Positions 1 to 64,000 of a stretch of 64,000 nt of DNA are shown here, in pieces. Source of the stretch: Myxococcus xanthus (GTDB lineage Bacteria; Myxococcota; Myxococcia; Myxococcales; Myxococcaceae). The position numbers and the translations under genes were made by a program. The notes beneath the pieces are model-generated. The model was not told the DNA's origin. It saw only the letters and a program-made list of their open reading frames with translations, and ran no database searches. Where the stretch lies: assembly GCF_900106535.1 (NCBI RefSeq), contig NZ_FNOH01000002.1, forward strand, positions 372,001-436,000. The letters are read 5' to 3'. The stretch's first letter is position 1; each line of letters opens with the position of its first letter.

Positions 1-1021
1 CCTGCCCCTGGGCCTTCGGGTGGTCGAAGACGAACACATCCACGTCCATCCCGCGAGAGCGCAACTGACGCAGTTGCTCCAGCATGTTCGCCACCGCCTC
101 GCTGCTGCGGCCATCCGGATACGGGCTGCGCCAGAAGGGCGCCTCCATCAGCTTCAGCCAGTCATCCTCCGTCCCCGCGCTGTCCAGGAAGGTGTCCACC
201 CGCGTCTGGCTCTCCAGCGGCAGCTCCAGCCCCACCGTCACCGGCGTGCCGGCCACCGCCGTCTGGCAGGACGCCTGCGCGATGAAACGCGGCACTTCCT
301 GCGTGCCGTGCATCTCCCCCAGCAGCAGCACCCCACCCGGCTTCACCTGCTTGCCCAGGCCCAGAATCGGCAGGCCGCATTCGAAGTCCATGGCCGCCGC
401 GCTTCCCTCCGCGTCAGGCGCCATCGCCACCTTCACCGGCTTGGGCGCGTTCTCCTCCTTCATCAGCTTGGGAGAGATGGTGCGGAACACCCGCCACTCC
501 ATGACCAGGTCCCGCGACCCCTGCCCGGACTCCGCGAAGAAGGAGTTCTCCCCCACCGGCGCATCCAGCCGATCCTCCCAATCCTCCACGGAGAGGCCCG
601 GGGCCGCGGAGCCACCTCCCCCCTGGTCACCGATGACGCGCGCCACTCCCCAGTCCAGCTCACGGCCCGCCGGGGCCAGCGCCTTGTTGCGGCTCTTGGT
701 GATGCGGATGATCCACAGCTTGCTCTGGGTGGGGGATTCGCGCTTGCCCATCACCATGTAGCGGTGGAAGAAGCCGGACACCTTCGAGCCACCGAACTCC
801 TGGCGCCACTCCGTCTCCAGCACCATGCTGCCCCGGTCTTCGCGGAAGGGCAGGTTGGCCTCCGTGAAGTACTGGCGCACCTCCGGCCACATCTCCTCCA
901 CCGGCCGCTCGTAGATGGCCTCCCCATCCGGGATGAAGAGGTCGCTATAGGTGCCAGCCTGATGGGCACAGCCCGTCATCAGGCCCGCCAACACAACCGC
1001 CGCGTAGACCACCGAGCGCAT
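1..1021 (-). CDS. Lipoprotein with ChaN/Tiki-like domain (3' end outside window)
   Basis: Reads from an ATG at 1021 off the left edge; about 340 codons are visible. The N-terminus has a short hydrophobic stretch ending in a lipobox (LMTGC, Cys18), so it should be a lipoprotein. Residues 20-190 are unrecognised. Around residues 232-240 there is GEMHGTQEVP, followed by a GLELPLES stretch. A glycine-glutamate-x-histidine motif of this kind is typical of the ChaN/Tiki superfamily (haem-binding uptake or protease-like proteins). The assignment rests on that motif alone. The stop codon is not in the window. Confidence 0.7.
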   Translation of the reverse strand, partial: MRSVVYAAVVLAGLMTGCAHQAGTYSDLFIPDGEAIYERPVEEMWPEVRQYFTEANLPFREDRGSMVLETEWRQEFGGSKVSGFFHRYMVMGKRESPTQSKLWIIRITKSRNKALAPAGRELDWGVARVIGDQGGGGSAAPGLSVEDWEDRLDAPVGENSFFAESGQGSRDLVMEWRVFRTISPKLMKEENAPKPVKVAMAPDAEGSAAAMDFECGLPILGLGKQVKPGGVLLLGEMHGTQEVPRFIAQASCQTAVAGTPVTVGLELPLESQTRVDTFLDSAGTEDDWLKLMEAPFWRSPYPDGRSSEAVANMLEQLRQLRSRGMDVDVFVFDHPKAQGQ

Positions 1022-1098
1022 TCGTCCCGTCTCCTCGTAGAGCCCCAGCGGAGCGTAAACGAGGACCAGGCCCCGGCATATCGACCCGGCAGGGCGGC

Positions 1099-1584
1099 TC
1101 AGGCGGGGGCTTCGGAGCCTTCCTCGGCGATGGCGCGTGCCCGCTCCCAGGGGCGTGTCCGGACGGCGTCGCGAATCCACATCACGTGGCGCCGCTCGTC
1201 CTCCCGGTGCTTTTCGATCAGCTCACGGACCTCGGGGCGCCAGTCGAAGCGCAGGGCGACGTCGTAGGCGCGGTTGGAGAACTCCTCGTTGCCAAGCATG
1301 GCCACCAGCGCGGCCTCGGTGCCCATCATGCTGGACATCGCCGTCAGGCCCACCATCGCCGTTCCCTTGAGGTCCAGGCGCAACTCCAGCGGCGTCCCGC
1401 CCGCCTCGTGGATGAGGGCGTTCAGGTCCTGTACGTGCCGGACGTGGTCGATTCGGAATCCGTTGAGCCGCTCGCGGACCAACTGTTCCGGAATCCGGGC
1501 CAGGGCCGCGTCGTAGGCACCCACGGCATCCGCGTCGAGCTGGGCCAGGCTGCGCAGCCGGGCCACTTCCGATTTGTCGGCCAT
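1099..1584 (-). CDS. Ferritin-like four-helix protein (DUF2383-like)
   Basis: 161 residues, soluble and predicted to be all helix. The chosen ATG at 1584 has GCAGGAG six bases upstream; a longer frame to 1638 lacks this. Possible metal ligands are DHVRH near residue 46 and EDERRH near residue 136, arranged like the paired helices of ferritin-like folds. Such proteins often act in stress or metal storage, but the canonical diiron EExxH pattern is not clearly complete, so metal binding is inferred. It stands alone on the minus strand, separated from both neighbours by short gaps. Confidence 0.75.
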   Translation of the reverse strand: MADKSEVARLRSLAQLDADAVGAYDAALARIPEQLVRERLNGFRIDHVRHVQDLNALIHEAGGTPLELRLDLKGTAMVGLTAMSSMMGTEAALVAMLGNEEFSNRAYDVALRFDWRPEVRELIEKHREDERRHVMWIRDAVRTRPWERARAIAEEGSEAPA

Positions 1585-1706
1585 GTCGAACTCCTGCGCT
1601 GAAGGGGCTCGGGCAATGTGAGAAGGCTGTTCCCGCAAACCAACCCACCTCCTGGACGCGCTGACTGCCCGCCCCTGGGGCAGGCGGACAGCCAGGGCCC
1701 AGGTCC

Positions 1707-2018
1707 TCAGGCGTGCACGGCGTCAGAGGGCGCGCGCGGCTGGGTGGCGTGCTTCCTCCGCGCGACCCGGCGGTGCTTGAGGACAATCACGGCCCCCAGC
1801 ACCGCGCTCAACAGCATCAGCGCGTTCGTCACCACGAAGACCCAGTTGCCGACCTTCCAACTGTAGAGCGTGAACCCCACGGAGGCCGTCATCTGCCCCA
1901 CGAAGAGCCACTTGGACACACCCTCGCTCGAGCCTGACTTCCACTGCTTGTGGACCTGGACAGCGATGGTCAACAGCAGGACGAATGAACTGAACCACCC
2001 CAGGGCTTCGGCCCCCAT
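1707..2018 (-). CDS. SemiSWEET/PQ-loop (MtN3-like) small membrane protein
   Basis: 103 residues with three hydrophobic segments at about 5-22, 38-55 and 61-80. The segment VHKQWKSGSSEGVS after TM1 matches the PQ-loop pattern (Q-x-x-K-x-x-x-S-x-G-x-S) of bacterial SemiSWEET sugar transporters, which work as dimers of three-helix bundles. The usual PQ dipeptide is replaced by VH, so the substrate is uncertain. AGGAGG sits five bases before the ATG at 2018. The C-terminus is basic and probably cytoplasmic. Confidence 0.75.
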   Translation of the reverse strand: MGAEALGWFSSFVLLLTIAVQVHKQWKSGSSEGVSKWLFVGQMTASVGFTLYSWKVGNWVFVVTNALMLLSAVLGAVIVLKHRRVARRKHATQPRAPSDAVHA

Positions 2019-2099
2019 GCACCCTCCTGGCCACAGACGATGTGCATGCGCCCTGCCGTGTGCAGCACGCCCGTCACCCCACCGGACCGCCCACCGCGC

Positions 2100-2510
2100 T
2101 CAGCCTGTCCGCGCCGCCGCCTCGCGGTGTCGCGCAATCCATGCCCGCGCCTCTTCGGCCGAATCCACGTAGGCCGTGTCGAGCCGCATCCCGCCGCTCA
2201 GCATCGCGCCCACCATGAGGCTCTTGGTGGTGGCCTTCTGCTCCATCGCCGCGCCGATGTAGACGACGCCCAGGAACCAGCCCGCCTGCGCGTGGTCCAC
2301 CAGATAGCGGCGCGACTCCGGACTGAGGTGCGAGTCCGTGATGTCCGCGGCCAGGTAGAAGCGCTGCGCGTCCGCCATCTCCCGGTACACGCCACACGAC
2401 CAGACCGACGTCTCCAGGGTGATGGCGCCCCGGAAGCGCGCCCAGAGGATGTCCGGCGCTTCGAACCACGCTTGCTGCTCGCCGTGACGCCACTCCCGGT
2501 TCAGGCTCAT
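2100..2510 (-). CDS. STAS/SpoIIAA-like hypothetical protein
   Basis: 136 residues with no signal peptide or membrane segment. The order of predicted strands and helices, with RFYLAADITDSHLSPESRRYL in the middle and a final DSAEEARAWI helix, resembles the STAS/SpoIIAA-like proteins that are numerous in myxobacteria. Their function is unknown. A GGGAGG motif lies directly before the ATG at 2510. It ends 81 nt before the SemiSWEET-like gene on the same strand, so the two may be cotranscribed. The fold assignment is tentative. Confidence 0.6.
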   Translation of the reverse strand: MSLNREWRHGEQQAWFEAPDILWARFRGAITLETSVWSCGVYREMADAQRFYLAADITDSHLSPESRRYLVDHAQAGWFLGVVYIGAAMEQKATTKSLMVGAMLSGGMRLDTAYVDSAEEARAWIARHREAAARTG

Positions 2511-2586
2511 GGGCCTCCCACGCTGGAACAGGCGCCAGGATAGCCCCGGCCCCAGCGTGGACCCAACAGCCTCCCGGTGCGGACCG

Positions 2587-5500
2587 TCAGAAGCCGAGCG
2601 GCAACACGAAGGCCGTGCCGTTCTGCGTCCCCGTCCGGTAGCTGCGCGGCGCGCCGATGACGAGCATGGGCGGCGAGCTGCCGCTGCCCGGCATCATCGA
2701 CATCGCCTGCCCCAGCGCCGAGCGCTCCGAGCCATCTCCCACCACCATGAGGAACGGTGAAAGCGCGCCCTGCTGGCCAACCCCGCCAGCATAGAGAAAC
2801 ACCGCGCCACCGCCGTCGGACGCCTCGGAGGCGCCCGGCGCGCTCACCAGCAGGTCGGGGATGTTGTCGCCCGTGAGGTCCGTGCCGCCCACCAACCGCG
2901 CGCCGAAGTTCACAGCGCGGTGACGGTGGACCAGGACAATGGGGTTGAGGCCGTCGCCCAGCGCGCCCACCACCAGCGGCGAGCCCGCGGACTGGAGCGC
3001 CTGCATCCGGTTCACCAGCACCGTCTTGTCGAAGAGCAGCACCACCGGCTGCGTCACGCCGTTGAAGGGCACACTGGTGGCGCTGATGGCCACGAAGTCA
3101 CGCGTGTCGCCCAGGAACCGGCCCGCGCGCGTCATGCTCAGGCCCAGGCCCATGTTGGTGAGCTGCACCTCGCTGTCACCGGCGATGCGCCACAGCGTGG
3201 CCGTACTGCGCCCGCCGCAGCGCGCGCCGCCCGCGTCGAAGCCCAGCAGGATGGCCACGCCTGACCGCGACCCTTCCGCGTAGCGCCAGGCCAGCTCGTC
3301 ACAGCCATCACCGTTGAGGTCGCCCAACGACACCGGCGCGAACGTTTGAATGTCCATGGACGGCATCGTGTAGATGGGCTCACACATCATGCTCAGCTTC
3401 GCCAGCGACGCGTCCTCGGGCGCGCGGCCCAGGAACACCTCCATGCCGTCGTTGCGCAGCAGGCCCACGTCCTGGCGGCCATCGCCGTTCAAATCAAACC
3501 CGCCCACCACGCCGCGCCCGATGCCGGTACGCCGGCAGAGGGCCTCCGGCTCCAACGTGCAGTCCGCGATGACGTTCGGCGCGAACAGCCGGTACGCCGG
3601 CTTGAAGCTGCCGTCCGGCTGTCCCAGTGACACCAGGGCACCGCCCACCGACTGGGTGCCACTGGTGACACACGCGGCGGGCACCGACGTGTACGTGTTG
3701 TTGAGCTCGTTGTTGGAGCTCGTGGTGCCCGTGCCCGGCACGTAGAAGTTGGACGCGCCCACCACCAGGTCTGGACGCCCGTCGCCGTTGAAGTCGGAGA
3801 AGGCCACGTCCACGCCCACGTTGCGGCCCGCCTGGTGCGGCGAGGGCAGGCCCTCCTCCACCACGGTGGCCTGCGCGGGCGCCGACACGTCGTGCACGTA
3901 GGCACGGCCAATGGTCAGGGCGTTGCCGTCATTGCTGGTGCCGGGGCCGGACCAGCCCGGCGCGCCCGTGAGCACCAGCGGACGGCCCTGCGGGCCCTGA
4001 GCAATCGCTACCGCCTCGCCGAAGCGCTCCACGCTCGGCTTCGCAGGCACCCGGACGCTGGTGCGCGTCCACTCCGTCACCGACGCGCCTTGACGGTGGT
4101 ACAGCTCCACGCTGCCGGTGAAGGCCCCCTGAGCCGAAGAGGACCGGCCCGCGAAGGCCACCAGCGACGGGTTCGCCGCGGGGCCCCAGGTCGCCAGCCC
4201 CGAGCCCAGCGTGTCCGACACCGCCGTCCCGTTGATGACCGTCAGCGGCCGGTTGAGGATGCTGCCCTGCGTGAGCGTGGCCAGGGGATAGACGAGAATC
4301 TTGCCGCTCCAGCGCAGCGTGCCGCTCCCCACACCCGATGGCGCGGACGCGTACGGCGCGCCCAGGAGCAGCTCCAGGCCCGGCTCGCCGTCGACGTCCA
4401 TCACCGCCCAGCTCCGGCCCGCGTTGATGCCGCTGGCCTCGCCGTAGATGCGGGCGAAGGCCGCCTCGCGCGTCACCTGGGGCGGCCGGTTGGCGGGCTC
4501 GCCGGTGGCGGAGTAGCCCGTCAAATCGAACAGCAGCGCACCACCCGAATCACTGCCGGACTGCAGGCCCCCGCTCGAGCGCAGGTCCGGCGAGTCCGCC
4601 CGGTCCGCCACCGCCAGCAGCAGCGGAGGCCGCGTGCCCTCGGCGGGGATGACGCCCAGCCGCCACGTGCCCTCGTTGCTGTCCGCCGTGTTGGCCGGCA
4701 GCACGTACACGTCCGGCGATGCCCGGAAGCGCGCGCCTTGCGCGCGTGCCAGGAAGACGGAGATGGCCATCTGCGCGCCCGACACCGCTCCGGACGCGTT
4801 GTACCGGGACACCCGGCTCAGCGCCGCCAGGTCCACCAGGCCGTCCCCGTTGAGGTCGCCCGTCACCAGCGCGCGGCCCAGCTCGGTGCTGCTGCGCGAC
4901 ACCAGGGCGCCGTCCTGCGTCAAATCCCAGCCGCCCAGCCGCACCGTGGGGAGGTCCGGCACCGGCGAGCTCCGCGTCGACGCGTAGATGTCCACCGTGC
5001 CGCGGTTGCGGATGGCGTTGGTGGGGGCCAGGTCGCCCAGCGGCGAGCCCACCACCACGTCCAGGTCGCCGTCGCCCTCGAAGTCCGCGATGGCCATGCC
5101 CGAGCCGAACGCCGCGTTGCGGAGCAGGCCGGTGAGCTGCTGGCGCAGCGGCGCCGGCGCCCCGCTTCGGAAGGTGTAGAGGTACACCGCGCCGGCGTTG
5201 GTGACGGCCACGTCCGCGCCCGGCGAGGACACCAGCAGCTCCGCGCGCCCGTCCCCATCCAGGTCGCCCGCGGCCAGCGCGTCACCGAACTGCGCCGTCT
5301 CCGTGGTGCCGGTGAGCACCCACGTGGGCTCCGTCGGCAGGCCGCCGCTCCCCCCCTTGAAGATGAACACGGCGCCGCCCGACGGCTCGTTCAGGTCGCT
5401 CTCGCGCTGCCCCACCGCCAGGTCCAGGTGGCCGTCACCGTCGAAGTCCGCCGTCACCAGGGTGGCCGCGTCGGACAGACGGCCGTGCGGCAGTCCCGGC

Positions 5501-6324
5501 CGCGTCAGCTCGTCCAGCACGCGCACCGACACCCGCGCCGTGTCCCCGGTGAAGGGGTCCGCCGCATTGAGCACCGCCACGCCGGTAGCGCCGGGCTCGA
5601 TGGTCAGCCGGCCGCCCGCCAGCGTCCCGGGGCCGGACTCCTTCGTCCAGTTCACCCGGTCACTGCCACCGCGCGTGGCCAGCGGCACGGACGAACCCGA
5701 GGGAACGGCGAGGAAGGCCGGCGCTCCGGTCAACCGGGCATGAGTGCGGACCTCGTACTGGAGCACCGCCTCGTCGCCCGACTGCGTGTCGCGCACGGTG
5801 ATGACGTCCAAGCCCTCACGCGTGCCGGCCGTATAGAGGCCGCCAGGCGACAGCGTGGCGCCGGAGCCGTCGGCCGACAGCAGGTACATGGCCGAACCCA
5901 GCACGCCGTCCGTCACCACCTGGAAGGAGGTGCCCGGCCGCAGCTCCGCGCGCACGGGCGCGACGTTGAACGTCGCCGCCACGTTGACCTGCGTGGTGGC
6001 GCTCACGCCCGGGCAGCGCGCGTCCTCCACCACCAACGTGTCCGTGCCCGGCGTGCGCCCCGCCAGGAAGCGGCTGCCCACCAGCTCACCCGAGGAGCCT
6101 CCCGGCTCCAGCAGGTAGGTGTAATGACCGCTGCCGCCGGTGGCCACCAGGGCCACGGGGCTCGACACACGCACGCGCGCGGGCTGCGCGGTGAGCGTCA
6201 GCGCGGCCAGGCCCGTGCACTGGTCCGTCTGGTGAGGCTGCGCCACGCGCGCGGGCGCAGGCTCATCCGAGCAGGCCGCGGCAAGGAGCGCGAGGAAGGG
6301 GGCCGCGCGGGTCAGTCGGGACAT
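2587..6324 (-). CDS. Large FG-GAP repeat lipoprotein (integrin-like beta-propellers)
   Basis: 1245 residues from the ATG at 6324, chosen because it starts a lipoprotein signal (LLAAACSD, lipobox Cys19) and lies 32 nt after the upstream gene; the open frame runs longer upstream but would overlap that gene. Residues 30-280 look like Ig/big-type beta domains. From about 290 onward there are at least nine calcium-binding loops of the form DxNGDGxxDLxxG, the mark of FG-GAP (integrin alpha) repeats, probably forming one or more beta-propellers. It should sit on the cell surface or in the periplasm. It is the last gene of the 12032-2587 operon. Function is unknown; protein or matrix binding is the usual role. 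Confidence 0.9.
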   Translation of the reverse strand: MSRLTRAAPFLALLAAACSDEPAPARVAQPHQTDQCTGLAALTLTAQPARVRVSSPVALVATGGSGHYTYLLEPGGSSGELVGSRFLAGRTPGTDTLVVEDARCPGVSATTQVNVAATFNVAPVRAELRPGTSFQVVTDGVLGSAMYLLSADGSGATLSPGGLYTAGTREGLDVITVRDTQSGDEAVLQYEVRTHARLTGAPAFLAVPSGSSVPLATRGGSDRVNWTKESGPGTLAGGRLTIEPGATGVAVLNAADPFTGDTARVSVRVLDELTRPGLPHGRLSDAATLVTADFDGDGHLDLAVGQRESDLNEPSGGAVFIFKGGSGGLPTEPTWVLTGTTETAQFGDALAAGDLDGDGRAELLVSSPGADVAVTNAGAVYLYTFRSGAPAPLRQQLTGLLRNAAFGSGMAIADFEGDGDLDVVVGSPLGDLAPTNAIRNRGTVDIYASTRSSPVPDLPTVRLGGWDLTQDGALVSRSSTELGRALVTGDLNGDGLVDLAALSRVSRYNASGAVSGAQMAISVFLARAQGARFRASPDVYVLPANTADSNEGTWRLGVIPAEGTRPPLLLAVADRADSPDLRSSGGLQSGSDSGGALLFDLTGYSATGEPANRPPQVTREAAFARIYGEASGINAGRSWAVMDVDGEPGLELLLGAPYASAPSGVGSGTLRWSGKILVYPLATLTQGSILNRPLTVINGTAVSDTLGSGLATWGPAANPSLVAFAGRSSSAQGAFTGSVELYHRQGASVTEWTRTSVRVPAKPSVERFGEAVAIAQGPQGRPLVLTGAPGWSGPGTSNDGNALTIGRAYVHDVSAPAQATVVEEGLPSPHQAGRNVGVDVAFSDFNGDGRPDLVVGASNFYVPGTGTTSSNNELNNTYTSVPAACVTSGTQSVGGALVSLGQPDGSFKPAYRLFAPNVIADCTLEPEALCRRTGIGRGVVGGFDLNGDGRQDVGLLRNDGMEVFLGRAPEDASLAKLSMMCEPIYTMPSMDIQTFAPVSLGDLNGDGCDELAWRYAEGSRSGVAILLGFDAGGARCGGRSTATLWRIAGDSEVQLTNMGLGLSMTRAGRFLGDTRDFVAISATSVPFNGVTQPVVLLFDKTVLVNRMQALQSAGSPLVVGALGDGLNPIVLVHRHRAVNFGARLVGGTDLTGDNIPDLLVSAPGASEASDGGGAVFLYAGGVGQQGALSPFLMVVGDGSERSALGQAMSMMPGSGSSPPMLVIGAPRSYRTGTQNGTAFVLPLGF

Positions 6325-6356
6325 GTCAGGTACCTCGAGGGAGACTGCGCGTTGCT

Positions 6357-7886
6357 TCAGGGCCTGGCGCCAGAGGAGGCCCAGCGCTGGATGCGGGAGA
6401 TGAGCTCGGGGTCCATGGGACCATCGGCGGGCATCCGCTGGTCTCTCACGGCTCCAGTGATGATGGGCGCGTTGGCCCGCCACAGCTCATAGCTGTCGAG
6501 CGAGCGCGCCGCGCTGGAGCTGTTGTGGCAGTTGCGGCACCGCGCCTCGTGGATGGGGCGGATGTCCTTGTCCCAGCTCAGCGGCCCCGACGCCAGGGGC
6601 GCATAGTCGAACGGCACCGAGCGCTGCGCCTCCGAACCATCCGCGTAGCGCGCCACCACCGACAGGACGTAGCGGCCGGCCTCCAGCGACGCGAAGGAGT
6701 AGGCGCGGTGCGTCCCGTCGGCCTCCAGACCGCCCAGGCTGTAGTCCGGCCCCTCCGTGGGAATCTCCGAGTTGCCCAGCTTGTAGACGACGCTCTCGGG
6801 CGCTCCGCCCGGCGGCATCACCGCGCGCACCACCAGGCCGTCATTCACCAACTGCATGCCCTGGTAGAGCCCCCGGAGGCGCGGCACCAGCACGTGGCTC
6901 AGCGCGACGGACACCCCGCCCTGCTGCACCCAGACGCTGCCGCTCTCGTCCGCGGCGAGGAAATGGAAGTCCCCGGCGCCGGCGTCCGTGGCCGCGCGCC
7001 AGACATTCGCGTCCGCATCGTACTGGAGCAGCGAACCGCCCGTCTTCGCCCACAAGAAGCGGCCCGAACCGATCAACTTCTGCGGCTGCTGCGGCAGCTC
7101 CACGCGGCGCCAGCCGTCCTTGCCCCGGCGCAGCAGGGCCTGGTTGGTGAGCGCCCACAGCTCGCCAGAGGTGCCCACCGCGGGCCCGATTCCGGCCAGC
7201 GCTTGCAGCGACTCGCCTTCCGCCAGGGGCGCGCTCGTGGTGTGCACCCGGTAGTGGGCGGTGCTGAGGGCCACCGCGACGCTCAGCCCGCCTTCGTGCA
7301 GGAACCACACGCCGGGCAGGTTCTCCGGTGAGGGCGCCGCCGCCAGCGAGGTGATGGCCTTCACCGACGCGCCGTCCACCTTCAGCTCCGCCAGCGTGCC
7401 TTCCTGCAGGCGGAACAGGCCGCGCGTGTGCGCCAGCCACACCGCGCCGTCCGCGGACTGCGCGGTGGCGATGACGCCCTGCCCCAGCGCGTCCCGCCAG
7501 GGCGGCGCGATGAGCCACCCCGACTCCGCCATGAAGAGCCCGGTCTGCGTCTCCACCAGGGCGCTGTGAGGCCCCAGCCGGAAGACGCCGAGGATGCCGC
7601 CCGCCGCCGCCTCATTGTCCGGGTGCGGCTCCAGCGCCCCGTACGTGCCGTCCAGCCGCAGCCGGACGAGCTCGCGCGAAGCGGTGGCGAAGACACCCCC
7701 GCCCGCCTGGTCCGCGAAGCCGGAGACCGGTGCCAGGGCCGTGACGGCGGGGACCTGGACCGGCTGGAAGGGCGTCGGCTCGGGCTTGTCGAGCGGAAGC
7801 GAACGGTCCTCCCCGCACGCCCCCAGGACCACGAGCGAGAGCAGGGAGAGGACGGCGGAGGCGGAAGCCCTCGGATGGATGCGCAT
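6357..7886 (-). CDS. Lipoprotein with beta-propeller and C-terminal c-type heme motif
   Basis: 509 residues. The N-terminus is a lipoprotein signal ending LVVLGACG (Cys24). Residues 50-340 show repeated GxVW and LxALxx segments like a sensor-type beta-propeller, and residues 345-420 resemble an Ig-like strand module. Near residue 455 CRNCH is a CxxCH heme c attachment site, set in a short cytochrome-like tail that resembles the PSD1/planctomycete cytochrome C-like domains. A later Met in DQRMPADGP could be the axial ligand. It is the fourth gene of the five-gene operon, 14 nt after the DUF1501 gene. Confidence 0.85.
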   Translation of the reverse strand: MRIHPRASASAVLSLLSLVVLGACGEDRSLPLDKPEPTPFQPVQVPAVTALAPVSGFADQAGGGVFATASRELVRLRLDGTYGALEPHPDNEAAAGGILGVFRLGPHSALVETQTGLFMAESGWLIAPPWRDALGQGVIATAQSADGAVWLAHTRGLFRLQEGTLAELKVDGASVKAITSLAAAPSPENLPGVWFLHEGGLSVAVALSTAHYRVHTTSAPLAEGESLQALAGIGPAVGTSGELWALTNQALLRRGKDGWRRVELPQQPQKLIGSGRFLWAKTGGSLLQYDADANVWRAATDAGAGDFHFLAADESGSVWVQQGGVSVALSHVLVPRLRGLYQGMQLVNDGLVVRAVMPPGGAPESVVYKLGNSEIPTEGPDYSLGGLEADGTHRAYSFASLEAGRYVLSVVARYADGSEAQRSVPFDYAPLASGPLSWDKDIRPIHEARCRNCHNSSSAARSLDSYELWRANAPIITGAVRDQRMPADGPMDPELISRIQRWASSGARP

Positions 7887-7900
7887 GCGAAATGGACGGC

Positions 7901-9331
7901 TCAGGCGAGAATGGGGCGCAGCGGTTCGACGCGGGTGATGCTGTAGTCCAGCCCCGCGGACGCCAGCACCGTGGCGATGACGTGCTCGGGGAGGATGTTC
8001 TCGCCGTTCGGGTCCGACGCGCCGTTGCGCAGGTCGAAGGTGCCCGGCGCCATGCCAATGTCACCGCTGCGGCCGAACACGAAGTTGTGCTTGATGCCGG
8101 CCCCCATCAGCAGCGCGGAGTTGCTCAGGTGGTGGTCACGGCCACCGGAGCTGTTGATGAGCGGCGTGCGGGAGAACTCGGAGAACACCATGATGGTGGT
8201 GTGGTCCATGAAGGTGCCACCCGCGGGATGGTCGCTCTCACGCAGGTCCTTCACCAGCATGGCCAGGGCGTCGAAGCCGCGCCGCTGATTGTTGGCCTGC
8301 GTGAGCTGGCTGCCGAAGTGGGTGTCCAGGCCGCCCGTGAGGTTGATGGTGACGCACTGGGCGATGCCCTTCTTCAGCGCGGTCGCCACCGTGGCGGCGC
8401 GGCCGCGCTCGCCGTTCACGTCGTTGGCGCTGGTCAGGTTGTACTTCGTGCGGATGACCGCCATCTCCGCGCTGTGCGGCTGGTTGGCTCCAACGAGGAA
8501 GTCGAACGACTTGTCCAGTCCCTTGGACTGGATGAGCCGCATCTGCTCCTGGCTGTTGGAGTAGGTGGTGCCCACCCCACGCGCGCCATAGGCCGCCTGC
8601 TCGCAGTTGACGGGCTGGCCGCGGAAGTCGAGCAGCTGCTTCTCGAGTTCACTGTCCAGCGCGTCCGCGCTGCCCTTCAGCGTCAGGATCAGGTCGTCCC
8701 GGCGGCTGACGCGCAGCGCGTTGGCATAGCCGCCGTACCGGTCGTTGTACGACTCCACGTTGTAGGAGATGGAGGCAATGGGCACGCGCGGCTTCATCTG
8801 CCCCACGATTTCAGTCGCCGTGGAGGAGCCACGCGCCGCGCTGCCAATGGGCATCTTCCCGGTGAGGAAGTAGCGGTAGCCCACCTCGTGGCCCAGCGTG
8901 TTCATGTTGATGCCGCGCACCACGGTCATCAAATCGTAGTGCCTGGCCAGCTCGGTGCCCACCGCGGGCCCGAAGTCGATGTTCGACCGGCCCACGCCCG
9001 GAAGCTCGGCGGGGATGAGCGGCCGGGCCTCGAAGCGGGTGTCGTTGATCTGGTCGTAGCCCGGGAGGATTTTCGTCTCCGAGGCACGGTCCGCCGTGAA
9101 CTCGGTCGGGTCCCTCGGGTCGAAGGCCAGCAGTTGGTCCCATCCACCGTTGAAGTAGACGAACACGAAGCAGCGGTCCGCCGGCGCCATCTCCGCCGCC
9201 TGGGCGAAGGCGCGGAAGGGCAGCCCACCCAGCAGGGTGGAGCCCATGAAGCCAGCGGTGGCCTTGAGGAAGGTACGGCGTCCGTGGGCGCAGCCCTGGG
9301 AGCAATTCTCGTCGTGGCGGTTCTTCTTCAT
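7901..9331 (-). CDS. DUF1501 family protein, Tat-exported
   Basis: 476 residues. The ATG at 9331 has GGAG eight bases upstream and lies 17 nt after the preceding stop. The N-terminus carries a twin-arginine motif (GRRTFLKATAGF, about residues 18-29) and a hydrophobic core ending AFAQA, so export by Tat is likely. The body has the DUF1501 hallmarks: FVYFNGGWDQL, GGLDTHF and a GGRDHH motif near the end, as in the sulfatase/alkaline-phosphatase-like fold. DUF1501 genes usually sit beside DUF1549/DUF1553/DUF1800-type genes, as here. The biochemical activity of the family is not established. Confidence 0.9.
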   Translation of the reverse strand: MKKNRHDENCSQGCAHGRRTFLKATAGFMGSTLLGGLPFRAFAQAAEMAPADRCFVFVYFNGGWDQLLAFDPRDPTEFTADRASETKILPGYDQINDTRFEARPLIPAELPGVGRSNIDFGPAVGTELARHYDLMTVVRGINMNTLGHEVGYRYFLTGKMPIGSAARGSSTATEIVGQMKPRVPIASISYNVESYNDRYGGYANALRVSRRDDLILTLKGSADALDSELEKQLLDFRGQPVNCEQAAYGARGVGTTYSNSQEQMRLIQSKGLDKSFDFLVGANQPHSAEMAVIRTKYNLTSANDVNGERGRAATVATALKKGIAQCVTINLTGGLDTHFGSQLTQANNQRRGFDALAMLVKDLRESDHPAGGTFMDHTTIMVFSEFSRTPLINSSGGRDHHLSNSALLMGAGIKHNFVFGRSGDIGMAPGTFDLRNGASDPNGENILPEHVIATVLASAGLDYSITRVEPLRPILA

Positions 9332-9348
9332 CGCGGTCACTCCGAGCT

Positions 9349-10008
9349 TCAGTAGGTGATGAAGCGCGGGTCCGTCAGCATGGCGATACACACCACGGCC
9401 AACGTCTCATGGCGCTTGGAAGAGGAGAGGGTCTGCACCCGGCTCGCGGCCTGGGTGAAGAAGGACGCCCACTTCGTGAGCTCCTCGCCCGACAGCGGCG
9501 AACCCCAGAAGCGGGTGGACATGTAGACGAGCTGCGCGCGCACCTCCGCGTCGGTCAGCTTCGTCAGGTCATCCCACTTCTCCGGCAGCAGCCGGCCCAT
9601 GGTGCGGGCCGACGCGTCCGTCATGCGCATCTCCGCGGACGCCTGGCTGATGCACACCTTGCGCGCGCCGTCCTCCAGGAACTTGGCGAACACCAGGTTG
9701 GGCTCGATGTTCTCGCTCACCACCAGGGCATAGTCCGCGCGCCCCATGGACGTGGCGCGCGAGTCCAGCTCGCTCCAGCGCTGCCCCACCGCCCCGACGA
9801 TGGCGGCGTCCAGTTGGGCCACGGTGAGCCGGCGCGGGGCGCGGCCCACGCTGCCGTCCTGGTCCTCGGGGTCCGGCAGGGGCGTGAAGTCCCCGGGCTG
9901 ATGCGGGTTGGCGATGGGCTCGATGATGCCGTCCGCGGGCTGCGTGTCATCCTTCGTGCAACCGGAGGCCAGCGCGAGCAGCGCGGCGGTCAAGACGAGG
10001 CGGCGCAT
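9349..10008 (-). CDS. Hypothetical lipoprotein of the DUF1501 operon
   Basis: 219 residues with a lipoprotein signal ending LASGC (Cys17). After a Pro/Asp-rich linker (residues 20-58) comes a helical domain. Its last 30 residues (HETLAVVCIAMLTDPRFITY) resemble the tail of DUF1585/DUF1553-type proteins, where a similar LTDPRF stretch is common. There is no CxxCH. Its ATG overlaps the stop of the upstream 674-residue gene by one base (TGATG), so translation is probably coupled. I suggest it is the split-off C-terminal partner of that protein. Confidence 0.8.
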   Translation of the reverse strand: MRRLVLTAALLALASGCTKDDTQPADGIIEPIANPHQPGDFTPLPDPEDQDGSVGRAPRRLTVAQLDAAIVGAVGQRWSELDSRATSMGRADYALVVSENIEPNLVFAKFLEDGARKVCISQASAEMRMTDASARTMGRLLPEKWDDLTKLTDAEVRAQLVYMSTRFWGSPLSGEELTKWASFFTQAASRVQTLSSSKRHETLAVVCIAMLTDPRFITY

Positions 10009-12032
10009 CAGTCAATCCTCCGGTAGGCGTCGGACGTCACCACGCGCTCGATGAGCGCCTTGAGGCGGTGGCCGTTGCGCGCGAAGTCCTGTGCGAAGGG
10101 CACCAGGTACAGGCGCTGCTCCTCCGCCGTCATCGGGCGGCCAAGGAACTCGGTCCAGATGCGCCGCACCGTGCAGCGCTCCAGGTCACCCGACTGGAGC
10201 ATCTTCTGCACCAGCAGCGCGGGACCGGCCTCGATGTTCTGCTCTTCGTCCGCCGTGCGGTACAGGTACGTCTTGAGCATGCCCAGGCTGCTGGCACCAT
10301 CACCGTCGTAGGCCTGCATGATGTACTGGCTGCACTCGCCGCCGCAGTTGGTGTCGTTGTTGAGGGCGCAGTCGCGGCACTTCGGGTCGTAGCGAGGAAA
10401 CTGGTCGGGCGCGAGGAACTGCGCGGAGCGCTCCGCGTAGCGGCCCCAGTGCGCGCCGGTGGGCTCCATGGTGGCGTGGCAGTAGTTGCAGCCGCAGCGC
10501 ACCGCCAGGTTGTTCTCGCGGTTGCACGCGTCCTCCGGCGCGGGCGACGAAGCCCCCGGCGGCGGCGCGAACGTCTTGCAGAGGAAGGCTTCGTAGAAGT
10601 GGTTCACCCGCGCGCGGTGCGTGGGGAAGCGGTAGAGGAAGGACGGCGTGGTGAGCACGCCCGCGTGCCCCTCGTCACGCGTGTACTCCGCCCAAGCCTC
10701 CGTGTCGTTGTAGGCCACCACCGGCACGGCGCCCTGCGCGGTGGGCGTCGTCACGTTGAAGACGCCCACGCCCTGCTGGCTGCGGAAGTACTCGGACAAG
10801 GTGCCGTTCACGAACGAGCGGCGCGTGGTGAGGATGTTGAAGTAGGGCTCGTCGCGCTGCACCACCGACTCGGCGATGCGCAGCGGCTCGTCGTTGAAGG
10901 CGGCCACGCGCAGGCTGTGCACGTCCCGGATGTCCTGCGCGGTGATGGCGGGCGTCTCGCAGCGGCGCATGCCCACGCCGCAGCCGCAGCTGCGGTCGGT
11001 GGAGAAGCGGGACGTCTCACAGGACGCCATGTTCCACGGATTGTGGGTGCGCTCCTGCGCGTCGATGGCGCACACCTTGACGCTCTCCGGCGTCTTGTCG
11101 GTGGCCCAGTAGGGCGCGGCCTTGTTCACGAAGCCCTCGCGCAGGACGCAACCGCGCTGAACCCCGTAGTTGCCCTTGAGTCCGTTGCGCAGCTCCAGGT
11201 CCAGCGTGCAGCGCTTCAGCTCGGTGAGCGCCGGCTTGGAGTCCGGGTTCGGGTGCTTGAACGCCTTGATTTTGGCGCCATCCATCTCCTTCACCGTCAG
11301 CGCCCGGGTCGTGGTCTTCGCCGGGTCCGGCTCGCAGATGAAGGCCCCCGCGCTGCTGCCCGAGCCGCGCTGGTCGCAGAAGTAGAGGTACTCGTGTTTC
11401 GGGTGGCTGGTGCTCAGCAGGTCCGAGCACTTCGCCGTGCCATCCGGCGTGGTCGGCGCGAGCGGCGTACACGCGTAGTAGTTCGTGTCGTAGTCGTAGC
11501 TGACGGCCAGAGGCACGCCCTCGTCGTCGTGGCACTTCGTCCGGGGACGCTCGGTGAGCGGCGCCGCGTGCGCGTCTGGCTGCTCCGCCGTGAGGCACTG
11601 GTCCTGCGCGATGTCTGAGTTACACGTCGCGCCGTTCGCGCCGCGCAGCGTCGTGGCGGGATTGCCGACCACGCCATAAGCGGTGGCAATGCCGTTACCC
11701 GTCACCCGCGAGTTCTGGTTGTTGTTGAGGCTTCCGGAGAGGTTCGAGCGCAGCAACGCACGGTGGTAGTTGCGGATGCGCGCGTTGAACTCGTCCTTCG
11801 TCATCATCGCGCGGATGTCTTCCACGCCGATGGAGCCCTTGGCCTGGGCGGCCTGGTACTCCTCGTAGGTGGGGGGACGGCCGAGCAAGTCCAGCGACAG
11901 CTGCCGGAGATGCCGCTCCAGGGGCACCTTTGCGACAACTGGTGAACAGACAGCCTCCTCTTGAGCAGAGGCTGGCAGGGCCAGAAGCAAGGCGGCACCA
12001 GCCAGGCAGGCAAGGTAGCGCACACTGAGCAC
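10008..12032 (-). CDS. Secreted DUF1549/DUF1585-like c-type cytochrome protein
   Basis: 674 residues with a Sec signal peptide (cleavage after LPASA, near residue 23). LRQLSLDLLGRPPTYEEY at about 42-59 is the DUF1549-like start seen in planctomycete cytochrome proteins. Near residue 510 CNYCH is a heme c attachment site, followed by HATMEPTG with a possible Met ligand. The end (FLGRPMTAEEQRLYL) matches the DUF1585 type. More than 25 other cysteines, many in CxxxC spacing, suggest disulfides in the envelope. It is the first gene of the five-gene operon, with a candidate promoter about 90 nt upstream. Its role is probably tied to the DUF1501 protein. Confidence 0.85.
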   Translation of the reverse strand: MLSVRYLACLAGAALLLALPASAQEEAVCSPVVAKVPLERHLRQLSLDLLGRPPTYEEYQAAQAKGSIGVEDIRAMMTKDEFNARIRNYHRALLRSNLSGSLNNNQNSRVTGNGIATAYGVVGNPATTLRGANGATCNSDIAQDQCLTAEQPDAHAAPLTERPRTKCHDDEGVPLAVSYDYDTNYYACTPLAPTTPDGTAKCSDLLSTSHPKHEYLYFCDQRGSGSSAGAFICEPDPAKTTTRALTVKEMDGAKIKAFKHPNPDSKPALTELKRCTLDLELRNGLKGNYGVQRGCVLREGFVNKAAPYWATDKTPESVKVCAIDAQERTHNPWNMASCETSRFSTDRSCGCGVGMRRCETPAITAQDIRDVHSLRVAAFNDEPLRIAESVVQRDEPYFNILTTRRSFVNGTLSEYFRSQQGVGVFNVTTPTAQGAVPVVAYNDTEAWAEYTRDEGHAGVLTTPSFLYRFPTHRARVNHFYEAFLCKTFAPPPGASSPAPEDACNRENNLAVRCGCNYCHATMEPTGAHWGRYAERSAQFLAPDQFPRYDPKCRDCALNNDTNCGGECSQYIMQAYDGDGASSLGMLKTYLYRTADEEQNIEAGPALLVQKMLQSGDLERCTVRRIWTEFLGRPMTAEEQRLYLVPFAQDFARNGHRLKALIERVVTSDAYRRID

Positions 12033-12069
12033 GGGGGGACCTCCGGAAGGGGGGGTCGGGGGGACACTC

Positions 12070-12102
12070 TCAGTATGCAGGAATTACAGTTTCAGTATCC
12101 AG
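12070..12102. repeat. Direct repeat TCAGTATnCAG, 22 bp apart
   Basis: Two copies, 12070-12080 and 12092-12102, differ by one base and are spaced 22 bp apart, close to two helical turns. They lie 38-70 bp upstream of the start of the DUF1501 operon, downstream of the candidate -10 box. The surrounding 100 bp is clearly more AT-rich than its neighbours. This could be the binding site of a regulator acting on the operon. Confidence 0.45.
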
Positions 12103-12123
12103 TAGTACCTAGTGGAACATTTC

Positions 12124-12152
12124 ATCCCACATGTATTCCCTAATAGTGTCAA
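12124..12152 (-). promoter_or_regulatory. Candidate sigma-70 promoter of the DUF1501 operon
   Basis: On the minus strand a perfect -35 box TTGACA (12152-12147) is followed after 17 bp by TGGGAT (12129-12124), a weak -10. A transcript would start near 12117 and have an 85-nt leader to the ATG at 12032. The -10 match is poor, so an activator or another sigma factor may be needed. Confidence 0.4.
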
Positions 12153-12201
12153 CCAGTTAGCAAGGGTTGCAACGAAGCCCGCCACGCGAGACATAGGGCC
12201 C

Positions 12202-12765
12202 ATGTCGAACGCCGCCCCTGCCGCGCTGCCGCCCCGGGTGAGTGACCGGGCTTTCTTCATCTTCACCGCCGTGGTGTCCGCGCTGGCATTGGCGTTCATC
12301 GGGTGGATTCTGCTGGTGCGCGGCGGCGGCCCGGTGGAGGGGGTGAACCTGCGCTTCCTCCCAGCGGTGAACGCGGGGCTCAACGCCACGGCCGCGGCGC
12401 TGCTCATCGGCGGGTGGGTGGCGATCAAACGAGGCGCGCGGCAGGTCCACCAGTACCTGATGGTCTCGGCCTTCACCGCGTCCGCGCTCTTCCTGGTCTG
12501 CTACCTGTCCTACCACTTCGTGCATGGCGACACGCGATACGTGGGGGACTGGCGCGGGCTGTACCTGTGCATCCTGGCCAGCCACGTGCTGCTGTCCATG
12601 CCCGTGGTTCCCATGGCGCTGGTGGCCTTCTACTTCACGTGGCGCAAGGACTTCGTGCGGCACCGCAAGGTGACGCGGTGGCTGGCGCCCATCTGGGTCT
12701 ACGTGTCGGCGACGGGCGTCGTCGTGTACTTCATGCTGCGTGGCAGCGCGCCCGCCGTCCTGTAA
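12202..12765 (+). CDS. DUF420 family membrane protein (CtaM-like)
   Basis: 187 residues with four or five membrane helices (about 20-42, 55-75, 86-105, 117-140, 160-180). The histidines in VHQYLM, LSYHFVHGD, ASHVLLSMP and RHRKVTRWLAP match the conserved His set of DUF420. In Staphylococcus the DUF420 protein CtaM is needed to mature heme-copper oxidases, so a role in cytochrome oxidase assembly is likely by homology. The ATG at 12202 is chosen because the protein then begins just before the first helix; the ribosome site is weak. It diverges from the cytochrome operon and overlaps the heme oxygenase remnant at its 3' end. Confidence 0.8.
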   Translation: MSNAAPAALPPRVSDRAFFIFTAVVSALALAFIGWILLVRGGGPVEGVNLRFLPAVNAGLNATAAALLIGGWVAIKRGARQVHQYLMVSAFTASALFLVCYLSYHFVHGDTRYVGDWRGLYLCILASHVLLSMPVVPMALVAFYFTWRKDFVRHRKVTRWLAPIWVYVSATGVVVYFMLRGSAPAVL

Positions 12766-13027
12766 CGCGCTGAATCAGGGCGTCGACGAAGCAGTCAGTT
12801 GGAGGGCGCCCGAACGCACCGCCCCAGGTCGATGTCAGGCGGAGACGGAGGCAGGTGCCTGCTTCAAGGCCCAGCCCGGCGAGCCGGGCTTCCAGCGGAA
12901 CATAGAAGCCGTGAAGCGCTTCCAGGTGACGTCGGTACGCAGTGGGCGTCAGGTCCGCATCCATCAAACGCACCTGGGTCTCGGTGCGCTCGTGGTGCGG
13001 GCGCGTCTCACTCTTCAGTCGCTGCAT
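12731..13027 (-). pseudogene. Truncated heme oxygenase remnant
   Basis: The first 50 codons after the ATG at 13027 read as a heme oxygenase: LKSETRPHHERTE carries the proximal-His pattern LKxxTxxxHxxxE (His12), and AYRRHLEALHGFYVPLEARL fits helix 2-3 of the family. After about residue 55 the match is lost in this frame. A neighbouring frame resumes a family-like DLGRCVRAP before a stop, so a frameshift plus decay is likely. Bacterial enzymes have about 190 residues, and here only 98 remain. The end overlaps the convergent DUF420 gene by 35 nt, and no good ribosome site is seen. Confidence 0.6.
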
Positions 13028-13144
13028 CAAGGACAAGGTGCTTGCACGATGCCGCTGTCGCTGCCCGGTGGGAATTGGGAACTGTGGCCAAGTGTCCACC
13101 GCTCTCCCCCTCGGCCGCTCTGGACACGGGCTCTCGAGCCTTCC

Positions 13145-15709
13145 TCAGCGACAGAAGCCGCTGGCCGTGCACGTCCGTCCCAGCCCACACGTCAGGCCAG
13201 AGGTGCGGCAGTTGGGCTGGCACGCTCCCGAACCCGTGCCGTCGCTGTAGCAGACGTACCCGGGGCGGCAGTCCCCCTGCCCCGTTCCCACCTGCCGCGT
13301 GCAGGTCGCCAGACATGCCTTGAGGCCCGAGGAGGAATCCACGATGTAACACCGCGAGCCCGCCGGACACGCGGAGCTGGTGCAATCCATGGAGCAGTAC
13401 CCGCCCGGATAGTCCGTCACGCACACGCCCCCGGGACAGTCCACGTTGGAGCCGCACGCACTGCCCACCACCAGCGCCGGGTCATCATCGATGGGCGCCA
13501 GGGGAATCAGGTCGAAGCTCACATTCTCGATGCGGTCACCCGCCTCCAGCTCCAGCGGCTCGAAGGAGTCCACGTTGCGCCAGTAGCCGGTGCGCTCGCC
13601 GTCCTCGAAGAAGTTGCCATCCTGGTCGTCGTCGATGGTGGCCAACGCGAAGTACGTCCGCGGCGCCAGGGAGATGCTGTACGCGTAGTCCGCCGAGGCG
13701 CGCGCGACCGCGATGGCGTCCTTCGAGGCCTGCCACTCCCCTCGCGCGTCCTGCCACACGAACGCAATCAGGGCGTCCAGGTCATTGGCTGCGCCCGCCA
13801 CGCCAATCTTCACCGCCACCGTCGCCGAGCCCGCCGTCCCCGAGCCCACCAGGCTCAGCGTCACCACGGTGTCCCCTCCGGCCAGCCCGGATGCATCCAC
13901 CGCCACACTCAACGGGGCCGAGCTGAAGGCGGGTACCCGCACCGTGTTGCCCTGCGGGAATGACACCGCCGAGGCATTGGGCCCACTGACGCTGGCCGAT
14001 ACCGTCAAATCGCCGCCCCGGTTCCCGCCCACGTTGCTGAGAATGAGCGGCTGCGTCCCGCTGCCCCGGAAGAACAGTGTGGACGTCGTCACGTTAAGCT
14101 GAGGGTCCAACGTGCCAGGGTCCACGTTGGCGATGCGGGCCAGCGCCGCTCGCGCGTTGACGAGCCCCGCGCCGCAGCCCTCCGGGCACTGCGCGTTGGT
14201 GAGCGGCGTAGCGGTTTCCTTCAAGATGCGCTCCGCCAGCGCGGCCGTCAGGTCCGGCCGCGACGCCGCCATCAGCGCCACCACGCCCGTGACGTGAGGC
14301 GCCGCCATGCTGGTGCCCTGCGAGAAGGCATAGGCAGGCTGCCCGTTCTCATCCAGCACCGTGGACAGCACGCCGTCCGGATAGCCGTCGCCGTTCAGGT
14401 CCTCGCGCATCTCCCCACCAGACGCCACCACGTCCACGTCCACGCCGTAGTTGGAGAAGCTGCTGCGCTGGCCCGCAAGACTGGTGGAGCCCACACAGAC
14501 GACGTTCTGCTGGTTGCACGGCGTGCTGGTGCGCGCATCCACGTCCTCATTGCCCGCGGCGACGACGATGATGGCCCCGCGTCCCAAGGCCGCGTCGATG
14601 GCGTCCTGGTACAGCGCCTGCGGCGGCGCGCGGCCACCCAGGCTCATGTTCACCACCTTCGCGGGATTGGGATTGGGCGGTACGCCCGGCACGGGGCCGC
14701 CCGTGGCCCAGGTGATGGCCGCGGCGATGTCGAAGCTGCTCCCGCCCTTCTTCCCCAGCACCCTCACTGGGAGCAGCCGGGCGTTCCAGGCCACGCCCGC
14801 GACGCCCACCTGGTTGTTCGTGTCCGCGGCGATGGTGCCCGCCACATGCGAGCCGTGCCACGTCGAGCCGCCGCTGGGCGTGTCCCCACCTTCGTCCCGC
14901 GGATTGCTGTCCCGGCCATCGCCGTCACCCGCGTTCTCCGGGTCCGAAATCATGTCGTAACCCGGCAACACATTCGTCAGGTCCGGGTGCGGAACGATGC
15001 CGCTGTCGAGGACGGCCACCACCACGCTGGACGCGTCCGGCACCAGGTCCCACGCGGCCGGCAGGTTGAGCGTGGGGTAGTGCCACTGAAGGCTGTAGCC
15101 CCGGTCATTCGGCGCCGCCGTCGCCCGCATCCGCTCGTTGCGCACCGCATACGTCACGCCCGGCACCTGGGCGAGCTGCGCCGCCCACTCCTGCGTCTTC
15201 GCGGCCGTCACCGCCTTGCCGTCCAGCGGCTCGTAGCCCACCAGGTGCACGTACTCACTCGCGTAGCCCTTGTGCACCGCGCGGAAGCCCGGGCGCTGCA
15301 CCGCCGCCAGCACGCGCTCCGGTGTCAGGCCCGCTTCCTCGAAGCGGAGGATGACGTCTCCGGGAATCGTGGGGTCCTCGCGAGAGGCCCGCTCGAGCGG
15401 CGCGGCGGCCGGCTGCGACGGGATGATGGGAAGCCCCGGCATGGCCTTCGGCGCCACCCGCGGCTCGCGCGAGCGTCCCGCGTGCATCCCCCGCAGCGTC
15501 TCCTTCAGCTTCTCCAGCTCACCCGCGCGAAACGGCGAGCGCACCGTCTGGGAGGCACCGTCGCCTGCGGACCGTTCGCTGCTCCGGAAAGGCGTCAGCG
15601 TCCCCTGGATGCGCCCGGTCCTGGAGGACTGCTCCCCCGGGTCTTCGTCGTCGCCTGAACAGGAGGTAACGGAGAGCAGCAACAGTCCCATCAACAGCAG
15701 GCGACGCAT
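13145..15709 (-). CDS. Secreted subtilisin-like serine protease (S8) lipoprotein
   Basis: 854 residues. The ATG at 15709 has GAGGGG eight bases upstream and begins a lipoprotein signal (LLSVTSC, Cys17). After a propeptide-like region the S8 catalytic triad is complete: Asp235 (VAVLDSG), His285 (HGSHVAG) and Ser467 (GTSMAAP), with oxyanion Asn387 (AAGNE). Residues 535-740 are beta-sandwich domains. The last 110 residues hold about 20 cysteines in EGF/EB-like spacing, a tail often found on myxobacterial secreted proteins. It would degrade proteins outside the cell or in the envelope. It follows lhr on the same strand by 70 nt. Confidence 0.92.
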   Translation of the reverse strand: MRRLLLMGLLLLSVTSCSGDDEDPGEQSSRTGRIQGTLTPFRSSERSAGDGASQTVRSPFRAGELEKLKETLRGMHAGRSREPRVAPKAMPGLPIIPSQPAAAPLERASREDPTIPGDVILRFEEAGLTPERVLAAVQRPGFRAVHKGYASEYVHLVGYEPLDGKAVTAAKTQEWAAQLAQVPGVTYAVRNERMRATAAPNDRGYSLQWHYPTLNLPAAWDLVPDASSVVVAVLDSGIVPHPDLTNVLPGYDMISDPENAGDGDGRDSNPRDEGGDTPSGGSTWHGSHVAGTIAADTNNQVGVAGVAWNARLLPVRVLGKKGGSSFDIAAAITWATGGPVPGVPPNPNPAKVVNMSLGGRAPPQALYQDAIDAALGRGAIIVVAAGNEDVDARTSTPCNQQNVVCVGSTSLAGQRSSFSNYGVDVDVVASGGEMREDLNGDGYPDGVLSTVLDENGQPAYAFSQGTSMAAPHVTGVVALMAASRPDLTAALAERILKETATPLTNAQCPEGCGAGLVNARAALARIANVDPGTLDPQLNVTTSTLFFRGSGTQPLILSNVGGNRGGDLTVSASVSGPNASAVSFPQGNTVRVPAFSSAPLSVAVDASGLAGGDTVVTLSLVGSGTAGSATVAVKIGVAGAANDLDALIAFVWQDARGEWQASKDAIAVARASADYAYSISLAPRTYFALATIDDDQDGNFFEDGERTGYWRNVDSFEPLELEAGDRIENVSFDLIPLAPIDDDPALVVGSACGSNVDCPGGVCVTDYPGGYCSMDCTSSACPAGSRCYIVDSSSGLKACLATCTRQVGTGQGDCRPGYVCYSDGTGSGACQPNCRTSGLTCGLGRTCTASGFCR

Positions 15710-15779
15710 TCGGGCGACCCCTCGGAAGAAGCGAAAGGGGCGGCACCCTAGCATCCGCTGCCCGACGGGACCTCACCAC

Positions 15780-20120
<4,341 letters not shown>

Positions 20121-20388
20121 GGGCACCTCCACGGCTAGCCTGAACACAGGTACAGCCCGGCGTCAACGCGACAGAACGTCGTGAGTAGGCTCCCACCGCG
20201 GGTGCGCCCCGCGCCAGGCAGGGGCTCGGCGGGACGCAGCCCTTGCGTGCGGGCATGACGCTGACGCGTCACGGGAGCAGCGTGACGCGTCATCCACCAC
20301 CCGGCACAAGCCACCGCACACAGTGGAAGACCATGACACGGAGCACACGCGCTGATGCACCGCGCCTCGCCGCCAGGAGGAATGTGCC
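20121..20388. promoter_or_regulatory. Divergent regulatory region between lhr and the flavoenzyme locus, with tandem palindromes
   Basis: This 268-nt stretch holds no convincing gene. It contains two copies of the perfect 10-bp palindrome TGACGCGTCA at 20262-20271 and 20283-20292, with centres 21 bp apart (two helical turns, so on the same DNA face). The second copy is flanked by GCG on the left and T on the right, and ATGACGC precedes the first. This is the typical form of an operator for a dimeric regulator binding cooperatively. It lies 142 bp upstream of lhr and about 100 bp before the short ORF. An AGGAGG ribosome site for the short ORF is at 20375-20380. Confidence 0.6.
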
Positions 20389-20526
20389 TTGCACATCGCA
20401 CCTCGGAACATGAGGAGCGAAAGCTTGAGCCCCACCCACGAGATTCCCCAAGCCCCCGTCGAAACCAGGCGCCCTGAGCCCTGCCGCGACGGGACGCCCG
20501 CCGCCGCGCGGAGGGGCGCGCCATGA
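20389..20526 (+). CDS. Possible 45-residue peptide coupled to the flavoenzyme
   Basis: A TTG at 20389 lies eight bases after a perfect AGGAGG (20375-20380), and an in-frame ATG follows at 20410. The frame ends in TGA overlapping the next gene's start (ATGA at 20523-20526), so translation would be coupled. The peptide is polar and rich in Pro, Arg and Glu, with one Cys and no Trp, Tyr or Phe. No family is recognised. The third-base G/C share, about 80 percent by eye, is a little below that of neighbouring genes. It could be a real small protein, a leader that only couples translation, or chance. Confidence 0.35.
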   Translation: MHIAPRNMRSESLSPTHEIPQAPVETRRPEPCRDGTPAAARRGAP

Positions 20527-21695
20527 GCGAAGCCTCCTACGACGTCGCCATCATCGGAGGCGGCCCAGCGGGCGCGGCCATGGCCGTGGCGCTGCGAGAC
20601 CTGGCGCCCTTCCTGTCCGTCGTCATGCTCGAGCGCACGGATTACGACACGCACCGCCCGGGCGAGACCTTGTCACCCGACCTCCGCATCCCCCTGTCCC
20701 GGCTCGGTGTCTGGAGCAGCTTCCTGCGCGATGGACACCTGGCTTCGCGCGGGACGTCCTCGTGCTGGAGCCGCGCGGAGCCCCGCATCCAGGACACGCA
20801 GATGTCGCCCTGGGGCTCCGCCTGGCACCTGGACCGGGCACGCTTCGACGAACGGCTCAGCCTGGAGGCAGCCAGGCAAGGCGTCCGCGTCCTTCGCCTG
20901 ACGACCCTGCTGGACGTCGAGTCCATCGCGAAGGAGGGCTATCGGCTACACCTCTCCCAACGCAAGACAGGCGCGCTCACGCTGCGGGCGCGCTTCGTCG
21001 TGGATGCGACCGGATGGAAAGCCACCTTCGCCATGACCCAGGGCGCGCGGCGCCGCATCCGCGACCGCTGCTTCACCGTTCATGGCGCGTTCCAGCTCCG
21101 GCCAGGCGAATCGTTCCCCACGGATGCCCTGGTGGAATCATGTCCGGAAGGCTGGTGGCACTCCGCGCGACTGCCCTCGGACTGTGTCGCCGTCACCCTG
21201 GTGGGGGATGGAGATTCCTTGCACGGACTGCGCTGGGCGACGCCGGAACCATGGGCGGCCCTGCTCGAACAAGCCCCCGTCACCCAGGCGAGGCTGGCGG
21301 CCTGCGACTTCGCCGGAGAGCCTCTCGTCGCGGCGCCCGTGCTCGTCGGCGAACTCGACCAGATGCACGGTGAGCGCTGGCTCGCAGTGGGCGATGCGGC
21401 CTGCACCCATGACCCGCTGTCCGCCCAGGGAATCTTCAGCGCGCTGGACTCCGCGCTCCTCGCCGCCGAAGCCCTGGAGCAATACCTGCGCGGTGAAGAG
21501 GATGCGCTCTGCGCCTACGAGCAAACGCTTCATCTGCGCTTCAACGAACACCTGCACAGGCGAAGCCGCACCTACCTCGAGGAGCAACGGTGGCCCGACG
21601 CGCCCTTCTGGAAGAACCGGCACACCGCCTTCCCCGCCCTGACGCCCGCCGCGGGGCAGCGCTCCGCGCCAGCGCCCACCGGGCTCGCGCCATGA
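20523..21695 (+). CDS. FAD-dependent monooxygenase (tryptophan-halogenase / LodB-like superfamily)
   Basis: 390 residues. An FAD-binding Rossmann motif GGGPAG lies at about 13-18, and a second FAD motif WLAVGDAACTHDPLSAQG at about 290-307, as in group A flavoprotein monooxygenases and geranylgeranyl-reductase-like enzymes. PEGWWHSARLP near 215 sits where flavin halogenases have WxWxIP. It also resembles the corresponding stretch of LodB/GoxB/QhpG enzymes, which modify residues of a partner protein. The halogenase motif is not exact, so halogenation is not assumed. GGAGGGG lies before the ATG. It is the second gene after the palindromic region and has no LodA-like partner nearby. Confidence 0.75.
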   Translation: MSEASYDVAIIGGGPAGAAMAVALRDLAPFLSVVMLERTDYDTHRPGETLSPDLRIPLSRLGVWSSFLRDGHLASRGTSSCWSRAEPRIQDTQMSPWGSAWHLDRARFDERLSLEAARQGVRVLRLTTLLDVESIAKEGYRLHLSQRKTGALTLRARFVVDATGWKATFAMTQGARRRIRDRCFTVHGAFQLRPGESFPTDALVESCPEGWWHSARLPSDCVAVTLVGDGDSLHGLRWATPEPWAALLEQAPVTQARLAACDFAGEPLVAAPVLVGELDQMHGERWLAVGDAACTHDPLSAQGIFSALDSALLAAEALEQYLRGEEDALCAYEQTLHLRFNEHLHRRSRTYLEEQRWPDAPFWKNRHTAFPALTPAAGQRSAPAPTGLAP

Positions 21696-21719
21696 GGCAC
21701 CGCGCCGCCCCCGCGCCTC

Positions 21720-22775
21720 TCAGAAAATCCAGAGGCGCTCCTTGGGGAACGCGAGCGTGTAGGCCCCCGGGGCCAACACCTGGCGCGTCGAGGCGCGCAG
21801 TGTCTGCCCTGCGGCATGGAACTGGTGCTCCCAGCGCCCGCCCACGTAGATGGAGTTCACCAGCGCGGCCGGGAGCCGGTTCTCCCCGGGCCCGGATGCC
21901 AGTTGGAGTTCCTCCACGCGGATGACGCCGGTGGCCGTGTCGCCACCGGAGCCGTCCCCACGCCGCAGGCCCCACAATGACTGGCTTCCCACCTGGAGCC
22001 GCGCTTCGCCGCCGCGCCGCTCCACCACACGGCCGGACAAGGTGTTGTTCACCCCCATGAAGTCGGCGGCGAACAGGCTCCGGGGCTCCGTGTAGAGCTG
22101 CTCCGGCGTCCCGTCCTGCACCATCCGCCCACCGTCCAGCAGCATGATGCGGTCGGCGATGGCCATGGCCTCCACCTGGTCATGGGTGACGAAGAGCGCG
22201 GTGAGCCCCAGCCGCTTGATGAGCGCGCGAATCCACACGCGCGCCTCCTCCCGCAGCTTCGCGTCCAGGTTGGACAAGGGCTCATCCAGGAGCACCAGCG
22301 GCGGCCCGTAGACGAGCGCCCGCGCCAGCGCCACGCGCTGCTGCTGCCCACCGGAGAGCTGGCTGGGGAACCGGTCGCCGTACCCCTCCAGGCCCACCCC
22401 CTGGAGCACCTCGCGCACGGCCCGCTCCACCTGCTCGCGGGGCTGCTTGCGCAGCCGCAGGCCGTAGGCCACGTTGTCGAACACCGTCTTGTGTGGCCAC
22501 AGCGCGTAGGACTGGAACACCAGCCCCAGGTCACGCCGCTCTGGCGGCAGGTTCACCTTCGCCGCCGCGTCGAACACCGTGCGCTCGCCAATGTGGATGC
22601 GCCCTCGCACCGGCGTCTCCAGCCCGGCGACGGAGCGCAGCAGCGTGGACTTGCCGCTGCCGGAGCGGCCCAGCAGCGCCACCACCTCGCCATCTCGGAA
22701 GTCGGCGGTGATGCCCTTCAGGATGTCATTCGCGCCGAGCCGGACGTGGAGGTCCTCGACGAACAACCGGGCCAT
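21720..22775 (-). CDS. ABC transporter ATP-binding protein with TOBE domain (FbpC/PotA-like), orphan
   Basis: 351 residues from the ATG at 22775. The ATPase domain (1-235) is complete: Walker [11 protein letters not shown]-loop VFQSYALWP, signature LSGGQQQR, Walker B LVLLDEP and the switch His in THDQ. The C-terminal 110 residues form a TOBE-like beta domain that ends in PKERLWIF. This layout fits importers of iron(III), spermidine, sulfate or thiosulfate. No permease or binding-protein gene is beside it, so the substrate cannot be given. The frame stays open for 67 codons upstream of the chosen start but has no ribosome site there. Confidence 0.85.
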
Positions 22776-22950
22776 GCGGTGACTTCCTTCCGGACAGGGA
22801 GCGCGTCCGGCCGGCATCGTGCGACAGCTCGCGGAAGGGGGCCAGCGCCAGCGCACCCTGAACGGGTGCTCCAGCGCCGCCTCCGGCAACCGGGACACCT
22901 GGAGACCGAGCCAGTCCAGCGGAAGGGCGCGTCGTGGCGGCGCTCCCGCC

Positions 22951-23550
22951 TCAGTGGACGCGACGGGGACCGGCACCGGCCACGGGCGCCCGGCTGGCGG
23001 CCTTCGACCAGGTGACGCGGAAGGTGGCCGCCGTGCCGTCGAAGGCGATGGGCTTCACCTCCACATGCCCCGCGCCCGCCGACCGCAGCGTCTCCGCCAG
23101 GAAGCCCGCCGCGAAGTCCGGCGTGTCCGCCGTGACGTCCTTCATCCACAGCGTGGCGCTGTCCTGCGTGGACTCCTCCACGCGGACCTCATTGAAGTTG
23201 TTGCCGGCCCGGACGTTGTACGGCACCCGCTCCAGCGTGCGCCGCGGCCCCAACTGGGTGACGAGCGACAGGCTGGCCCGGCCCACCGACGTCTGCCGGA
23301 AGCCCTGGAGGAAGCGCGCGCCCAGCGCGAAGCTGGCCTCGTGCGGCGGCAGGGCCGGGAAGACATCCTGCGCCGCCACGCGAAGGAAGGCGCGCCACTG
23401 CTCCAATGTGTACTGGGGGCGCAGCGGCTCCGACAGGTCGAGCCCCACCGCCTTCAAGCGCTGGCGTCCATCCCGGGTGAGATACGGCCCGAGCGCCCGC
23501 ACGAAGAGCGCTTCCACGGACTGAGCGAACATGAGCTTCTCTGACGCCAT
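22951..23550 (-). CDS. DUF2378 (TIGR02265) Myxococcales-specific protein
   Basis: 199 residues, soluble. The sequence fits TIGR02265/DUF2378, a family of about 200-residue proteins with many paralogues in Myxococcus and Stigmatella and almost none outside Myxococcales. Features seen are the N-terminal VEALFVRALGPYL, the central RFLQGFRQTSVGRA with LGPRRTLERVPYNVRAGNNF, and the closing AGAGHVEVKPIAFDGTAATFRVTW. Function is not known. It lies 66 nt after the histidine kinase on the same strand. It is one of the best taxonomic markers in the window. Confidence 0.85.
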   Translation of the reverse strand: MASEKLMFAQSVEALFVRALGPYLTRDGRQRLKAVGLDLSEPLRPQYTLEQWRAFLRVAAQDVFPALPPHEASFALGARFLQGFRQTSVGRASLSLVTQLGPRRTLERVPYNVRAGNNFNEVRVEESTQDSATLWMKDVTADTPDFAAGFLAETLRSAGAGHVEVKPIAFDGTAATFRVTWSKAASRAPVAGAGPRRVH

Positions 23551-23616
23551 GCACGGAAGGTGGTAGCGGCAACCCCAAGCGGGGAGTCGTGAGGTGCCCC
23601 CATCGTCAGATAATCA

Positions 23617-25077
23617 TCATCGTGGCAGGCGAATGAGGAAGGTCGTGCCCTCCGTCGCACTGGAGGCCACCTGCGCGTCCCCGTCATGCGCCCGGACAAT
23701 CTGCCGGGTGATGTCGAGGCCCAACCCCAGGCCGCTGGGCGCGCCCGCGTCACTGGCGGCGCGCCGGCCCCGGCGCCAGGCGCCGAAGACGTGGGGCAGG
23801 TCCTCCGCGGGGATGGGCGTGCCACGGTTGTGGACGCGCAGCACCACCTCGCGCTCGGAGCCCTCGGCGCCCACCCTCACGGTGCTCTCCGCCGGGCTGT
23901 ACTTCAGCGCGTTGGCCACCAGGTTGCCCACGGCCTGCTCCAGGCGGTCGAAGTCCCACTTCCCCAGGCCATCGCCCTTGGACTCCAGTTCCACCACCCG
24001 GCCAGGATGGCTGGCGCGCAGTTCGTCCACGGTGCGGCGCACCACCTCGAACACGTCGCACGACGAGCGCACCACCGGAATGCCGCCGCCCAGCCGCGAG
24101 CGCGCGAAGTCCAGCAGTTGGCGAATCATCCGGTCCATGCGCTCGGCGCTGGTGAGGATGCGCTCGGTGAGCATGCCCTGGCGCTCGTCCAGCCCACCCT
24201 TGCGCCGCAACTGCTGCGCGGACATGGACAGCGCGTTGAGCGGGTTGCGCAGGTCATGCCCCAACATGCCGATGAACTGCTCGCGGAACTCCTCCGCGCT
24301 GCGCGACTCCGTGACGTCCCGCAGGGAGGACATCACCGCCAGCACCTCGCCGCCGGCCCCCAGCGCGGGCGACAGGACGTAGTCGAAGTACCGCGGGCCC
24401 CGGTCCGAACCCAAGACCATGGTGCCTCGCTGCACCTGCCCCGTGCGAAGGGCCACCCGCACCTGTTCGAGGTACGGCGTCAGCGCCCCATCCGCGGCCT
24501 GCATCTCATCCAGTGTCCTGCCCGGTGCATGCACGGCGTGGCTGCCGCGTGACGCATACAGAGACTGATTGGCCGACAGGACTCGCCCGGCCTCGTCGTA
24601 GAGCGCGATGGGGTCCGCCGCGCAGGAGATGGCCAACTCCAGGAGCTGGCGCTGGTGCACCACCTCGCGGGACAGCGCCTTCACCTCGCGCTCGGCCTGG
24701 CGCAGCCGGAGCAGCGCGTGGACCTGGGCCACCAGTTCCTCCGGGTCCACCGGCGCCACCAGGTAGCCGTCCGCGCCGTGCTCCAGGCCCTGCGCCCGAT
24801 CGCCCGGTCCCACGGCCTGTGCGGACAGGTGGAGCACCAGGACACCCTGCGTGCGAGGCGTCTCCTTCAACCTCCGGCACACCTCCAGGCCGCTGGTGTC
24901 CGGCAGCCGCACGTCCAGGATGACGAGGTCCGTGTCCTCGGTCACCAGGGCAAGCGCCTCCATCCCGGAGGCGGCGTCCACGACGCGGAAGCCCGCGAGC
25001 CCCAGCACGCGGGAGGTGACATAGCGGCTGGCCGCGTCGTCGTTGACGTTGAGGATGAGCGCGGAAGTGGGAGGCAT
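23617..25077 (-). CDS. Receiver-PAS-histidine kinase hybrid
   Basis: 486 residues with no membrane segment. Residues 1-125 are a receiver domain (acidic NDD near 11, phospho-Asp near 55 in VILDVRLPD). A short coiled coil leads into a PAS-like domain (about 145-260, DPIALYDEAGRVLSAN). Then comes HisKA with H-box GHDLRNPLN (His near 274) and a HATPase_c domain with NLVANALKYSP and GLGLGLDI. Phosphorylation or signal binding at the N-terminal receiver and PAS would set kinase output; the partner regulator is not in the window. It is the first gene of a possible unit with DUF2378 and the ABC ATPase. Confidence 0.93.
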   Translation of the reverse strand: MPPTSALILNVNDDAASRYVTSRVLGLAGFRVVDAASGMEALALVTEDTDLVILDVRLPDTSGLEVCRRLKETPRTQGVLVLHLSAQAVGPGDRAQGLEHGADGYLVAPVDPEELVAQVHALLRLRQAEREVKALSREVVHQRQLLELAISCAADPIALYDEAGRVLSANQSLYASRGSHAVHAPGRTLDEMQAADGALTPYLEQVRVALRTGQVQRGTMVLGSDRGPRYFDYVLSPALGAGGEVLAVMSSLRDVTESRSAEEFREQFIGMLGHDLRNPLNALSMSAQQLRRKGGLDERQGMLTERILTSAERMDRMIRQLLDFARSRLGGGIPVVRSSCDVFEVVRRTVDELRASHPGRVVELESKGDGLGKWDFDRLEQAVGNLVANALKYSPAESTVRVGAEGSEREVVLRVHNRGTPIPAEDLPHVFGAWRRGRRAASDAGAPSGLGLGLDITRQIVRAHDGDAQVASSATEGTTFLIRLPR

Positions 25078-25248
25078 ACGGAAGTGTGCGGGTCAGGCTC
25101 TTTCGTAGCCGCGCCTCCGCCTGAACGCCAGATGTTACGGGCACCAACGGGCGCGCTGTCGGGGCAGGCACACAAGCGACTGTCCAGGAACCCAGCAAAA
25201 AGTTCATGGCCAGTGCCGAACGAGCCGTTTCGCGATAGGGAAGGCCGC

Positions 25249-26214
25249 ATGCGTCCTCCCTGTCGCCCTCTTCCCGCGGACGGCCGCTTCCTCCAGGCCG
25301 TGGGTCCCACTCCGCTCGTCCCCGTACGTCTCCACGAGGAGGGCCCCACCATCTGGTGCAAGCTGGAGTTCCTCAACCCCAGCGGCTCCACCAAGGACCG
25401 CATCGCGCGCTACATGCTGGAGAAGGCGTGGCGCCAGGGGGAGCTCGTCCCCGGCGGCGAGGTCATCGAGGCGTCCAGCGGCTCCACGAGCATCGCCCTT
25501 GCGCTGGCTTGCGCCCAGATGGGCCTGCGCTTCACGGCGGTGATGCCGGAGGGCGTCACCGGGGAGCGCATCCTCACCATCCGCGCCTATGGTGGTGACG
25601 TGGTGCTGGTGCCGCGCGAAGCCGGCGTGCACGGCGCCATCGTGAAGGCGGAGGAGCTGGCGCGTGAGCGCAAGGCCTTCGCGCCGCGTCAGTTCGAGAA
25701 CCTGGACAACGCCGAGGCCCACCGGGTGTGGACGGGCCAGGAGATTCTGTCGCAAATCCCGGGCGGGCTGGTGCACGGCGTGGTCAGCGGCGTAGGCACG
25801 GGCGGCACCGTGGTGGGCCTGTACCAGGCCTTCGCGGAAGCAGGCTGTCCGGTGACGGCCTTCGTGGCGCGCCCCATCGCCGGCCTGGGCTGCGACATCG
25901 AATGTTGCAGCTTCAGCCCCCGCGTCCCGGGCGTGGTGGATGGCATGTCCCGGCTGTACCGCGAGGCCGACATGCCGGGCCGCGTTGAAATCGACGTGTC
26001 GGACGACGTCGCCATGAGCACCGCCAGGGCGCTCATCCGCCGCGGCTTCCCGGTGGGACCGTCGTCCGGCCTCAACTACGTCGCCGCGGTGGAAGCCGCG
26101 AAGCGACTGGGCCCGGGGGCGCAGGTGGTGACGGTGTTCCCCGACCGCATGGAGCGCTACTTCTCCACCGAGCTCATCCAGCCTAAGCCCGTGCCAGCAC
26201 GCGGCGCGGCATGA
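25249..26214 (+). CDS. PLP-dependent cysteine-synthase-like enzyme (fold type II)
   Basis: 321 residues; the ATG at 25249 has GGAAGG close upstream. Lys49 in NPSGSTKDR should hold pyridoxal phosphate, GVGTGGT (about 183-189) binds its phosphate, and GPSSG near 270 closes the site. The substrate loop reads SSGSTS where O-acetylserine sulfhydrylases (CysK/CysM) have TSGNTG. Variants of this type occur in cysteine desulfhydrase-like and other cysteine-synthase relatives, so the true reaction may be cysteine synthesis or breakdown. It diverges from the histidine kinase gene and is followed by a hairpin at 26233-26256. Confidence 0.85.
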   Translation: MRPPCRPLPADGRFLQAVGPTPLVPVRLHEEGPTIWCKLEFLNPSGSTKDRIARYMLEKAWRQGELVPGGEVIEASSGSTSIALALACAQMGLRFTAVMPEGVTGERILTIRAYGGDVVLVPREAGVHGAIVKAEELARERKAFAPRQFENLDNAEAHRVWTGQEILSQIPGGLVHGVVSGVGTGGTVVGLYQAFAEAGCPVTAFVARPIAGLGCDIECCSFSPRVPGVVDGMSRLYREADMPGRVEIDVSDDVAMSTARALIRRGFPVGPSSGLNYVAAVEAAKRLGPGAQVVTVFPDRMERYFSTELIQPKPVPARGAA

Positions 26215-26232
26215 GTTGAAAGGGAATGACGT

Positions 26233-26256
26233 GGCGCGTGCGGAGTTGCACGCGCC
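26233..26256 (+). terminator. Hairpin after the cysteine-synthase-like gene
   Basis: GGCGCGTGC and GCACGCGCC form a perfect 9-bp stem with a 6-base loop, 19 nt after the stop codon. No T-run follows, so it may act as a weak or Rho-assisted terminator or protect the 3' end. Confidence 0.55.
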
Positions 26257-26292
26257 GTCCCGCCGCGCTATCTGCTGGGCAAGCCCACGTTC

Positions 26293-26700
26293 ATGCTCGT
26301 CCGAGTCCTGACAGTACTGGTGGTCCTGGGGCTGCCTCCCATCGCGGGGGCGGTCGAGGGGCTGTTCCATTTCTGTCAGGGCACGGTGAAGCTGGACCTG
26401 ACGTGTGTCTGCCCCCAGTCGAAGCGGACCAAGGCCGCGCCCGACACTCAGGAAGCAGGCATCCGTGGCAACCACCACGACTGCTGCGGCGAACTCGCCG
26501 TGCAGCTCCCGGCGCCGGAGCCCGTCACCGCGAGTTCACGCCATGCGTGGGCGCTGACACCTCTGGCAGTGCTTCCCCAGGCTGTCCCCGTGGTGCCGCC
26601 AGCGCCCGAGGCCCTGCCCACGTCGTGGGTGCGCATCCGGGGCGTGCATCACGCCACCGCGCCACCGCTGTACCTGCAGCACTGCTCCTACCTCATTTGA
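26293..26700 (+). CDS. Small exported Cys/His-containing protein heading the Cus operon
   Basis: 135 residues with a clear signal peptide (hydrophobic 2-19, cleavage near AGAVEG). The mature part has cysteines in FHFC, CVC and DCC and near the C-terminus (HCSYLI), plus His pairs (NHHDCC, GVHHA), the sort of residues that bind Cu or Ag. No known family is recognised. It is followed after 127 nt by the CusC-like gene. A second small exported Cys-rich gene occupies the same place before the other RND operon (34177), so I infer a periplasmic metal chaperone or sensor. The ribosome site is weak. Confidence 0.65.
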   Translation: MLVRVLTVLVVLGLPPIAGAVEGLFHFCQGTVKLDLTCVCPQSKRTKAAPDTQEAGIRGNHHDCCGELAVQLPAPEPVTASSRHAWALTPLAVLPQAVPVVPPAPEALPTSWVRIRGVHHATAPPLYLQHCSYLI

Positions 26701-26827
26701 GACGTCCGGCCCGCAAGCGCTGAGGCCTGGCGGGTGGACGTGTGTCCACCGGCCGGATTCCGCCCGCCGCCGGTGACGTCCTTCTCCCGGCGACAGGCTC
26801 GTATCCCGTCATCTGGAGCAGGAAGTC

Positions 26828-28198
26828 ATGTCACCCCATGGAACCTGGAGGCGGTCCGCCACGCGGGCCGTGCTCGCTACCGGCGTCGCCGTGTGGCTGG
26901 GCCCCGGCGCGGCCGGAGCCAATGAGCAGCGGTATCAATCCCAACTCGAAGCCGTTGCCCGGCAGGCACCGGAGGCACAGGCACCAGAGCCCTTCACGAG
27001 CGCCTCCGTGCTGGAGCGCGCGGAGCTGGTGCGGCAGGTGCTCGCGCGCAACCCCTCGCTGGAAGCAGCGCGTGAGGCGTGGCGCGCCAGTCTCGAACGC
27101 TACCCGCGTGAGACGGCGCTCGAAGACCCGATGCTGACCTATGAGGTCGCGCCGCTGAGCATCACTGGCAGCGTGCCCTTCGGACAGGTCGTGGGGCTGA
27201 GCCAACAGCTCCCCTTCCCCGGCAAGCGCGGCCTGCGAGGGGAGATGGCGCTGGCGGAAGCGCAAGCGATGCGTGAGGACCGCGAGGCCCTGCGTCTGCG
27301 CCTGGCGCTCATGGCCTCCACGCTCTTCGATGACTTGTTCGTCGTGGAGCGCTCGCTCGACGTCACGGCGGAGCACCTGCGGCTGCTCGGGCAGCTCAAG
27401 AAGAGCGCGGAGGCCCAATACGTCACCGGCCGTGCCTCGCAGCAGGATCCGCTCCAGGCGGAGGTGGAGCTGAGCGAGGTGCTGCGCGAACAGGTGATGT
27501 TCGAAGCCGAACGCGAGAGGCTTCGCGCCCAGCTCAACGGCCTGCTGCACCGCGCCCCCCAGGCACCGCTGCCGCCGCTGCCGGAAGCCATGCCCGCGCA
27601 TACCGCGGAGTCCGTGCCCGCCGAACGGCTGCAAGACGAAGCGCTGCGCCTGCGCCCGGAGCTGGAGGGCCTGCGGGCCCGGCTCGGTGGTGGCGAGGCC
27701 GCCGTCCGGCTCGCGAAGCGCGACTACTACCCGGATGTCATGGTGATGGGTGAGTACAACTCCATGTGGATGGACACGCCCCACCAGTTCATGGCGGGCG
27801 TCACCATCAACATCCCGCTCGACTTCGGCAAGCGGAAGGCCGCTGTGCGGGAGGCCGAATCCGGCCTGAAGCGCCTGCGCCGGGAGGAAGAGCAGCTCAT
27901 CTCCGACATCCGCGTCGAGGTGGAGCAGGCGCGCTCGCGTGCCGAGGAGGCGCGGCGCGTGGTGGCGCTCTTCCAGGAGCGTCTCATCCCCGCGGCGAAG
28001 GACCAGGTGTCCGCCGCCCGCGCGGGTTTCGAGAGCGGCAAGAACAGCTTCCAGGTCCTCATCGAGGCGGAGCGCGGCCTGCGCCGCGTGGAGCTGCGTG
28101 AACAGACGGCCCTGGCGGACGTGCAGCGCCGCCGGGCGGAGTTGGACAAGGCCATGGGCCACACCCCGGGACTGCCCCGGAACGGAGAGACGCGATGA
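26828..28198 (+). CDS. cusC: TolC-family outer-membrane efflux protein (CusC/CzcC-like)
   Basis: 456 residues with a signal peptide (cleavage near AGAN, residue 34). Two repeated helical halves (about 60-250 and 265-445) are typical of outer-membrane efflux proteins, with the family stretch VVGLSQQLPFPGKRGLRG near 120 and MAGVTINIPLDFGKRKAAV near 325. It forms the exit duct of a tripartite metal pump with the next two genes. GGAGCAGGAAG precedes the ATG. Its stop overlaps the start of the adaptor gene (ATGA), showing an operon. Confidence 0.92.
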   Translation: MSPHGTWRRSATRAVLATGVAVWLGPGAAGANEQRYQSQLEAVARQAPEAQAPEPFTSASVLERAELVRQVLARNPSLEAAREAWRASLERYPRETALEDPMLTYEVAPLSITGSVPFGQVVGLSQQLPFPGKRGLRGEMALAEAQAMREDREALRLRLALMASTLFDDLFVVERSLDVTAEHLRLLGQLKKSAEAQYVTGRASQQDPLQAEVELSEVLREQVMFEAERERLRAQLNGLLHRAPQAPLPPLPEAMPAHTAESVPAERLQDEALRLRPELEGLRARLGGGEAAVRLAKRDYYPDVMVMGEYNSMWMDTPHQFMAGVTINIPLDFGKRKAAVREAESGLKRLRREEEQLISDIRVEVEQARSRAEEARRVVALFQERLIPAAKDQVSAARAGFESGKNSFQVLIEAERGLRRVELREQTALADVQRRRAELDKAMGHTPGLPRNGETR

Positions 28199-29931
28199 GC
28201 CCCCCGAACCGCCGCCGCATCGCCCCCTGGATGGGAGTGCTGGCACTCGTCGTAATCGTCGCCGTGGCCTGGAAACCCCTCGCGGGCTGGTTCTTCGGCT
28301 CCACGTCCCACACCGGCACCGCGCCCGCGACGCATGAGGCCCACAGCGGCGCGGGCACGCCGCTGCCCGACGCCGCCCTGGAGTACGCGCGCGCGGCCTT
28401 CGAGTCCTACGAAACCGCACGGGCCTTGCTCGCGCAGGACACCCTGGAAGGACTCGAGGCCAGGGCGGGAGCCCTGAAGGCCGCGCTCCAGCAGGCCGCC
28501 GAGGCCACACAGGGGGATGGCACGCCGCTGAAGGCCTGGCTCCAGCAGGGCGCGGACGGCGCCTCGCAACTCGCTTCGGCGAAGGACGCCGAGGCAGCGC
28601 GCCAGCACTTCGCACGCGTGAGTGAAGCGCTCATCGCCCTGGCGTCCGCCGATCCGCGGCTCCAGGAAGGCTGGCACGTCTTCGAATGCCCCATGGTGGA
28701 GGGGGTGAATCAGTGGCTCCAGCGCGAGCCCAAGCTGGAGAACCCGTACATGGGCCGGCGCATGCTGGCGTGTGGCACCACCAGCGAGTGGCGCTCGGCC
28801 GCTCCCGCGGGTGCTCACGGCGAGGGCGATATCGCGCACTACACCTGCCCCATGCACCCGTCCGTGAAGCAGCACGGCCCGGGCGCGTGCCCCATCTGCG
28901 GCATGGACCTGACACCCGTCAGCCGCGCCGAGCTGCAGAGCGGCATCATCCGGGTGGACGACCTGCGGCGGCAGCGCATCGGCGTGAAGACGGCGAAGGT
29001 GGAGCAGTCCTCCATGGACCTGTCCCTGCGCGCGCTCGGCCGCGTCACCTTCGACGAGAAGTCACTGGTGGACGTCACCCTCAAGCTGGACGGCTACATC
29101 CACGAGCTGCGCGTCAACGCCACGGGCGAGCCGGTGAAGAAGGGCGACGTCCTCTTCACCCTCTACAGCCCGGAGCTCTACGCCGCGCAGCAGGAGTACC
29201 TGCTGGCGCGTCAGAGCCAGAGCGCGGCCAACGCGTCGCTCGTGGGCGCGGCGCGCAAGCGGCTGGAACTATGGGGCCTGTCCGCGGCGCAAATCGAGCG
29301 CGTCGCCCAGCGTGGCCAGCCGGTGGAGAACATGCCCTTCCTGGCGCCCGCCAGCGGCTACGTGCTGGAGAAGAACGTGGTGGAGGGCGCGGCGGTGAAG
29401 GCCGGTGAGCGCCTGTTCCGCATCGCCCCGCTGGCGAAGGTGTGGGTGGAAGCGGATGTGTACGAGCAGGACCTGGCGCGCGTGAAGCCGGGCCATCCAG
29501 TGGAAGTCACCCTGCCCTACCTGCCTGGGAAGAAATACGCGGGCAGCGTCGGCTACGTGTACCCGTCCCTACAAGGCGCCACGCGCACCGGGCGCATCCG
29601 CATCGAGCTGCCCAACCCGGAGCTGGAGCTGAAGCCGGACATGTACGCGGACGTCCGCTTCCTCCTGCAGGGCGGCGCGCCGCGACTCCAGATTCCCGAC
29701 TCGGCCGTCATCTACACCGGCCCGCGGCGGCTGGTGTTCGTGGACCTGGGCGAGGGACGGCTGCGGCCCCAGGAGGTGAAGCTCGGCATCAAGGGCAACG
29801 GCACCTACGAGGTGCTGGAGGGCCTGTCGCCCGGCGACGTCGTCGTCACCAGCGGCAACTTCCTCATCGCGGCGGAGAGCCGCATCCGCTCCGCCACGGA
29901 TGACTTCGGAGGCAGCCATGCAGCCCACTGA
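28195..29931 (+). CDS. cusB: RND periplasmic adaptor with DUF3347 and heavy-metal-binding domain (CusB-like)
   Basis: 578 residues. A single N-terminal membrane segment (about 11-30) anchors or exports it. Residues 55-195 form a DUF3347 domain ending in FECPMVEG and NPYMGRRMLACG. Residues 214-241 form a heavy-metal-binding domain (CPMHP and CPICGMDL). The rest is a classic adaptor: barrel-sandwich, helical hairpin and beta-barrel. The two extra N-terminal modules probably take up Cu(I)/Ag(I) through Met and Cys before handing it to the pump. It overlaps both neighbours by 4 and 14 nt. Confidence 0.93.
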   Translation: MSPPNRRRIAPWMGVLALVVIVAVAWKPLAGWFFGSTSHTGTAPATHEAHSGAGTPLPDAALEYARAAFESYETARALLAQDTLEGLEARAGALKAALQQAAEATQGDGTPLKAWLQQGADGASQLASAKDAEAARQHFARVSEALIALASADPRLQEGWHVFECPMVEGVNQWLQREPKLENPYMGRRMLACGTTSEWRSAAPAGAHGEGDIAHYTCPMHPSVKQHGPGACPICGMDLTPVSRAELQSGIIRVDDLRRQRIGVKTAKVEQSSMDLSLRALGRVTFDEKSLVDVTLKLDGYIHELRVNATGEPVKKGDVLFTLYSPELYAAQQEYLLARQSQSAANASLVGAARKRLELWGLSAAQIERVAQRGQPVENMPFLAPASGYVLEKNVVEGAAVKAGERLFRIAPLAKVWVEADVYEQDLARVKPGHPVEVTLPYLPGKKYAGSVGYVYPSLQGATRTGRIRIELPNPELELKPDMYADVRFLLQGGAPRLQIPDSAVIYTGPRRLVFVDLGEGRLRPQEVKLGIKGNGTYEVLEGLSPGDVVVTSGNFLIAAESRIRSATDDFGGSHAAH

Positions 29932-32900
29932 GAACGGCGAACAGGGCTTCATCGGCCGCATCATCGGCGCGTGCGCGCGCAACCCGTTCCTCACCATCCT
30001 GCTGGTGGGCGGCCTGGCGGCGTGGGCCGTCCACGCGGTTCGCAACACCAAGCTGGACGCCATCCCCGACCTGTCCGACACGCAGGTCATCGTCTTCACC
30101 GAATGGATGGGACGTGGGCCGGATCTGGTCGAGGACCAGATCACCTACCCCATCTCCTCCTCCCTGCTGTCGGCGCCGAAGGTGAAGGCCGTCCGTGGCC
30201 AGTCCATGTTCGGCATGTCCTTCATCTACGTCATCTTCGAGGACGGCACGGACATGTACTGGGCGCGCAGCCGCGTGCTCGAATACATGGAGACGGCGCG
30301 CGGACGCCTGCCCGCGGGTGTGACGCCCATGCTGGGTCCGGACGCCACCGGCGTGGGCTGGGTGTTCCAGTACGCGCTCGTGGACGAGAGCGGCAAGCAC
30401 TCCCTGGCGGACCTGCGCAGCCTCCAGGACTGGAACGTGCGCTACGCGCTGTCCAGCGTGCCCGGCGTGGCGGAAGTCGCCAGCGTGGGCGGCATCGTCA
30501 AGCAGTACCAGGTGCAGGTGGACCCCAACCAACTGCGCGCCTACGGCGTGACGCTGGGCGAGGTGACACGCGCGGTCCGCGAGTCCAACGAGGACGTGGG
30601 CGGCCGGGTGATGGAAATCGCGGGCCACGAGCACATCATCCGAGGGCGTGGCTACATCCGCTCCACGCAGGACATCGAGAACATCCCGCTGAAGGTGAGC
30701 GCGGACGGCACGCCCGTGCTGGTGCGCAACGTGGCCACGGTGAGCCTGGGGCCGGACATCCGCCGGGGTGTCGCGGAGCTGGACGGCAAGGGCGAGGTGG
30801 CCGGCGGCATCGTCGTCATGCGCTACGGGGAGAACGCGCTCACCGTCATCGAGGCGGTGAAGGAGCGCCTGGAGGAGGTGCGCGCGGGCCTGCCGGAGGG
30901 CGTGGAGCTGGTCGTCACGTATGACCGCTCGGGGCTCATCGAGGAGTCCATCAGCACGCTCAGCCGGGCGCTGGTGGAGGAGATGCTGGTGGTCAGCCTC
31001 ATCATCTTCCTCTTCCTGATGCACGCGCGCAGCGCGCTGGTCACCATCTTCACGCTGCCCCTGGCGGTGCTGCTCGCCTTCATCCCCATGTACTACCAGG
31101 GGCTCACCGCCAACATCATGAGCCTGGGCGGCATCATCGTCGCCATTGGCGCAATGGTGGATGCCTCCATCATCATCGTGGAGAACATCCACAAGAAGCT
31201 GGAGGCGTGGGAGGCGGAAGGCCGCCCGGGCGAGCGGCGCGAGGTCATCATCTCCGCGATGCAGGAGGTGGGGCCCTCCATCTTCGGCACGCTGCTGGTG
31301 CTCACCGTCGCCTTCCTCCCCGTCTTCACGCTGGAGGCCACCGAAGGCCGGCTCTTCAAGCCGCTGGCTTACACGAAGACGTACTCCATGGGCTTCGCCG
31401 CGGTGCTGGCGGTGACACTCACGCCCGCGCTGGCGGTGCTCTTCATCCGCGGACGCATCCGCCGGGAGGACGAGAACCCCCTCAACCGCTGGCTGGTGGC
31501 CCTCTACATGCCGGTGGTGCGCTTCGTGGTGCGGCACGCCAAGGTGGTGGTGGCGCTGTCCGTGGTGGCCATGGCGATGACGGTGCCAGCCTTCATGCGG
31601 CTGGGCCATGAGTTCATGCCGCCGCTCAACGAAGGCGCCATCCTCTACATGCCCACCTCGCCGCCGGGCATGTCCATCACCGAGGCCACGCGCATCCTCC
31701 AGTCCATGGACGCGGAGCTGAAGCGCATTCCAGAGGTGGTCAGCGTCTTCGGCAAGGCGGGCCGCGCGGAGACGGCCACGGACCCGGCGCCCCTGTCCAT
31801 GTTCGAGACGACGGTGGTGCTCAAGCCGAAGTCCGAGTGGCGCAAGGGCCTCACCTGGGAAGCCCTGCTGACGGAGATGGACGAGACGCTCCAGTACCCG
31901 GGCATGCCCAACATCTTCTGGATGCCCATCCAGACGCGCACGGAGATGCTGGCCACCGGCATCCGAAGTCCGCTGGGCATCCAGGTGTTTGGCGACAACC
32001 TGGACACGCTGGAGCAGGCAGCGGTGGCCATTGAAAAGGCCGTGGCCCAGGTGCCCGGCACGCGCAGCGCGTTCGCGGACCGCTCCACCGGCGGCTTCTA
32101 TGTGGACATCGAGGTGAAGCGGGAAGAGGCCGCGCGCCTGGGCCTGGGCGTGAAGGACATCAACGAGGTGGTGATGGGCGCCATCGGCGGAGAGAACGTC
32201 TCCCAGACGGTGGAGGGCCGCGAGCGCTACCCCATCAACGTGCGCTACGCGCGTGAGTACCGCGACAGCCCCGAACTGTTGAAGGAGGTGCTGGTCCCCA
32301 CTCCGGCCGGCGCGCAGGTGCCGCTGGCCCAGGTGGCGGACGTGCGCTTCGTGCAGGGCCCGCCGATGATTCGCAGCGAGGGCGGCAAGCTCGTCACCTA
32401 CGTCTTCGTGGACACCGCGCGGCCCATCGCGGACTACGTGAAGGACGCGAAGGCGGCGGTGGCGCGCGAGGTGAAGACGCCCACCGGCGTGCGCGTGGAG
32501 TGGAGCGGCCAGTTCAAGTACTTCGAGCGCGCCACGGAGAAGCTCAAGGTGGTGATTCCCGTCACCCTGCTGCTGGTGTGCCTGCTGCTGTACTTCAGCA
32601 CGAAGTCCGTGGTGGAGATGGGCATCGTCCTGCTGGCGGTGCCCTTCAGCCTGATTGGCGCGGTGTGGCTGCTGTACCTGCTCGACTACAACATGAGCAT
32701 CGCCGTGTGGGTGGGGCTCATCGCGCTGGCCGGACTCGACGCGGAGACAGGCGTGGTGATGCTGCTCTACCTCACCCTGGCCCATAAGAAGGCGGACCAG
32801 GAGGGACGGCTGCGCTCCATGGCTGACCTGACGGAGACCATCGTTGATGGCGCGGCGCGTCGTATCCGTCCCAAGCTGATGACGGTGATGACGGACATGA

Positions 32901-33118
32901 TCGGCCTGCTCCCCGTGCTGTGGAGCACCGGCACGGGCGCGGACGTGATGAAGCGCATCGCCGCGCCGCTGGTGGGCGGACTCGTGACGTCGTTTTTACT
33001 CGAGCTGACCGTGTATCCGGCCATCTTCGCCCTCTGGAAGCGGCGCCACCTTCCCCAGGAACAGCCAGAGGAAGGCACAGGAGAGCCACCCCTGCCCGCC
33101 GAAACTCAGACAGCCTGA
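29918..33118 (+). CDS. cusA: CusA-type heavy-metal RND pump (Cu/Ag)
   Basis: 1066 residues; the ATG at 29918 has GGAGG five bases upstream. It shows the 12-helix RND layout with two large periplasmic loops. The proton-relay segment reads GAMVDASIIIVEN, as in CusA-type Cu(I)/Ag(I) exporters rather than the CzcA DFGxxVDG form. Two methionines of the CusA metal site appear conserved, in PLSMFETT and TEMLATGI (equivalents of E. coli M573 and M623). It drives proton-coupled export of Cu/Ag from periplasm to outside with the two preceding gene products. It is the last gene of the operon, followed by a strong hairpin at 33157-33182. Confidence 0.94.
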   Translation: MQPTENGEQGFIGRIIGACARNPFLTILLVGGLAAWAVHAVRNTKLDAIPDLSDTQVIVFTEWMGRGPDLVEDQITYPISSSLLSAPKVKAVRGQSMFGMSFIYVIFEDGTDMYWARSRVLEYMETARGRLPAGVTPMLGPDATGVGWVFQYALVDESGKHSLADLRSLQDWNVRYALSSVPGVAEVASVGGIVKQYQVQVDPNQLRAYGVTLGEVTRAVRESNEDVGGRVMEIAGHEHIIRGRGYIRSTQDIENIPLKVSADGTPVLVRNVATVSLGPDIRRGVAELDGKGEVAGGIVVMRYGENALTVIEAVKERLEEVRAGLPEGVELVVTYDRSGLIEESISTLSRALVEEMLVVSLIIFLFLMHARSALVTIFTLPLAVLLAFIPMYYQGLTANIMSLGGIIVAIGAMVDASIIIVENIHKKLEAWEAEGRPGERREVIISAMQEVGPSIFGTLLVLTVAFLPVFTLEATEGRLFKPLAYTKTYSMGFAAVLAVTLTPALAVLFIRGRIRREDENPLNRWLVALYMPVVRFVVRHAKVVVALSVVAMAMTVPAFMRLGHEFMPPLNEGAILYMPTSPPGMSITEATRILQSMDAELKRIPEVVSVFGKAGRAETATDPAPLSMFETTVVLKPKSEWRKGLTWEALLTEMDETLQYPGMPNIFWMPIQTRTEMLATGIRSPLGIQVFGDNLDTLEQAAVAIEKAVAQVPGTRSAFADRSTGGFYVDIEVKREEAARLGLGVKDINEVVMGAIGGENVSQTVEGRERYPINVRYAREYRDSPELLKEVLVPTPAGAQVPLAQVADVRFVQGPPMIRSEGGKLVTYVFVDTARPIADYVKDAKAAVAREVKTPTGVRVEWSGQFKYFERATEKLKVVIPVTLLLVCLLLYFSTKSVVEMGIVLLAVPFSLIGAVWLLYLLDYNMSIAVWVGLIALAGLDAETGVVMLLYLTLAHKKADQEGRLRSMADLTETIVDGAARRIRPKLMTVMTDMIGLLPVLWSTGTGADVMKRIAAPLVGGLVTSFLLELTVYPAIFALWKRRHLPQEQPEEGTGEPPLPAETQTA

Positions 33119-33156
33119 AAAAATGCAATCCGGCTGAATCTAGACACTCAAGTTCG

Positions 33157-33182
33157 CCCCGGGAGTTACGCAACTCCCGGGG
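33157..33182. terminator. Perfect 11-bp hairpin after cusA
   Basis: CCCCGGGAGTT and AACTCCCGGGG form a perfect stem with a 4-base loop (ACGC), 39 nt after the cusA stop and 60 nt before the amidase start. There is no T-run. It probably ends the cus transcript, and could also lie in the amidase leader. Confidence 0.6.
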
Positions 33183-33241
33183 GCTGGGCGCCGATAATCC
33201 GGGCAGACTCACGCAGCCTCTACCCCCTGGAAGCCCTCCTC

Positions 33242-34087
33242 ATGAGCCTTCGCCTGCCCTCGCTCTCCTCCGTGTTCCGCGCCACTCAGGCGCAGGCCCC
33301 TCGCACCGCCGCCGCCGCGGCCTCCACGGTCTCCGCGCCGCCCGCGGGCCTGCGCAAGGGCGACTCCGGGCCCAAGGTGAAGCAACTGCAGGATGCGCTC
33401 GTGAAGGTGGGCTACATGACGAAGGCCCAGGTGACCACGGGCCCCGGCACCTTCGGTCCGCAGACGGAAACGGCGGTGAAGAAGTTCCAGGCGGACAACA
33501 AGCTGCCCACCACCGGTTTCTACGGTGACCTCACGCAGGCGGCGCTGAAGAAGGCGCTGGGCACCAGCGGCCCCACCACGCCCACCACCCCGGGCGGCAA
33601 GTTCACCAAGCCCGCGGTCATCAACGCGCCCTCGCCGAACCAGAACTCGCGCGGCGGGACGAAGATCGACACCATCGTCATGCACCACACCGCGACCAAC
33701 AACGGCGCGGGCGACCTGTCGTGGATGCGCAATCCGCAGAGCAAGGTGTCCGCGCACTACATGGTGGACCGCGACGGGAAGATCTATCAGCTGGTCGGTG
33801 ACGACAAGCGCGCCTGGCACGCGGGCAAGGGCGAGCTGCACGGCGTGCCCTCGGACATCAACAACCGCTCCATCGGCATCGAAATCGTGAACGACGGCAG
33901 CGGCAAGACGCCCTTCACCGAGGCGCAGTACAAGTCACTCACCCAGCTCACCGGTTACCTGAAGCAGCAGCACAACATTCCGATGAAGAACATCGTGGGC
34001 CACGCCGACGTGGCGGTTCCCAAGGGCCGCAAGAACGACCCGGCGCCCAACTTCGATTGGAACCGGCTGCGCAAGGGCATCTCCTGA
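33242..34087 (+). CDS. Peptidoglycan-binding N-acetylmuramoyl-L-alanine amidase (PGRP/amidase_2)
   Basis: 281 residues. After a low-complexity Ala-rich N-terminus there is a PG_binding_1 domain (about 37-105, LRKGDSGPKVKQLQDAL), a Pro/Thr linker, and an amidase_2 domain (about 135-281). Zinc ligands are likely the first His of VMHHTATN, the His of VGHADV and the Asp near NFDWN. Motifs SAHYMVDRDGKIYQLV, AWHAG and SIGIEIVN are all present. It would cut the bond between muramic acid and L-Ala in peptidoglycan. No standard signal peptide is seen, so it may be a lysis enzyme or be released by other routes. Confidence 0.9.
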   Translation: MSLRLPSLSSVFRATQAQAPRTAAAAASTVSAPPAGLRKGDSGPKVKQLQDALVKVGYMTKAQVTTGPGTFGPQTETAVKKFQADNKLPTTGFYGDLTQAALKKALGTSGPTTPTTPGGKFTKPAVINAPSPNQNSRGGTKIDTIVMHHTATNNGAGDLSWMRNPQSKVSAHYMVDRDGKIYQLVGDDKRAWHAGKGELHGVPSDINNRSIGIEIVNDGSGKTPFTEAQYKSLTQLTGYLKQQHNIPMKNIVGHADVAVPKGRKNDPAPNFDWNRLRKGIS

Positions 34088-34101
34088 CAGTCGTCTTCCC
34101 C

Positions 34102-34143
34102 TGCGTGCGAGGAGGCTCGCTGAGCGTGAGCCCCTCGCACGCA
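34102..34143 (+). terminator. Long hairpin after the amidase gene
   Basis: TGCGTGCGAGG (34102-34112) pairs with CCTCGCACGCA (34133-34143), and an inner GGCTC/GAGCC stem continues after a single bulged A. That gives 16 bp with a 9-base loop, 14 nt after the stop codon. No T-run follows. It is probably a transcription terminator. Confidence 0.65.
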
Positions 34144-34176
34144 TCGCGTTTGGAAACGTGGTAGAAGGTCGCCAGC

Positions 34177-34491
34177 GTGCTCCGAATCTGGCTCATCGTC
34201 TGCCTGTTCCTGTTCGCCCCGGGCCTGGGGGGCTTGATGCCCACCCTCACTGGCGCGGTGGGCGAGGTCTGCACGCAGAGCTGCCCGGACGATGATGACC
34301 AGGGGCAGTGCGCCCCGGACTGCATCGACTGCACCTGCTGTGCCCACGTGCGCACCGTGGCCGCGCATGCCCCGCCGCTTTCCTTCGTGCTACTCGTGTC
34401 GCGGCCCTTGCGCGTCGCCTACGAGAAGGCCGAACCGTTGTCGGCCGACGGGCGCGACATCCTCCACGTCCCGATAGCCCCCCTCGCGTAG
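34177..34491 (+). CDS. Small exported Cys-rich protein heading the second RND operon
   Basis: 104 residues from a GTG at 34177. The first 20 residues are a signal peptide or anchor. Residues 32-56 hold eight cysteines, with an acidic DDDD run and a CxxCxCC core (CIDCTCCAHV). This could bind a soft metal. No family is recognised. It stands 109 nt before the CzcC-like gene, the same position as the 26293 gene before CusC, but the two proteins share only the signal, the Cys richness and a Pro-rich end. Periplasmic metal binding is inferred. Confidence 0.6.
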   Translation: MLRIWLIVCLFLFAPGLGGLMPTLTGAVGEVCTQSCPDDDDQGQCAPDCIDCTCCAHVRTVAAHAPPLSFVLLVSRPLRVAYEKAEPLSADGRDILHVPIAPLA

Positions 34492-34600
34492 GTCGCGTCC
34501 GCCGTCTCGTTCGCTCGTGTCCGCCAGGACGGGTGTGCCCGTGTGTCATCGCGGGGCACGCTCCACCTGACGCACGCCTCCTTTTCGCGAGGTCATCGCC

Positions 34601-35863
34601 GTGCCCCATCCACTCACGGTGGCAGCCTTCGGGCTCGCCGCCACACTCCTATTTCCGCGTGTCGCCGCGGCCCAGCCGGGCTCCGCCGATGCCGCGCTGT
34701 CCCTTGAAGAAACCCTGGTCCTGGCCCGCCAGCGTGCACCCGCGCTGCTGGATGCCGCGGGCCGCGCCGCCGAGGCCCAGGGCCCCGTGGCGGCCGCCAG
34801 GTCGCTGCTGAACGACAACCCCACCTTCGAGCTCCAGGCGGGCCCGCGCAGTGCCCCTGGCTCGCCGGGAAACCCCGCCGTGCGTGGGTTGGACTTGAGC
34901 GTGGGCATCAGCCAGTCCTTCGAGCTGGGTGGAAAGCGCGGCGCCCGCCGGGAATCCGCGCGCGCCGGTCTGGAGATGGCGACGGCCCACCAGCGCGACG
35001 CCGAGCGCCGGGTGCTGGGTGACGTCGCCGCGCGCTTCCTCCAGGCGCTGCATGCGCGGGAGCGGCTGAGCCTCGCGCGAGAAGCCGAGGCCGCCGCCCG
35101 GGAGACCGCGAACTCCGCCCAGCGGCGCTTCGAGGCCGGTGATGTGCCCGTGGTGGACGTCAACGTGGCGCGCGTGTCCCTGGCCCGCATGCGCGCGGAG
35201 GTGGCCACCGCGGAGGGGGACGAGGCCGTCCAACTCCACCAGTTGCGCGCGATGTTGGGCCTTCCGCTCACACATCCGTTGGCCATCCGCGGTGAGCTGC
35301 GAGTGCTCGCGCTCCAGCCTGTCACGGAGGCGAAGACAGACACCGTGGCGGCGCGGCCCGATATCGCCGCGTTGGAAGCGGAGCTCGCCCAGGCGGATGC
35401 CGACCGCCGCATGGGCCGGGCGAGCGTCTGGCCAGACATCACCGCGGGGTTTCTGTACCAGCGAGAGATTGATGAAATCGCCTACCTCGGCGCCCTGAGC
35501 GTGCCGCTGCCGCTCTTCGACCGGGGAGACAACGCCCGGGTGACGGGCGAGGCCCGCGTGCGCCGGCTCCAATCCCTGCTGGCGGCGGCCCGGTTGGAAG
35601 TGGACGTCCAGGTGGAGGCCGCGCGCGTGCAGCACCGCAAGCGGCTGGAAGCCGTGACGCTGCTGGAAGCCGACGCCCTGCCGCTGCTCAGTGACAACGA
35701 AAGTCTCGCTCGCCGCTCCTACGAAGCCGGAGAGATGGGCCTCGCCGAGTTCCTCCTCGTTCGCCGCGACACGCTGGAAGCGCGTGCCGCCTACCTCGAC
35801 AGCCTCCTTCAGGCAGCCCTCTCCCGCGTCCAACTGGCCGTGGAGACCGGAGCCCTTCCATGA
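34601..35863 (+). CDS. TolC-family outer-membrane efflux protein (CzcC-like)
   Basis: 420 residues from a GTG at 34601 with GAGGT upstream. The signal peptide ends at VAAAQ (near residue 25). Two helical repeats follow, with the family pattern SLEETLVLARQRAP near 33 and GISQSFELGGKRGARR near 105. It is the outer-membrane duct of the second metal pump. It overlaps the adaptor gene by four bases (ATGA), so the three genes form one operon. It differs clearly from the CusC-like protein at 26828, which argues against a recent duplication. Confidence 0.9.
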   Translation: MPHPLTVAAFGLAATLLFPRVAAAQPGSADAALSLEETLVLARQRAPALLDAAGRAAEAQGPVAAARSLLNDNPTFELQAGPRSAPGSPGNPAVRGLDLSVGISQSFELGGKRGARRESARAGLEMATAHQRDAERRVLGDVAARFLQALHARERLSLAREAEAAARETANSAQRRFEAGDVPVVDVNVARVSLARMRAEVATAEGDEAVQLHQLRAMLGLPLTHPLAIRGELRVLALQPVTEAKTDTVAARPDIAALEAELAQADADRRMGRASVWPDITAGFLYQREIDEIAYLGALSVPLPLFDRGDNARVTGEARVRRLQSLLAAARLEVDVQVEAARVQHRKRLEAVTLLEADALPLLSDNESLARRSYEAGEMGLAEFLLVRRDTLEARAAYLDSLLQAALSRVQLAVETGALP

Positions 35864-37059
35864 AGCCCCTCCACGCCGCAGTGGCCGCCCTCCTCCTGCT
35901 CACCGCCTGCAAGCGCGAGACGCCGCACGACGCGCAAGCGCACGGACATGACGAGCCCCCCGCCCAGGCAGGTGCCCACCACGACGACCATGGCGAGCCC
36001 CACGTCCGCATCGCGTCGGAGATGTTGAGAGACTTGCGCATCACCACCGCGCCCGTGGGCGTGCGACCGGGCGGTGAGAATGTCACCGTCCTAGGAGAGC
36101 TCACCTTCAGCGAGGACGCCTACGCGGAGGTGGCCTCCCCCATCGCCGCCCGCGTGAGCGCCGTCTTCGTCACCACCGGTCAGGCGGTGAAGCAGGGCGA
36201 AAAGCTCGCGGACCTGCGCAGCCCCGAGCTGGGCAAGGCGCGCGCGGCGCTGCAAGCGGCCCAGGCCCAGGCCCAGGCCGCGCGTCAGGCCGCCGAGCGC
36301 AAGCGCACGCTCGCTGACGAGCGCATCATCGCGAGCAAGGACGTGCAAGCCGCCGAAGCAGAGGCCGCCGCCGCCGAGGCCTCGGTCGCCGCCGCGCGCG
36401 CGGAGCTGGTGGCCCTGGGCGTGAGCGAAGAAGAGCTGCGCGGTGGCAACGTCCCCCCGGGCTTCGTCCTGCGCGCCCCCCTGTCCGGCACCGTCGTCGA
36501 ACGCACCGCGAGGATGGGGCAGATGGCGGACCCCAACCTGCCGCTGTTCTGCATTGGTGACGTGTCCTCGCTGTGGCTGGTGGTGCACGCCTTCGAGCGT
36601 GACGCCGTGCGCATCCAGCGTGGCACGCAGGCCCGCATCACCTTCGCGGCCTTTCCGGGCCAGGAGTTCATGGCGAAGGTGGGCCACGTGGGGCAGCGCG
36701 TGGACGCGACTTCACGCACCATCCCCGTGAGGCTGGAGCTGGACAACGCCGACGGCCAACTTCGGCCCGGCATGTCCGCGTCGGCCTACATCCCGTTGGG
36801 GGACCCGGGAGCGCCCATCACCGCCGTGCCCGCGGCGGCGCTCCAGCGGCTGGAAGGTGGCTGGGTGGCCTTCCTGCCCACTGACACGCGCGGCGTCTTC
36901 GAGCGACGCGAGGTGGGCCGGGGCCGCACCCTGGGCGGCGACGTGGAGGTCCTCACCGGACTGAAGCCTGGCGAGCAGGTGGTGGTGGAAGGCGCGTTCC
37001 TGCTCAAGGCGGAGGCGGAGAAGTTGAGCGGCGGAGGGAGTGACGGCCATGCGCACTGA
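35860..37059 (+). CDS. RND periplasmic adaptor lipoprotein with His-rich N-terminus (CzcB-like)
   Basis: 399 residues. The lipoprotein signal ends LLTAC (Cys17). Residues 22-49 carry about nine His and several Asp/Glu (AHGHDEPP, AHHDDHGEPH), a likely Zn/Co/Ni/Cd-binding stretch. Then come the barrel-sandwich, a helical hairpin rich in Ala (about 125-190) and beta-barrel domains, and the C-terminus ends in HAH. It links the pump to the outer-membrane duct and may collect metal ions through the His-rich part. It overlaps both neighbours by 4 and 11 nt. Confidence 0.92.
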   Translation: MKPLHAAVAALLLLTACKRETPHDAQAHGHDEPPAQAGAHHDDHGEPHVRIASEMLRDLRITTAPVGVRPGGENVTVLGELTFSEDAYAEVASPIAARVSAVFVTTGQAVKQGEKLADLRSPELGKARAALQAAQAQAQAARQAAERKRTLADERIIASKDVQAAEAEAAAAEASVAAARAELVALGVSEEELRGGNVPPGFVLRAPLSGTVVERTARMGQMADPNLPLFCIGDVSSLWLVVHAFERDAVRIQRGTQARITFAAFPGQEFMAKVGHVGQRVDATSRTIPVRLELDNADGQLRPGMSASAYIPLGDPGAPITAVPAAALQRLEGGWVAFLPTDTRGVFERREVGRGRTLGGDVEVLTGLKPGEQVVVEGAFLLKAEAEKLSGGGSDGHAH

Positions 37060-40000
37060 GGCCCCCGACTCCTGGATGAACCGCATCCTGCGGTCCTCCT
37101 TCGCCCGGCCTGGTCTCACCGTGGTGCTGGCCCTGGCGCTCTCCGCCTTCGGCGCGGTGGCGCTCAAGGGGCTGACGCGCGACGTGTTCCCGGACCTGTC
37201 CGCGCCCATCTTCAACGTCATCGTGCAGAACCCGGCGATGGGCGCGCAGGAGCTGGAGACGGCCGTGGCCATCCCCATGGAGGTGGCACTCGCGGGCCTG
37301 CCCGAGGTGCGCCGCATCCGCTCCACCTCGCAGTTGGGCGTCACCCAGCTCACGGTGGAGTTCGAGCCAGACGCCGACTACTTCCGCAGCCGGCAGTACG
37401 TCGTCGAGCGCGTGGCCCAGGCGCAGAGCGAGCTCCCACCCGGCACGGACGCGCCGCTGGTCTCCAGCCTCACCGGGCGGCTCAACGAGGTGTTCGAGTT
37501 CACCCTGGAAGCGGAGCCCGGCGCGGCGGAGCTGATGACGCTGCGGGATTTGGCCGAGTTCGAGGTGAAGAACCGGCTGCTCGCCGTGCCCGGTGTCGCC
37601 GGTGTGGAGCGCCTGGGTGGCTACCTGCGCCAGTTCCAGGTGCAGCTCGACCCGGACCAGATGGTGGCGCGCGGCATCACCCTGAACCAGGTGGAGCACG
37701 CGCTGGAGGGCGCGAACCTGAACGCCTCGGGCGGCTTCGTGGTGCAGGGCCCCATGGAGTGGACGGTGCGCGCGGTGGGGCGCGCGGAGTCCGTGGAGGA
37801 CCTGCGCGACACCGTGGTCGCCGTGCGCGACAGCACGCCCGTGCTGCTGGGTGACGTGGCCGACATCCGCGAGGCCCCCGCCGTACGCCGGGGCATCGCC
37901 CACCGGCTGAAGGGCGAGGTGGTGAGCTGCCGTGTCATCAAGCAGTTCGGCGCGGACACACAGCAGGTGACGGCGGGCATCCGCGTCGCCATCCAGGAGC
38001 TGAAACAGGGCCTGCCGCCCGGTGTGCAGCTTCGCATCGTGTATGACCAGTCGGTGCTGGTGGACTCCGCGCTGGGCGGCGTCAGCCGGGCCATTCTGCT
38101 GGGCGCGGTGCTGGTGGTGCTCGTGCTCTTCCTGCTCCTGGGAGACTGGCGCGCGGCGCTCATCGTCACGCTCACCCTGCCCTTGTCCCTGGCGCTGGCG
38201 GGTGTGCTGCTGAAGTTCGCCGGCATCGGCATCAACACGATGACGCTGGGAGGACTGGCCATCGCCGTGGGCCTGCTGGTGGACGCGGCCATCATCGTCA
38301 CGGAGAACATCGTCCACCGCCTGCGTGAAGCGAAGGGCAAGGCTTCGCGGCGCGACGTGGCGCTGGCGGCGTCCATGGAGATGGCCCGGCCCATCGCCTT
38401 CGCCACGCTCATCGTCGTCTCCGTGTTCATCCCCCTGTTCGCCATGACGGGCATCGAGGGGCGCATGTACCAACCGCTCGCCGCGGCCGTGGTGGCCTGC
38501 CTGACGGCGTCGTTGGGGCTGGCGCTGACGCTGGTGCCGGTGGCGTCCGGGCTCTTCCTCCGCGCGCCCCGCGAAGGACAGCCCGAGGACGTGTGGCTCA
38601 TCCGCAAAATCAAGCACGTCTACGCGCCCATGCTGGAGGCGTGCATGCGCCACGCGGGCCTCGTGCGACTGGTGGCCCTGGCCGTCACCGTGCCCGCCCT
38701 GTCACTGGCCTTCGTGGTGGGCAGCGACTTCATGCCCAAGCTGGATGAAGGCGCGCTGCTGCTCCAGACGGTGCTGCCGCCGGAGGCCTCGCTGGAGGAG
38801 GTGGACCGGCTCAACCACCTGGTGGAGGACGCGCTGTTGAAGTTCCCGGAGGTGGAGGACGTGGTGCGCCGCACGGGCCGCGCGGAACGCACGGAGGACC
38901 CGATGCCGCACACGCTGTCGGACGTGCTCGTCATCCTCAAGCCGGAGCGGGGACGTTCGATGGAGGAGCTGGAAGCCGCGATGCGCGAGGCGGTGGGACA
39001 GGTCCCTGGCGTGTCGACGCTGTTCACCACGCCCTTGGGCATGCGCATCGATGAAGGGCTCGGCGGCAGCCCCGCGGACATCTCCGTTCGCATCTTCGGG
39101 CCGGAGCTGGAGACGCTGGCCGGACTGGCCGAGCGGGCGCAGGCCATCATGGCGAAGGTGAAGGGCGTGGAGGACTTGCGGGCGGAGAAGCTGACCGGCC
39201 TTCCCCAGCTCCGCATCACCGTGAACCGCGCCGCAGTGGCGCGCGTGGGCCTGACACCCGGGGACGTCATCCACGCCGTGAAGGTGGGGATGGTGGGCCA
39301 GGAGTTCGCCCAGGTGTGGAAGGGCCAGCGCCGCTATGACTTGCTGCTGCGGCTGGCGGACCACCGCCGGGGCGACGCCACCGCCATCCGGGGTCTGCTG
39401 GTGGACGGGCATGACGGCACGCGCATCCCGTTGAGCCAACTGGCCACCATCGAGGAGACATTCGGCGCGGGCAGCATCCGCCGCGAGGCGGGCAGCCGGC
39501 GCATCGCGGTGGAGGCCAGCGTCGCGGGCCGGGATTTGGGCAGCACAGCGGCCGAGGTGCGCGAGCGGCTGGCGTCGGAGCTGAAGCTGCCGACCGGTTA
39601 CTTCCTGGACATGGGCGGCCGGGTGGAGAGCCAGCAGCGCGCCGCGCAGGCGATGACGGTCGCCATCGCGGTGGCCCTGCTCGCGGTGTTCATCCTCCTC
39701 TACCTGGCGCTGGGCTCGCTGGCGGAGTCGCTGGTCATCATCGCCACCCTTCCAGACGCCTTCGTCGGAGGCATCCTGGCGCTGCTCATCGCCGGGGAGA
39801 CATGGAACGTGTCCAGCCTGGTGGGCCTCATCGGCCTGTTTGGCATTGCCGTCCAGAATGGCCTGGTGCTGGTGGCGCAGACGAAGCTGCTCATGCAGCA
39901 CGGAAAGCCCTTCGATGAGGCCATTCGAGAGGCGAGCATCGGCCGCGTCCGCCCCAAGCTGATGACGGCTGGCACCGCCATCCTGGGCCTGCTGCCGCTG

Positions 40001-40198
40001 CTGGTCCTGCCACTGCACGGCACGGAAGTGGAGCGCCCCCTGGCCGTCGTCATGGTGGGCGGGCTCGTCACCTCCACGCTGTTCACCCTGCTGGTGCTGC
40101 CCACCTTCTATGCCTTCGTGCACGGGTGGCAGGAGCGGGTGACACAGCGGCTGGCCGCCCGGAAGGCTGCTCGGGCCCAGACGTCCGTGGAGCCCTGA
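37049..40198 (+). CDS. Heavy-metal RND pump (CzcA-like, substrate unassigned)
   Basis: 1049 residues; the ATG at 37049 has GGAGGG ten bases upstream, while the earlier GTG at 37040 is too close to that site. It is a full-length RND pump. The proton-relay helix reads GLLVDAAIIVTEN, which differs from both CusA (GAMVDA) and classic CzcA (DFGIIVDGAV). The CusA methionine positions are not conserved (PMPHTLSDVLV). The His-rich adaptor suggests a harder metal such as Zn, Co, Ni or Cd, but this is inference. It ends the operon and is followed by a perfect hairpin at 40220-40247. Confidence 0.92.
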   Translation: MRTEAPDSWMNRILRSSFARPGLTVVLALALSAFGAVALKGLTRDVFPDLSAPIFNVIVQNPAMGAQELETAVAIPMEVALAGLPEVRRIRSTSQLGVTQLTVEFEPDADYFRSRQYVVERVAQAQSELPPGTDAPLVSSLTGRLNEVFEFTLEAEPGAAELMTLRDLAEFEVKNRLLAVPGVAGVERLGGYLRQFQVQLDPDQMVARGITLNQVEHALEGANLNASGGFVVQGPMEWTVRAVGRAESVEDLRDTVVAVRDSTPVLLGDVADIREAPAVRRGIAHRLKGEVVSCRVIKQFGADTQQVTAGIRVAIQELKQGLPPGVQLRIVYDQSVLVDSALGGVSRAILLGAVLVVLVLFLLLGDWRAALIVTLTLPLSLALAGVLLKFAGIGINTMTLGGLAIAVGLLVDAAIIVTENIVHRLREAKGKASRRDVALAASMEMARPIAFATLIVVSVFIPLFAMTGIEGRMYQPLAAAVVACLTASLGLALTLVPVASGLFLRAPREGQPEDVWLIRKIKHVYAPMLEACMRHAGLVRLVALAVTVPALSLAFVVGSDFMPKLDEGALLLQTVLPPEASLEEVDRLNHLVEDALLKFPEVEDVVRRTGRAERTEDPMPHTLSDVLVILKPERGRSMEELEAAMREAVGQVPGVSTLFTTPLGMRIDEGLGGSPADISVRIFGPELETLAGLAERAQAIMAKVKGVEDLRAEKLTGLPQLRITVNRAAVARVGLTPGDVIHAVKVGMVGQEFAQVWKGQRRYDLLLRLADHRRGDATAIRGLLVDGHDGTRIPLSQLATIEETFGAGSIRREAGSRRIAVEASVAGRDLGSTAAEVRERLASELKLPTGYFLDMGGRVESQQRAAQAMTVAIAVALLAVFILLYLALGSLAESLVIIATLPDAFVGGILALLIAGETWNVSSLVGLIGLFGIAVQNGLVLVAQTKLLMQHGKPFDEAIREASIGRVRPKLMTAGTAILGLLPLLVLPLHGTEVERPLAVVMVGGLVTSTLFTLLVLPTFYAFVHGWQERVTQRLAARKAARAQTSVEP

Positions 40199-40219
40199 GA
40201 CGACGCACCGCCTGGGGAA

Positions 40220-40247
40220 CCGCCGCCCTGTCCTCGCAGGGCGGCGG
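40220..40247. terminator. Bidirectional hairpin between convergent genes
   Basis: CCGCCGCCCTG and CAGGGCGGCGG form a perfect 11-bp stem with a 6-base loop. It lies 21 nt after the RND pump stop and 11 nt after the stop of the convergent gene at 40259, so it can end both transcripts. There is no T-run on either side. Confidence 0.7.
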
Positions 40248-40258
40248 CGAACCTGCGG

Positions 40259-41140
40259 CTACTTCGCGTTGGTGACCATGTCGGCGCGCACCTTGCCGAC
40301 GATGCCTTCCCACTTCCCGTTGGCGCCATGGCCGTGGGATTCGCCGTCGTCGCGGAACTTCACGAAGTGGTTGGTCCACTTGGCACGGCCCCCCTCACAG
40401 GCGGTGGTGCCAGTGGTCAGGTCGTTGCAGAACCAGTCGGACGGGTTGCAGTAGGCCCCGCCCGCGCTGCCCGACACGCCGCCCGTGGAGTGGTACGACA
40501 CCGCGTCGTCGTCCTGCCCCGGGAGGAGCCCCGAGTACACCGTCCCCTTGGCGCCCGCGAACATGTTGAAGCGGATGCCGCGCGTGGTGTTGTGGTTGTA
40601 CATGGCGCGCGCGGTGGTCGTCACAAGGTCGCTGACGATGGGGTCCTTCACCGCCCACTCCCCCATGTCCGCCAGCTCGCTACCTCCAGCGGCACCCGAT
40701 GCCACGTTCACCCACTTGATGTTCCAGCCCGTCTGCGTCTTCCCATCGGTGTTGCCACACACACCGCTGGAATTCGGTATCGCGTTCTTCTTGTAGCGCG
40801 CCGAGCCGCCATACAGCGCCAGCGCGTAACCAATCTGGAGGTTCCCCGCGCTGTGCACCGCGATGTAACACCAGTTGTCTCCGGTGCAGTAGCAGTCGAG
40901 CGCATCCCGGATGTACGCATTCTGCCCGCCAATCCGCTGCCGCCCGTCCCAGTTGACGGCCTTCTTGTTCACCCCGGCCGCCGTGGACGCGGGCCCCCAG
41001 GCGGAGAAGTCGGCGTAGTTGCCCTGCTTCGTGCCTCCGGAGTTCTTCCCGTGAATCCACAGGGTGTAGTTGGTGGCCAACGCCTGGGGCGCGAACAGCA
41101 GCGCCGCGCCTGCCAGCGCCGCGCGAACGGGAAACCGCAT
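40259..41140 (-). CDS. Secreted protein, possible alpha/beta-hydrolase
   Basis: 293 residues from the ATG at 41140. The signal peptide is clear, with cleavage after QALA near residue 22. The mature protein begins YTLWIHGKNSGG, like the oxyanion-loop HG of alpha/beta hydrolases. It has AVHSAGNLQIGYALA near residue 100, a nucleophile-elbow-like xHSAG in place of GxSxG. Aspartates and a final HGHGANGKW could supply the rest of a triad. Eight cysteines suggest disulfides. A lipase or esterase role is a reasonable guess, not more. It is convergent to the RND operon. Confidence 0.7.
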   Translation of the reverse strand: MRFPVRAALAGAALLFAPQALATNYTLWIHGKNSGGTKQGNYADFSAWGPASTAAGVNKKAVNWDGRQRIGGQNAYIRDALDCYCTGDNWCYIAVHSAGNLQIGYALALYGGSARYKKNAIPNSSGVCGNTDGKTQTGWNIKWVNVASGAAGGSELADMGEWAVKDPIVSDLVTTTARAMYNHNTTRGIRFNMFAGAKGTVYSGLLPGQDDDAVSYHSTGGVSGSAGGAYCNPSDWFCNDLTTGTTACEGGRAKWTNHFVKFRDDGESHGHGANGKWEGIVGKVRADMVTNAK

Positions 41141-41237
41141 GGGGACTCCGGGGGAATTGCGAGGGGGCGCCACGCTAACAGCAGGCAAGTGTTTCAGCCC
41201 AGGGCTCCATTCAGATACATGGAGCGGCCCCAGGTAT

Positions 41238-41269
41238 CGTGAGACCCAGTGTCTCCACCGTGTCTCACG
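41238..41269. repeat. Inverted repeat CGTGAGAC / GTCTCACG
   Basis: Two 8-bp arms (41238-41245 and 41262-41269) are separated by 16 bp, and GTGTCTC occurs twice (41249-41255 and 41260-41266) 11 bp apart. The element lies about 100 bp upstream of the secreted-hydrolase start and 23 bp after the end of the Rieske gene. It may be an operator for the former or a terminator for the latter. Confidence 0.45.
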
Positions 41270-41291
41270 ACACGCCGCGTCGCAATGGCTC

Positions 41292-42383
41292 TCAGGTCCG
41301 CATCTTCAGTCGTGTTTCATGCACCGCGTCCCCCACGGCGCCAGGCTTCTCGCGCTCGGCGGCGCGCAGCAGGCGGAGGATGCCGGGACCGAGCACGTCG
41401 ATTTCCGTGGAGGCATAGGCCTCCGTGCCGAAGCGGCGGATGGTCTCCGTCTGCTGCCGGAGGATGCGCGCGTCCTGCCCGAAGATGTGGAGCGCCACGG
41501 GCATGAGGAGCGGGAGCGCCGCGCGCACCAACCAGCGGGGCAATGGCAGACGGAACGTCACCACCGCGTACACCAGCGTGTCCCAGTCCGACACGGGCGT
41601 CATCGCGGAGGTCACCATGATGTGGCTGGTGTCACCAATGCGGTACTCCACCTGGGCGATGGAGGGCATCAGGAAGCGATCGAAGTGCTGTACCACCCCG
41701 CCACCCGGCGCGAGCAGCCGGCCCACGAGCCCGCTGGGACGCGGCTCGCCGATGTACTCGGCCTCCACCTTGTCCGCGCTCCGGCGCACCACCACGTCGA
41801 TTTCGTTCCGCTTCTCCTCGGTGCGGAACAGCCCGCCATGGAGGTACGCGGTGTGGGGCACGTCCAGCGTGTTCTCCAGCGTGGAGTGCAGCGAGCCGGG
41901 GGCCCGAAGCGTGCGGCGCACGGTGGTGTATTCGCGCGCCTCCAGAAGCGGGAAGCGGTAGGGCTCCGTGGTGGGCTCGACGCCCGGCGTGGAGTAGACC
42001 CAGACGAAGCCATCCTGCTCACGCGTGGCATGCGCCGTGGCACAGCGAGCACGCGCGCCGGGCTCGCCCAGGAAGCCAGGGATGGCGCGGCACTGCCCCG
42101 CGCCGTCGAAACGCCAGCCGTGGTAGCCGCACTGGAGCTGGCCTTCCTTCACCCGGCCCAGCGACAGCGGCACGTTGCGGTGCGGGCAGCGGTCCACCAG
42201 GGCCGCGGGCTTGCCGCCCTCACCTCGGAAGAGCACCAGGGGCGAGCCCTGGAGCGTGCGTGCCAGGGGCTTGTCTCCCAGCTCACTCGAAGCACAGAGG
42301 ATGAACCAGGCGTTGGGCAGGTGGACGACGGAGATATGTCCAGCGGGCGTACCGGAGGTGCGCCCCTCCTCGCGAGAGCTCAT
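41292..42383 (-). CDS. Rieske non-heme iron oxygenase
   Basis: 363 residues from the ATG at 42383; a GTG nine bases earlier is also possible. Near the N-terminus CPHRNVPLSLG and CGYHGW give the CxH and CxxH ligands of a Rieske 2Fe-2S cluster. LENTLDVPHTAYLHGG near 180-195 has the D-x-x-H-x-x-x-x-H iron-binding pattern of the catalytic domain. The size and arrangement fit the PaO/Tic55/cholesterol-7-desaturase-like oxygenases. The substrate is unknown. A C-terminal hydrophobic segment (RAALPLLMPVALHIFG) may touch the membrane. It needs a ferredoxin or reductase not found here. Confidence 0.88.
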   Translation of the reverse strand: MSSREEGRTSGTPAGHISVVHLPNAWFILCASSELGDKPLARTLQGSPLVLFRGEGGKPAALVDRCPHRNVPLSLGRVKEGQLQCGYHGWRFDGAGQCRAIPGFLGEPGARARCATAHATREQDGFVWVYSTPGVEPTTEPYRFPLLEAREYTTVRRTLRAPGSLHSTLENTLDVPHTAYLHGGLFRTEEKRNEIDVVVRRSADKVEAEYIGEPRPSGLVGRLLAPGGGVVQHFDRFLMPSIAQVEYRIGDTSHIMVTSAMTPVSDWDTLVYAVVTFRLPLPRWLVRAALPLLMPVALHIFGQDARILRQQTETIRRFGTEAYASTEIDVLGPGILRLLRAAEREKPGAVGDAVHETRLKMRT

Positions 42384-42470
42384 GGAGCGCACTCTAATCG
42401 GCCTCGACGGCGAGTGAAGGGCTCCGCGACAGGGCCGTTCCGGCTTGCCTGGACTCTTCCGGGCGCCCCC

Positions 42471-42884
42471 TCATGCGGGAAGGTCGGCGGCGCGCTGGGC
42501 GGCCTCCGGGTTGGGCGTCTGCGACATGACACCGCCGCCCATCTTCCAGCACAAATCCGAGCACTGGGTGCACATGTCCGCGCAGGCATTCATCACCACG
42601 TCCTCGCCCATTTGGGCGCAGGACTCCGCGCAGCGCCCGCAAACTTCCGAGCAGGCGAAGCAGGTGCGGCTGTGTAGCTCCGAGCCCCGCAGCATGAAGT
42701 TCGCGCTCGTCTGGCAGATTTCCGCGCAGTCCATCAGCAAGCGCAGGTGTCTGGCCTCCGCATACTTGCCACCCATTCCCAGACAATACGTCAGCGTCTC
42801 CATGCAGATGCGGTGACAGGCCAGGCAGGCCTCGATGCACTGGCGCATGTCGCTGTCGGCATTCATCACTTCGGCTGGGGTCAT
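42471..42884 (-). CDS. Four-helix-bundle copper-storage protein (Csp/DUF326-like)
   Basis: 137 residues from the ATG at 42884, which has GGGAGGG nine bases upstream. It holds 16 cysteines, nearly all in CxxxC or CxxC spacing on four helices (CIEACLACHRIC, CAEIC, CFACSEVCGRC, CADMCTQC). This matches the Csp family, whose Cys-lined four-helix bundle stores many Cu(I) ions. No signal peptide is present, so it is the cytosolic Csp3 type. It lies 139 nt downstream of copA on the same strand, which supports a role in copper buffering. Confidence 0.92.
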   Translation of the reverse strand: MTPAEVMNADSDMRQCIEACLACHRICMETLTYCLGMGGKYAEARHLRLLMDCAEICQTSANFMLRGSELHSRTCFACSEVCGRCAESCAQMGEDVVMNACADMCTQCSDLCWKMGGGVMSQTPNPEAAQRAADLPA

Positions 42885-42980
42885 GGTGTCCACCCTCCCA
42901 GGGTGCGGTGCGTTCGAGCTCAAGGGTGGGCATCCCAGCGCCGCGCGGGTGGGCCTCGGCGGGCCGCCCGCCCCCGGCCC

Positions 42981-43013
42981 GAGGGAGGGAGCCCGGTACA
43001 GGCGGCCTCCCTC
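42981..43013 (-). terminator. Hairpin between copA and the Csp gene
   Basis: GAGGGAGG and CCTCCCTC form a perfect 8-bp stem with a 17-base loop that can pair further. It lies just downstream of the copA stop in the direction of transcription and before the Csp start. It may reduce read-through between the two genes. Confidence 0.4.
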
Positions 43014-43023
43014 ACAACCGGAC

Positions 43024-45501
43024 CTACAGCTTCAGCTTCCGCAGCCGGAGCGCATTGCCGATGACGGACACCGACGAGAGGCTCATCGCGGCACTGGCGA
43101 AGATGGGACTGAGGAGCAGACCGAAGACAGGGTACAGCACGCCCGCCGCCACCGGCACACCCACGGCGTTGTAGATGAAGGCGAAGAAGAGGTTCTGCCG
43201 GATGTTGCGCAGCGTGCCCTGGCTCAGGCGGCGTGCCCGAGCGATGGCCCGAAGGTCCCCCTTCACCAGTGTCACGGCCGCGCTCTCCATCGCGATGTCC
43301 GTCCCGGTGCCCATGGCGATGCCCACGTCCGCCTGCGCCAGCGCGGGCGCGTCGTTGACGCCATCTCCCGCCATGGCCACCACCCGCCCCTCCTGCTGGA
43401 GCTTCCGGACGGCGTCGCCCTTCGCCTCCGGCAACACGCCAGCGATGACCTCGGTGATGCCCAGGCGCCGCGCCACCGCGTCCGCCGTCGTCTGACTGTC
43501 GCCCGTGAGCATCACCACCCGAAGCCCTTCCTCGCGCAGCAACGCGAGGGCCTCCGGCGTGGAGGACTTCACCGGGTCCTCGACGCCGAGCAACCCCGCT
43601 GCCTTCCCCTCCACCGCCACCAGCACCACCGTCTCGCCTTCTGCCCGCAGCGCCTCGGCCCGGGAGGTCAGTTCCCCGCCATGCACCTGGAGCGCTTCCG
43701 TCAGGGCCGCGTTGCCCAGGGCCACGGAGGCGCCCTCCACCCTGCCCACGACGCCCTTGCCCGTGAGCGAGCGGAAGTCCTCCACGGGCGCCAGCGTCAC
43801 GCCACGCGCCTTCGCGCCCGCGACGATGGCCGCGGCCAACGGGTGCTCACTGCCACGCTCCAGGCTCGCGGCCAGCCGCAGCAGCCGCGCCTCCTCGAAG
43901 CCCGGCGCGGGCACCACCGTCACGAGGCGCGGCTTGCCCTCGGTGAGCGTGCCCGTCTTGTCCACCACCAGCGTGTCCACCGCTTCCAGCCGCTCCAGCG
44001 CCGCCGCGTCGCGGATGAGGACGCCCGCCTGGGCGCCGCGCCCGGTGCCCACCATGACGGACATGGGCGTGGCCAGCCCCAGCGCACAGGGGCAGGCAAT
44101 GATGAGCACCGCCACCGCGTTGACCACCGCGTGCACCAACCGGGGCTCGGGGCCCCAGATGGCCCACACGCCCGCCGTCACCACCGCCACCGCGATGACC
44201 ACCGGCACGAAGACGCCCGCCACCTTGTCGGCGAGCCGCTGAATCGGCGCGCGGGTGCGTTGCGCTTCACTCACGCGCTGGACGATGCGGGAGAGCAACG
44301 TGTCCTGGCCCACGCGCTCGGCGCGCATCACCAATGAGCCTGTGCCATTCACCGTCCCGCCCGTCACCTGCGCGCCCGGGGCCTTCTCCACGGGCAGCGA
44401 CTCGCCCGTCACCATGGACTCATCCACCGCGCTGGCCCCTTGGAGCACCACGCCGTCCACGGGCACCTTCTCTCCGGGGCGCACGCGCAGCGTGTCCCCA
44501 GACTGGACGCTCGCGAGCGGCACATCCTCCTCGTGACCGTCCTCTCCCATTCGCCGCGCCACTGGCGGCGCGAGGCTCAGCAGCGCCCGCAGCGCACCGG
44601 AAGTCGCGTGCCGGGCGCGCAGCTCCAACACCTGTCCCAGCGCGACCAGGGTGACGATGACGGCGGCGGCTTCGAAATAGAGGGGCGCGGAGCCGCCGTG
44701 CCCCGTGCGCAGTCCCTGTGGCAGGGCCCGCGGCAGCAGTGTGGCGAAGACGCTGAACAGATACGCCGCGCCCGTCCCCAGCGCGATGAGGGTGAACATG
44801 TTGAGGTGCCGGTTGCGCACCGACGCCCAGCCACGCTGGAAGAAGGGCCAGCCCACCCAGAGCACCACGGGCGTGGCCAGCACGAGCTGCGCCCAGGCCA
44901 GCACGCCCGCGGACACCGCGCGTTGCACGGGCTGCCCGGGAAGCATGTCCGACATGGCCAGCACGAGCAGCGGCGCAGTGAGCGCCAGGCCCACGCGGAA
45001 GCGCAGCCGCATGGATTGCAGCTCCGGGTCCGGCGGCTCCTCCGCCAGCACCGTGCGCGGCTCCAGCGCCATGCCGCACTTGGGGCAGGTCCCCGGGCCG
45101 TCCTTCACCACCTCCGGATGCATGGGGCACACGTACTCCACGCGGGATTCCTGGACGGGAAGCGTCTCTGGCTCCAGCGCCATGCCGCACTTGGGGCAGG
45201 CGCCGGGATGCGACTGGCGGACCTCCGGGTCCATGGGGCAGACGTACAGGGTCCCCGGCGCCGGCGTCGGTTCCGGCGCGGTCTCCGCGGGCGAGAGGTA
45301 GCGCTCCGGGTCCGCGCGAAACCGCTCCCGGCACCGGGGATTGCAGAAGGCGTAGGTCAGCCCGGCGTGCTCCAGGTGACCGCCCTTCGGGGCGTTCGGG
45401 TCCACCTTCATGCCGCAGACGGGGTCGATGGCAGGCGCCTCCCCGGCCGGAGAGGGAGGGGGCGTGCGGGAATGCGGCACGTGCGAAGGGTGTTGGGGCA
45501 T
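43024..45501 (-). CDS. copA: Copper-exporting P1B-type ATPase with YHS and two heavy-metal-binding domains
   Basis: 825 residues from the ATG at 45501. The N-terminus has a YHS domain (about 24-70, DPVCGMKVD and FCNPRC) and two near-identical heavy-metal-binding domains (about 84-148), each with CPMxPEV and [10 protein letters not shown]. The usual ferredoxin-like HMA domains are absent. The core has eight membrane helices, the CPC metal site (near 470) and the phosphorylation motif DKTGT (near 514). The HP motif (SEHPLA) and [10 protein letters not shown] are also present. It pumps Cu(I) out of the cytoplasm. A 17-bp tandem repeat lies in its leader, and the ClC gene diverges from it. Confidence 0.95.
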
Positions 45502-45519
45502 GGCGCTTCGAGGCTCCTT

Positions 45520-45553
45520 TCGCCCAGGCCAACGAATCGCCCAGGCCAACGAA
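45520..45553. repeat. Perfect 17-bp tandem duplication in the copA leader
   Basis: The 17-bp unit TCGCCCAGGCCAACGAA occurs twice back to back (45520-45536 and 45537-45553), without mismatch. The first copy directly adjoins the copA ribosome site (AAGGAG on the minus strand). The duplication is inside the 150-nt divergent region between copA and the ClC gene, so it may alter spacing or double a regulator site. Confidence 0.7.
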
Positions 45554-45650
45554 GCACCCGGCCGACGCTTACTGGGTGTTTCTCTAGAGGTAATCGCTCC
45601 TCCGGCCACGGACATTCATCTTGACCTCAAAGCACATTCCCTCTCGCTCC

Positions 45651-47063
45651 ATGGCTGGCCGTCGAGAGCCCCTGGACGAAGAGCAGAGTGCTCTTCACGA
45701 CTCGTGGGACACGGTGCTGCGCACGGTGGGCCGGGTGGTCCTGGGCACGGTGCTCATCTGGGGGGTGTGCTCGGCGCTGCGGTACGGCGTCCATGCCACC
45801 AGTGACACGCTGCTGGCGTTCGCGTCGGGGCGGAGCCTCTGGTGGGCGCCGCTGGTGCTCGCGGGCGTGCTGCTGCTGGGCGGACTGCTGCGAGGGCTGC
45901 TCAACCGCCGGCCCGGCTGGAGCGACGTGGCCTCGGATGGGGTGAATGTCGCGCTCTTCAACTACCACATCACCTACGAGGACCCGGCGGACGACCCGCG
46001 CCCTCGCTACTCACGGCCCGCCATCCGGCTCGCCCTGCGCAAAGCGGTGGCCACGTTGCTCACGCTGGGCACCGGCGCGTCGGGCGGGCTGGAGGGTCCG
46101 GTGGTGCTGGTGGGCGAGTCCCTGGGCGCGGGCGTGGCCCGCATCACCCGTGCCCGCTCCGAGCACACGCTGCGCACCTGCCAACTGGCGGGCATCGCCG
46201 CGGCGGTGGGAACGCTGCTCAACGCGCCGTTCGCCGCCGCGCTCTTCGCGCTCGAGGTCGTCTACGGCAACCGCATTGTCTACCGGAAGCTGGCGTACTG
46301 CCTGCTGGCGGGAATCATCGCGTACGCGCTCAACAACCGCCTCCTCGGCTTCAAGCCCATCTTCGTGGCGCCGCCGCACCCGCACACGTACACGCTGGGG
46401 GAGTACGGCCTCACCGCGCTGGTGGCCGTGGCGGTGTCCGCGCCCGTCGCGCTGCTGTTCGGCCTGACCATGAAACACACGCGCCAGGTGGTGGAGCGCG
46501 TCAGCCCGGTGCTGCGCGGCGCCATGGGGGCGCTGTGCACCATCCTGGTGGCCGGAGGGCTCTACTACGGCGCGGGCATGGACTTCCGGCACGTGCTGGG
46601 CATGGGCGAGTACACCATCGCCCAGCTGTTGGCGGATACGCCGGGGCCGCTGTCGCTGTGGTGGTACCTGCTGCTCATCGTGGGTGGGAAGCTGCTCACC
46701 ACGGGCTTCACGGTGCAGTCGGGTGGCTCGGCGGGCATGCTCATCCCCAGCATGGTGCTGGGCGGCGTGTCGGGCGCGGCCACGGCGCAGATGCTCGCGT
46801 CGGTAACGGGCACGGGGCCGGCGGATGTGACGGTGTTCGTGGTGGTGGGCATCGCCTCCGCGCTGGTGGCGGTGGTGGGCGTTCCACTGGCGGCCATTGC
46901 CCTGGTGCTGGAGGTGTTCGGCTCCGCGTATGGCCCGCCCGCCGTCCTCGCCTGCTGCGTCACCTACGTGCTGACGCTGCGGCTGTCCGTCTACAACGAG
47001 CAGCGCCGCGAACAGGCCGTGGAGGCGGAGCCCGTCGCGAGTGCGTGTTCAACGCGTTCATGA
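45651..47063 (+). CDS. ClC-family chloride channel/transporter
   Basis: 470 residues with about ten or more membrane helices from residue 33 to 450. ClC selectivity motifs are present: GASGGLEGP (GxEGP, near 140), GIAAAVGTLLNAPFAAALFALEVV (near 175-198) and SGGSAGMLIPSMVLGG (near 360). The GxEGP Glu gates or couples protons. No CBS domain follows. A TTG at 45621 is an alternative start; the ATG is preferred, though neither has a good ribosome site. The last ten codons run out of frame into a cytochrome remnant. Chloride movement could balance charge for the metal pumps; this is inference. Confidence 0.9.
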   Translation: MAGRREPLDEEQSALHDSWDTVLRTVGRVVLGTVLIWGVCSALRYGVHATSDTLLAFASGRSLWWAPLVLAGVLLLGGLLRGLLNRRPGWSDVASDGVNVALFNYHITYEDPADDPRPRYSRPAIRLALRKAVATLLTLGTGASGGLEGPVVLVGESLGAGVARITRARSEHTLRTCQLAGIAAAVGTLLNAPFAAALFALEVVYGNRIVYRKLAYCLLAGIIAYALNNRLLGFKPIFVAPPHPHTYTLGEYGLTALVAVAVSAPVALLFGLTMKHTRQVVERVSPVLRGAMGALCTILVAGGLYYGAGMDFRHVLGMGEYTIAQLLADTPGPLSLWWYLLLIVGGKLLTTGFTVQSGGSAGMLIPSMVLGGVSGAATAQMLASVTGTGPADVTVFVVVGIASALVAVVGVPLAAIALVLEVFGSAYGPPAVLACCVTYVLTLRLSVYNEQRREQAVEAEPVASACSTRS

Positions 47064-47150
47064 CGGACGGCTCGCGCCCCTGGAAGACGTCCTGGAGCAC
47101 TACCGCGGCGGCATGGTGGCCTCCACCACGCTGGCGCCCCCCGCAGTGAG
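47045..47150 (+). pseudogene. Frameshifted C-terminal scrap of a di-heme cytochrome c peroxidase
   Basis: Read from 47045, the + strand gives VFNAFMTDGS. After a one-base shift at 47074 it gives APLEDVLEHYRGGMVASTTL. Together this mirrors the conserved MauG/CcpA-type end (YMHDGS, LxDVxxHYxxGG, xxLxPP). The complete mbnH gene next door has YMHDGSLATLSDVLDHYAAGG, in the opposite direction. No N-terminal part or heme motif remains. It overlaps the 3' end of the ClC gene by 19 nt. Confidence 0.6.
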
Positions 47151-47161
47151 CACAGCGGTCC

Positions 47162-48301
47162 TCACGGCACGCTGGACGGGTCCGAGAAGCGCGGGTCCGT
47201 CAGGAACTCCGTGTCGGTGAGCGACTCGAGGAACGCCAAGACGTCTTCCTTCTCCTCCGCGGTCAACGTGAAGCCTCTCACGAAGCCACTTTGCAGCGGA
47301 CTGGCCTCGCCGCCGCGCACCCGCCGCGCGTGTCCTCCCGCGGCGTAGTGGTCCAGCACGTCCGACAGCGTGGCCAGACTGCCGTCATGCATGTACGGCC
47401 CGGTGACGGCCACGTTGCGCAGGGACGGCGCGCGGAAGCGGCCCATGTCCTCGGGACGGCCCGTCAGCTCGATGAGGCCCGGGTCCTTCGCCGGATACGC
47501 CCCCTGCCCGTCCACGTTGTACAGGCCCGTGTTGTGGTAGGGGAAGATGGGCTCGGACGTCGTCTCGTGCACCGTGGCGTCCTGGAAGTTGAAGCCGGAG
47601 TGGCAATGGTCACACTCCAGCCGCTCCGAGAAGAACAACTCCATGCCCCGCTTCTGCTGCCGCGTCATGGCCTCCACGTCATTGCCATACACATAGCGGT
47701 CATACGCGGAGTTGCCGGAGATGAGGGTGCGCTGGAACGACGCCAGCGCCCGCGTCAGCGTGGCCACGGACACGGGCTCCACGGCCTCCGGAAACGCGCG
47801 CTGGAACTCCGCCTCCAGTTCCGGGACCGCGCGCAGTCGGCCGAGCAACTCCTCTTCCCTGTCACCGAAGCCCAACTCCACCGGCTCCTTGCCGAACAAG
47901 GGCACCAACGCCTGCGCCTCCAGCGTCGTGAGCGAGGGATTCGCCCAGGTGAGACTCGTGGCATAGGCGACGTTGGCCAGCCCCTGGGAGTTGCGGCGGT
48001 GCGTCTCGCCCGTGCTGCCCTGCGACGTCATCAGGGGCTCGGTGAAGGCCCGCGCCGGGTCATGGCAGGACGCGCAGGACTGCGTCTCGTTCCGTGACAG
48101 GCGCACGTCGAAGAAGAGCCTCCGGCCCAACTGCACCTTCTCCTCCGTCATCGGATTGTCCGCGGGCACTCGCGGCGTGGGAAACCCCGTGGGCAGCTTC
48201 CACACGTAGCGCTCCGCCTCGCCGTCCTTGCCGCCACAACCCGCGCCCAGCCAGGCCAGCACCGCCAGTACCCCTGCTCTTCTTCCCACGCGCCACGCCA
48301 T
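47162..48301 (-). CDS. mbnH: Di-heme enzyme of the metallo-mystery pair (MbnH/MauG-like)
   Basis: 379 residues with a lipoprotein-type signal (GAGCGG, Cys22). Two heme c sites, CASCH (about 74-78) and CDHCH (about 229-233), and the MauG/cytochrome c peroxidase core are complete. The pairing with the four-Cys protein 12 nt upstream identifies the metallo-mystery pair; its heme member is TIGR04039, named after an M. xanthus protein. In methanotrophs MbnH forms a bis-Fe(IV) state and oxidises a Trp of MbnP to kynurenine. The same reaction is likely here. Its stop lies 12 nt after the cytochrome remnant. Confidence 0.92.
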   Translation of the reverse strand: MAWRVGRRAGVLAVLAWLGAGCGGKDGEAERYVWKLPTGFPTPRVPADNPMTEEKVQLGRRLFFDVRLSRNETQSCASCHDPARAFTEPLMTSQGSTGETHRRNSQGLANVAYATSLTWANPSLTTLEAQALVPLFGKEPVELGFGDREEELLGRLRAVPELEAEFQRAFPEAVEPVSVATLTRALASFQRTLISGNSAYDRYVYGNDVEAMTRQQKRGMELFFSERLECDHCHSGFNFQDATVHETTSEPIFPYHNTGLYNVDGQGAYPAKDPGLIELTGRPEDMGRFRAPSLRNVAVTGPYMHDGSLATLSDVLDHYAAGGHARRVRGGEASPLQSGFVRGFTLTAEEKEDVLAFLESLTDTEFLTDPRFSDPSSVP

Positions 48302-48313
48302 GACGTCCCCCTC

Positions 48314-49171
48314 CTACTCCGCCTTGATGAACGCCTGAGGCCCCGGTGCCAGCTCCTGGCTCCGGTGCGTCAGCCCCATCCGGCTGAACACGGGCGCGCA
48401 GTCCGGGTCCGCCTGCTGCGACATGCACCCCACGGAGGTGTTGGGCACCTCCGCGTTCTCGTCCAGGTTCGAGCCTGAGAAGAGCGCCCCCAAATCCAGC
48501 ACCACCTTGCCAGACGCCAGGTCGAACGAGTCCAGGGCCACCTCCGGACGGTTGCCGAACGTACATCCCGCGGTGCCGTTCGTCTGGCCCTCCGGCGGCG
48601 GTGCACAGTCCGTGCTCCCCAGGTGCATGACGTGCCCTTCGGGAAGTCCCTTCGTCCGGCCTTCGATGCGCGTGAAGAGATAGCCCGAGCGCCAGCCCCA
48701 GTAGAGGCTCGTGTCGTTCAGCGGCGAGGGCGCCGTGGACACGTCGAGGTGGTTCTGCGTCTCCGGCACGCCCAGCTTGAAGCGCAGGCCGGTGTAGGTG
48801 CCCTCGGGCGCCGTGCCGGTGATTCGCAGGTTCGTCGCCTGCGTGCCGTTGGTGCACAGGCCCGCCTTGTCCGCGAAGTCGAGCAGCGCCGTGCCTCGTG
48901 TCTGCCACCGCCCGTCCTGCTCGAGCTTCAGTGGCACCTCGATGCCGTCGGCCGTGACGAGCCGGACGTCGTGCAGGTACACGCGCAGGTCCATGGGCTC
49001 ATACGTCGTCCCGGTCGTCCCCACCCCGGTGTAGATGCGGCCACATGCGAAGGGCTCGCTGCCCACCCGGGCCTCGAAGGGGATGGCGACTTCCATGCCA
49101 TCGCCACAGCCCAGGACGCCCAGCAGCGCGAAGGGAAGCATACGGACGGCACGACGATGAGCGGACACCAT
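48314..49171 (-). CDS. mbnP: Four-Cys copper-binding protein of the metallo-mystery pair (MbnP-like)
   Basis: 285 residues from the ATG at 49171 with AAGGGAG upstream. The lipoprotein signal ends LLGVLGCG (Cys22). The beta-rich body has the family cysteines (FACGRIY, LCTNG, DCAPPP, GCTFGN, GCMSQQ, DCAP). It also has the conserved TSLYWGWRSGY near residue 155, which contains Trp residues of the type converted to kynurenine for copper binding. It fits TIGR04052. It is the first gene of the mbnP-mbnH unit and should be an outer-membrane or periplasmic copper protein. A perfect 15-bp dyad lies 57 bp upstream. Confidence 0.9.
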   Translation of the reverse strand: MVSAHRRAVRMLPFALLGVLGCGDGMEVAIPFEARVGSEPFACGRIYTGVGTTGTTYEPMDLRVYLHDVRLVTADGIEVPLKLEQDGRWQTRGTALLDFADKAGLCTNGTQATNLRITGTAPEGTYTGLRFKLGVPETQNHLDVSTAPSPLNDTSLYWGWRSGYLFTRIEGRTKGLPEGHVMHLGSTDCAPPPEGQTNGTAGCTFGNRPEVALDSFDLASGKVVLDLGALFSGSNLDENAEVPNTSVGCMSQQADPDCAPVFSRMGLTHRSQELAPGPQAFIKAE

Positions 49172-49227
49172 GGCGGACTCCCTTGAAATGGAGTCTCCGC
49201 GTAACGCAATCCCGACGGGTGGTGAAC

Positions 49228-49242
49228 GTGGCAAGTTGCCAC
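49228..49242. promoter_or_regulatory. Perfect 15-bp dyad upstream of mbnP
   Basis: GTGGCAAGTTGCCAC has 7-bp arms around one central base. It lies 57 bp upstream of the mbnP ATG and 44 bp after the end of the GIY-YIG gene, both on the minus strand. It could be the operator of a copper-responsive regulator for mbnPH, or part of a terminator of the gene before it. Confidence 0.5.
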
Positions 49243-49285
49243 AGGCCACTGTACTTGCCCCATGGAAGGAAGCAGGCGGCCAACC

Positions 49286-50209
49286 TCAACCGCCTTGCAC
49301 GTTGTAGCCCGCGTCGCCGTAAGGCTTGAGCCGGTCCAACCAGAGCGCCTCCAGCACCTTCAGCTCCTCCTCCGGCGCCACCACGGGCTCGTCGGAAGGC
49401 TTCAGCACGTCGAGCACCTCGAAGGTGAACTGCTCCGCCCCGTAGCGCTTCCAGTCCTCCAGCAGCGTGGGCAGGCGGTCCATGCCCGTGGACAGCTCGA
49501 AGCGGATGCGATTGAGCATGCCCTGGACGTTGGCGCTCGCGCCCACCAGCACCTTGCCGTTGGCGAGGCAGCGCACGGCGTACACGCCCATGGGAGGCGG
49601 TGCTTCTCGGTAGGCACGTTTCAGTTCGGAGCGGCGGGAGCCAGCGGACATGGGAGACCTCGTGTCTGGGGAAGTTGAAGCGTGGGAAGGCGAATGCAGG
49701 GCGAACCGCTGGGCAAGCCGGGCCTGCGCGGCCCCATCCTTCGGCGCCATCCAGTCGCGGCCCATGAGCGACCAGTCCGCGTCCTCGGGGTCGACACCGA
49801 GCGCCTCGACGAGGCTGGCCTCGCAGACGAAGAACTGCTCGCGGAATGGAAAGAGGAAGCCGCCCTGCGTCCGCAGGGAGTCAGCGGCCTCCGCATAGGA
49901 GGAGAACCAGCGGTTGAGGTGGGAGCCGCCCACGGGGGCGAGCAGGTGCTCGAAGTCGAGCTCACGCACCTGCTTCAGCTCGCCCCAGGTGGCGTGCCCC
50001 TGCTCACGCGCGATGACAGTCAGCGCATGCTTGTGCTGCACCGTCTCCTTGCGCGCGAGCACCTCGCCCAAGGCCAGTCCCGCGAAGCCGGGCAGGACGC
50101 GCAGCCGCTCCGCTGCCTGGGCCGCGCGCGACGCATCCGCCGAAGCCAGCTCCTTGAGCAGGAGCGACGCGCGGACCTTGCATTCGTGGAGGGTGACGAC
50201 GGTTCGCAT
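49286..50209 (-). CDS. GIY-YIG domain protein with novel N-terminal domain
   Basis: 307 residues from the ATG at 50209 (AAGGGA six bases upstream). Residues 1-165 are an unrecognised helical domain containing ALTVIAREQGHATWGELK, a short motif also seen ahead of ankyrin and glyoxalase-type domains. Residues 205-305 form a GIY-YIG domain: GVYAVRCLANGKVLVGAS, then DWKRYGAEQFTFEVL and a final Glu-rich helix. The catalytic GIY is GVY, and YIG is replaced by LVG, so nuclease activity is doubtful. An in-frame ATG at 49651 has GAGGT six bases upstream and could give the GIY-YIG part alone (121 residues). Confidence 0.75.
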   Translation of the reverse strand: MRTVVTLHECKVRASLLLKELASADASRAAQAAERLRVLPGFAGLALGEVLARKETVQHKHALTVIAREQGHATWGELKQVRELDFEHLLAPVGGSHLNRWFSSYAEAADSLRTQGGFLFPFREQFFVCEASLVEALGVDPEDADWSLMGRDWMAPKDGAAQARLAQRFALHSPSHASTSPDTRSPMSAGSRRSELKRAYREAPPPMGVYAVRCLANGKVLVGASANVQGMLNRIRFELSTGMDRLPTLLEDWKRYGAEQFTFEVLDVLKPSDEPVVAPEEELKVLEALWLDRLKPYGDAGYNVQGG

Positions 50210-50375
50210 GAAAAGTCCCTTGGCGTCGGCCCTCACCCGTTCGTGGGCCGTGGAAGGAACTCATCTGGAACTGTCGAACGGCGGAGAGAAGCGAGGGTGA
50301 CGTCGTCTTTTCGGGCAGGCGCCCCTCGGCACCTGGGGGGAGTTAACGAGGCGGACCGTCCCGGTGCAAGCGCAT

Positions 50376-50627
50376 TCAGACGTCCGCCGAGCCAGGCGCC
50401 AAGGCCTCGCCTGCCCGGTGGGATGGCTTGCAAGAGCAGTCCAGGCATCCGTGCGCGGCGCAGCTGCCGCAGCTTCGCTCCAGTTGCTTCTTCAGCGCCT
50501 CGCGCGCCACGCCCGGGACACCGCGCTCGACCAGGTCCACCTTCCGCAGGATGTCGGCGTACTCCGGCTTGAGCGTGGGCACCAGCACACCCACGCACCG
50601 CCGGCATCCGCCCCGGGCACCGGGCAT
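50376..50627 (-). CDS. Small Cys-rich hypothetical protein
   Basis: 83 residues from the ATG at 50627. Third-base G/C is very high in this frame, which supports coding. Two cysteines near the start (GGCRRCVG) and five near the end (SCGSCAAHGCLDCSC) flank a helical middle (LKPEYADILRKVDLVERG). A metal or iron-sulfur site is possible. No family is recognised and the ribosome site is poor, so the start is uncertain. It stands alone between the GIY-YIG gene and the thrA leader. Confidence 0.5.
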   Translation of the reverse strand: MPGARGGCRRCVGVLVPTLKPEYADILRKVDLVERGVPGVAREALKKQLERSCGSCAAHGCLDCSCKPSHRAGEALAPGSADV

Positions 50628-51143
50628 TCCCGCCAAACCCTGACGTGAATGGAAGATGCCGTGACGGAAGTGAAAACCACACGAGGCATTGACAGACACC
50701 CGGGTCCACGCTTATTTCGTGCGCAGCATCAAGAGCGGCCGCCGCCTCGCGCGGTGGCCCGACAACCTGGAGTCGGACCTCCAAGGTGTCCAAACGATGC
50801 GGTTCGAGGAGCAGGGGCTCCCCGAGCAATCCAAGCGTCCGAAGCCGGAGGGCTCCCTCCCGCTTCGGTGAGAGAGGACCTCCGTGGTTCCATCCACCTG
50901 CTCCGCACCCGCACCGTTGACCGCCGCGACCGTGTTGCCCGTGCTTCGCCGCGCGCGCGTCACGCGTCGAATGCGCTGGCCCGGCGGCACGCGCTAGTCC
51001 GCCAGGGCTCCAACTCCAACCCATTCACTCTTCCCTCCGTGGGCGCTCGCGCGCCGCGTCTGGCCGGCGTGTGTCCGGCACAGGGCGCCGCGTCTGCCCT
51101 TCCCTTTCGAATCAGGGCCCGCCGGCCCCCTTGAGGTTCTTCA
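50628..51143 (+). promoter_or_regulatory. Leader region of thrA with promoter and hairpin
   Basis: This 516-nt stretch separates the Cys-rich gene from thrA. A good promoter lies on the + strand: TTGACA (50689-50694), 17 bp, TTATTT (50712-50717), giving a leader of about 420 nt. At 50839-50868 CCGAAGC and GCTTCGG with an inner GGAGGG/CCCTCC form a 13-bp stem with one mismatch and a two-base loop. It closes a short open frame (from 50719 GTG to 50871) whose codons look like real usage. I see no SAM riboswitch core. The remainder (50872-51143) shows nothing recognisable beyond the thrA ribosome site. Confidence 0.5.
50839..50868 (+). terminator. Strong hairpin in the thrA leader
   Basis: Stem of 7 bp plus 6 bp with one C-C mismatch (50839-50852 with 50855-50868). 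It ends exactly before the TGA of the short frame that precedes it. No T-run follows. It may be a terminator of a small transcript or an attenuator, since ribosomes on the short frame would melt it. Confidence 0.5.
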
Positions 51144-53639
51144 ATGAGCAGCACGTCCCTGCAGGTGATGAAGTTCGGTGGCACGTCCGTGGGCTCACCC
51201 ACGCGGCTCCGCCAGGTAGTGGAGCTGATTGGCAAGCACGCGCGGCAAGGCCCGCTGGCAGTGGTCGTCTCCGCGATGGGCGACACCACGGACTGGCTGC
51301 TGGACGCGGCCCACCTCGCCACCGAGGGTGACCTGGAAGGCGCGCTCGCGGTGGCCACGCGCATCGCCGACCTCGCGAAGGCCAACGCCGCGGCGCTGGC
51401 GCCCGGACAAGCCACCGCGCTGGCCGAGCGTGTCGACGGGCTCCTCGCGCCGCTGCGTCAGTTGCTCCATGGCGTCTCACTCACGCGAGAGTGCTCCGCC
51501 CCCACGAGAGACCGGGTGCTGTCGTTCGGTGAGTTGGTGTCCGCCACGCTGCTGGCGGAGCTGCTCACGGCCCATCGCACGCCCGCCACCTTCCGTGACG
51601 CGCGGCAGCTCCTGGTGACGGATGACCGCTTTGGCGCGGCGCGGGTGGACCTGGTTCGGACGCGGGAGCGACTCCAAGCCGCCCGGGAGACGTGGGGCGT
51701 CGAGGTGCCCGTGCTCCCCGGCTTCATCGCCGCGACGCCGGATGGACGCACCACCACGCTGGGCCGCAACGGCTCCGACTACACCGCGGCGCTGGTGGCC
51801 CAGGGCCTGGGCGCGTCGGAAGTCACGGTGTGGACGGACGTGCTCGGCCTGCACACCGCCGACCCGGAGCTGGTCACGGACGCCTACCCCGTGGCGCACC
51901 TCACCCATGGCGAGGGCCTGGAGCTGGCGGCGGTGGGTGCCCGCATGCTGCACCCGCGCACGATGATTCCGCTCATCGAGTCCGGAATCTCCCTGCGCAT
52001 CCGCAACACCATGGAGCCGGAGCACCCGGGCACGCTCATCGACGCCATCGGTTCGCGCGACGGCCAGCGTCCCGCCTGCATCGCGACGCGCGAGGACCTG
52101 GCGCTGCTCGGCATCGAGGTGCGCAAGCTGTCCGACCAGTTCCAACTGGGGGAGCGCGTGCTGGCCGCGCTGCGAGAAGCGCGCGTCACGGTGTGGATGA
52201 CCGCGCAGTCCGCCAATGGCCAGTCACTGGCCGTCGTCGTGCCTCGCCCCGACGCGGAGCACGCGCGGTCCGTGCTCGTCACCGAGCTGGCGCAGGAGCT
52301 GTCACGCCGCGAAGTGGAACCGCTGGAGGTCCGCCAGCCGGTGACGCTGCTGACGCTGGTGGCGGAGACCATGGGCCACGGCGTCAACGTGGCCGGGCGC
52401 TTCTTCAGCGCGCTGGGCGCGGTGGGCGTCAACGTGCGCGCCAGCGCCCAGGGTGCCAGCTCCCGCTCCCTTTCGTGTGTCGTCGACGCGGCGGACACCG
52501 CCGTCGCCGCGCGCACCACGCACGCGGCCTTCAACCTGGCCCATCAGCAGGTGAGCCTCTTCGTCCTCGGCCGAGGCACGGTGGGCGGACAACTGCTGGC
52601 CCAGCTGCGCGCCCAGCAAGCGCTGCTCCGGGACAGGCACGGCATCGCGCTGCGCGTCGTGGGGCTGGCGGACAGCAAGCGCGCGCTCTTCGACGCGGCG
52701 GGGCTCACGCTCGATGGCGTGGAGGCGCGGCTCGAAGGCGTGACGCCCGAGGCGCCCCAGGCGCGCACCCTGGTCCCCTTGTTGGACGCGCTCCGGCGGC
52801 TGCCCGTCCCCATCCTGGTCGACTGCACCGCCGCGGGCGGGTTGGAGGCGCTCTACACGGAGGCCTTCCAGCGCGGCATCCACGTGGTGGCGGCCAACAA
52901 GAAGCCGCTGGCGCTGCCGTGGGAGGCCCGCGAAGCGCTGGTGGACACGGCGCGCCGCAACCACGTCGCGTACCACTACGAGACGACGGTGGCGTCCAGC
53001 CTGCCCGTCATCGACACGCTGGCGAACCTGGTGCGCACCGGTGACACCGTTCGCCTCATCACCGCGTCCCTGTCCGGCAGCCTGGGCTTCATCTGCAACG
53101 AACTGACGGCCGGCGTGCCCCTGTCCCGGGCCGTCCGCACCGCCCGGGAGCGCGGCTTCACGGAGCCGGACCCTCGCGAGGACCTGAGCGGCACGGACGT
53201 CGCGCGCAAGGCGCTCATCCTCGCTCGGGAGCTGGGCCTGCCGCTCTCCCTGTCGGACGTGGCGCTGGAGCCCTTCGTCGCCACGGACGAATGCGCCAGC
53301 GTGGACTCGTTCTTCCAGGTGCTCGCCACGCAGGATGCGGCCTACGCGGAGCGCGTGGCCCGCTGCCGCCACGCCGGCACCGTGCTGCGCTACCTGGCAC
53401 GCATCGACCCATCGAAGGCGGGCACAGGCAGTCCCGTCATCCGTGTGGGCCCCGTAGGCGTTGAAGCGGGCCACCCCGCGGCGGACCTCCGCGGCTCCGA
53501 GTCCTTCGTCTCCTTCACCACCACCCGCCACAGCGACTTCCCGCTCACCGTTCGAGGCGCGGGCGCGGGCGGCGCCGTCACCGCGTCCGGCGTGCTGGCG
53601 GACATCCTCCGCATCTCCCAGACGCTGCGCGGTCGCTGA
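51144..53639 (+). CDS. thrA: Bifunctional aspartokinase / homoserine dehydrogenase
   Basis: 831 residues; GAGG lies nine bases before the ATG. Residues 1-300 are aspartokinase (KFGGTSVG near 10, then GRNGSDYTAA near 206 and a DVLGLHTADPE stretch). Residues 310-460 hold two ACT domains (MGHGVNVAGRFFSALG). Residues 470-831 are homoserine dehydrogenase (LGRGTVGG near 471, AANKKPLAL near 590, SGSLGFICNEL and DLSGTDVARK). It makes homoserine for Met and Thr in two steps of the aspartate pathway. The ACT domains predict feedback by Thr. Genes for homoserine use in Met synthesis follow directly, so this copy may serve methionine. Confidence 0.95.
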   Translation: MSSTSLQVMKFGGTSVGSPTRLRQVVELIGKHARQGPLAVVVSAMGDTTDWLLDAAHLATEGDLEGALAVATRIADLAKANAAALAPGQATALAERVDGLLAPLRQLLHGVSLTRECSAPTRDRVLSFGELVSATLLAELLTAHRTPATFRDARQLLVTDDRFGAARVDLVRTRERLQAARETWGVEVPVLPGFIAATPDGRTTTLGRNGSDYTAALVAQGLGASEVTVWTDVLGLHTADPELVTDAYPVAHLTHGEGLELAAVGARMLHPRTMIPLIESGISLRIRNTMEPEHPGTLIDAIGSRDGQRPACIATREDLALLGIEVRKLSDQFQLGERVLAALREARVTVWMTAQSANGQSLAVVVPRPDAEHARSVLVTELAQELSRREVEPLEVRQPVTLLTLVAETMGHGVNVAGRFFSALGAVGVNVRASAQGASSRSLSCVVDAADTAVAARTTHAAFNLAHQQVSLFVLGRGTVGGQLLAQLRAQQALLRDRHGIALRVVGLADSKRALFDAAGLTLDGVEARLEGVTPEAPQARTLVPLLDALRRLPVPILVDCTAAGGLEALYTEAFQRGIHVVAANKKPLALPWEAREALVDTARRNHVAYHYETTVASSLPVIDTLANLVRTGDTVRLITASLSGSLGFICNELTAGVPLSRAVRTARERGFTEPDPREDLSGTDVARKALILARELGLPLSLSDVALEPFVATDECASVDSFFQVLATQDAAYAERVARCRHAGTVLRYLARIDPSKAGTGSPVIRVGPVGVEAGHPAADLRGSESFVSFTTTRHSDFPLTVRGAGAGGAVTASGVLADILRISQTLRGR

Positions 53640-53663
53640 GCGCGCCACCGAAAGGGTCCTCTC

Positions 53664-54764
53664 ATGAAACTCGCCACCGCTCTCGTCCACGCCGGCGTGC
53701 GCCGCGACCCCACCACCGGCGCGGTCGCCGTCCCCATCTACCAATCCGCCACCTTCCAGCACCCCGCGCTCGGGCAATCCACCGGCTACGACTACTCGCG
53801 CACGCGAAACCCCACCCGCTCCGCGCTGGAGGATGCGCTGGCGCAACTGGAGGGTGGCAGCCGGGGCCTGGCCTTCAGCTCCGGCATGGCGGCGCTGCAC
53901 TGTGCCCTCCAGCTCTTCGGCCCGGAGGACCACATCCTCCTCACCGAGGACCTCTACGGCGGCACCTACCGGCTGGTGGACCGCATCCTCCACGTCCCCT
54001 GCACCTTCGTGGACACCTCACACCCCAGCGCCGTGCGGGACGCGCTGCGCCCCAACACCCGCGCCATCGTCGTGGAGACGCCCACCAACCCGATGATGCG
54101 CACCGCCGACCTCTCCGAACTGGCGGCCATTGCCCGCAAGGCCGGGGTGCTGCTCATCGTCGACAACACCTTCCTCACGCCGTGGTTGCAACGCCCGCTG
54201 GAGCTGGGCGCGGACATCGTCGTGCACAGCGCGACGAAGTACCTGGCCGGACACAACGACGTCGTCGCGGGCGCGCTGGTGGTCAAGGACGCCGCGCTGG
54301 GCGAGCGGCTGGCGTACCTCCAGAACGGCATCGGCGCGATTCTCGGTCCGCAGGACGCGTACCTGGTGATTCGCGGCCTGAAGACGCTGGCCCTGCGCAT
54401 GGAGCGGCACCAGGCCAACGCGCGGGAAGTGGCCGCGTGGCTGCGCGCCCACCCGGGCGTGGAGCGCGTCTTCTATCCCGGCGTGGGCGGAATGCTGTCC
54501 TTCACCGTCGCCCACGCGGCCCTGGTGCCCCAGGTGCTCGCGTCCGTGCAGTTGTGTCTCTTCGCCGAGTCGCTCGGCGGCGTTGAAACGCTCATCACCT
54601 ACCCCACCACGCAGACCCACGCTGACATCCCCGCCGAGCGCCGGGAGGCGCTGGGCATCTCCGACCGGCTGCTCCGGCTCTCCGTAGGAATCGAGGACTC
54701 CCATGACATCATCGCCGACCTGGCCCAGGCGCTTCGCGACCCGTCTGCTGCACACGGGGCATGA
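53664..54764 (+). CDS. Cystathionine gamma-synthase/beta-lyase family enzyme
   Basis: 366 residues. A fold type I PLP enzyme of the Cys/Met metabolism family: SSGMAALHCAL near 73, DNTFLTPWLQRP near 168, PLP lysine Lys192 in HSATKYLAGH, and a final LLRLSVGIED. The loop of about 17 residues normally between YPG and GGMLSF is missing (FYPGVGGMLSF), as in shorter Gram-positive-type enzymes. It probably joins O-acyl-homoserine with cysteine or sulfide. It starts 25 nt after thrA and overlaps the next gene by 62 nt, so the three form an operon. Confidence 0.92.
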   Translation: MKLATALVHAGVRRDPTTGAVAVPIYQSATFQHPALGQSTGYDYSRTRNPTRSALEDALAQLEGGSRGLAFSSGMAALHCALQLFGPEDHILLTEDLYGGTYRLVDRILHVPCTFVDTSHPSAVRDALRPNTRAIVVETPTNPMMRTADLSELAAIARKAGVLLIVDNTFLTPWLQRPLELGADIVVHSATKYLAGHNDVVAGALVVKDAALGERLAYLQNGIGAILGPQDAYLVIRGLKTLALRMERHQANAREVAAWLRAHPGVERVFYPGVGGMLSFTVAHAALVPQVLASVQLCLFAESLGGVETLITYPTTQTHADIPAERREALGISDRLLRLSVGIEDSHDIIADLAQALRDPSAAHGA

Positions 54765-55833
54765 GCAGGACCCCACCACGGGCGCCGCCGCTGTCCCCAT
54801 CTACCAGGTGTCCATGTTCGACCAGCCGGGCCTGGAGACGCCCGGCGAGTTCGACTACGCGCGCTCCGGCAATCCCACGCGCAAGGCCCTGGAGGGCGTG
54901 CTCGCGGCACTGGACGAAGGCCACGCGGCCTTTGCCTTCGGCTCTGGCATGGCCGCCGTGTCCAGCGTGCTGATGCTCTTCAGCGCGGGGGACCACGTCG
55001 TCGTGACGGACGACTGTTACGGCGGCACCTACCGGGTGCTCACACGCGTCTTCAGCCGCTTCGGCCTGCAGGCCACCTTCGTGGACACCAGCGACCCGGA
55101 CGCCGTGCGCGCAGCCCTCCGCCCCAACACACGAGCGCTGCTGGTGGAGAGCGTGAGCAATCCCTTCCTCAAGCGCACCGACATCCCCGCGATGGCGCGG
55201 GTGGCCCAGGCGCATGGGGCGCTGCTCATCGTGGACAACACGTTCCTGTCCCCGGCCCTCTCGCGTCCGCTGACCGAGGGCGCGGACATCGTCATCCACT
55301 CCGCCACCAAGTACCTCGGCGGCCACAGTGACGTCGTCGCCGGTGCGGTGGTGGTGAAGACGCCCGCGCTCGCGCAGGAGCTCGGCTTCCTCCAGAACGC
55401 GGTGGGCGCAGTGCTGGGACCCCAGGACTGCTTCCTCCTCCAGCGGGGCATCAAGACGCTGCAGGTCCGCCTGGAGCGACAGGTGCGCACGGCGGGAGCC
55501 CTGGCGAAGTGGCTCACCGAGCGGCCGGAGGTGCGGCGGGTCTTCTATCCGGGCACGGGCGCGGTGGTGTCGTTCCGGCTGGCCCAGGACACGCTGGCGG
55601 CGCCCTTCGTGGAATCGCTCCAGCTCCCCCTGCTGGGTGTGTCGCTGGGCGCGGTGGAGAGCATCGTCACCGTCCCTGCGCGGCACTCCCACGCCTCCGT
55701 GCCCGTCGCCGAGCGGGAGCGCCGAGGCATCACCGACGGACTCATCCGCTTCTCGGTGGGACTGGAGGACCTGGAGGACCTGCAAGAGGACTTCGTGCGG
55801 GCATTCACGCAGGCAGACCGCGCGGCGGCATAG
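54703..55833 (+). CDS. Second cystathionine beta-lyase/gamma-synthase family enzyme
   Basis: 376 residues, about half identical in key blocks to the previous enzyme. The PLP lysine is Lys203 in HSATKYLGGH; other marks are GSGMAAVSSVLMLFSAGDH and SVGLEDLEDL. It also lacks the loop after YPG (FYPGTGAVVSF). The ATG at 54703 has GAGG six bases upstream but lies 62 nt inside the preceding gene. No other start codon occurs before the conserved FATRLLHTGHEQDP. The two enzymes probably carry out successive steps (gamma-synthase and beta-lyase), giving homocysteine for methionine. Confidence 0.92.
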   Translation: MTSSPTWPRRFATRLLHTGHEQDPTTGAAAVPIYQVSMFDQPGLETPGEFDYARSGNPTRKALEGVLAALDEGHAAFAFGSGMAAVSSVLMLFSAGDHVVVTDDCYGGTYRVLTRVFSRFGLQATFVDTSDPDAVRAALRPNTRALLVESVSNPFLKRTDIPAMARVAQAHGALLIVDNTFLSPALSRPLTEGADIVIHSATKYLGGHSDVVAGAVVVKTPALAQELGFLQNAVGAVLGPQDCFLLQRGIKTLQVRLERQVRTAGALAKWLTERPEVRRVFYPGTGAVVSFRLAQDTLAAPFVESLQLPLLGVSLGAVESIVTVPARHSHASVPVAERERRGITDGLIRFSVGLEDLEDLQEDFVRAFTQADRAAA

Positions 55834-55847
55834 GCCGTCAGGTTGAC

Positions 55848-55967
55848 ATGGCGCGTCGGCTCCATTACCTGTCTGTGCCGATGCTCGCTGGTTGCGCCAT
55901 GTTCGGATTCTGTCGCGGAGGCATGTGTTGTCATGCCCCCACGGGTCCGTCCGTTCGCGCGCGCTGA
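55848..55967 (+). CDS. Candidate Cys/Met-rich leader peptide
   Basis: A 39-codon frame from the ATG at 55848 (AGG weakly upstream). It has four Cys and four Met, with the dense stretch GCAMFGFCRGGMCCHAP ending about 12 codons before the stop. The end is basic. If the TTGACA at 55843 is the true -35 box, transcription would begin near 55878 and the in-frame ATG at 55881 would start a leaderless 28-residue version. Cys-rich leaders regulating sulfur genes are known in other bacteria. Here the link to metNIQ is positional. Confidence 0.45.
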   Translation: MARRLHYLSVPMLAGCAMFGFCRGGMCCHAPTGPSVRAR

Positions 55968-56000
55968 GCCTCCCTCACGAAACGAACCGACGTTCCTCCC

Positions 56001-56032
56001 GGCCCGTTGCCTGCTTCGTCCAGGCACGGGCC
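56001..56032 (+). terminator. Hairpin between the leader peptide and metN
   Basis: GGCCCGT-T-GCCTG (56001-56013) pairs with CAGGCACGGGCC (56021-56032). This gives 12 bp with one bulged T and a 7-base loop, 34 nt after the leader-peptide stop. It is followed by GTCCTTCG rather than a clear T-run. It may be the terminator or anti-terminator half of an attenuator. Confidence 0.55.
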
Positions 56033-56091
56033 GTCCTTCGCGCACCTCGTGCGAGCCCCCGTCCCACCTTCGCAGTCCCCAGGAGCAGTCC

Positions 56092-56172
56092 ATGCGCGGC
56101 ACCCCGGACACGAATGAGCAGCGGCCCCCTGGGCCCGCGCGAGCCACGCCCAGCCGGAGCGCCACGCCGTGA
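56092..56172 (+). CDS. Short upstream ORF coupled to metN
   Basis: A 26-codon frame. Its ATG at 56092 has AGGAG seven bases upstream, the best ribosome site in this region. The TGA at 56170-56172 overlaps the GTG start of metN (56169). The peptide is Pro/Arg/Thr-rich and not recognised. Its likely role is to deliver ribosomes to metN by coupling. Confidence 0.45.
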   Translation: MRGTPDTNEQRPPGPARATPSRSATP

Positions 56173-57161
56173 TTGCGTTTCGCGGAGTCAGCAAGGTCTA
56201 CACGGCGGGCGGGCGGGAGGTCGCGGCGCTGAGGAACGTGTCGCTCCGGGTGGAGGCCGGTGAAATCCACGGCGTGCTGGGACAGAGCGGCGCCGGCAAA
56301 TCCACGCTCATCCGCTGCGCCAACCTCCTGGAGCGCCCCACCGAGGGCTCCGTCTCCGTCGACGGACAGGACTTGCTGGCCCTCAGTCCGGAGGCACTGC
56401 GCAAGGCACGCCAGGGCATCGGGATGATCTTCCAGCACTTCAACCTCTTCGGCTCGAAGACGGTGGCGGCGAACGTCGCGTACCCGCTGGAAGTGGCGGG
56501 CACCCCACGCGAGGCCATCCGCGAACGCGTGGAGGAGCTGCTGTCGCTCGTGGGACTGTCCGACAAGGCGCAGGCCTACCCCTCGCAGCTCTCCGGCGGA
56601 CAGAAGCAGCGGGTGGGCATCGCGCGGGCGCTGGCGCCCCGGCCTCGCGTCCTGCTTTCCGACGAGGCCACCTCCGCGCTGGACCCGGAGACGACGCGCT
56701 CGGTGCTGGGGTTGCTGCGTGACATCAACCAGAAGCTCGGCGTGACGCTGCTCCTCATCACCCATCAGATGGACGTGGTGAAGGCCATCTGCGACTCGGT
56801 ATCGGTGCTGGAGCGGGGACGGCTCGTGGAGCAGGGCAAGGTGACGGAGCTGCTCGCCCATCCCAGCACCCGGCTGCATCAACTGTGCTTTCCGGCCTTC
56901 GCCGCGCCGACGGACGCACCCTCGGGCCGCCGAGTGGCGCTGACGCTCGCGGGCGAGCACGCCCGGCGGCCCCTCCTGGGCACCCTGGCGCGCCAATTCG
57001 ACGTGGACGCCCTGCTGGTCGAAGGCGCCATGGAGCGCGTGGGCAACACCCGCGTGGGGAGGCTCCTCGTCGACCTCCAGGGTTCCGCCGATGCCGTGAG
57101 CCAGGCACTCGCCTACCTGCGTGAGCAGGGACTGACGCTCGAGGAGGCCGCAAATGGATAG
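56169..57161 (+). CDS. metN: Methionine ABC transporter ATP-binding protein MetN
   Basis: 330 residues from a GTG at 56169. The ATPase is complete: Walker A GQSGAGKST (near 38), Q-loop IFQHFNLF, signature LSGGQKQR, Walker B LLSDEATSALD and the switch His in THQMD. The C-terminal NIL domain (about 255-330, RVALTLAG to DLQGSADAVSQALAYL) binds methionine in MetN and shuts off import when Met is high. It overlaps metI by 8 nt. Its translation is probably coupled to the short ORF ending at its start. Confidence 0.95.
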   Translation: MIAFRGVSKVYTAGGREVAALRNVSLRVEAGEIHGVLGQSGAGKSTLIRCANLLERPTEGSVSVDGQDLLALSPEALRKARQGIGMIFQHFNLFGSKTVAANVAYPLEVAGTPREAIRERVEELLSLVGLSDKAQAYPSQLSGGQKQRVGIARALAPRPRVLLSDEATSALDPETTRSVLGLLRDINQKLGVTLLLITHQMDVVKAICDSVSVLERGRLVEQGKVTELLAHPSTRLHQLCFPAFAAPTDAPSGRRVALTLAGEHARRPLLGTLARQFDVDALLVEGAMERVGNTRVGRLLVDLQGSADAVSQALAYLREQGLTLEEAANG

Positions 57162-57825
57162 CCAGCTTCCGCGCCTGCTGGGCGTGGCCACCGGTGAGAC
57201 GCTCTACATGACGTCCGTGGCCTCGGCGCTCGTCCTCCTCGCGGGACTGCCCTTGGGCGTGCTGCTGGTCGTCACGGACCGGGGTGGCCTGTGGGAACGT
57301 CCGGCGCTGAACCGGGTGCTGGGCACGCTCGTCAACGTGGGCCGCTCCATCCCGTTCATCATCCTCATGGTGGCCATCGTCCCGCTCACCCGCCTGCTGG
57401 TGGGCACCACCATCGGCACCACCGCCGCCATCGTTCCCCTGGTCGTGGCGGCCATTCCCTTCATGGGCCGCGTCGTCGAGCAGAGCCTCCGCGAAGTGGA
57501 CGCCGGGCTGGTGGAGGCCGCCATCGCCATGGGCTCCACCCACCGCCGCATCGTCTTCCAGGTCCTCATTCCGGAGGCGCTGCCGTCGCTCGTGCGCGGC
57601 ACCGCGCTCGTCATCATCAGCCTGCTGGGTTACAGCGCCATGGCGGGCGCGGTGGGCGGCGGCGGCCTGGGCGACCTCGCGGTGAAGTACGGCTACATGC
57701 GCTTCCGCACCGACGTCATGTTGGGCTGCCTGGTGGTGTTGCTGGTGCTGGTGCAGCTCGTCCAATGGCTGGGTGACGCGCTGGCCTCCCGCTTCGACCA
57801 CACCGGCGCGCGCTCGTCGCGCTGA
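57154..57825 (+). CDS. metI: Methionine ABC transporter permease MetI
   Basis: 223 residues with five membrane helices and the MetI-type permease loop EVDAGLVEAAIAMGSTHRRIVFQVLIPEA (residues about 110-140), which docks on MetN. The N-terminal TLYMTSVASALVLLAGLPLGVLL is typical of the family. GGAGG lies five bases before the ATG. It forms the membrane channel for D/L-methionine import. It is followed after 39 nt by metQ. Confidence 0.95.
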   Translation: MDSQLPRLLGVATGETLYMTSVASALVLLAGLPLGVLLVVTDRGGLWERPALNRVLGTLVNVGRSIPFIILMVAIVPLTRLLVGTTIGTTAAIVPLVVAAIPFMGRVVEQSLREVDAGLVEAAIAMGSTHRRIVFQVLIPEALPSLVRGTALVIISLLGYSAMAGAVGGGGLGDLAVKYGYMRFRTDVMLGCLVVLLVLVQLVQWLGDALASRFDHTGARSSR

Positions 57826-57864
57826 CGCGCCCTCTCCTCCCCGCTGCCCCTGGAGTCTTCCGAC

Positions 57865-58698
57865 ATGAAGTCCCCCTCTCGTTCCCTGCTCACCCCGCTG
57901 CTGCTCTCCGTGACGCTGCTGCTCACGGCCTGCCAGAAGCAGGAGGCGTCCTCGGGCGAGTCTTCCGGCGTCCGCACGTTGAAGGTCGGCGTCAACCCGG
58001 TTCCCCACGGAGACATTCTCCGCGCCGCCGCCGCAGTGGCCCTGCGCGAGGGCGTGCGCGTCGACGTGGTGGAGTTCACCGACTACGTCCAGCCGAACAT
58101 CGCGCTGTCTGACAAACAGCTCGACGCCAACTACTTCCAGCACGTGCCCTACCTGGAGCGCTTCGCCGGAGACAGGAAGCTCGCGTTGACGAGCGCCGGC
58201 CCGGTGCACCTGGAGCCCCTGGCGCTCTACTCCACGAAGTTCCGTCAGCTCGCGGAGCTTCCGGAGGGCGCGCAGGTGACGCTGCCCGCCGACCCCAGCA
58301 ACCTGGCGCGGGCGCTGCGCCTGCTCGAAGCCCAGGGTCTGCTGCGCCTGCGCGAAGACGCGGGCGCCACGGCGACGGTGCGGGACGTGGTGGGCAACCC
58401 GCGCAAGCTCGACCTGCGGGAGATTGATGCGGAGCAGCAGCCTCGCACGCTGGAGGACGTGGCCGCCGCCGTCATCAACGGCAACTACTTCCTGGAGGCC
58501 CAGAAGCACCTGAAGCTGGACGCGAAGGTGCTGGCCCGCGAGGCGGCGCGGGAGAACCCCTACGCCAATGTGCTCGCCGTGCGTCAGGGTGACGAGCAGC
58601 GCCCCGAGGTGCGCACGCTGGTGAAGGCGCTCCAGTCCGACGACGTGCGCCGCTACATCGAGTCCACCTACGGCGGCGCGGTGGTGCCCGCCTTCTGA
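57865..58698 (+). CDS. metQ: Methionine-binding lipoprotein MetQ
   Basis: 277 residues. The lipoprotein signal ends LLLTAC (Cys22). The body matches NlpA/MetQ proteins: LKVGVNPVPHGDILRAA near 42, DYVQPNIALSDKQLDANYFQHVPYLERF near 75, PADPSNLARALRLLEAQGLL near 145 and AAVINGNYF near 205. It binds methionine and delivers it to MetI-MetN. It is the last gene of the metNIQ operon. Confidence 0.95.
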   Translation: MKSPSRSLLTPLLLSVTLLLTACQKQEASSGESSGVRTLKVGVNPVPHGDILRAAAAVALREGVRVDVVEFTDYVQPNIALSDKQLDANYFQHVPYLERFAGDRKLALTSAGPVHLEPLALYSTKFRQLAELPEGAQVTLPADPSNLARALRLLEAQGLLRLREDAGATATVRDVVGNPRKLDLREIDAEQQPRTLEDVAAAVINGNYFLEAQKHLKLDAKVLAREAARENPYANVLAVRQGDEQRPEVRTLVKALQSDDVRRYIESTYGGAVVPAF

Positions 58699-58796
58699 CG
58701 GACGCCACGTCTTCCTTGCGCGCCGTGCCCGGTCCGAGCATGACAGGGGCTCGCGCGCGGGGCCCTCCCAGCCCCGCCAGGCGAGGGAGCGAGCAC

Positions 58797-59732
58797 ATGG
58801 CCTTGCGGTTCAAGAACCTCGATGGCAGCGGGCCGCAGCCGTTCAGCAGCATCTTCAAGTGGGCCGTGGCGGACAAGCTCGCCGGCCGCCGCCGCAAGGC
58901 CCCAGCCCGCGCCGAGGTCCCCCGCGTGGAGCCTGACCTCGCGCTGCTCGCCACGCCGCCCGCGACGGGAGAAGGCGCGCGGCTGACGTGGCTGGGGCAT
59001 GCGAGCTGGCTCGTGCAGTTGGACGGACTGTCGCTGCTCATCGACCCGGTGCTGCGCGACGCCATCAGCGGCGTCATCCGGCGCAACGTCCCGCCCGGTG
59101 TCCCCCTGGAGAAGCTGCCGCCCATCACCGCCAGCCTCGTCTCCCACAACCACTACGACCACCTGGACCTGCCCACGCTGGAGAAGGTGGGCGCGCCCAT
59201 CGTCACCGGCCTGGGCCATGCGCCGGTGTTCCGGGGCTCGGGCCTGGGCGTCACGGAGCTGGACTGGTGGCGCTCCACGCAGGTGGGCGCTGTCACGGTG
59301 CACTTCGTCCCCTCGCAGCACTGGAGCCGCCGCGGCCTCAACGACGTCAACGAGATGCTCTGGGGCGGCTTCGTCATCGAAGGCTCCAGCGCCCGCGTCT
59401 TCCACTCCGGCGACACCGCCTACTTCGAGGGCTTCAAGGAGATTGGCCTGCGCTACCCGGGCATCGACGCCGCGATGCTGCCCATTGGCGCGTATGACCC
59501 GGCCTGGTTCATGCGCCGTCAGCACATGAACCCCGAGGAAGCCGTGCAGGCCTTCGAGGACCTGGGCGCCGCGCGCTTCCTGGCCATGCACTGGGGCACC
59601 TTCAAGCTCACCGACGAGCCGCTCGACGAACCGCCCCGCCGCCTGGACGCGGAGTGGACCCGGCGGGGCCTGGCGCGTGAGCGCGTCGAAGTGCTGCCGG
59701 TAGGTGGAACACTCACCGTGCGCCACGGTTGA
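58797..59732 (+). CDS. Metallo-beta-lactamase-fold hydrolase (NAPE-PLD/UlaG-like)
   Basis: 311 residues from the ATG at 58797 with GAGGGAG upstream. The metal site is complete: His117, His119, Asp121 and His122 in SHNHYDHLD, a further His in PSQHWSRRG, Asp in HSGDTAYF, and the last His in AMHWGTFKL. WLGHASWLVQLDGLSLLIDPV at the start of the domain is typical of the NAPE-PLD/UlaG group. A phospholipid-type phosphodiesterase activity is possible, but the group contains many functions. No signal peptide is seen. It lies alone between metQ and the carboxypeptidase. Confidence 0.88.
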   Translation: MALRFKNLDGSGPQPFSSIFKWAVADKLAGRRRKAPARAEVPRVEPDLALLATPPATGEGARLTWLGHASWLVQLDGLSLLIDPVLRDAISGVIRRNVPPGVPLEKLPPITASLVSHNHYDHLDLPTLEKVGAPIVTGLGHAPVFRGSGLGVTELDWWRSTQVGAVTVHFVPSQHWSRRGLNDVNEMLWGGFVIEGSSARVFHSGDTAYFEGFKEIGLRYPGIDAAMLPIGAYDPAWFMRRQHMNPEEAVQAFEDLGAARFLAMHWGTFKLTDEPLDEPPRRLDAEWTRRGLARERVEVLPVGGTLTVRHG

Positions 59733-59763
59733 AACCCACCAGGGGCTATGTTGTGGGAAGGGC

Positions 59764-61539
59764 ATGCTCCTGCCCACCCTCCTCGCCATGACGCTGCATC
59801 AGGCACCGTCGTCCCTCACCACCGTCTCCGAACAGAGCGGCTGGACGCGCACGGGCCGCTACTCGGAAGTGGAGTCTCTCTGCCGCGCCTTCCCCAAGGC
59901 GTTTCCCGGCAAGGTCCGCTGCGACACGGTTGGCACCACGCCGGAAGGCCGGCCGCTGCTTGCGCTCGTCGCCAGCGCGGATGGCACCCTCACGCCCGCC
60001 GCCGCGGCGCGCAAGCAGCGCCCCGTCGTCTTCTTCCAGGGCGGCATCCACTCCGGTGAGATTGACGGCAAGGACGCTGGCTTCTGGCTGCTGCGCGACC
60101 TGCTCGCCGGGAAGGAGCAGCCCGGCGTCCTCAAGCGCGTCACCGCCGTCTTCGTCCCCGTCTTCAACGTGGACGGCCATGAGCGCTTCGGCCCCAACCA
60201 CCGTCCCAACCAGAATGGCCCCGAGGAGATGGGCTGGCGCGCCACCGCGCAGAACCTCAACCTCAACCGCGACTACGCCAAGGCGGAGGCCCCGGAGATG
60301 GTGGCCCTGCTGAAGTACCTCCACGCGTGGGACCCGCTCGTCTACGCCGACCTGCACGCCACCAACGGCGCCAAGTTCGAACATGACGTGTCCGTAGGCA
60401 TCGAGCCGCAGAAGTCCGGACCGGCCGCGCTGCGCGAGCTGGGCGTGAAGCTGCGCGAGGAGCTCTTCACCGAGCTGGAGTCCCAGCAGCACCTGCCCGT
60501 GCCCTTCTACCCGTCCTTCATCGAGGACGATGATCCCAGCTCCGGCTTCGCCTACGGCGTGCCGCCGCCGCGCTTCAGCCATGCCTACTGGGCCGCGCAC
60601 CGCCGCTTCGGCGTGCTGGTGGAGACACACTCATGGAAGCCCTATGCGGAGCGCGTGAAGGCCACGCGGAATATCGTGGCCAGCCTGCTGCGGCTGGTGG
60701 CCCGTGACGGCGCCGCCCTGCGCGCGGCGGTGAAGGCGGCGGACGCGGCGGACGCGGCCGGCAAGACGCGCGAGGTGGTGCTCACGTGGAAGAACACGGA
60801 GCAGAAGCGGACCATCGACTTCCGGGGCTACGCCTATGAGCGGGGCGCCTCCGACGTGTCCGGCCAGACGTGGATTCGCTACGACGACACGAAGCCCCAG
60901 GTCTGGAAGGTGCCCTACTTCGAGGAGATTCAGCCCGCGCTCACCGCCTCGCTGCCCGCGGGGGGCTACCTGGTTCCGCCCGCGCACGCCACCTGGGTGG
61001 AAGCGAAGCTGGCCGCGCACGGCCTGCGCTCGCAGCGCCTCGCCAAGCCCGTGGCCAGCGCGGCGGTGGAAAGCTTCCGCGCCACCGAGGCGAAGTGGAG
61101 CATCCAGTCCGTGGAGAACCGGCAGACGCTCAACGTGAAGGGCGCGTGGGAGCCGCAATCACAGACGCTCCCCGCGGGCACGCTGTACGTGCCGGTGGCG
61201 CAGGAGGGCGTGGAGCTGGTGGCGCACCTGTTTGAGCCCACGGGGCCGGACTCGCTGCTGTCCTGGGGCTTCTTCAACGCCCACTTCGAGCAGAAGGAGT
61301 ACGTGGAGGACTACGTGCTGGAGCCCTTCGCGCGGGAGCTGCTCGCGAAGGACGCTTCGGTGAAGGCGGAGTGGGAAGCGAAGTTGAAGGACCCGGCCTT
61401 CGCCAAGGACGCGCGCGCCCGCCTGCGCTTCTTCTATGAGCGCCACCCGGCCCGCGACGTCCAGCTCCGCGTCTACCCCGTGCTGCGCATCCAGGCCGCG
61501 CCCCAGGGGTTGGCGGCGGTGAAGCCCGCGAAGCCGTAG
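59764..61539 (+). CDS. M14-family zinc carboxypeptidase, exported
   Basis: 591 residues. A short N-terminal hydrophobic stretch (MLLPTLLAMTLH) is probably a signal peptide. The zinc ligands are His96 and Glu99 in GGIHSGEID and His198 in ADLHATNG; Glu287 in VETHSWKPY is the likely catalytic base. Residues 330-591 form a beta-rich C-terminal region seen in some M14 proteins of Gammaproteobacteria and Myxococcales. It would remove C-terminal residues from peptides in the envelope or outside. It is followed by a good terminator at 61562-61595. Confidence 0.9.
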   Translation: MLLPTLLAMTLHQAPSSLTTVSEQSGWTRTGRYSEVESLCRAFPKAFPGKVRCDTVGTTPEGRPLLALVASADGTLTPAAAARKQRPVVFFQGGIHSGEIDGKDAGFWLLRDLLAGKEQPGVLKRVTAVFVPVFNVDGHERFGPNHRPNQNGPEEMGWRATAQNLNLNRDYAKAEAPEMVALLKYLHAWDPLVYADLHATNGAKFEHDVSVGIEPQKSGPAALRELGVKLREELFTELESQQHLPVPFYPSFIEDDDPSSGFAYGVPPPRFSHAYWAAHRRFGVLVETHSWKPYAERVKATRNIVASLLRLVARDGAALRAAVKAADAADAAGKTREVVLTWKNTEQKRTIDFRGYAYERGASDVSGQTWIRYDDTKPQVWKVPYFEEIQPALTASLPAGGYLVPPAHATWVEAKLAAHGLRSQRLAKPVASAAVESFRATEAKWSIQSVENRQTLNVKGAWEPQSQTLPAGTLYVPVAQEGVELVAHLFEPTGPDSLLSWGFFNAHFEQKEYVEDYVLEPFARELLAKDASVKAEWEAKLKDPAFAKDARARLRFFYERHPARDVQLRVYPVLRIQAAPQGLAAVKPAKP

Positions 61540-61561
61540 GAAGCCTGGCCATGAAATGAAG

Positions 61562-61595
61562 ACGCCCCGGAGCCAGCAGGCCCCGGGGCGTTTTT
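61562..61595. terminator. Rho-independent terminator
   Basis: ACGCCCCGG (61562-61570) pairs with CCGGGGCGT (61583-61591) with a 12-base loop, and is followed by TTTTTC on the + strand. It lies 22 nt after the carboxypeptidase stop. On the other strand the stem is followed by the T-rich CTTCATTTC, so it can also end the convergent VWA gene. Confidence 0.88.
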
Positions 61596-61655
61596 CATTC
61601 AGCCCTGCTGACTCCGGCCTCCTTCTTCAACGAAGGCCGGAGCGCTTCCGCATCA

Positions 61656-64000
61656 TCAGCCGATGATGCCTTCGCAGGCGCAGTAGCTCTGGTTGCAGAC
61701 CGCGTTCGGACCGCAGCCGCCGCAGTCCGACTTACAGGCACAGGCGCACGTGTTGGGGTCCGCCTGGTACCGGTCACCGCAGTTCAGCGCGGCCGTGTCA
61801 CACACGCAGCCGCACGCGTCCTGGCTGAACGTGAAGCCCGGCGCGCAGGTGGCCGTCTGGGCACACGAGCACGAGCAGGTGTCCGTGTTGCACGTCTCGT
61901 AGGTGCCGCACGTGCCGCCGCAGTCCGGCGCGCAGGTGAAGGCGCACACCGCGGGGTCCGTGTTGCACACCTGGCCCGGGTCACCGCCGCCGCCGCAGTC
62001 CGCCGGGCACTCGCACTGGTCCGTGGTGCGGTTGCACGTCAGCTTGCCTTCGCAGAAGTCCGGGTCGTTCGGGTCGTGGTACGGGTCCGCCGCGCACGGC
62101 GCGGGGATGCCGTTCGGGTTCGTCGTGCGGTCCGTCCAGTAGCGGTAGGACAGCGCCGCCTGGGTGGTCCCCGCGTTCTGCGGGCGGCACCCGCCGTAGA
62201 AGGACACCGCGCGGCTGATGCCGTCCACGTCGAAGCCGTGAGTGCGGCTGCGTGGCAGGTCTCCCGGCGTGGGGCACTGCGACGCGTTCGCCACCGCGTC
62301 CATGGCCACCTTCAGCGAGGCGCCGATGGGCGGCTTCTGCGTCCGGTAACCCACCGACGCGATGACGCTGTCGATGATGGCGTTGATGGTGGTGGTGATG
62401 GCGTTCGAGTCCCGGATGCTGCCGTACACGCCGCCGGTGGCCTGGATGATGTCCAGGTGCCGCGGGTTCCGGGGGTCTTCCTGGGTCTGGCACCAGGTGC
62501 TGGTGTCGTTGGTGGCGTTCTCATGCGGGCAGAGGATGCCGTGCACGTCGATGGGCTGATTCAGCGGGTTGCGGTTCGTCCCCGGCTCGTTGCCCGTGCC
62601 CAGGAAGTACTGGCTGTACGTATCGATGGTGCCGTTGGACTGGTCCCGCGTGTCCGTCAGGATGACGACCACGACCTTGGCGCCCGCGCGGAAGCGCGTC
62701 TCCGCCGTGCCACCGGACGAGGCCAACAGGTTGATGACGGCGCGAGCGGCCTCCAGCGGACGCTCCGTGCCGTTTCCGCTCTGCCCCACCCAGCACTGCG
62801 AGTTGGACGAACAGGTGGTGGGCTGGGTCCCCGCGGGGATGGTGACGGTGGTGCACTGGCCGTTGCCGCCGCAGGTGCTGTTCTGCGTCAGCCACGCCCG
62901 GAACTGGTTGATGTTCGGCGTGAAGCCACGCAGCAGCCCCGAGTTCGAACCACTGCCATAGGTATAGGTGGTGCTCACCATCGCCAGCCGATAATCCAGC
63001 GTCGCGTTGGCCAGCTTGTCCGCCACGGCCGTGGCCGCGTTGGCCAGCGACTGCTGCGACGAGGCCATGGAGCCGCTGTCGTCCACCACGAAGATGAAGT
63101 CCACCACCGCCTGCCGCACGGTGAACTTCTCGCACTGCACCGCGTCCGCGTCACCGAACTGCGCCAGCGCCGAGCCACCCGCCGTGTCCGCCGTCGTGAA
63201 GAGGCTGCCCGCCTCGTTGTAACGAGACGTCGGGGTGATGGCCAGCACCACCACCACGCTCTGGTCGGAGCGGTGCACGTACTGCGCCTGCATGGTGAAG
63301 GGCCCGGTGATGCCGGCCGTTCCCGTCAGCTCTCCCGTGCTTCCGGGCACCAGCGAGCGGGTCAGGGTGTTGGTGAACGTCTTCAGGTCCGCGCCGCCCG
63401 ACATGGCGTAACGCGCCGACAGCGCGGCGTAGCCGTCCCAGGTATTGAAGGTCTGCTGGAAGTCACGCGTGGCGGAGTTGAACGACGCGGAGCGGATGCC
63501 CGCCTCGTCGTTCGTGGGGTTGGACGACGAGCCCACGCGGCCGCGCTTGTACGCAATCAGCGTCACCTGCTTGGTGGCGTCCCAGCCGATGATGCCCACC
63601 GCGTTGTTGCCATCGCGGATGGTGCGCAGGTTGGCGTCCGTGAAGGTGGAGGGCAGCGCCAGCCGCAGGTCCGCGCCGTTCTCTTCCTTGAAGGTGACGG
63701 TGCGCAGGTTGGACGTGCGGCAGGCCTGGCCCGCCGGCGTGTTGGCCGCGCCGTCGGCAGAGTCGTTCGGGTTCAGCTCGCCCGCGTCCACGCGCCCGTT
63801 CTGGTTGGCGTCCTCCGCGCCGTCCTGGATGCCGTCACCGTCGCTGTCGGGGTTCGTCGGGGACGTGGTGGTGGTCGGGTCCGCGTCGCCCACGTAGCCA
63901 CAGTTCTGACGCGGCGCCTGCGCCGTCGTCACACCCAGCTCCAGGCCGTCCAGCAGGCCGTCACCGTCCGTGTCGGGGTTGGTCGGGTCCGTCTCGCCCG
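61656..64000 (-). CDS. VWA-domain protein with calcium repeats and Cys-rich tail (5' end outside window)
   Basis: About 781 codons are visible, with the start beyond the right edge. The N-terminal visible part has thrombospondin type-3-like calcium repeats (NPDTDGDGLLDG, NPDSDGDGIQDG). A von Willebrand A domain follows with MIDAS motif DDSGSM, interrupted by disulfide-type loops. The last 150 residues hold about 35 cysteines in CxxDCGGxC-type repeats. It is surely extracytoplasmic and probably surface-anchored, mediating adhesion or binding of proteins or metal. The tail resembles those of other myxobacterial secreted proteins, such as the protease at 13145. Confidence 0.9.
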   Translation of the reverse strand, partial: GETDPTNPDTDGDGLLDGLELGVTTAQAPRQNCGYVGDADPTTTTSPTNPDSDGDGIQDGAEDANQNGRVDAGELNPNDSADGAANTPAGQACRTSNLRTVTFKEENGADLRLALPSTFTDANLRTIRDGNNAVGIIGWDATKQVTLIAYKRGRVGSSSNPTNDEAGIRSASFNSATRDFQQTFNTWDGYAALSARYAMSGGADLKTFTNTLTRSLVPGSTGELTGTAGITGPFTMQAQYVHRSDQSVVVVLAITPTSRYNEAGSLFTTADTAGGSALAQFGDADAVQCEKFTVRQAVVDFIFVVDDSGSMASSQQSLANAATAVADKLANATLDYRLAMVSTTYTYGSGSNSGLLRGFTPNINQFRAWLTQNSTCGGNGQCTTVTIPAGTQPTTCSSNSQCWVGQSGNGTERPLEAARAVINLLASSGGTAETRFRAGAKVVVVILTDTRDQSNGTIDTYSQYFLGTGNEPGTNRNPLNQPIDVHGILCPHENATNDTSTWCQTQEDPRNPRHLDIIQATGGVYGSIRDSNAITTTINAIIDSVIASVGYRTQKPPIGASLKVAMDAVANASQCPTPGDLPRSRTHGFDVDGISRAVSFYGGCRPQNAGTTQAALSYRYWTDRTTNPNGIPAPCAADPYHDPNDPDFCEGKLTCNRTTDQCECPADCGGGGDPGQVCNTDPAVCAFTCAPDCGGTCGTYETCNTDTCSCSCAQTATCAPGFTFSQDACGCVCDTAALNCGDRYQADPNTCACACKSDCGGCGPNAVCNQSYCACEGIIG

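Follow-up and report, generated by a model that had tools for sequence, protein, structure and literature searches.

The divergent space between lhr and a flavoenzyme gene in a Myxococcus xanthus genome (G000; 9.26 Mb, 91 contigs) contains two identical, perfect 10-bp palindromes with a centre spacing of 21 bp, which raises the question of what they bind and which gene they serve. The window, i.e. the whole stretch of 64,000 nucleotides that was analysed, corresponds to C2:372001-436000. The original prediction held that such an arrangement is very unlikely by chance, that it suggests the cooperative binding of a dimeric regulator and that this regulator is encoded elsewhere. The coordinates of both palindromes were found to be exact, as was their placement between lhr on the minus strand and the flavoenzyme gene on the plus strand (Table 1). 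In all probability, an activator that switches on the flavoenzyme gene docks at this pair, and paired sites like it precede many other genes in this genome and in those of related predatory soil bacteria. With a probability of roughly three in four, it would serve as the enhancer of an enhancer-binding protein (bEBP), most likely an FHA-like protein encoded on contig C9, driving a sigma-54 promoter of this gene.

Table 1 Features of the window and predicted terpene-related targets
Feature	Position	Strand	Remarks
Distal palindrome TGACGCGTCA	20262..20271		Exact match; predicted half of an upstream activating sequence
Proximal palindrome TGACGCGTCA	20283..20292		Exact match; centre 21 bp from that of the distal one
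Sigma-54 -24/-12 element AGGAATGTGCCTTGCA	20378..20393	+	GG 20379-20380, GC 20391-20392; conserved; 85 bp downstream of the pair
LodB/GoxB/QhpG-like flavoprotein, probable target gene	20523..21695	+	Trp_halogenase/FAD_binding_3 match
33-codon open frame, TTG start	20425..20526	+	TGA overlaps the flavoenzyme ATG; first codons resemble the lodA start in L068
lhr helicase, divergent neighbour	15780..20147	-	Domain search
Encapsulin-cargo terpene cyclase	L083:8184-10451		Paired site
IPP isomerase	L083:3226-4284		Paired site
HMG-CoA reductase	L045:3145-4473		Paired site

Occurrence, spacing and conservation of the palindromes

The two copies of TGACGCGTCA are the only exact ones in the window, where copies with one mismatch occur at chance level. 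Genome-wide, 21 exact copies were counted as against one for the reversed control, and pairs separated by 11 bp (N11 pairs, up to three mismatches) numbered 11 as against none, their variants being mostly of the form TGACRYGTCA. A partner with at most one mismatch was present at 11, 20-22, 31-32 or 34 bp from 13 of the 21 exact copies, while the remaining eight stand alone. Exact TGACRYGTCA pairs with gaps of 1-31 bp showed centre spacings of 11, 20, 21 (four times), 22, 31, 32, 32 and 34 bp. A degenerate search returned 21 pairs, of which that at C7:81745 (spacing 34) may be due to chance and those at C5:547245 and C25:283 seem to be duplicates of a single sequence; the spacings were 11, 19, 20 (twice), 21 (eight times), 22, 31 (twice), 32 (four times) and 34 bp (twice), each equal or close to a whole number of helical turns. 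The phase concentration of these spacings at 10.5 bp was R = 0.85, a value reached by none of 200,000 uniform draws, and a freely fitted period gave 11.3 bp (R 0.88). A further pair at C17:164122, with three mismatches, was set aside as it looks like coding sequence. The genome-wide scan thus showed that the palindrome is uncommon and that most of its copies have a partner at helical distance, which makes a chance origin very unlikely, as had been claimed.

Within the genus, 18 of 25 genomes contain N11 pairs, as compared with none of 16 genomes from elsewhere in the order; family-wide, the pairs are present in 49 genomes out of 96, representing 8 of 26 genera, and the control sequence had no match in any of the 96. 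The window pair is present with the same spacer in G001, G006, G018 and G023, one palindrome in G018 being TGACACGTCA. In the diverged promoters of G017 and G024, both palindromes and the -24/-12 element are kept, the spacer differs and the central bases of the palindromes vary only within RY. Over seven aligned orthologous promoters, the distal palindrome is retained as TGACRYGTCA and the proximal one is conserved, while the spacer has diverged. The proposed alignment of orthologous regions also supported the original prediction.

The proposed sigma-54 promoter

The GG and GC of AGGAATGTGCCTTGCA lie 12 bp apart, which is the correct -24/-12 spacing, and the corresponding element in two diverged relatives (L053, L068) is GGGAATGTGCCTTGCA. 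Transcription is predicted to start near position 20404. The element is imperfect, with AGGAATG for TGGCACG, and it scored 19.7 of 23.9, below the threshold of 20, in a home-made consensus score with weights set by hand after the published consensus. Scores of at least 19 were found within 300 bp, on either side, for 22% of random non-coding positions, and the support for this element therefore comes from its conservation. No sigma-54 element of comparable quality was found facing lhr.

Examples of -24/-12 elements downstream of other pairs are TGGCACGAGTGTTGCC, TGGCATGTGCGTTGCT and TGGCTCTCGGATTGCT. In relatives, 39 of 54 N11 pairs with distinct spacers have a score of at least 20 within 300 bp, compared with 12.5% of non-coding positions; the nominal p of about 6 × 10^-24 is overstated because of the hand-set weights and because related genomes do not supply independent pairs. 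The distances from pair to element cluster at 50-51, 59-63, 73 and 145-150 bp, and they are phased more weakly than the pair spacings (R 0.58 at 10.5, 0.67 at 11). In the genome of the window itself, 14 of the 20 listed pair regions reached a score of 20, 13 of these 14 at 48-97 bp, and no good element was found at three pairs at C3:114358-114500 and one at C26.

Dyad sites 50-200 bp upstream of the promoter and repeated in helical phase (about 11, 21 and 32 bp genome-wide) are the arrangement of an upstream activating sequence, and the window pair is best read as such a sequence for the sigma-54 promoter of the flavoenzyme. On this reading, which goes beyond the original prediction, the promoter points towards the flavoenzyme and its sites form one member of a wider regulon.

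The flavoenzyme and the probable loss of lodA

Flavoproteins of the LodB/GoxB/QhpG type are maturases of cysteine tryptophylquinone enzymes. The product of the probable target gene matched the NCBIfam LodB model with 243 bits, under the cut-off of 400 bits, and there is no adjacent lodA; it is therefore filed as LodB-like only. A search of the genome found neither LodA_N nor lodA. In G024, the same promoter leads into lodA and then the flavoenzyme gene, and in G015 and G021 lodA (LodA_N) is likewise situated beside lhr with the palindromes upstream. Palindromes were lacking at lodA loci in G002, G009 and G022, which are unrelated to this one.

The short open frame between the promoter and the flavoenzyme gene (Table 1) is probably the remnant of a deleted lodA, and it may have been kept for translational coupling or may be a relic. 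G017 (L053) has a frame at the corresponding position, likewise of 33 codons as read by eye, with a much changed sequence. We read the locus as a former lodA-lodB operon from which lodA was lost, the maturase being left under the old promoter.

The candidate regulator

The partner regulator had been placed outside the window, and a likely gene can now be named. It is the bEBP gene at G000:C9:162918-164600, close to a Ser/Thr kinase gene. In a signature scan of fetched loci, this bEBP surfaced only through its Walker motif; its loop reads GAYTGA, whereas many bEBPs have GAFTGA. On the basis of adjacency and co-occurrence, it is most likely the regulator of the palindrome pairs.

Directly 3' of its stop codon lies TGACGCGTCA-N22-TGACGCGTCC; a sigma-54 element and a small gene come next, and then a second arrangement of the same kind. 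The two small proteins (L034:13383-13730 and 12849-13268) matched no Pfam family. Similar small genes recur behind many orthologues of the candidate. Palindromes with at most one mismatch were present just 3' of the gene in 30 of 30 orthologue or paralogue loci fetched from 27 genus genomes, and the same was seen in named Myxococcus and Corallococcus records, several of which are the same genomes; such sites are partly co-inherited, so these counts are not independent trials. One record, L195 (BNCN01000006.1, titled Comamonas sp. KCTC 72670), has a Myxococcus-type regulator with 90% identity and the coordinates of G024, and its title looks misassigned. Among 20 more distant loci (18 of them from other genera), 14 have palindromes no more than 150 bp from the stop, and the 300 bp on the 5' side contain none. 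No palindromes were found near the gene in L263, L266, L276, L278 and L279, and in L270 only at 487 bp. L276 and L278 have ALGRR in the second HTH as against ALQRR in the candidate; L263, L266 and L279 have ALQRR and a similar DNA-binding domain, yet lack adjacent sites. Of 52 bEBPs in the genome, 36 were located for a proximity scan, and the candidate alone had an exact copy within 400 bp.

All eight genera with N11 pairs are among the nine of 26 that have the candidate bEBP (Fisher p 6 × 10^-6, uncorrected for phylogeny and confounded by it, from profiling that covered few of the 52 bEBPs), and this co-occurrence may reflect the shared ancestry of large-genome Myxococcaceae. A relative of the bEBP is present in G043, which has no pairs, and exact N11 pairs are missing from 7 of the 27 genomes of the genus even though the candidate is there.

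The candidate contains a sigma-54 AAA+ domain (PF00158, E 9.5 × 10^-58). A Pfam search found no FHA domain in its sequence; an AlphaFold model of the N-terminal domain (pTM 0.82) gave Foldseek matches of which the top ones were nearly all FHA domains (best E 10^-3, probability 1.00), and the domain is predicted to be FHA-like. As regards a Fis-type HTH, HTH_8 was matched at residues 476-504 with 19.1 bits, below the Pfam cut-off of 22. The model of the C-terminus shows two three-helix units, both conserved among relatives, with matches that include the NtrC4 DNA-binding domain (probability up to 0.97, E about 1); two tandem HTHs, one of them possibly NtrC4-like, are predicted. It is conceivable, if rather unlikely, that through the two HTHs of each protomer one dimer reads all four TGAC half-sites at once. 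If so, the helical spacing would be built into a single dimer and would not arise from cooperation between two dimers.

The Ser/Thr kinase gene is convergent to the small target genes, and inspection by eye indicated that the C-terminal part of the kinase recurs beside most orthologues of the candidate and that a kinase-like gene also adjoins its paralogue. The FHA domain may read a phospho-signal of this kinase.

Proposed mechanism and alternative explanations

A dimeric regulator that binds cooperatively to sites two helical turns apart, as proposed in the original prediction, is supported as the best reading, given that the palindrome is rare, helically paired and conserved. We infer binding to the DNA, and activation as the direction of control, as follows. 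A bEBP dimer or higher oligomer would occupy the two palindromes from the same side of the helix and assemble its AAA+ ring, possibly upon a kinase signal received by the FHA domain of the candidate. By looping of the DNA, it would contact the sigma-54 RNA polymerase at the promoter element, leading to ATP-dependent transcription of the lodB-like gene.

GC-rich genomes contain short exact repeats, and the chance level of one-mismatch copies in the window would suit a fortuitous or structural repeat without regulatory role; in view of the excess of exact copies and pairs over the controls, the helical phasing and the conservation of palindromes beside a diverged spacer, this explanation is exceedingly improbable. 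Perfect short palindromes are also typical of operators, and TGACGCGTCA appears once in a paper about BetI repressors, which would fit a conventional dimeric repressor of the TetR, GntR or MarR type that has no connection with sigma-54. Operators of this kind are very unlikely here, as most of the sites are situated 48-150 bp upstream of a sigma-54 element, with distances that cluster, and not over promoters, and the sites are stably linked to a bEBP gene.

As a sigma-54 enhancer, the pair could also serve a different bEBP among the 52, for example the C1:1033953 paralogue, 59% identical to the candidate, or the bEBP at C9:149632-151842. The latter was missed by the proximity scan and has exact copies beside it, and it was therefore considered separately: three palindromes lie between it and a divergent OmpA-family gene, and bEBPs often act on genes adjoining their own. 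At E ≤ 10^-150, however, it was found in only one of the 26 genera and had no match in the pair-bearing G005, G007 and G041; it was rejected as the regulator. This gene (L034:630-2843) is located about 11 kb from the candidate, with an OmpA-family/DUF4215 gene pair (3008-8307) divergent from it, and the bEBP gene is whole in some genomes of the genus and split or stop-containing in others. The paralogue, with ALNRRVKELGL for the ALQRRVRELGL of the candidate, has no palindrome in 14 kb; it was rejected as sole regulator since it was not found (E ≤ 10^-100) in G001, G015 and G024, which keep pairs. Judged from the few bEBPs profiled, control by one other than the C9:162918-164600 protein is improbable.

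Predicted target genes

Besides those in Table 1, where the terpene cyclase is a family 2 encapsulin cargo and the IPP isomerase is of type 2, the genes behind pairs encode class 3 lipases, an MPAB/Lcp oxygenase, amidohydrolases, a phosphoesterase, a protein with a weak AurF-like match, LodA, GON-domain proteins and an OmpA-family protein. A giant gene with Ig-like domains also lies behind a pair, between ftsA- and ftsZ-like genes (flanks named by eye from the first residues). The paired sites at the cyclase, the isomerase and the reductase suggest joint control of terpene supply and cyclisation, and the predicted list also holds surface and small exported proteins. Of the dozens of sigma-54 activators in myxobacteria (52 in this genome), few have a known DNA target; what emerges here is an enhancer code that can be read, together with a list of predicted targets and a candidate regulator encoded close to a Ser/Thr kinase.

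Comparison with known systems

Among the matches listed in a literature search there was no myxobacterial paper with this decamer, and by title the listed papers look unrelated. The palindrome pair would work like an NtrC-type enhancer. FHA-domain enhancer-binding proteins of M. xanthus were reportedly described by Jelsbak et al. in 2005 (cited in PMC6971385), and the candidate resembles them in its sigma-54 AAA+ domain and, by model only, in its predicted FHA-like N-terminus. NmpR of M. xanthus, an NtrC-type bEBP and two-component response regulator, acts at promoters with a pair of dyad sites ahead of the sigma-54 element, which have the motif GCGCA-N5-TGCGC and 14-15 bp between sites (PMC11841059); the present system shares the two dyad sites, a spacing preference, the sigma-54 element and, for the candidate, a bEBP of NtrC type, and differs in the motif, in the distance between sites and in the kind of regulator. 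Nla28 binds tandem sites upstream of sigma-54 promoters, including those of natural-product genes, with the half-site CT(C/G)CG(C/G)AG, a looser spacing and a histidine-kinase partner (PMC9765219, PMC7910581). Tandem sites at sigma-54 promoters are common to both, whereas the half-site sequence is different and the spacing tighter here. The known LodA/LodB lysine oxidase operon (PMC4417212, PMC3948610) is similar in its LodB-like flavoenzyme and in the lodA-lodB order seen in G024, and dissimilar in that the window genome is without LodA and the LodB score is below the family cut-off. Judged from the sequence, the regulon would be new but of a familiar kind; the palindromic motif and the predicted tandem HTH are the additions made here.
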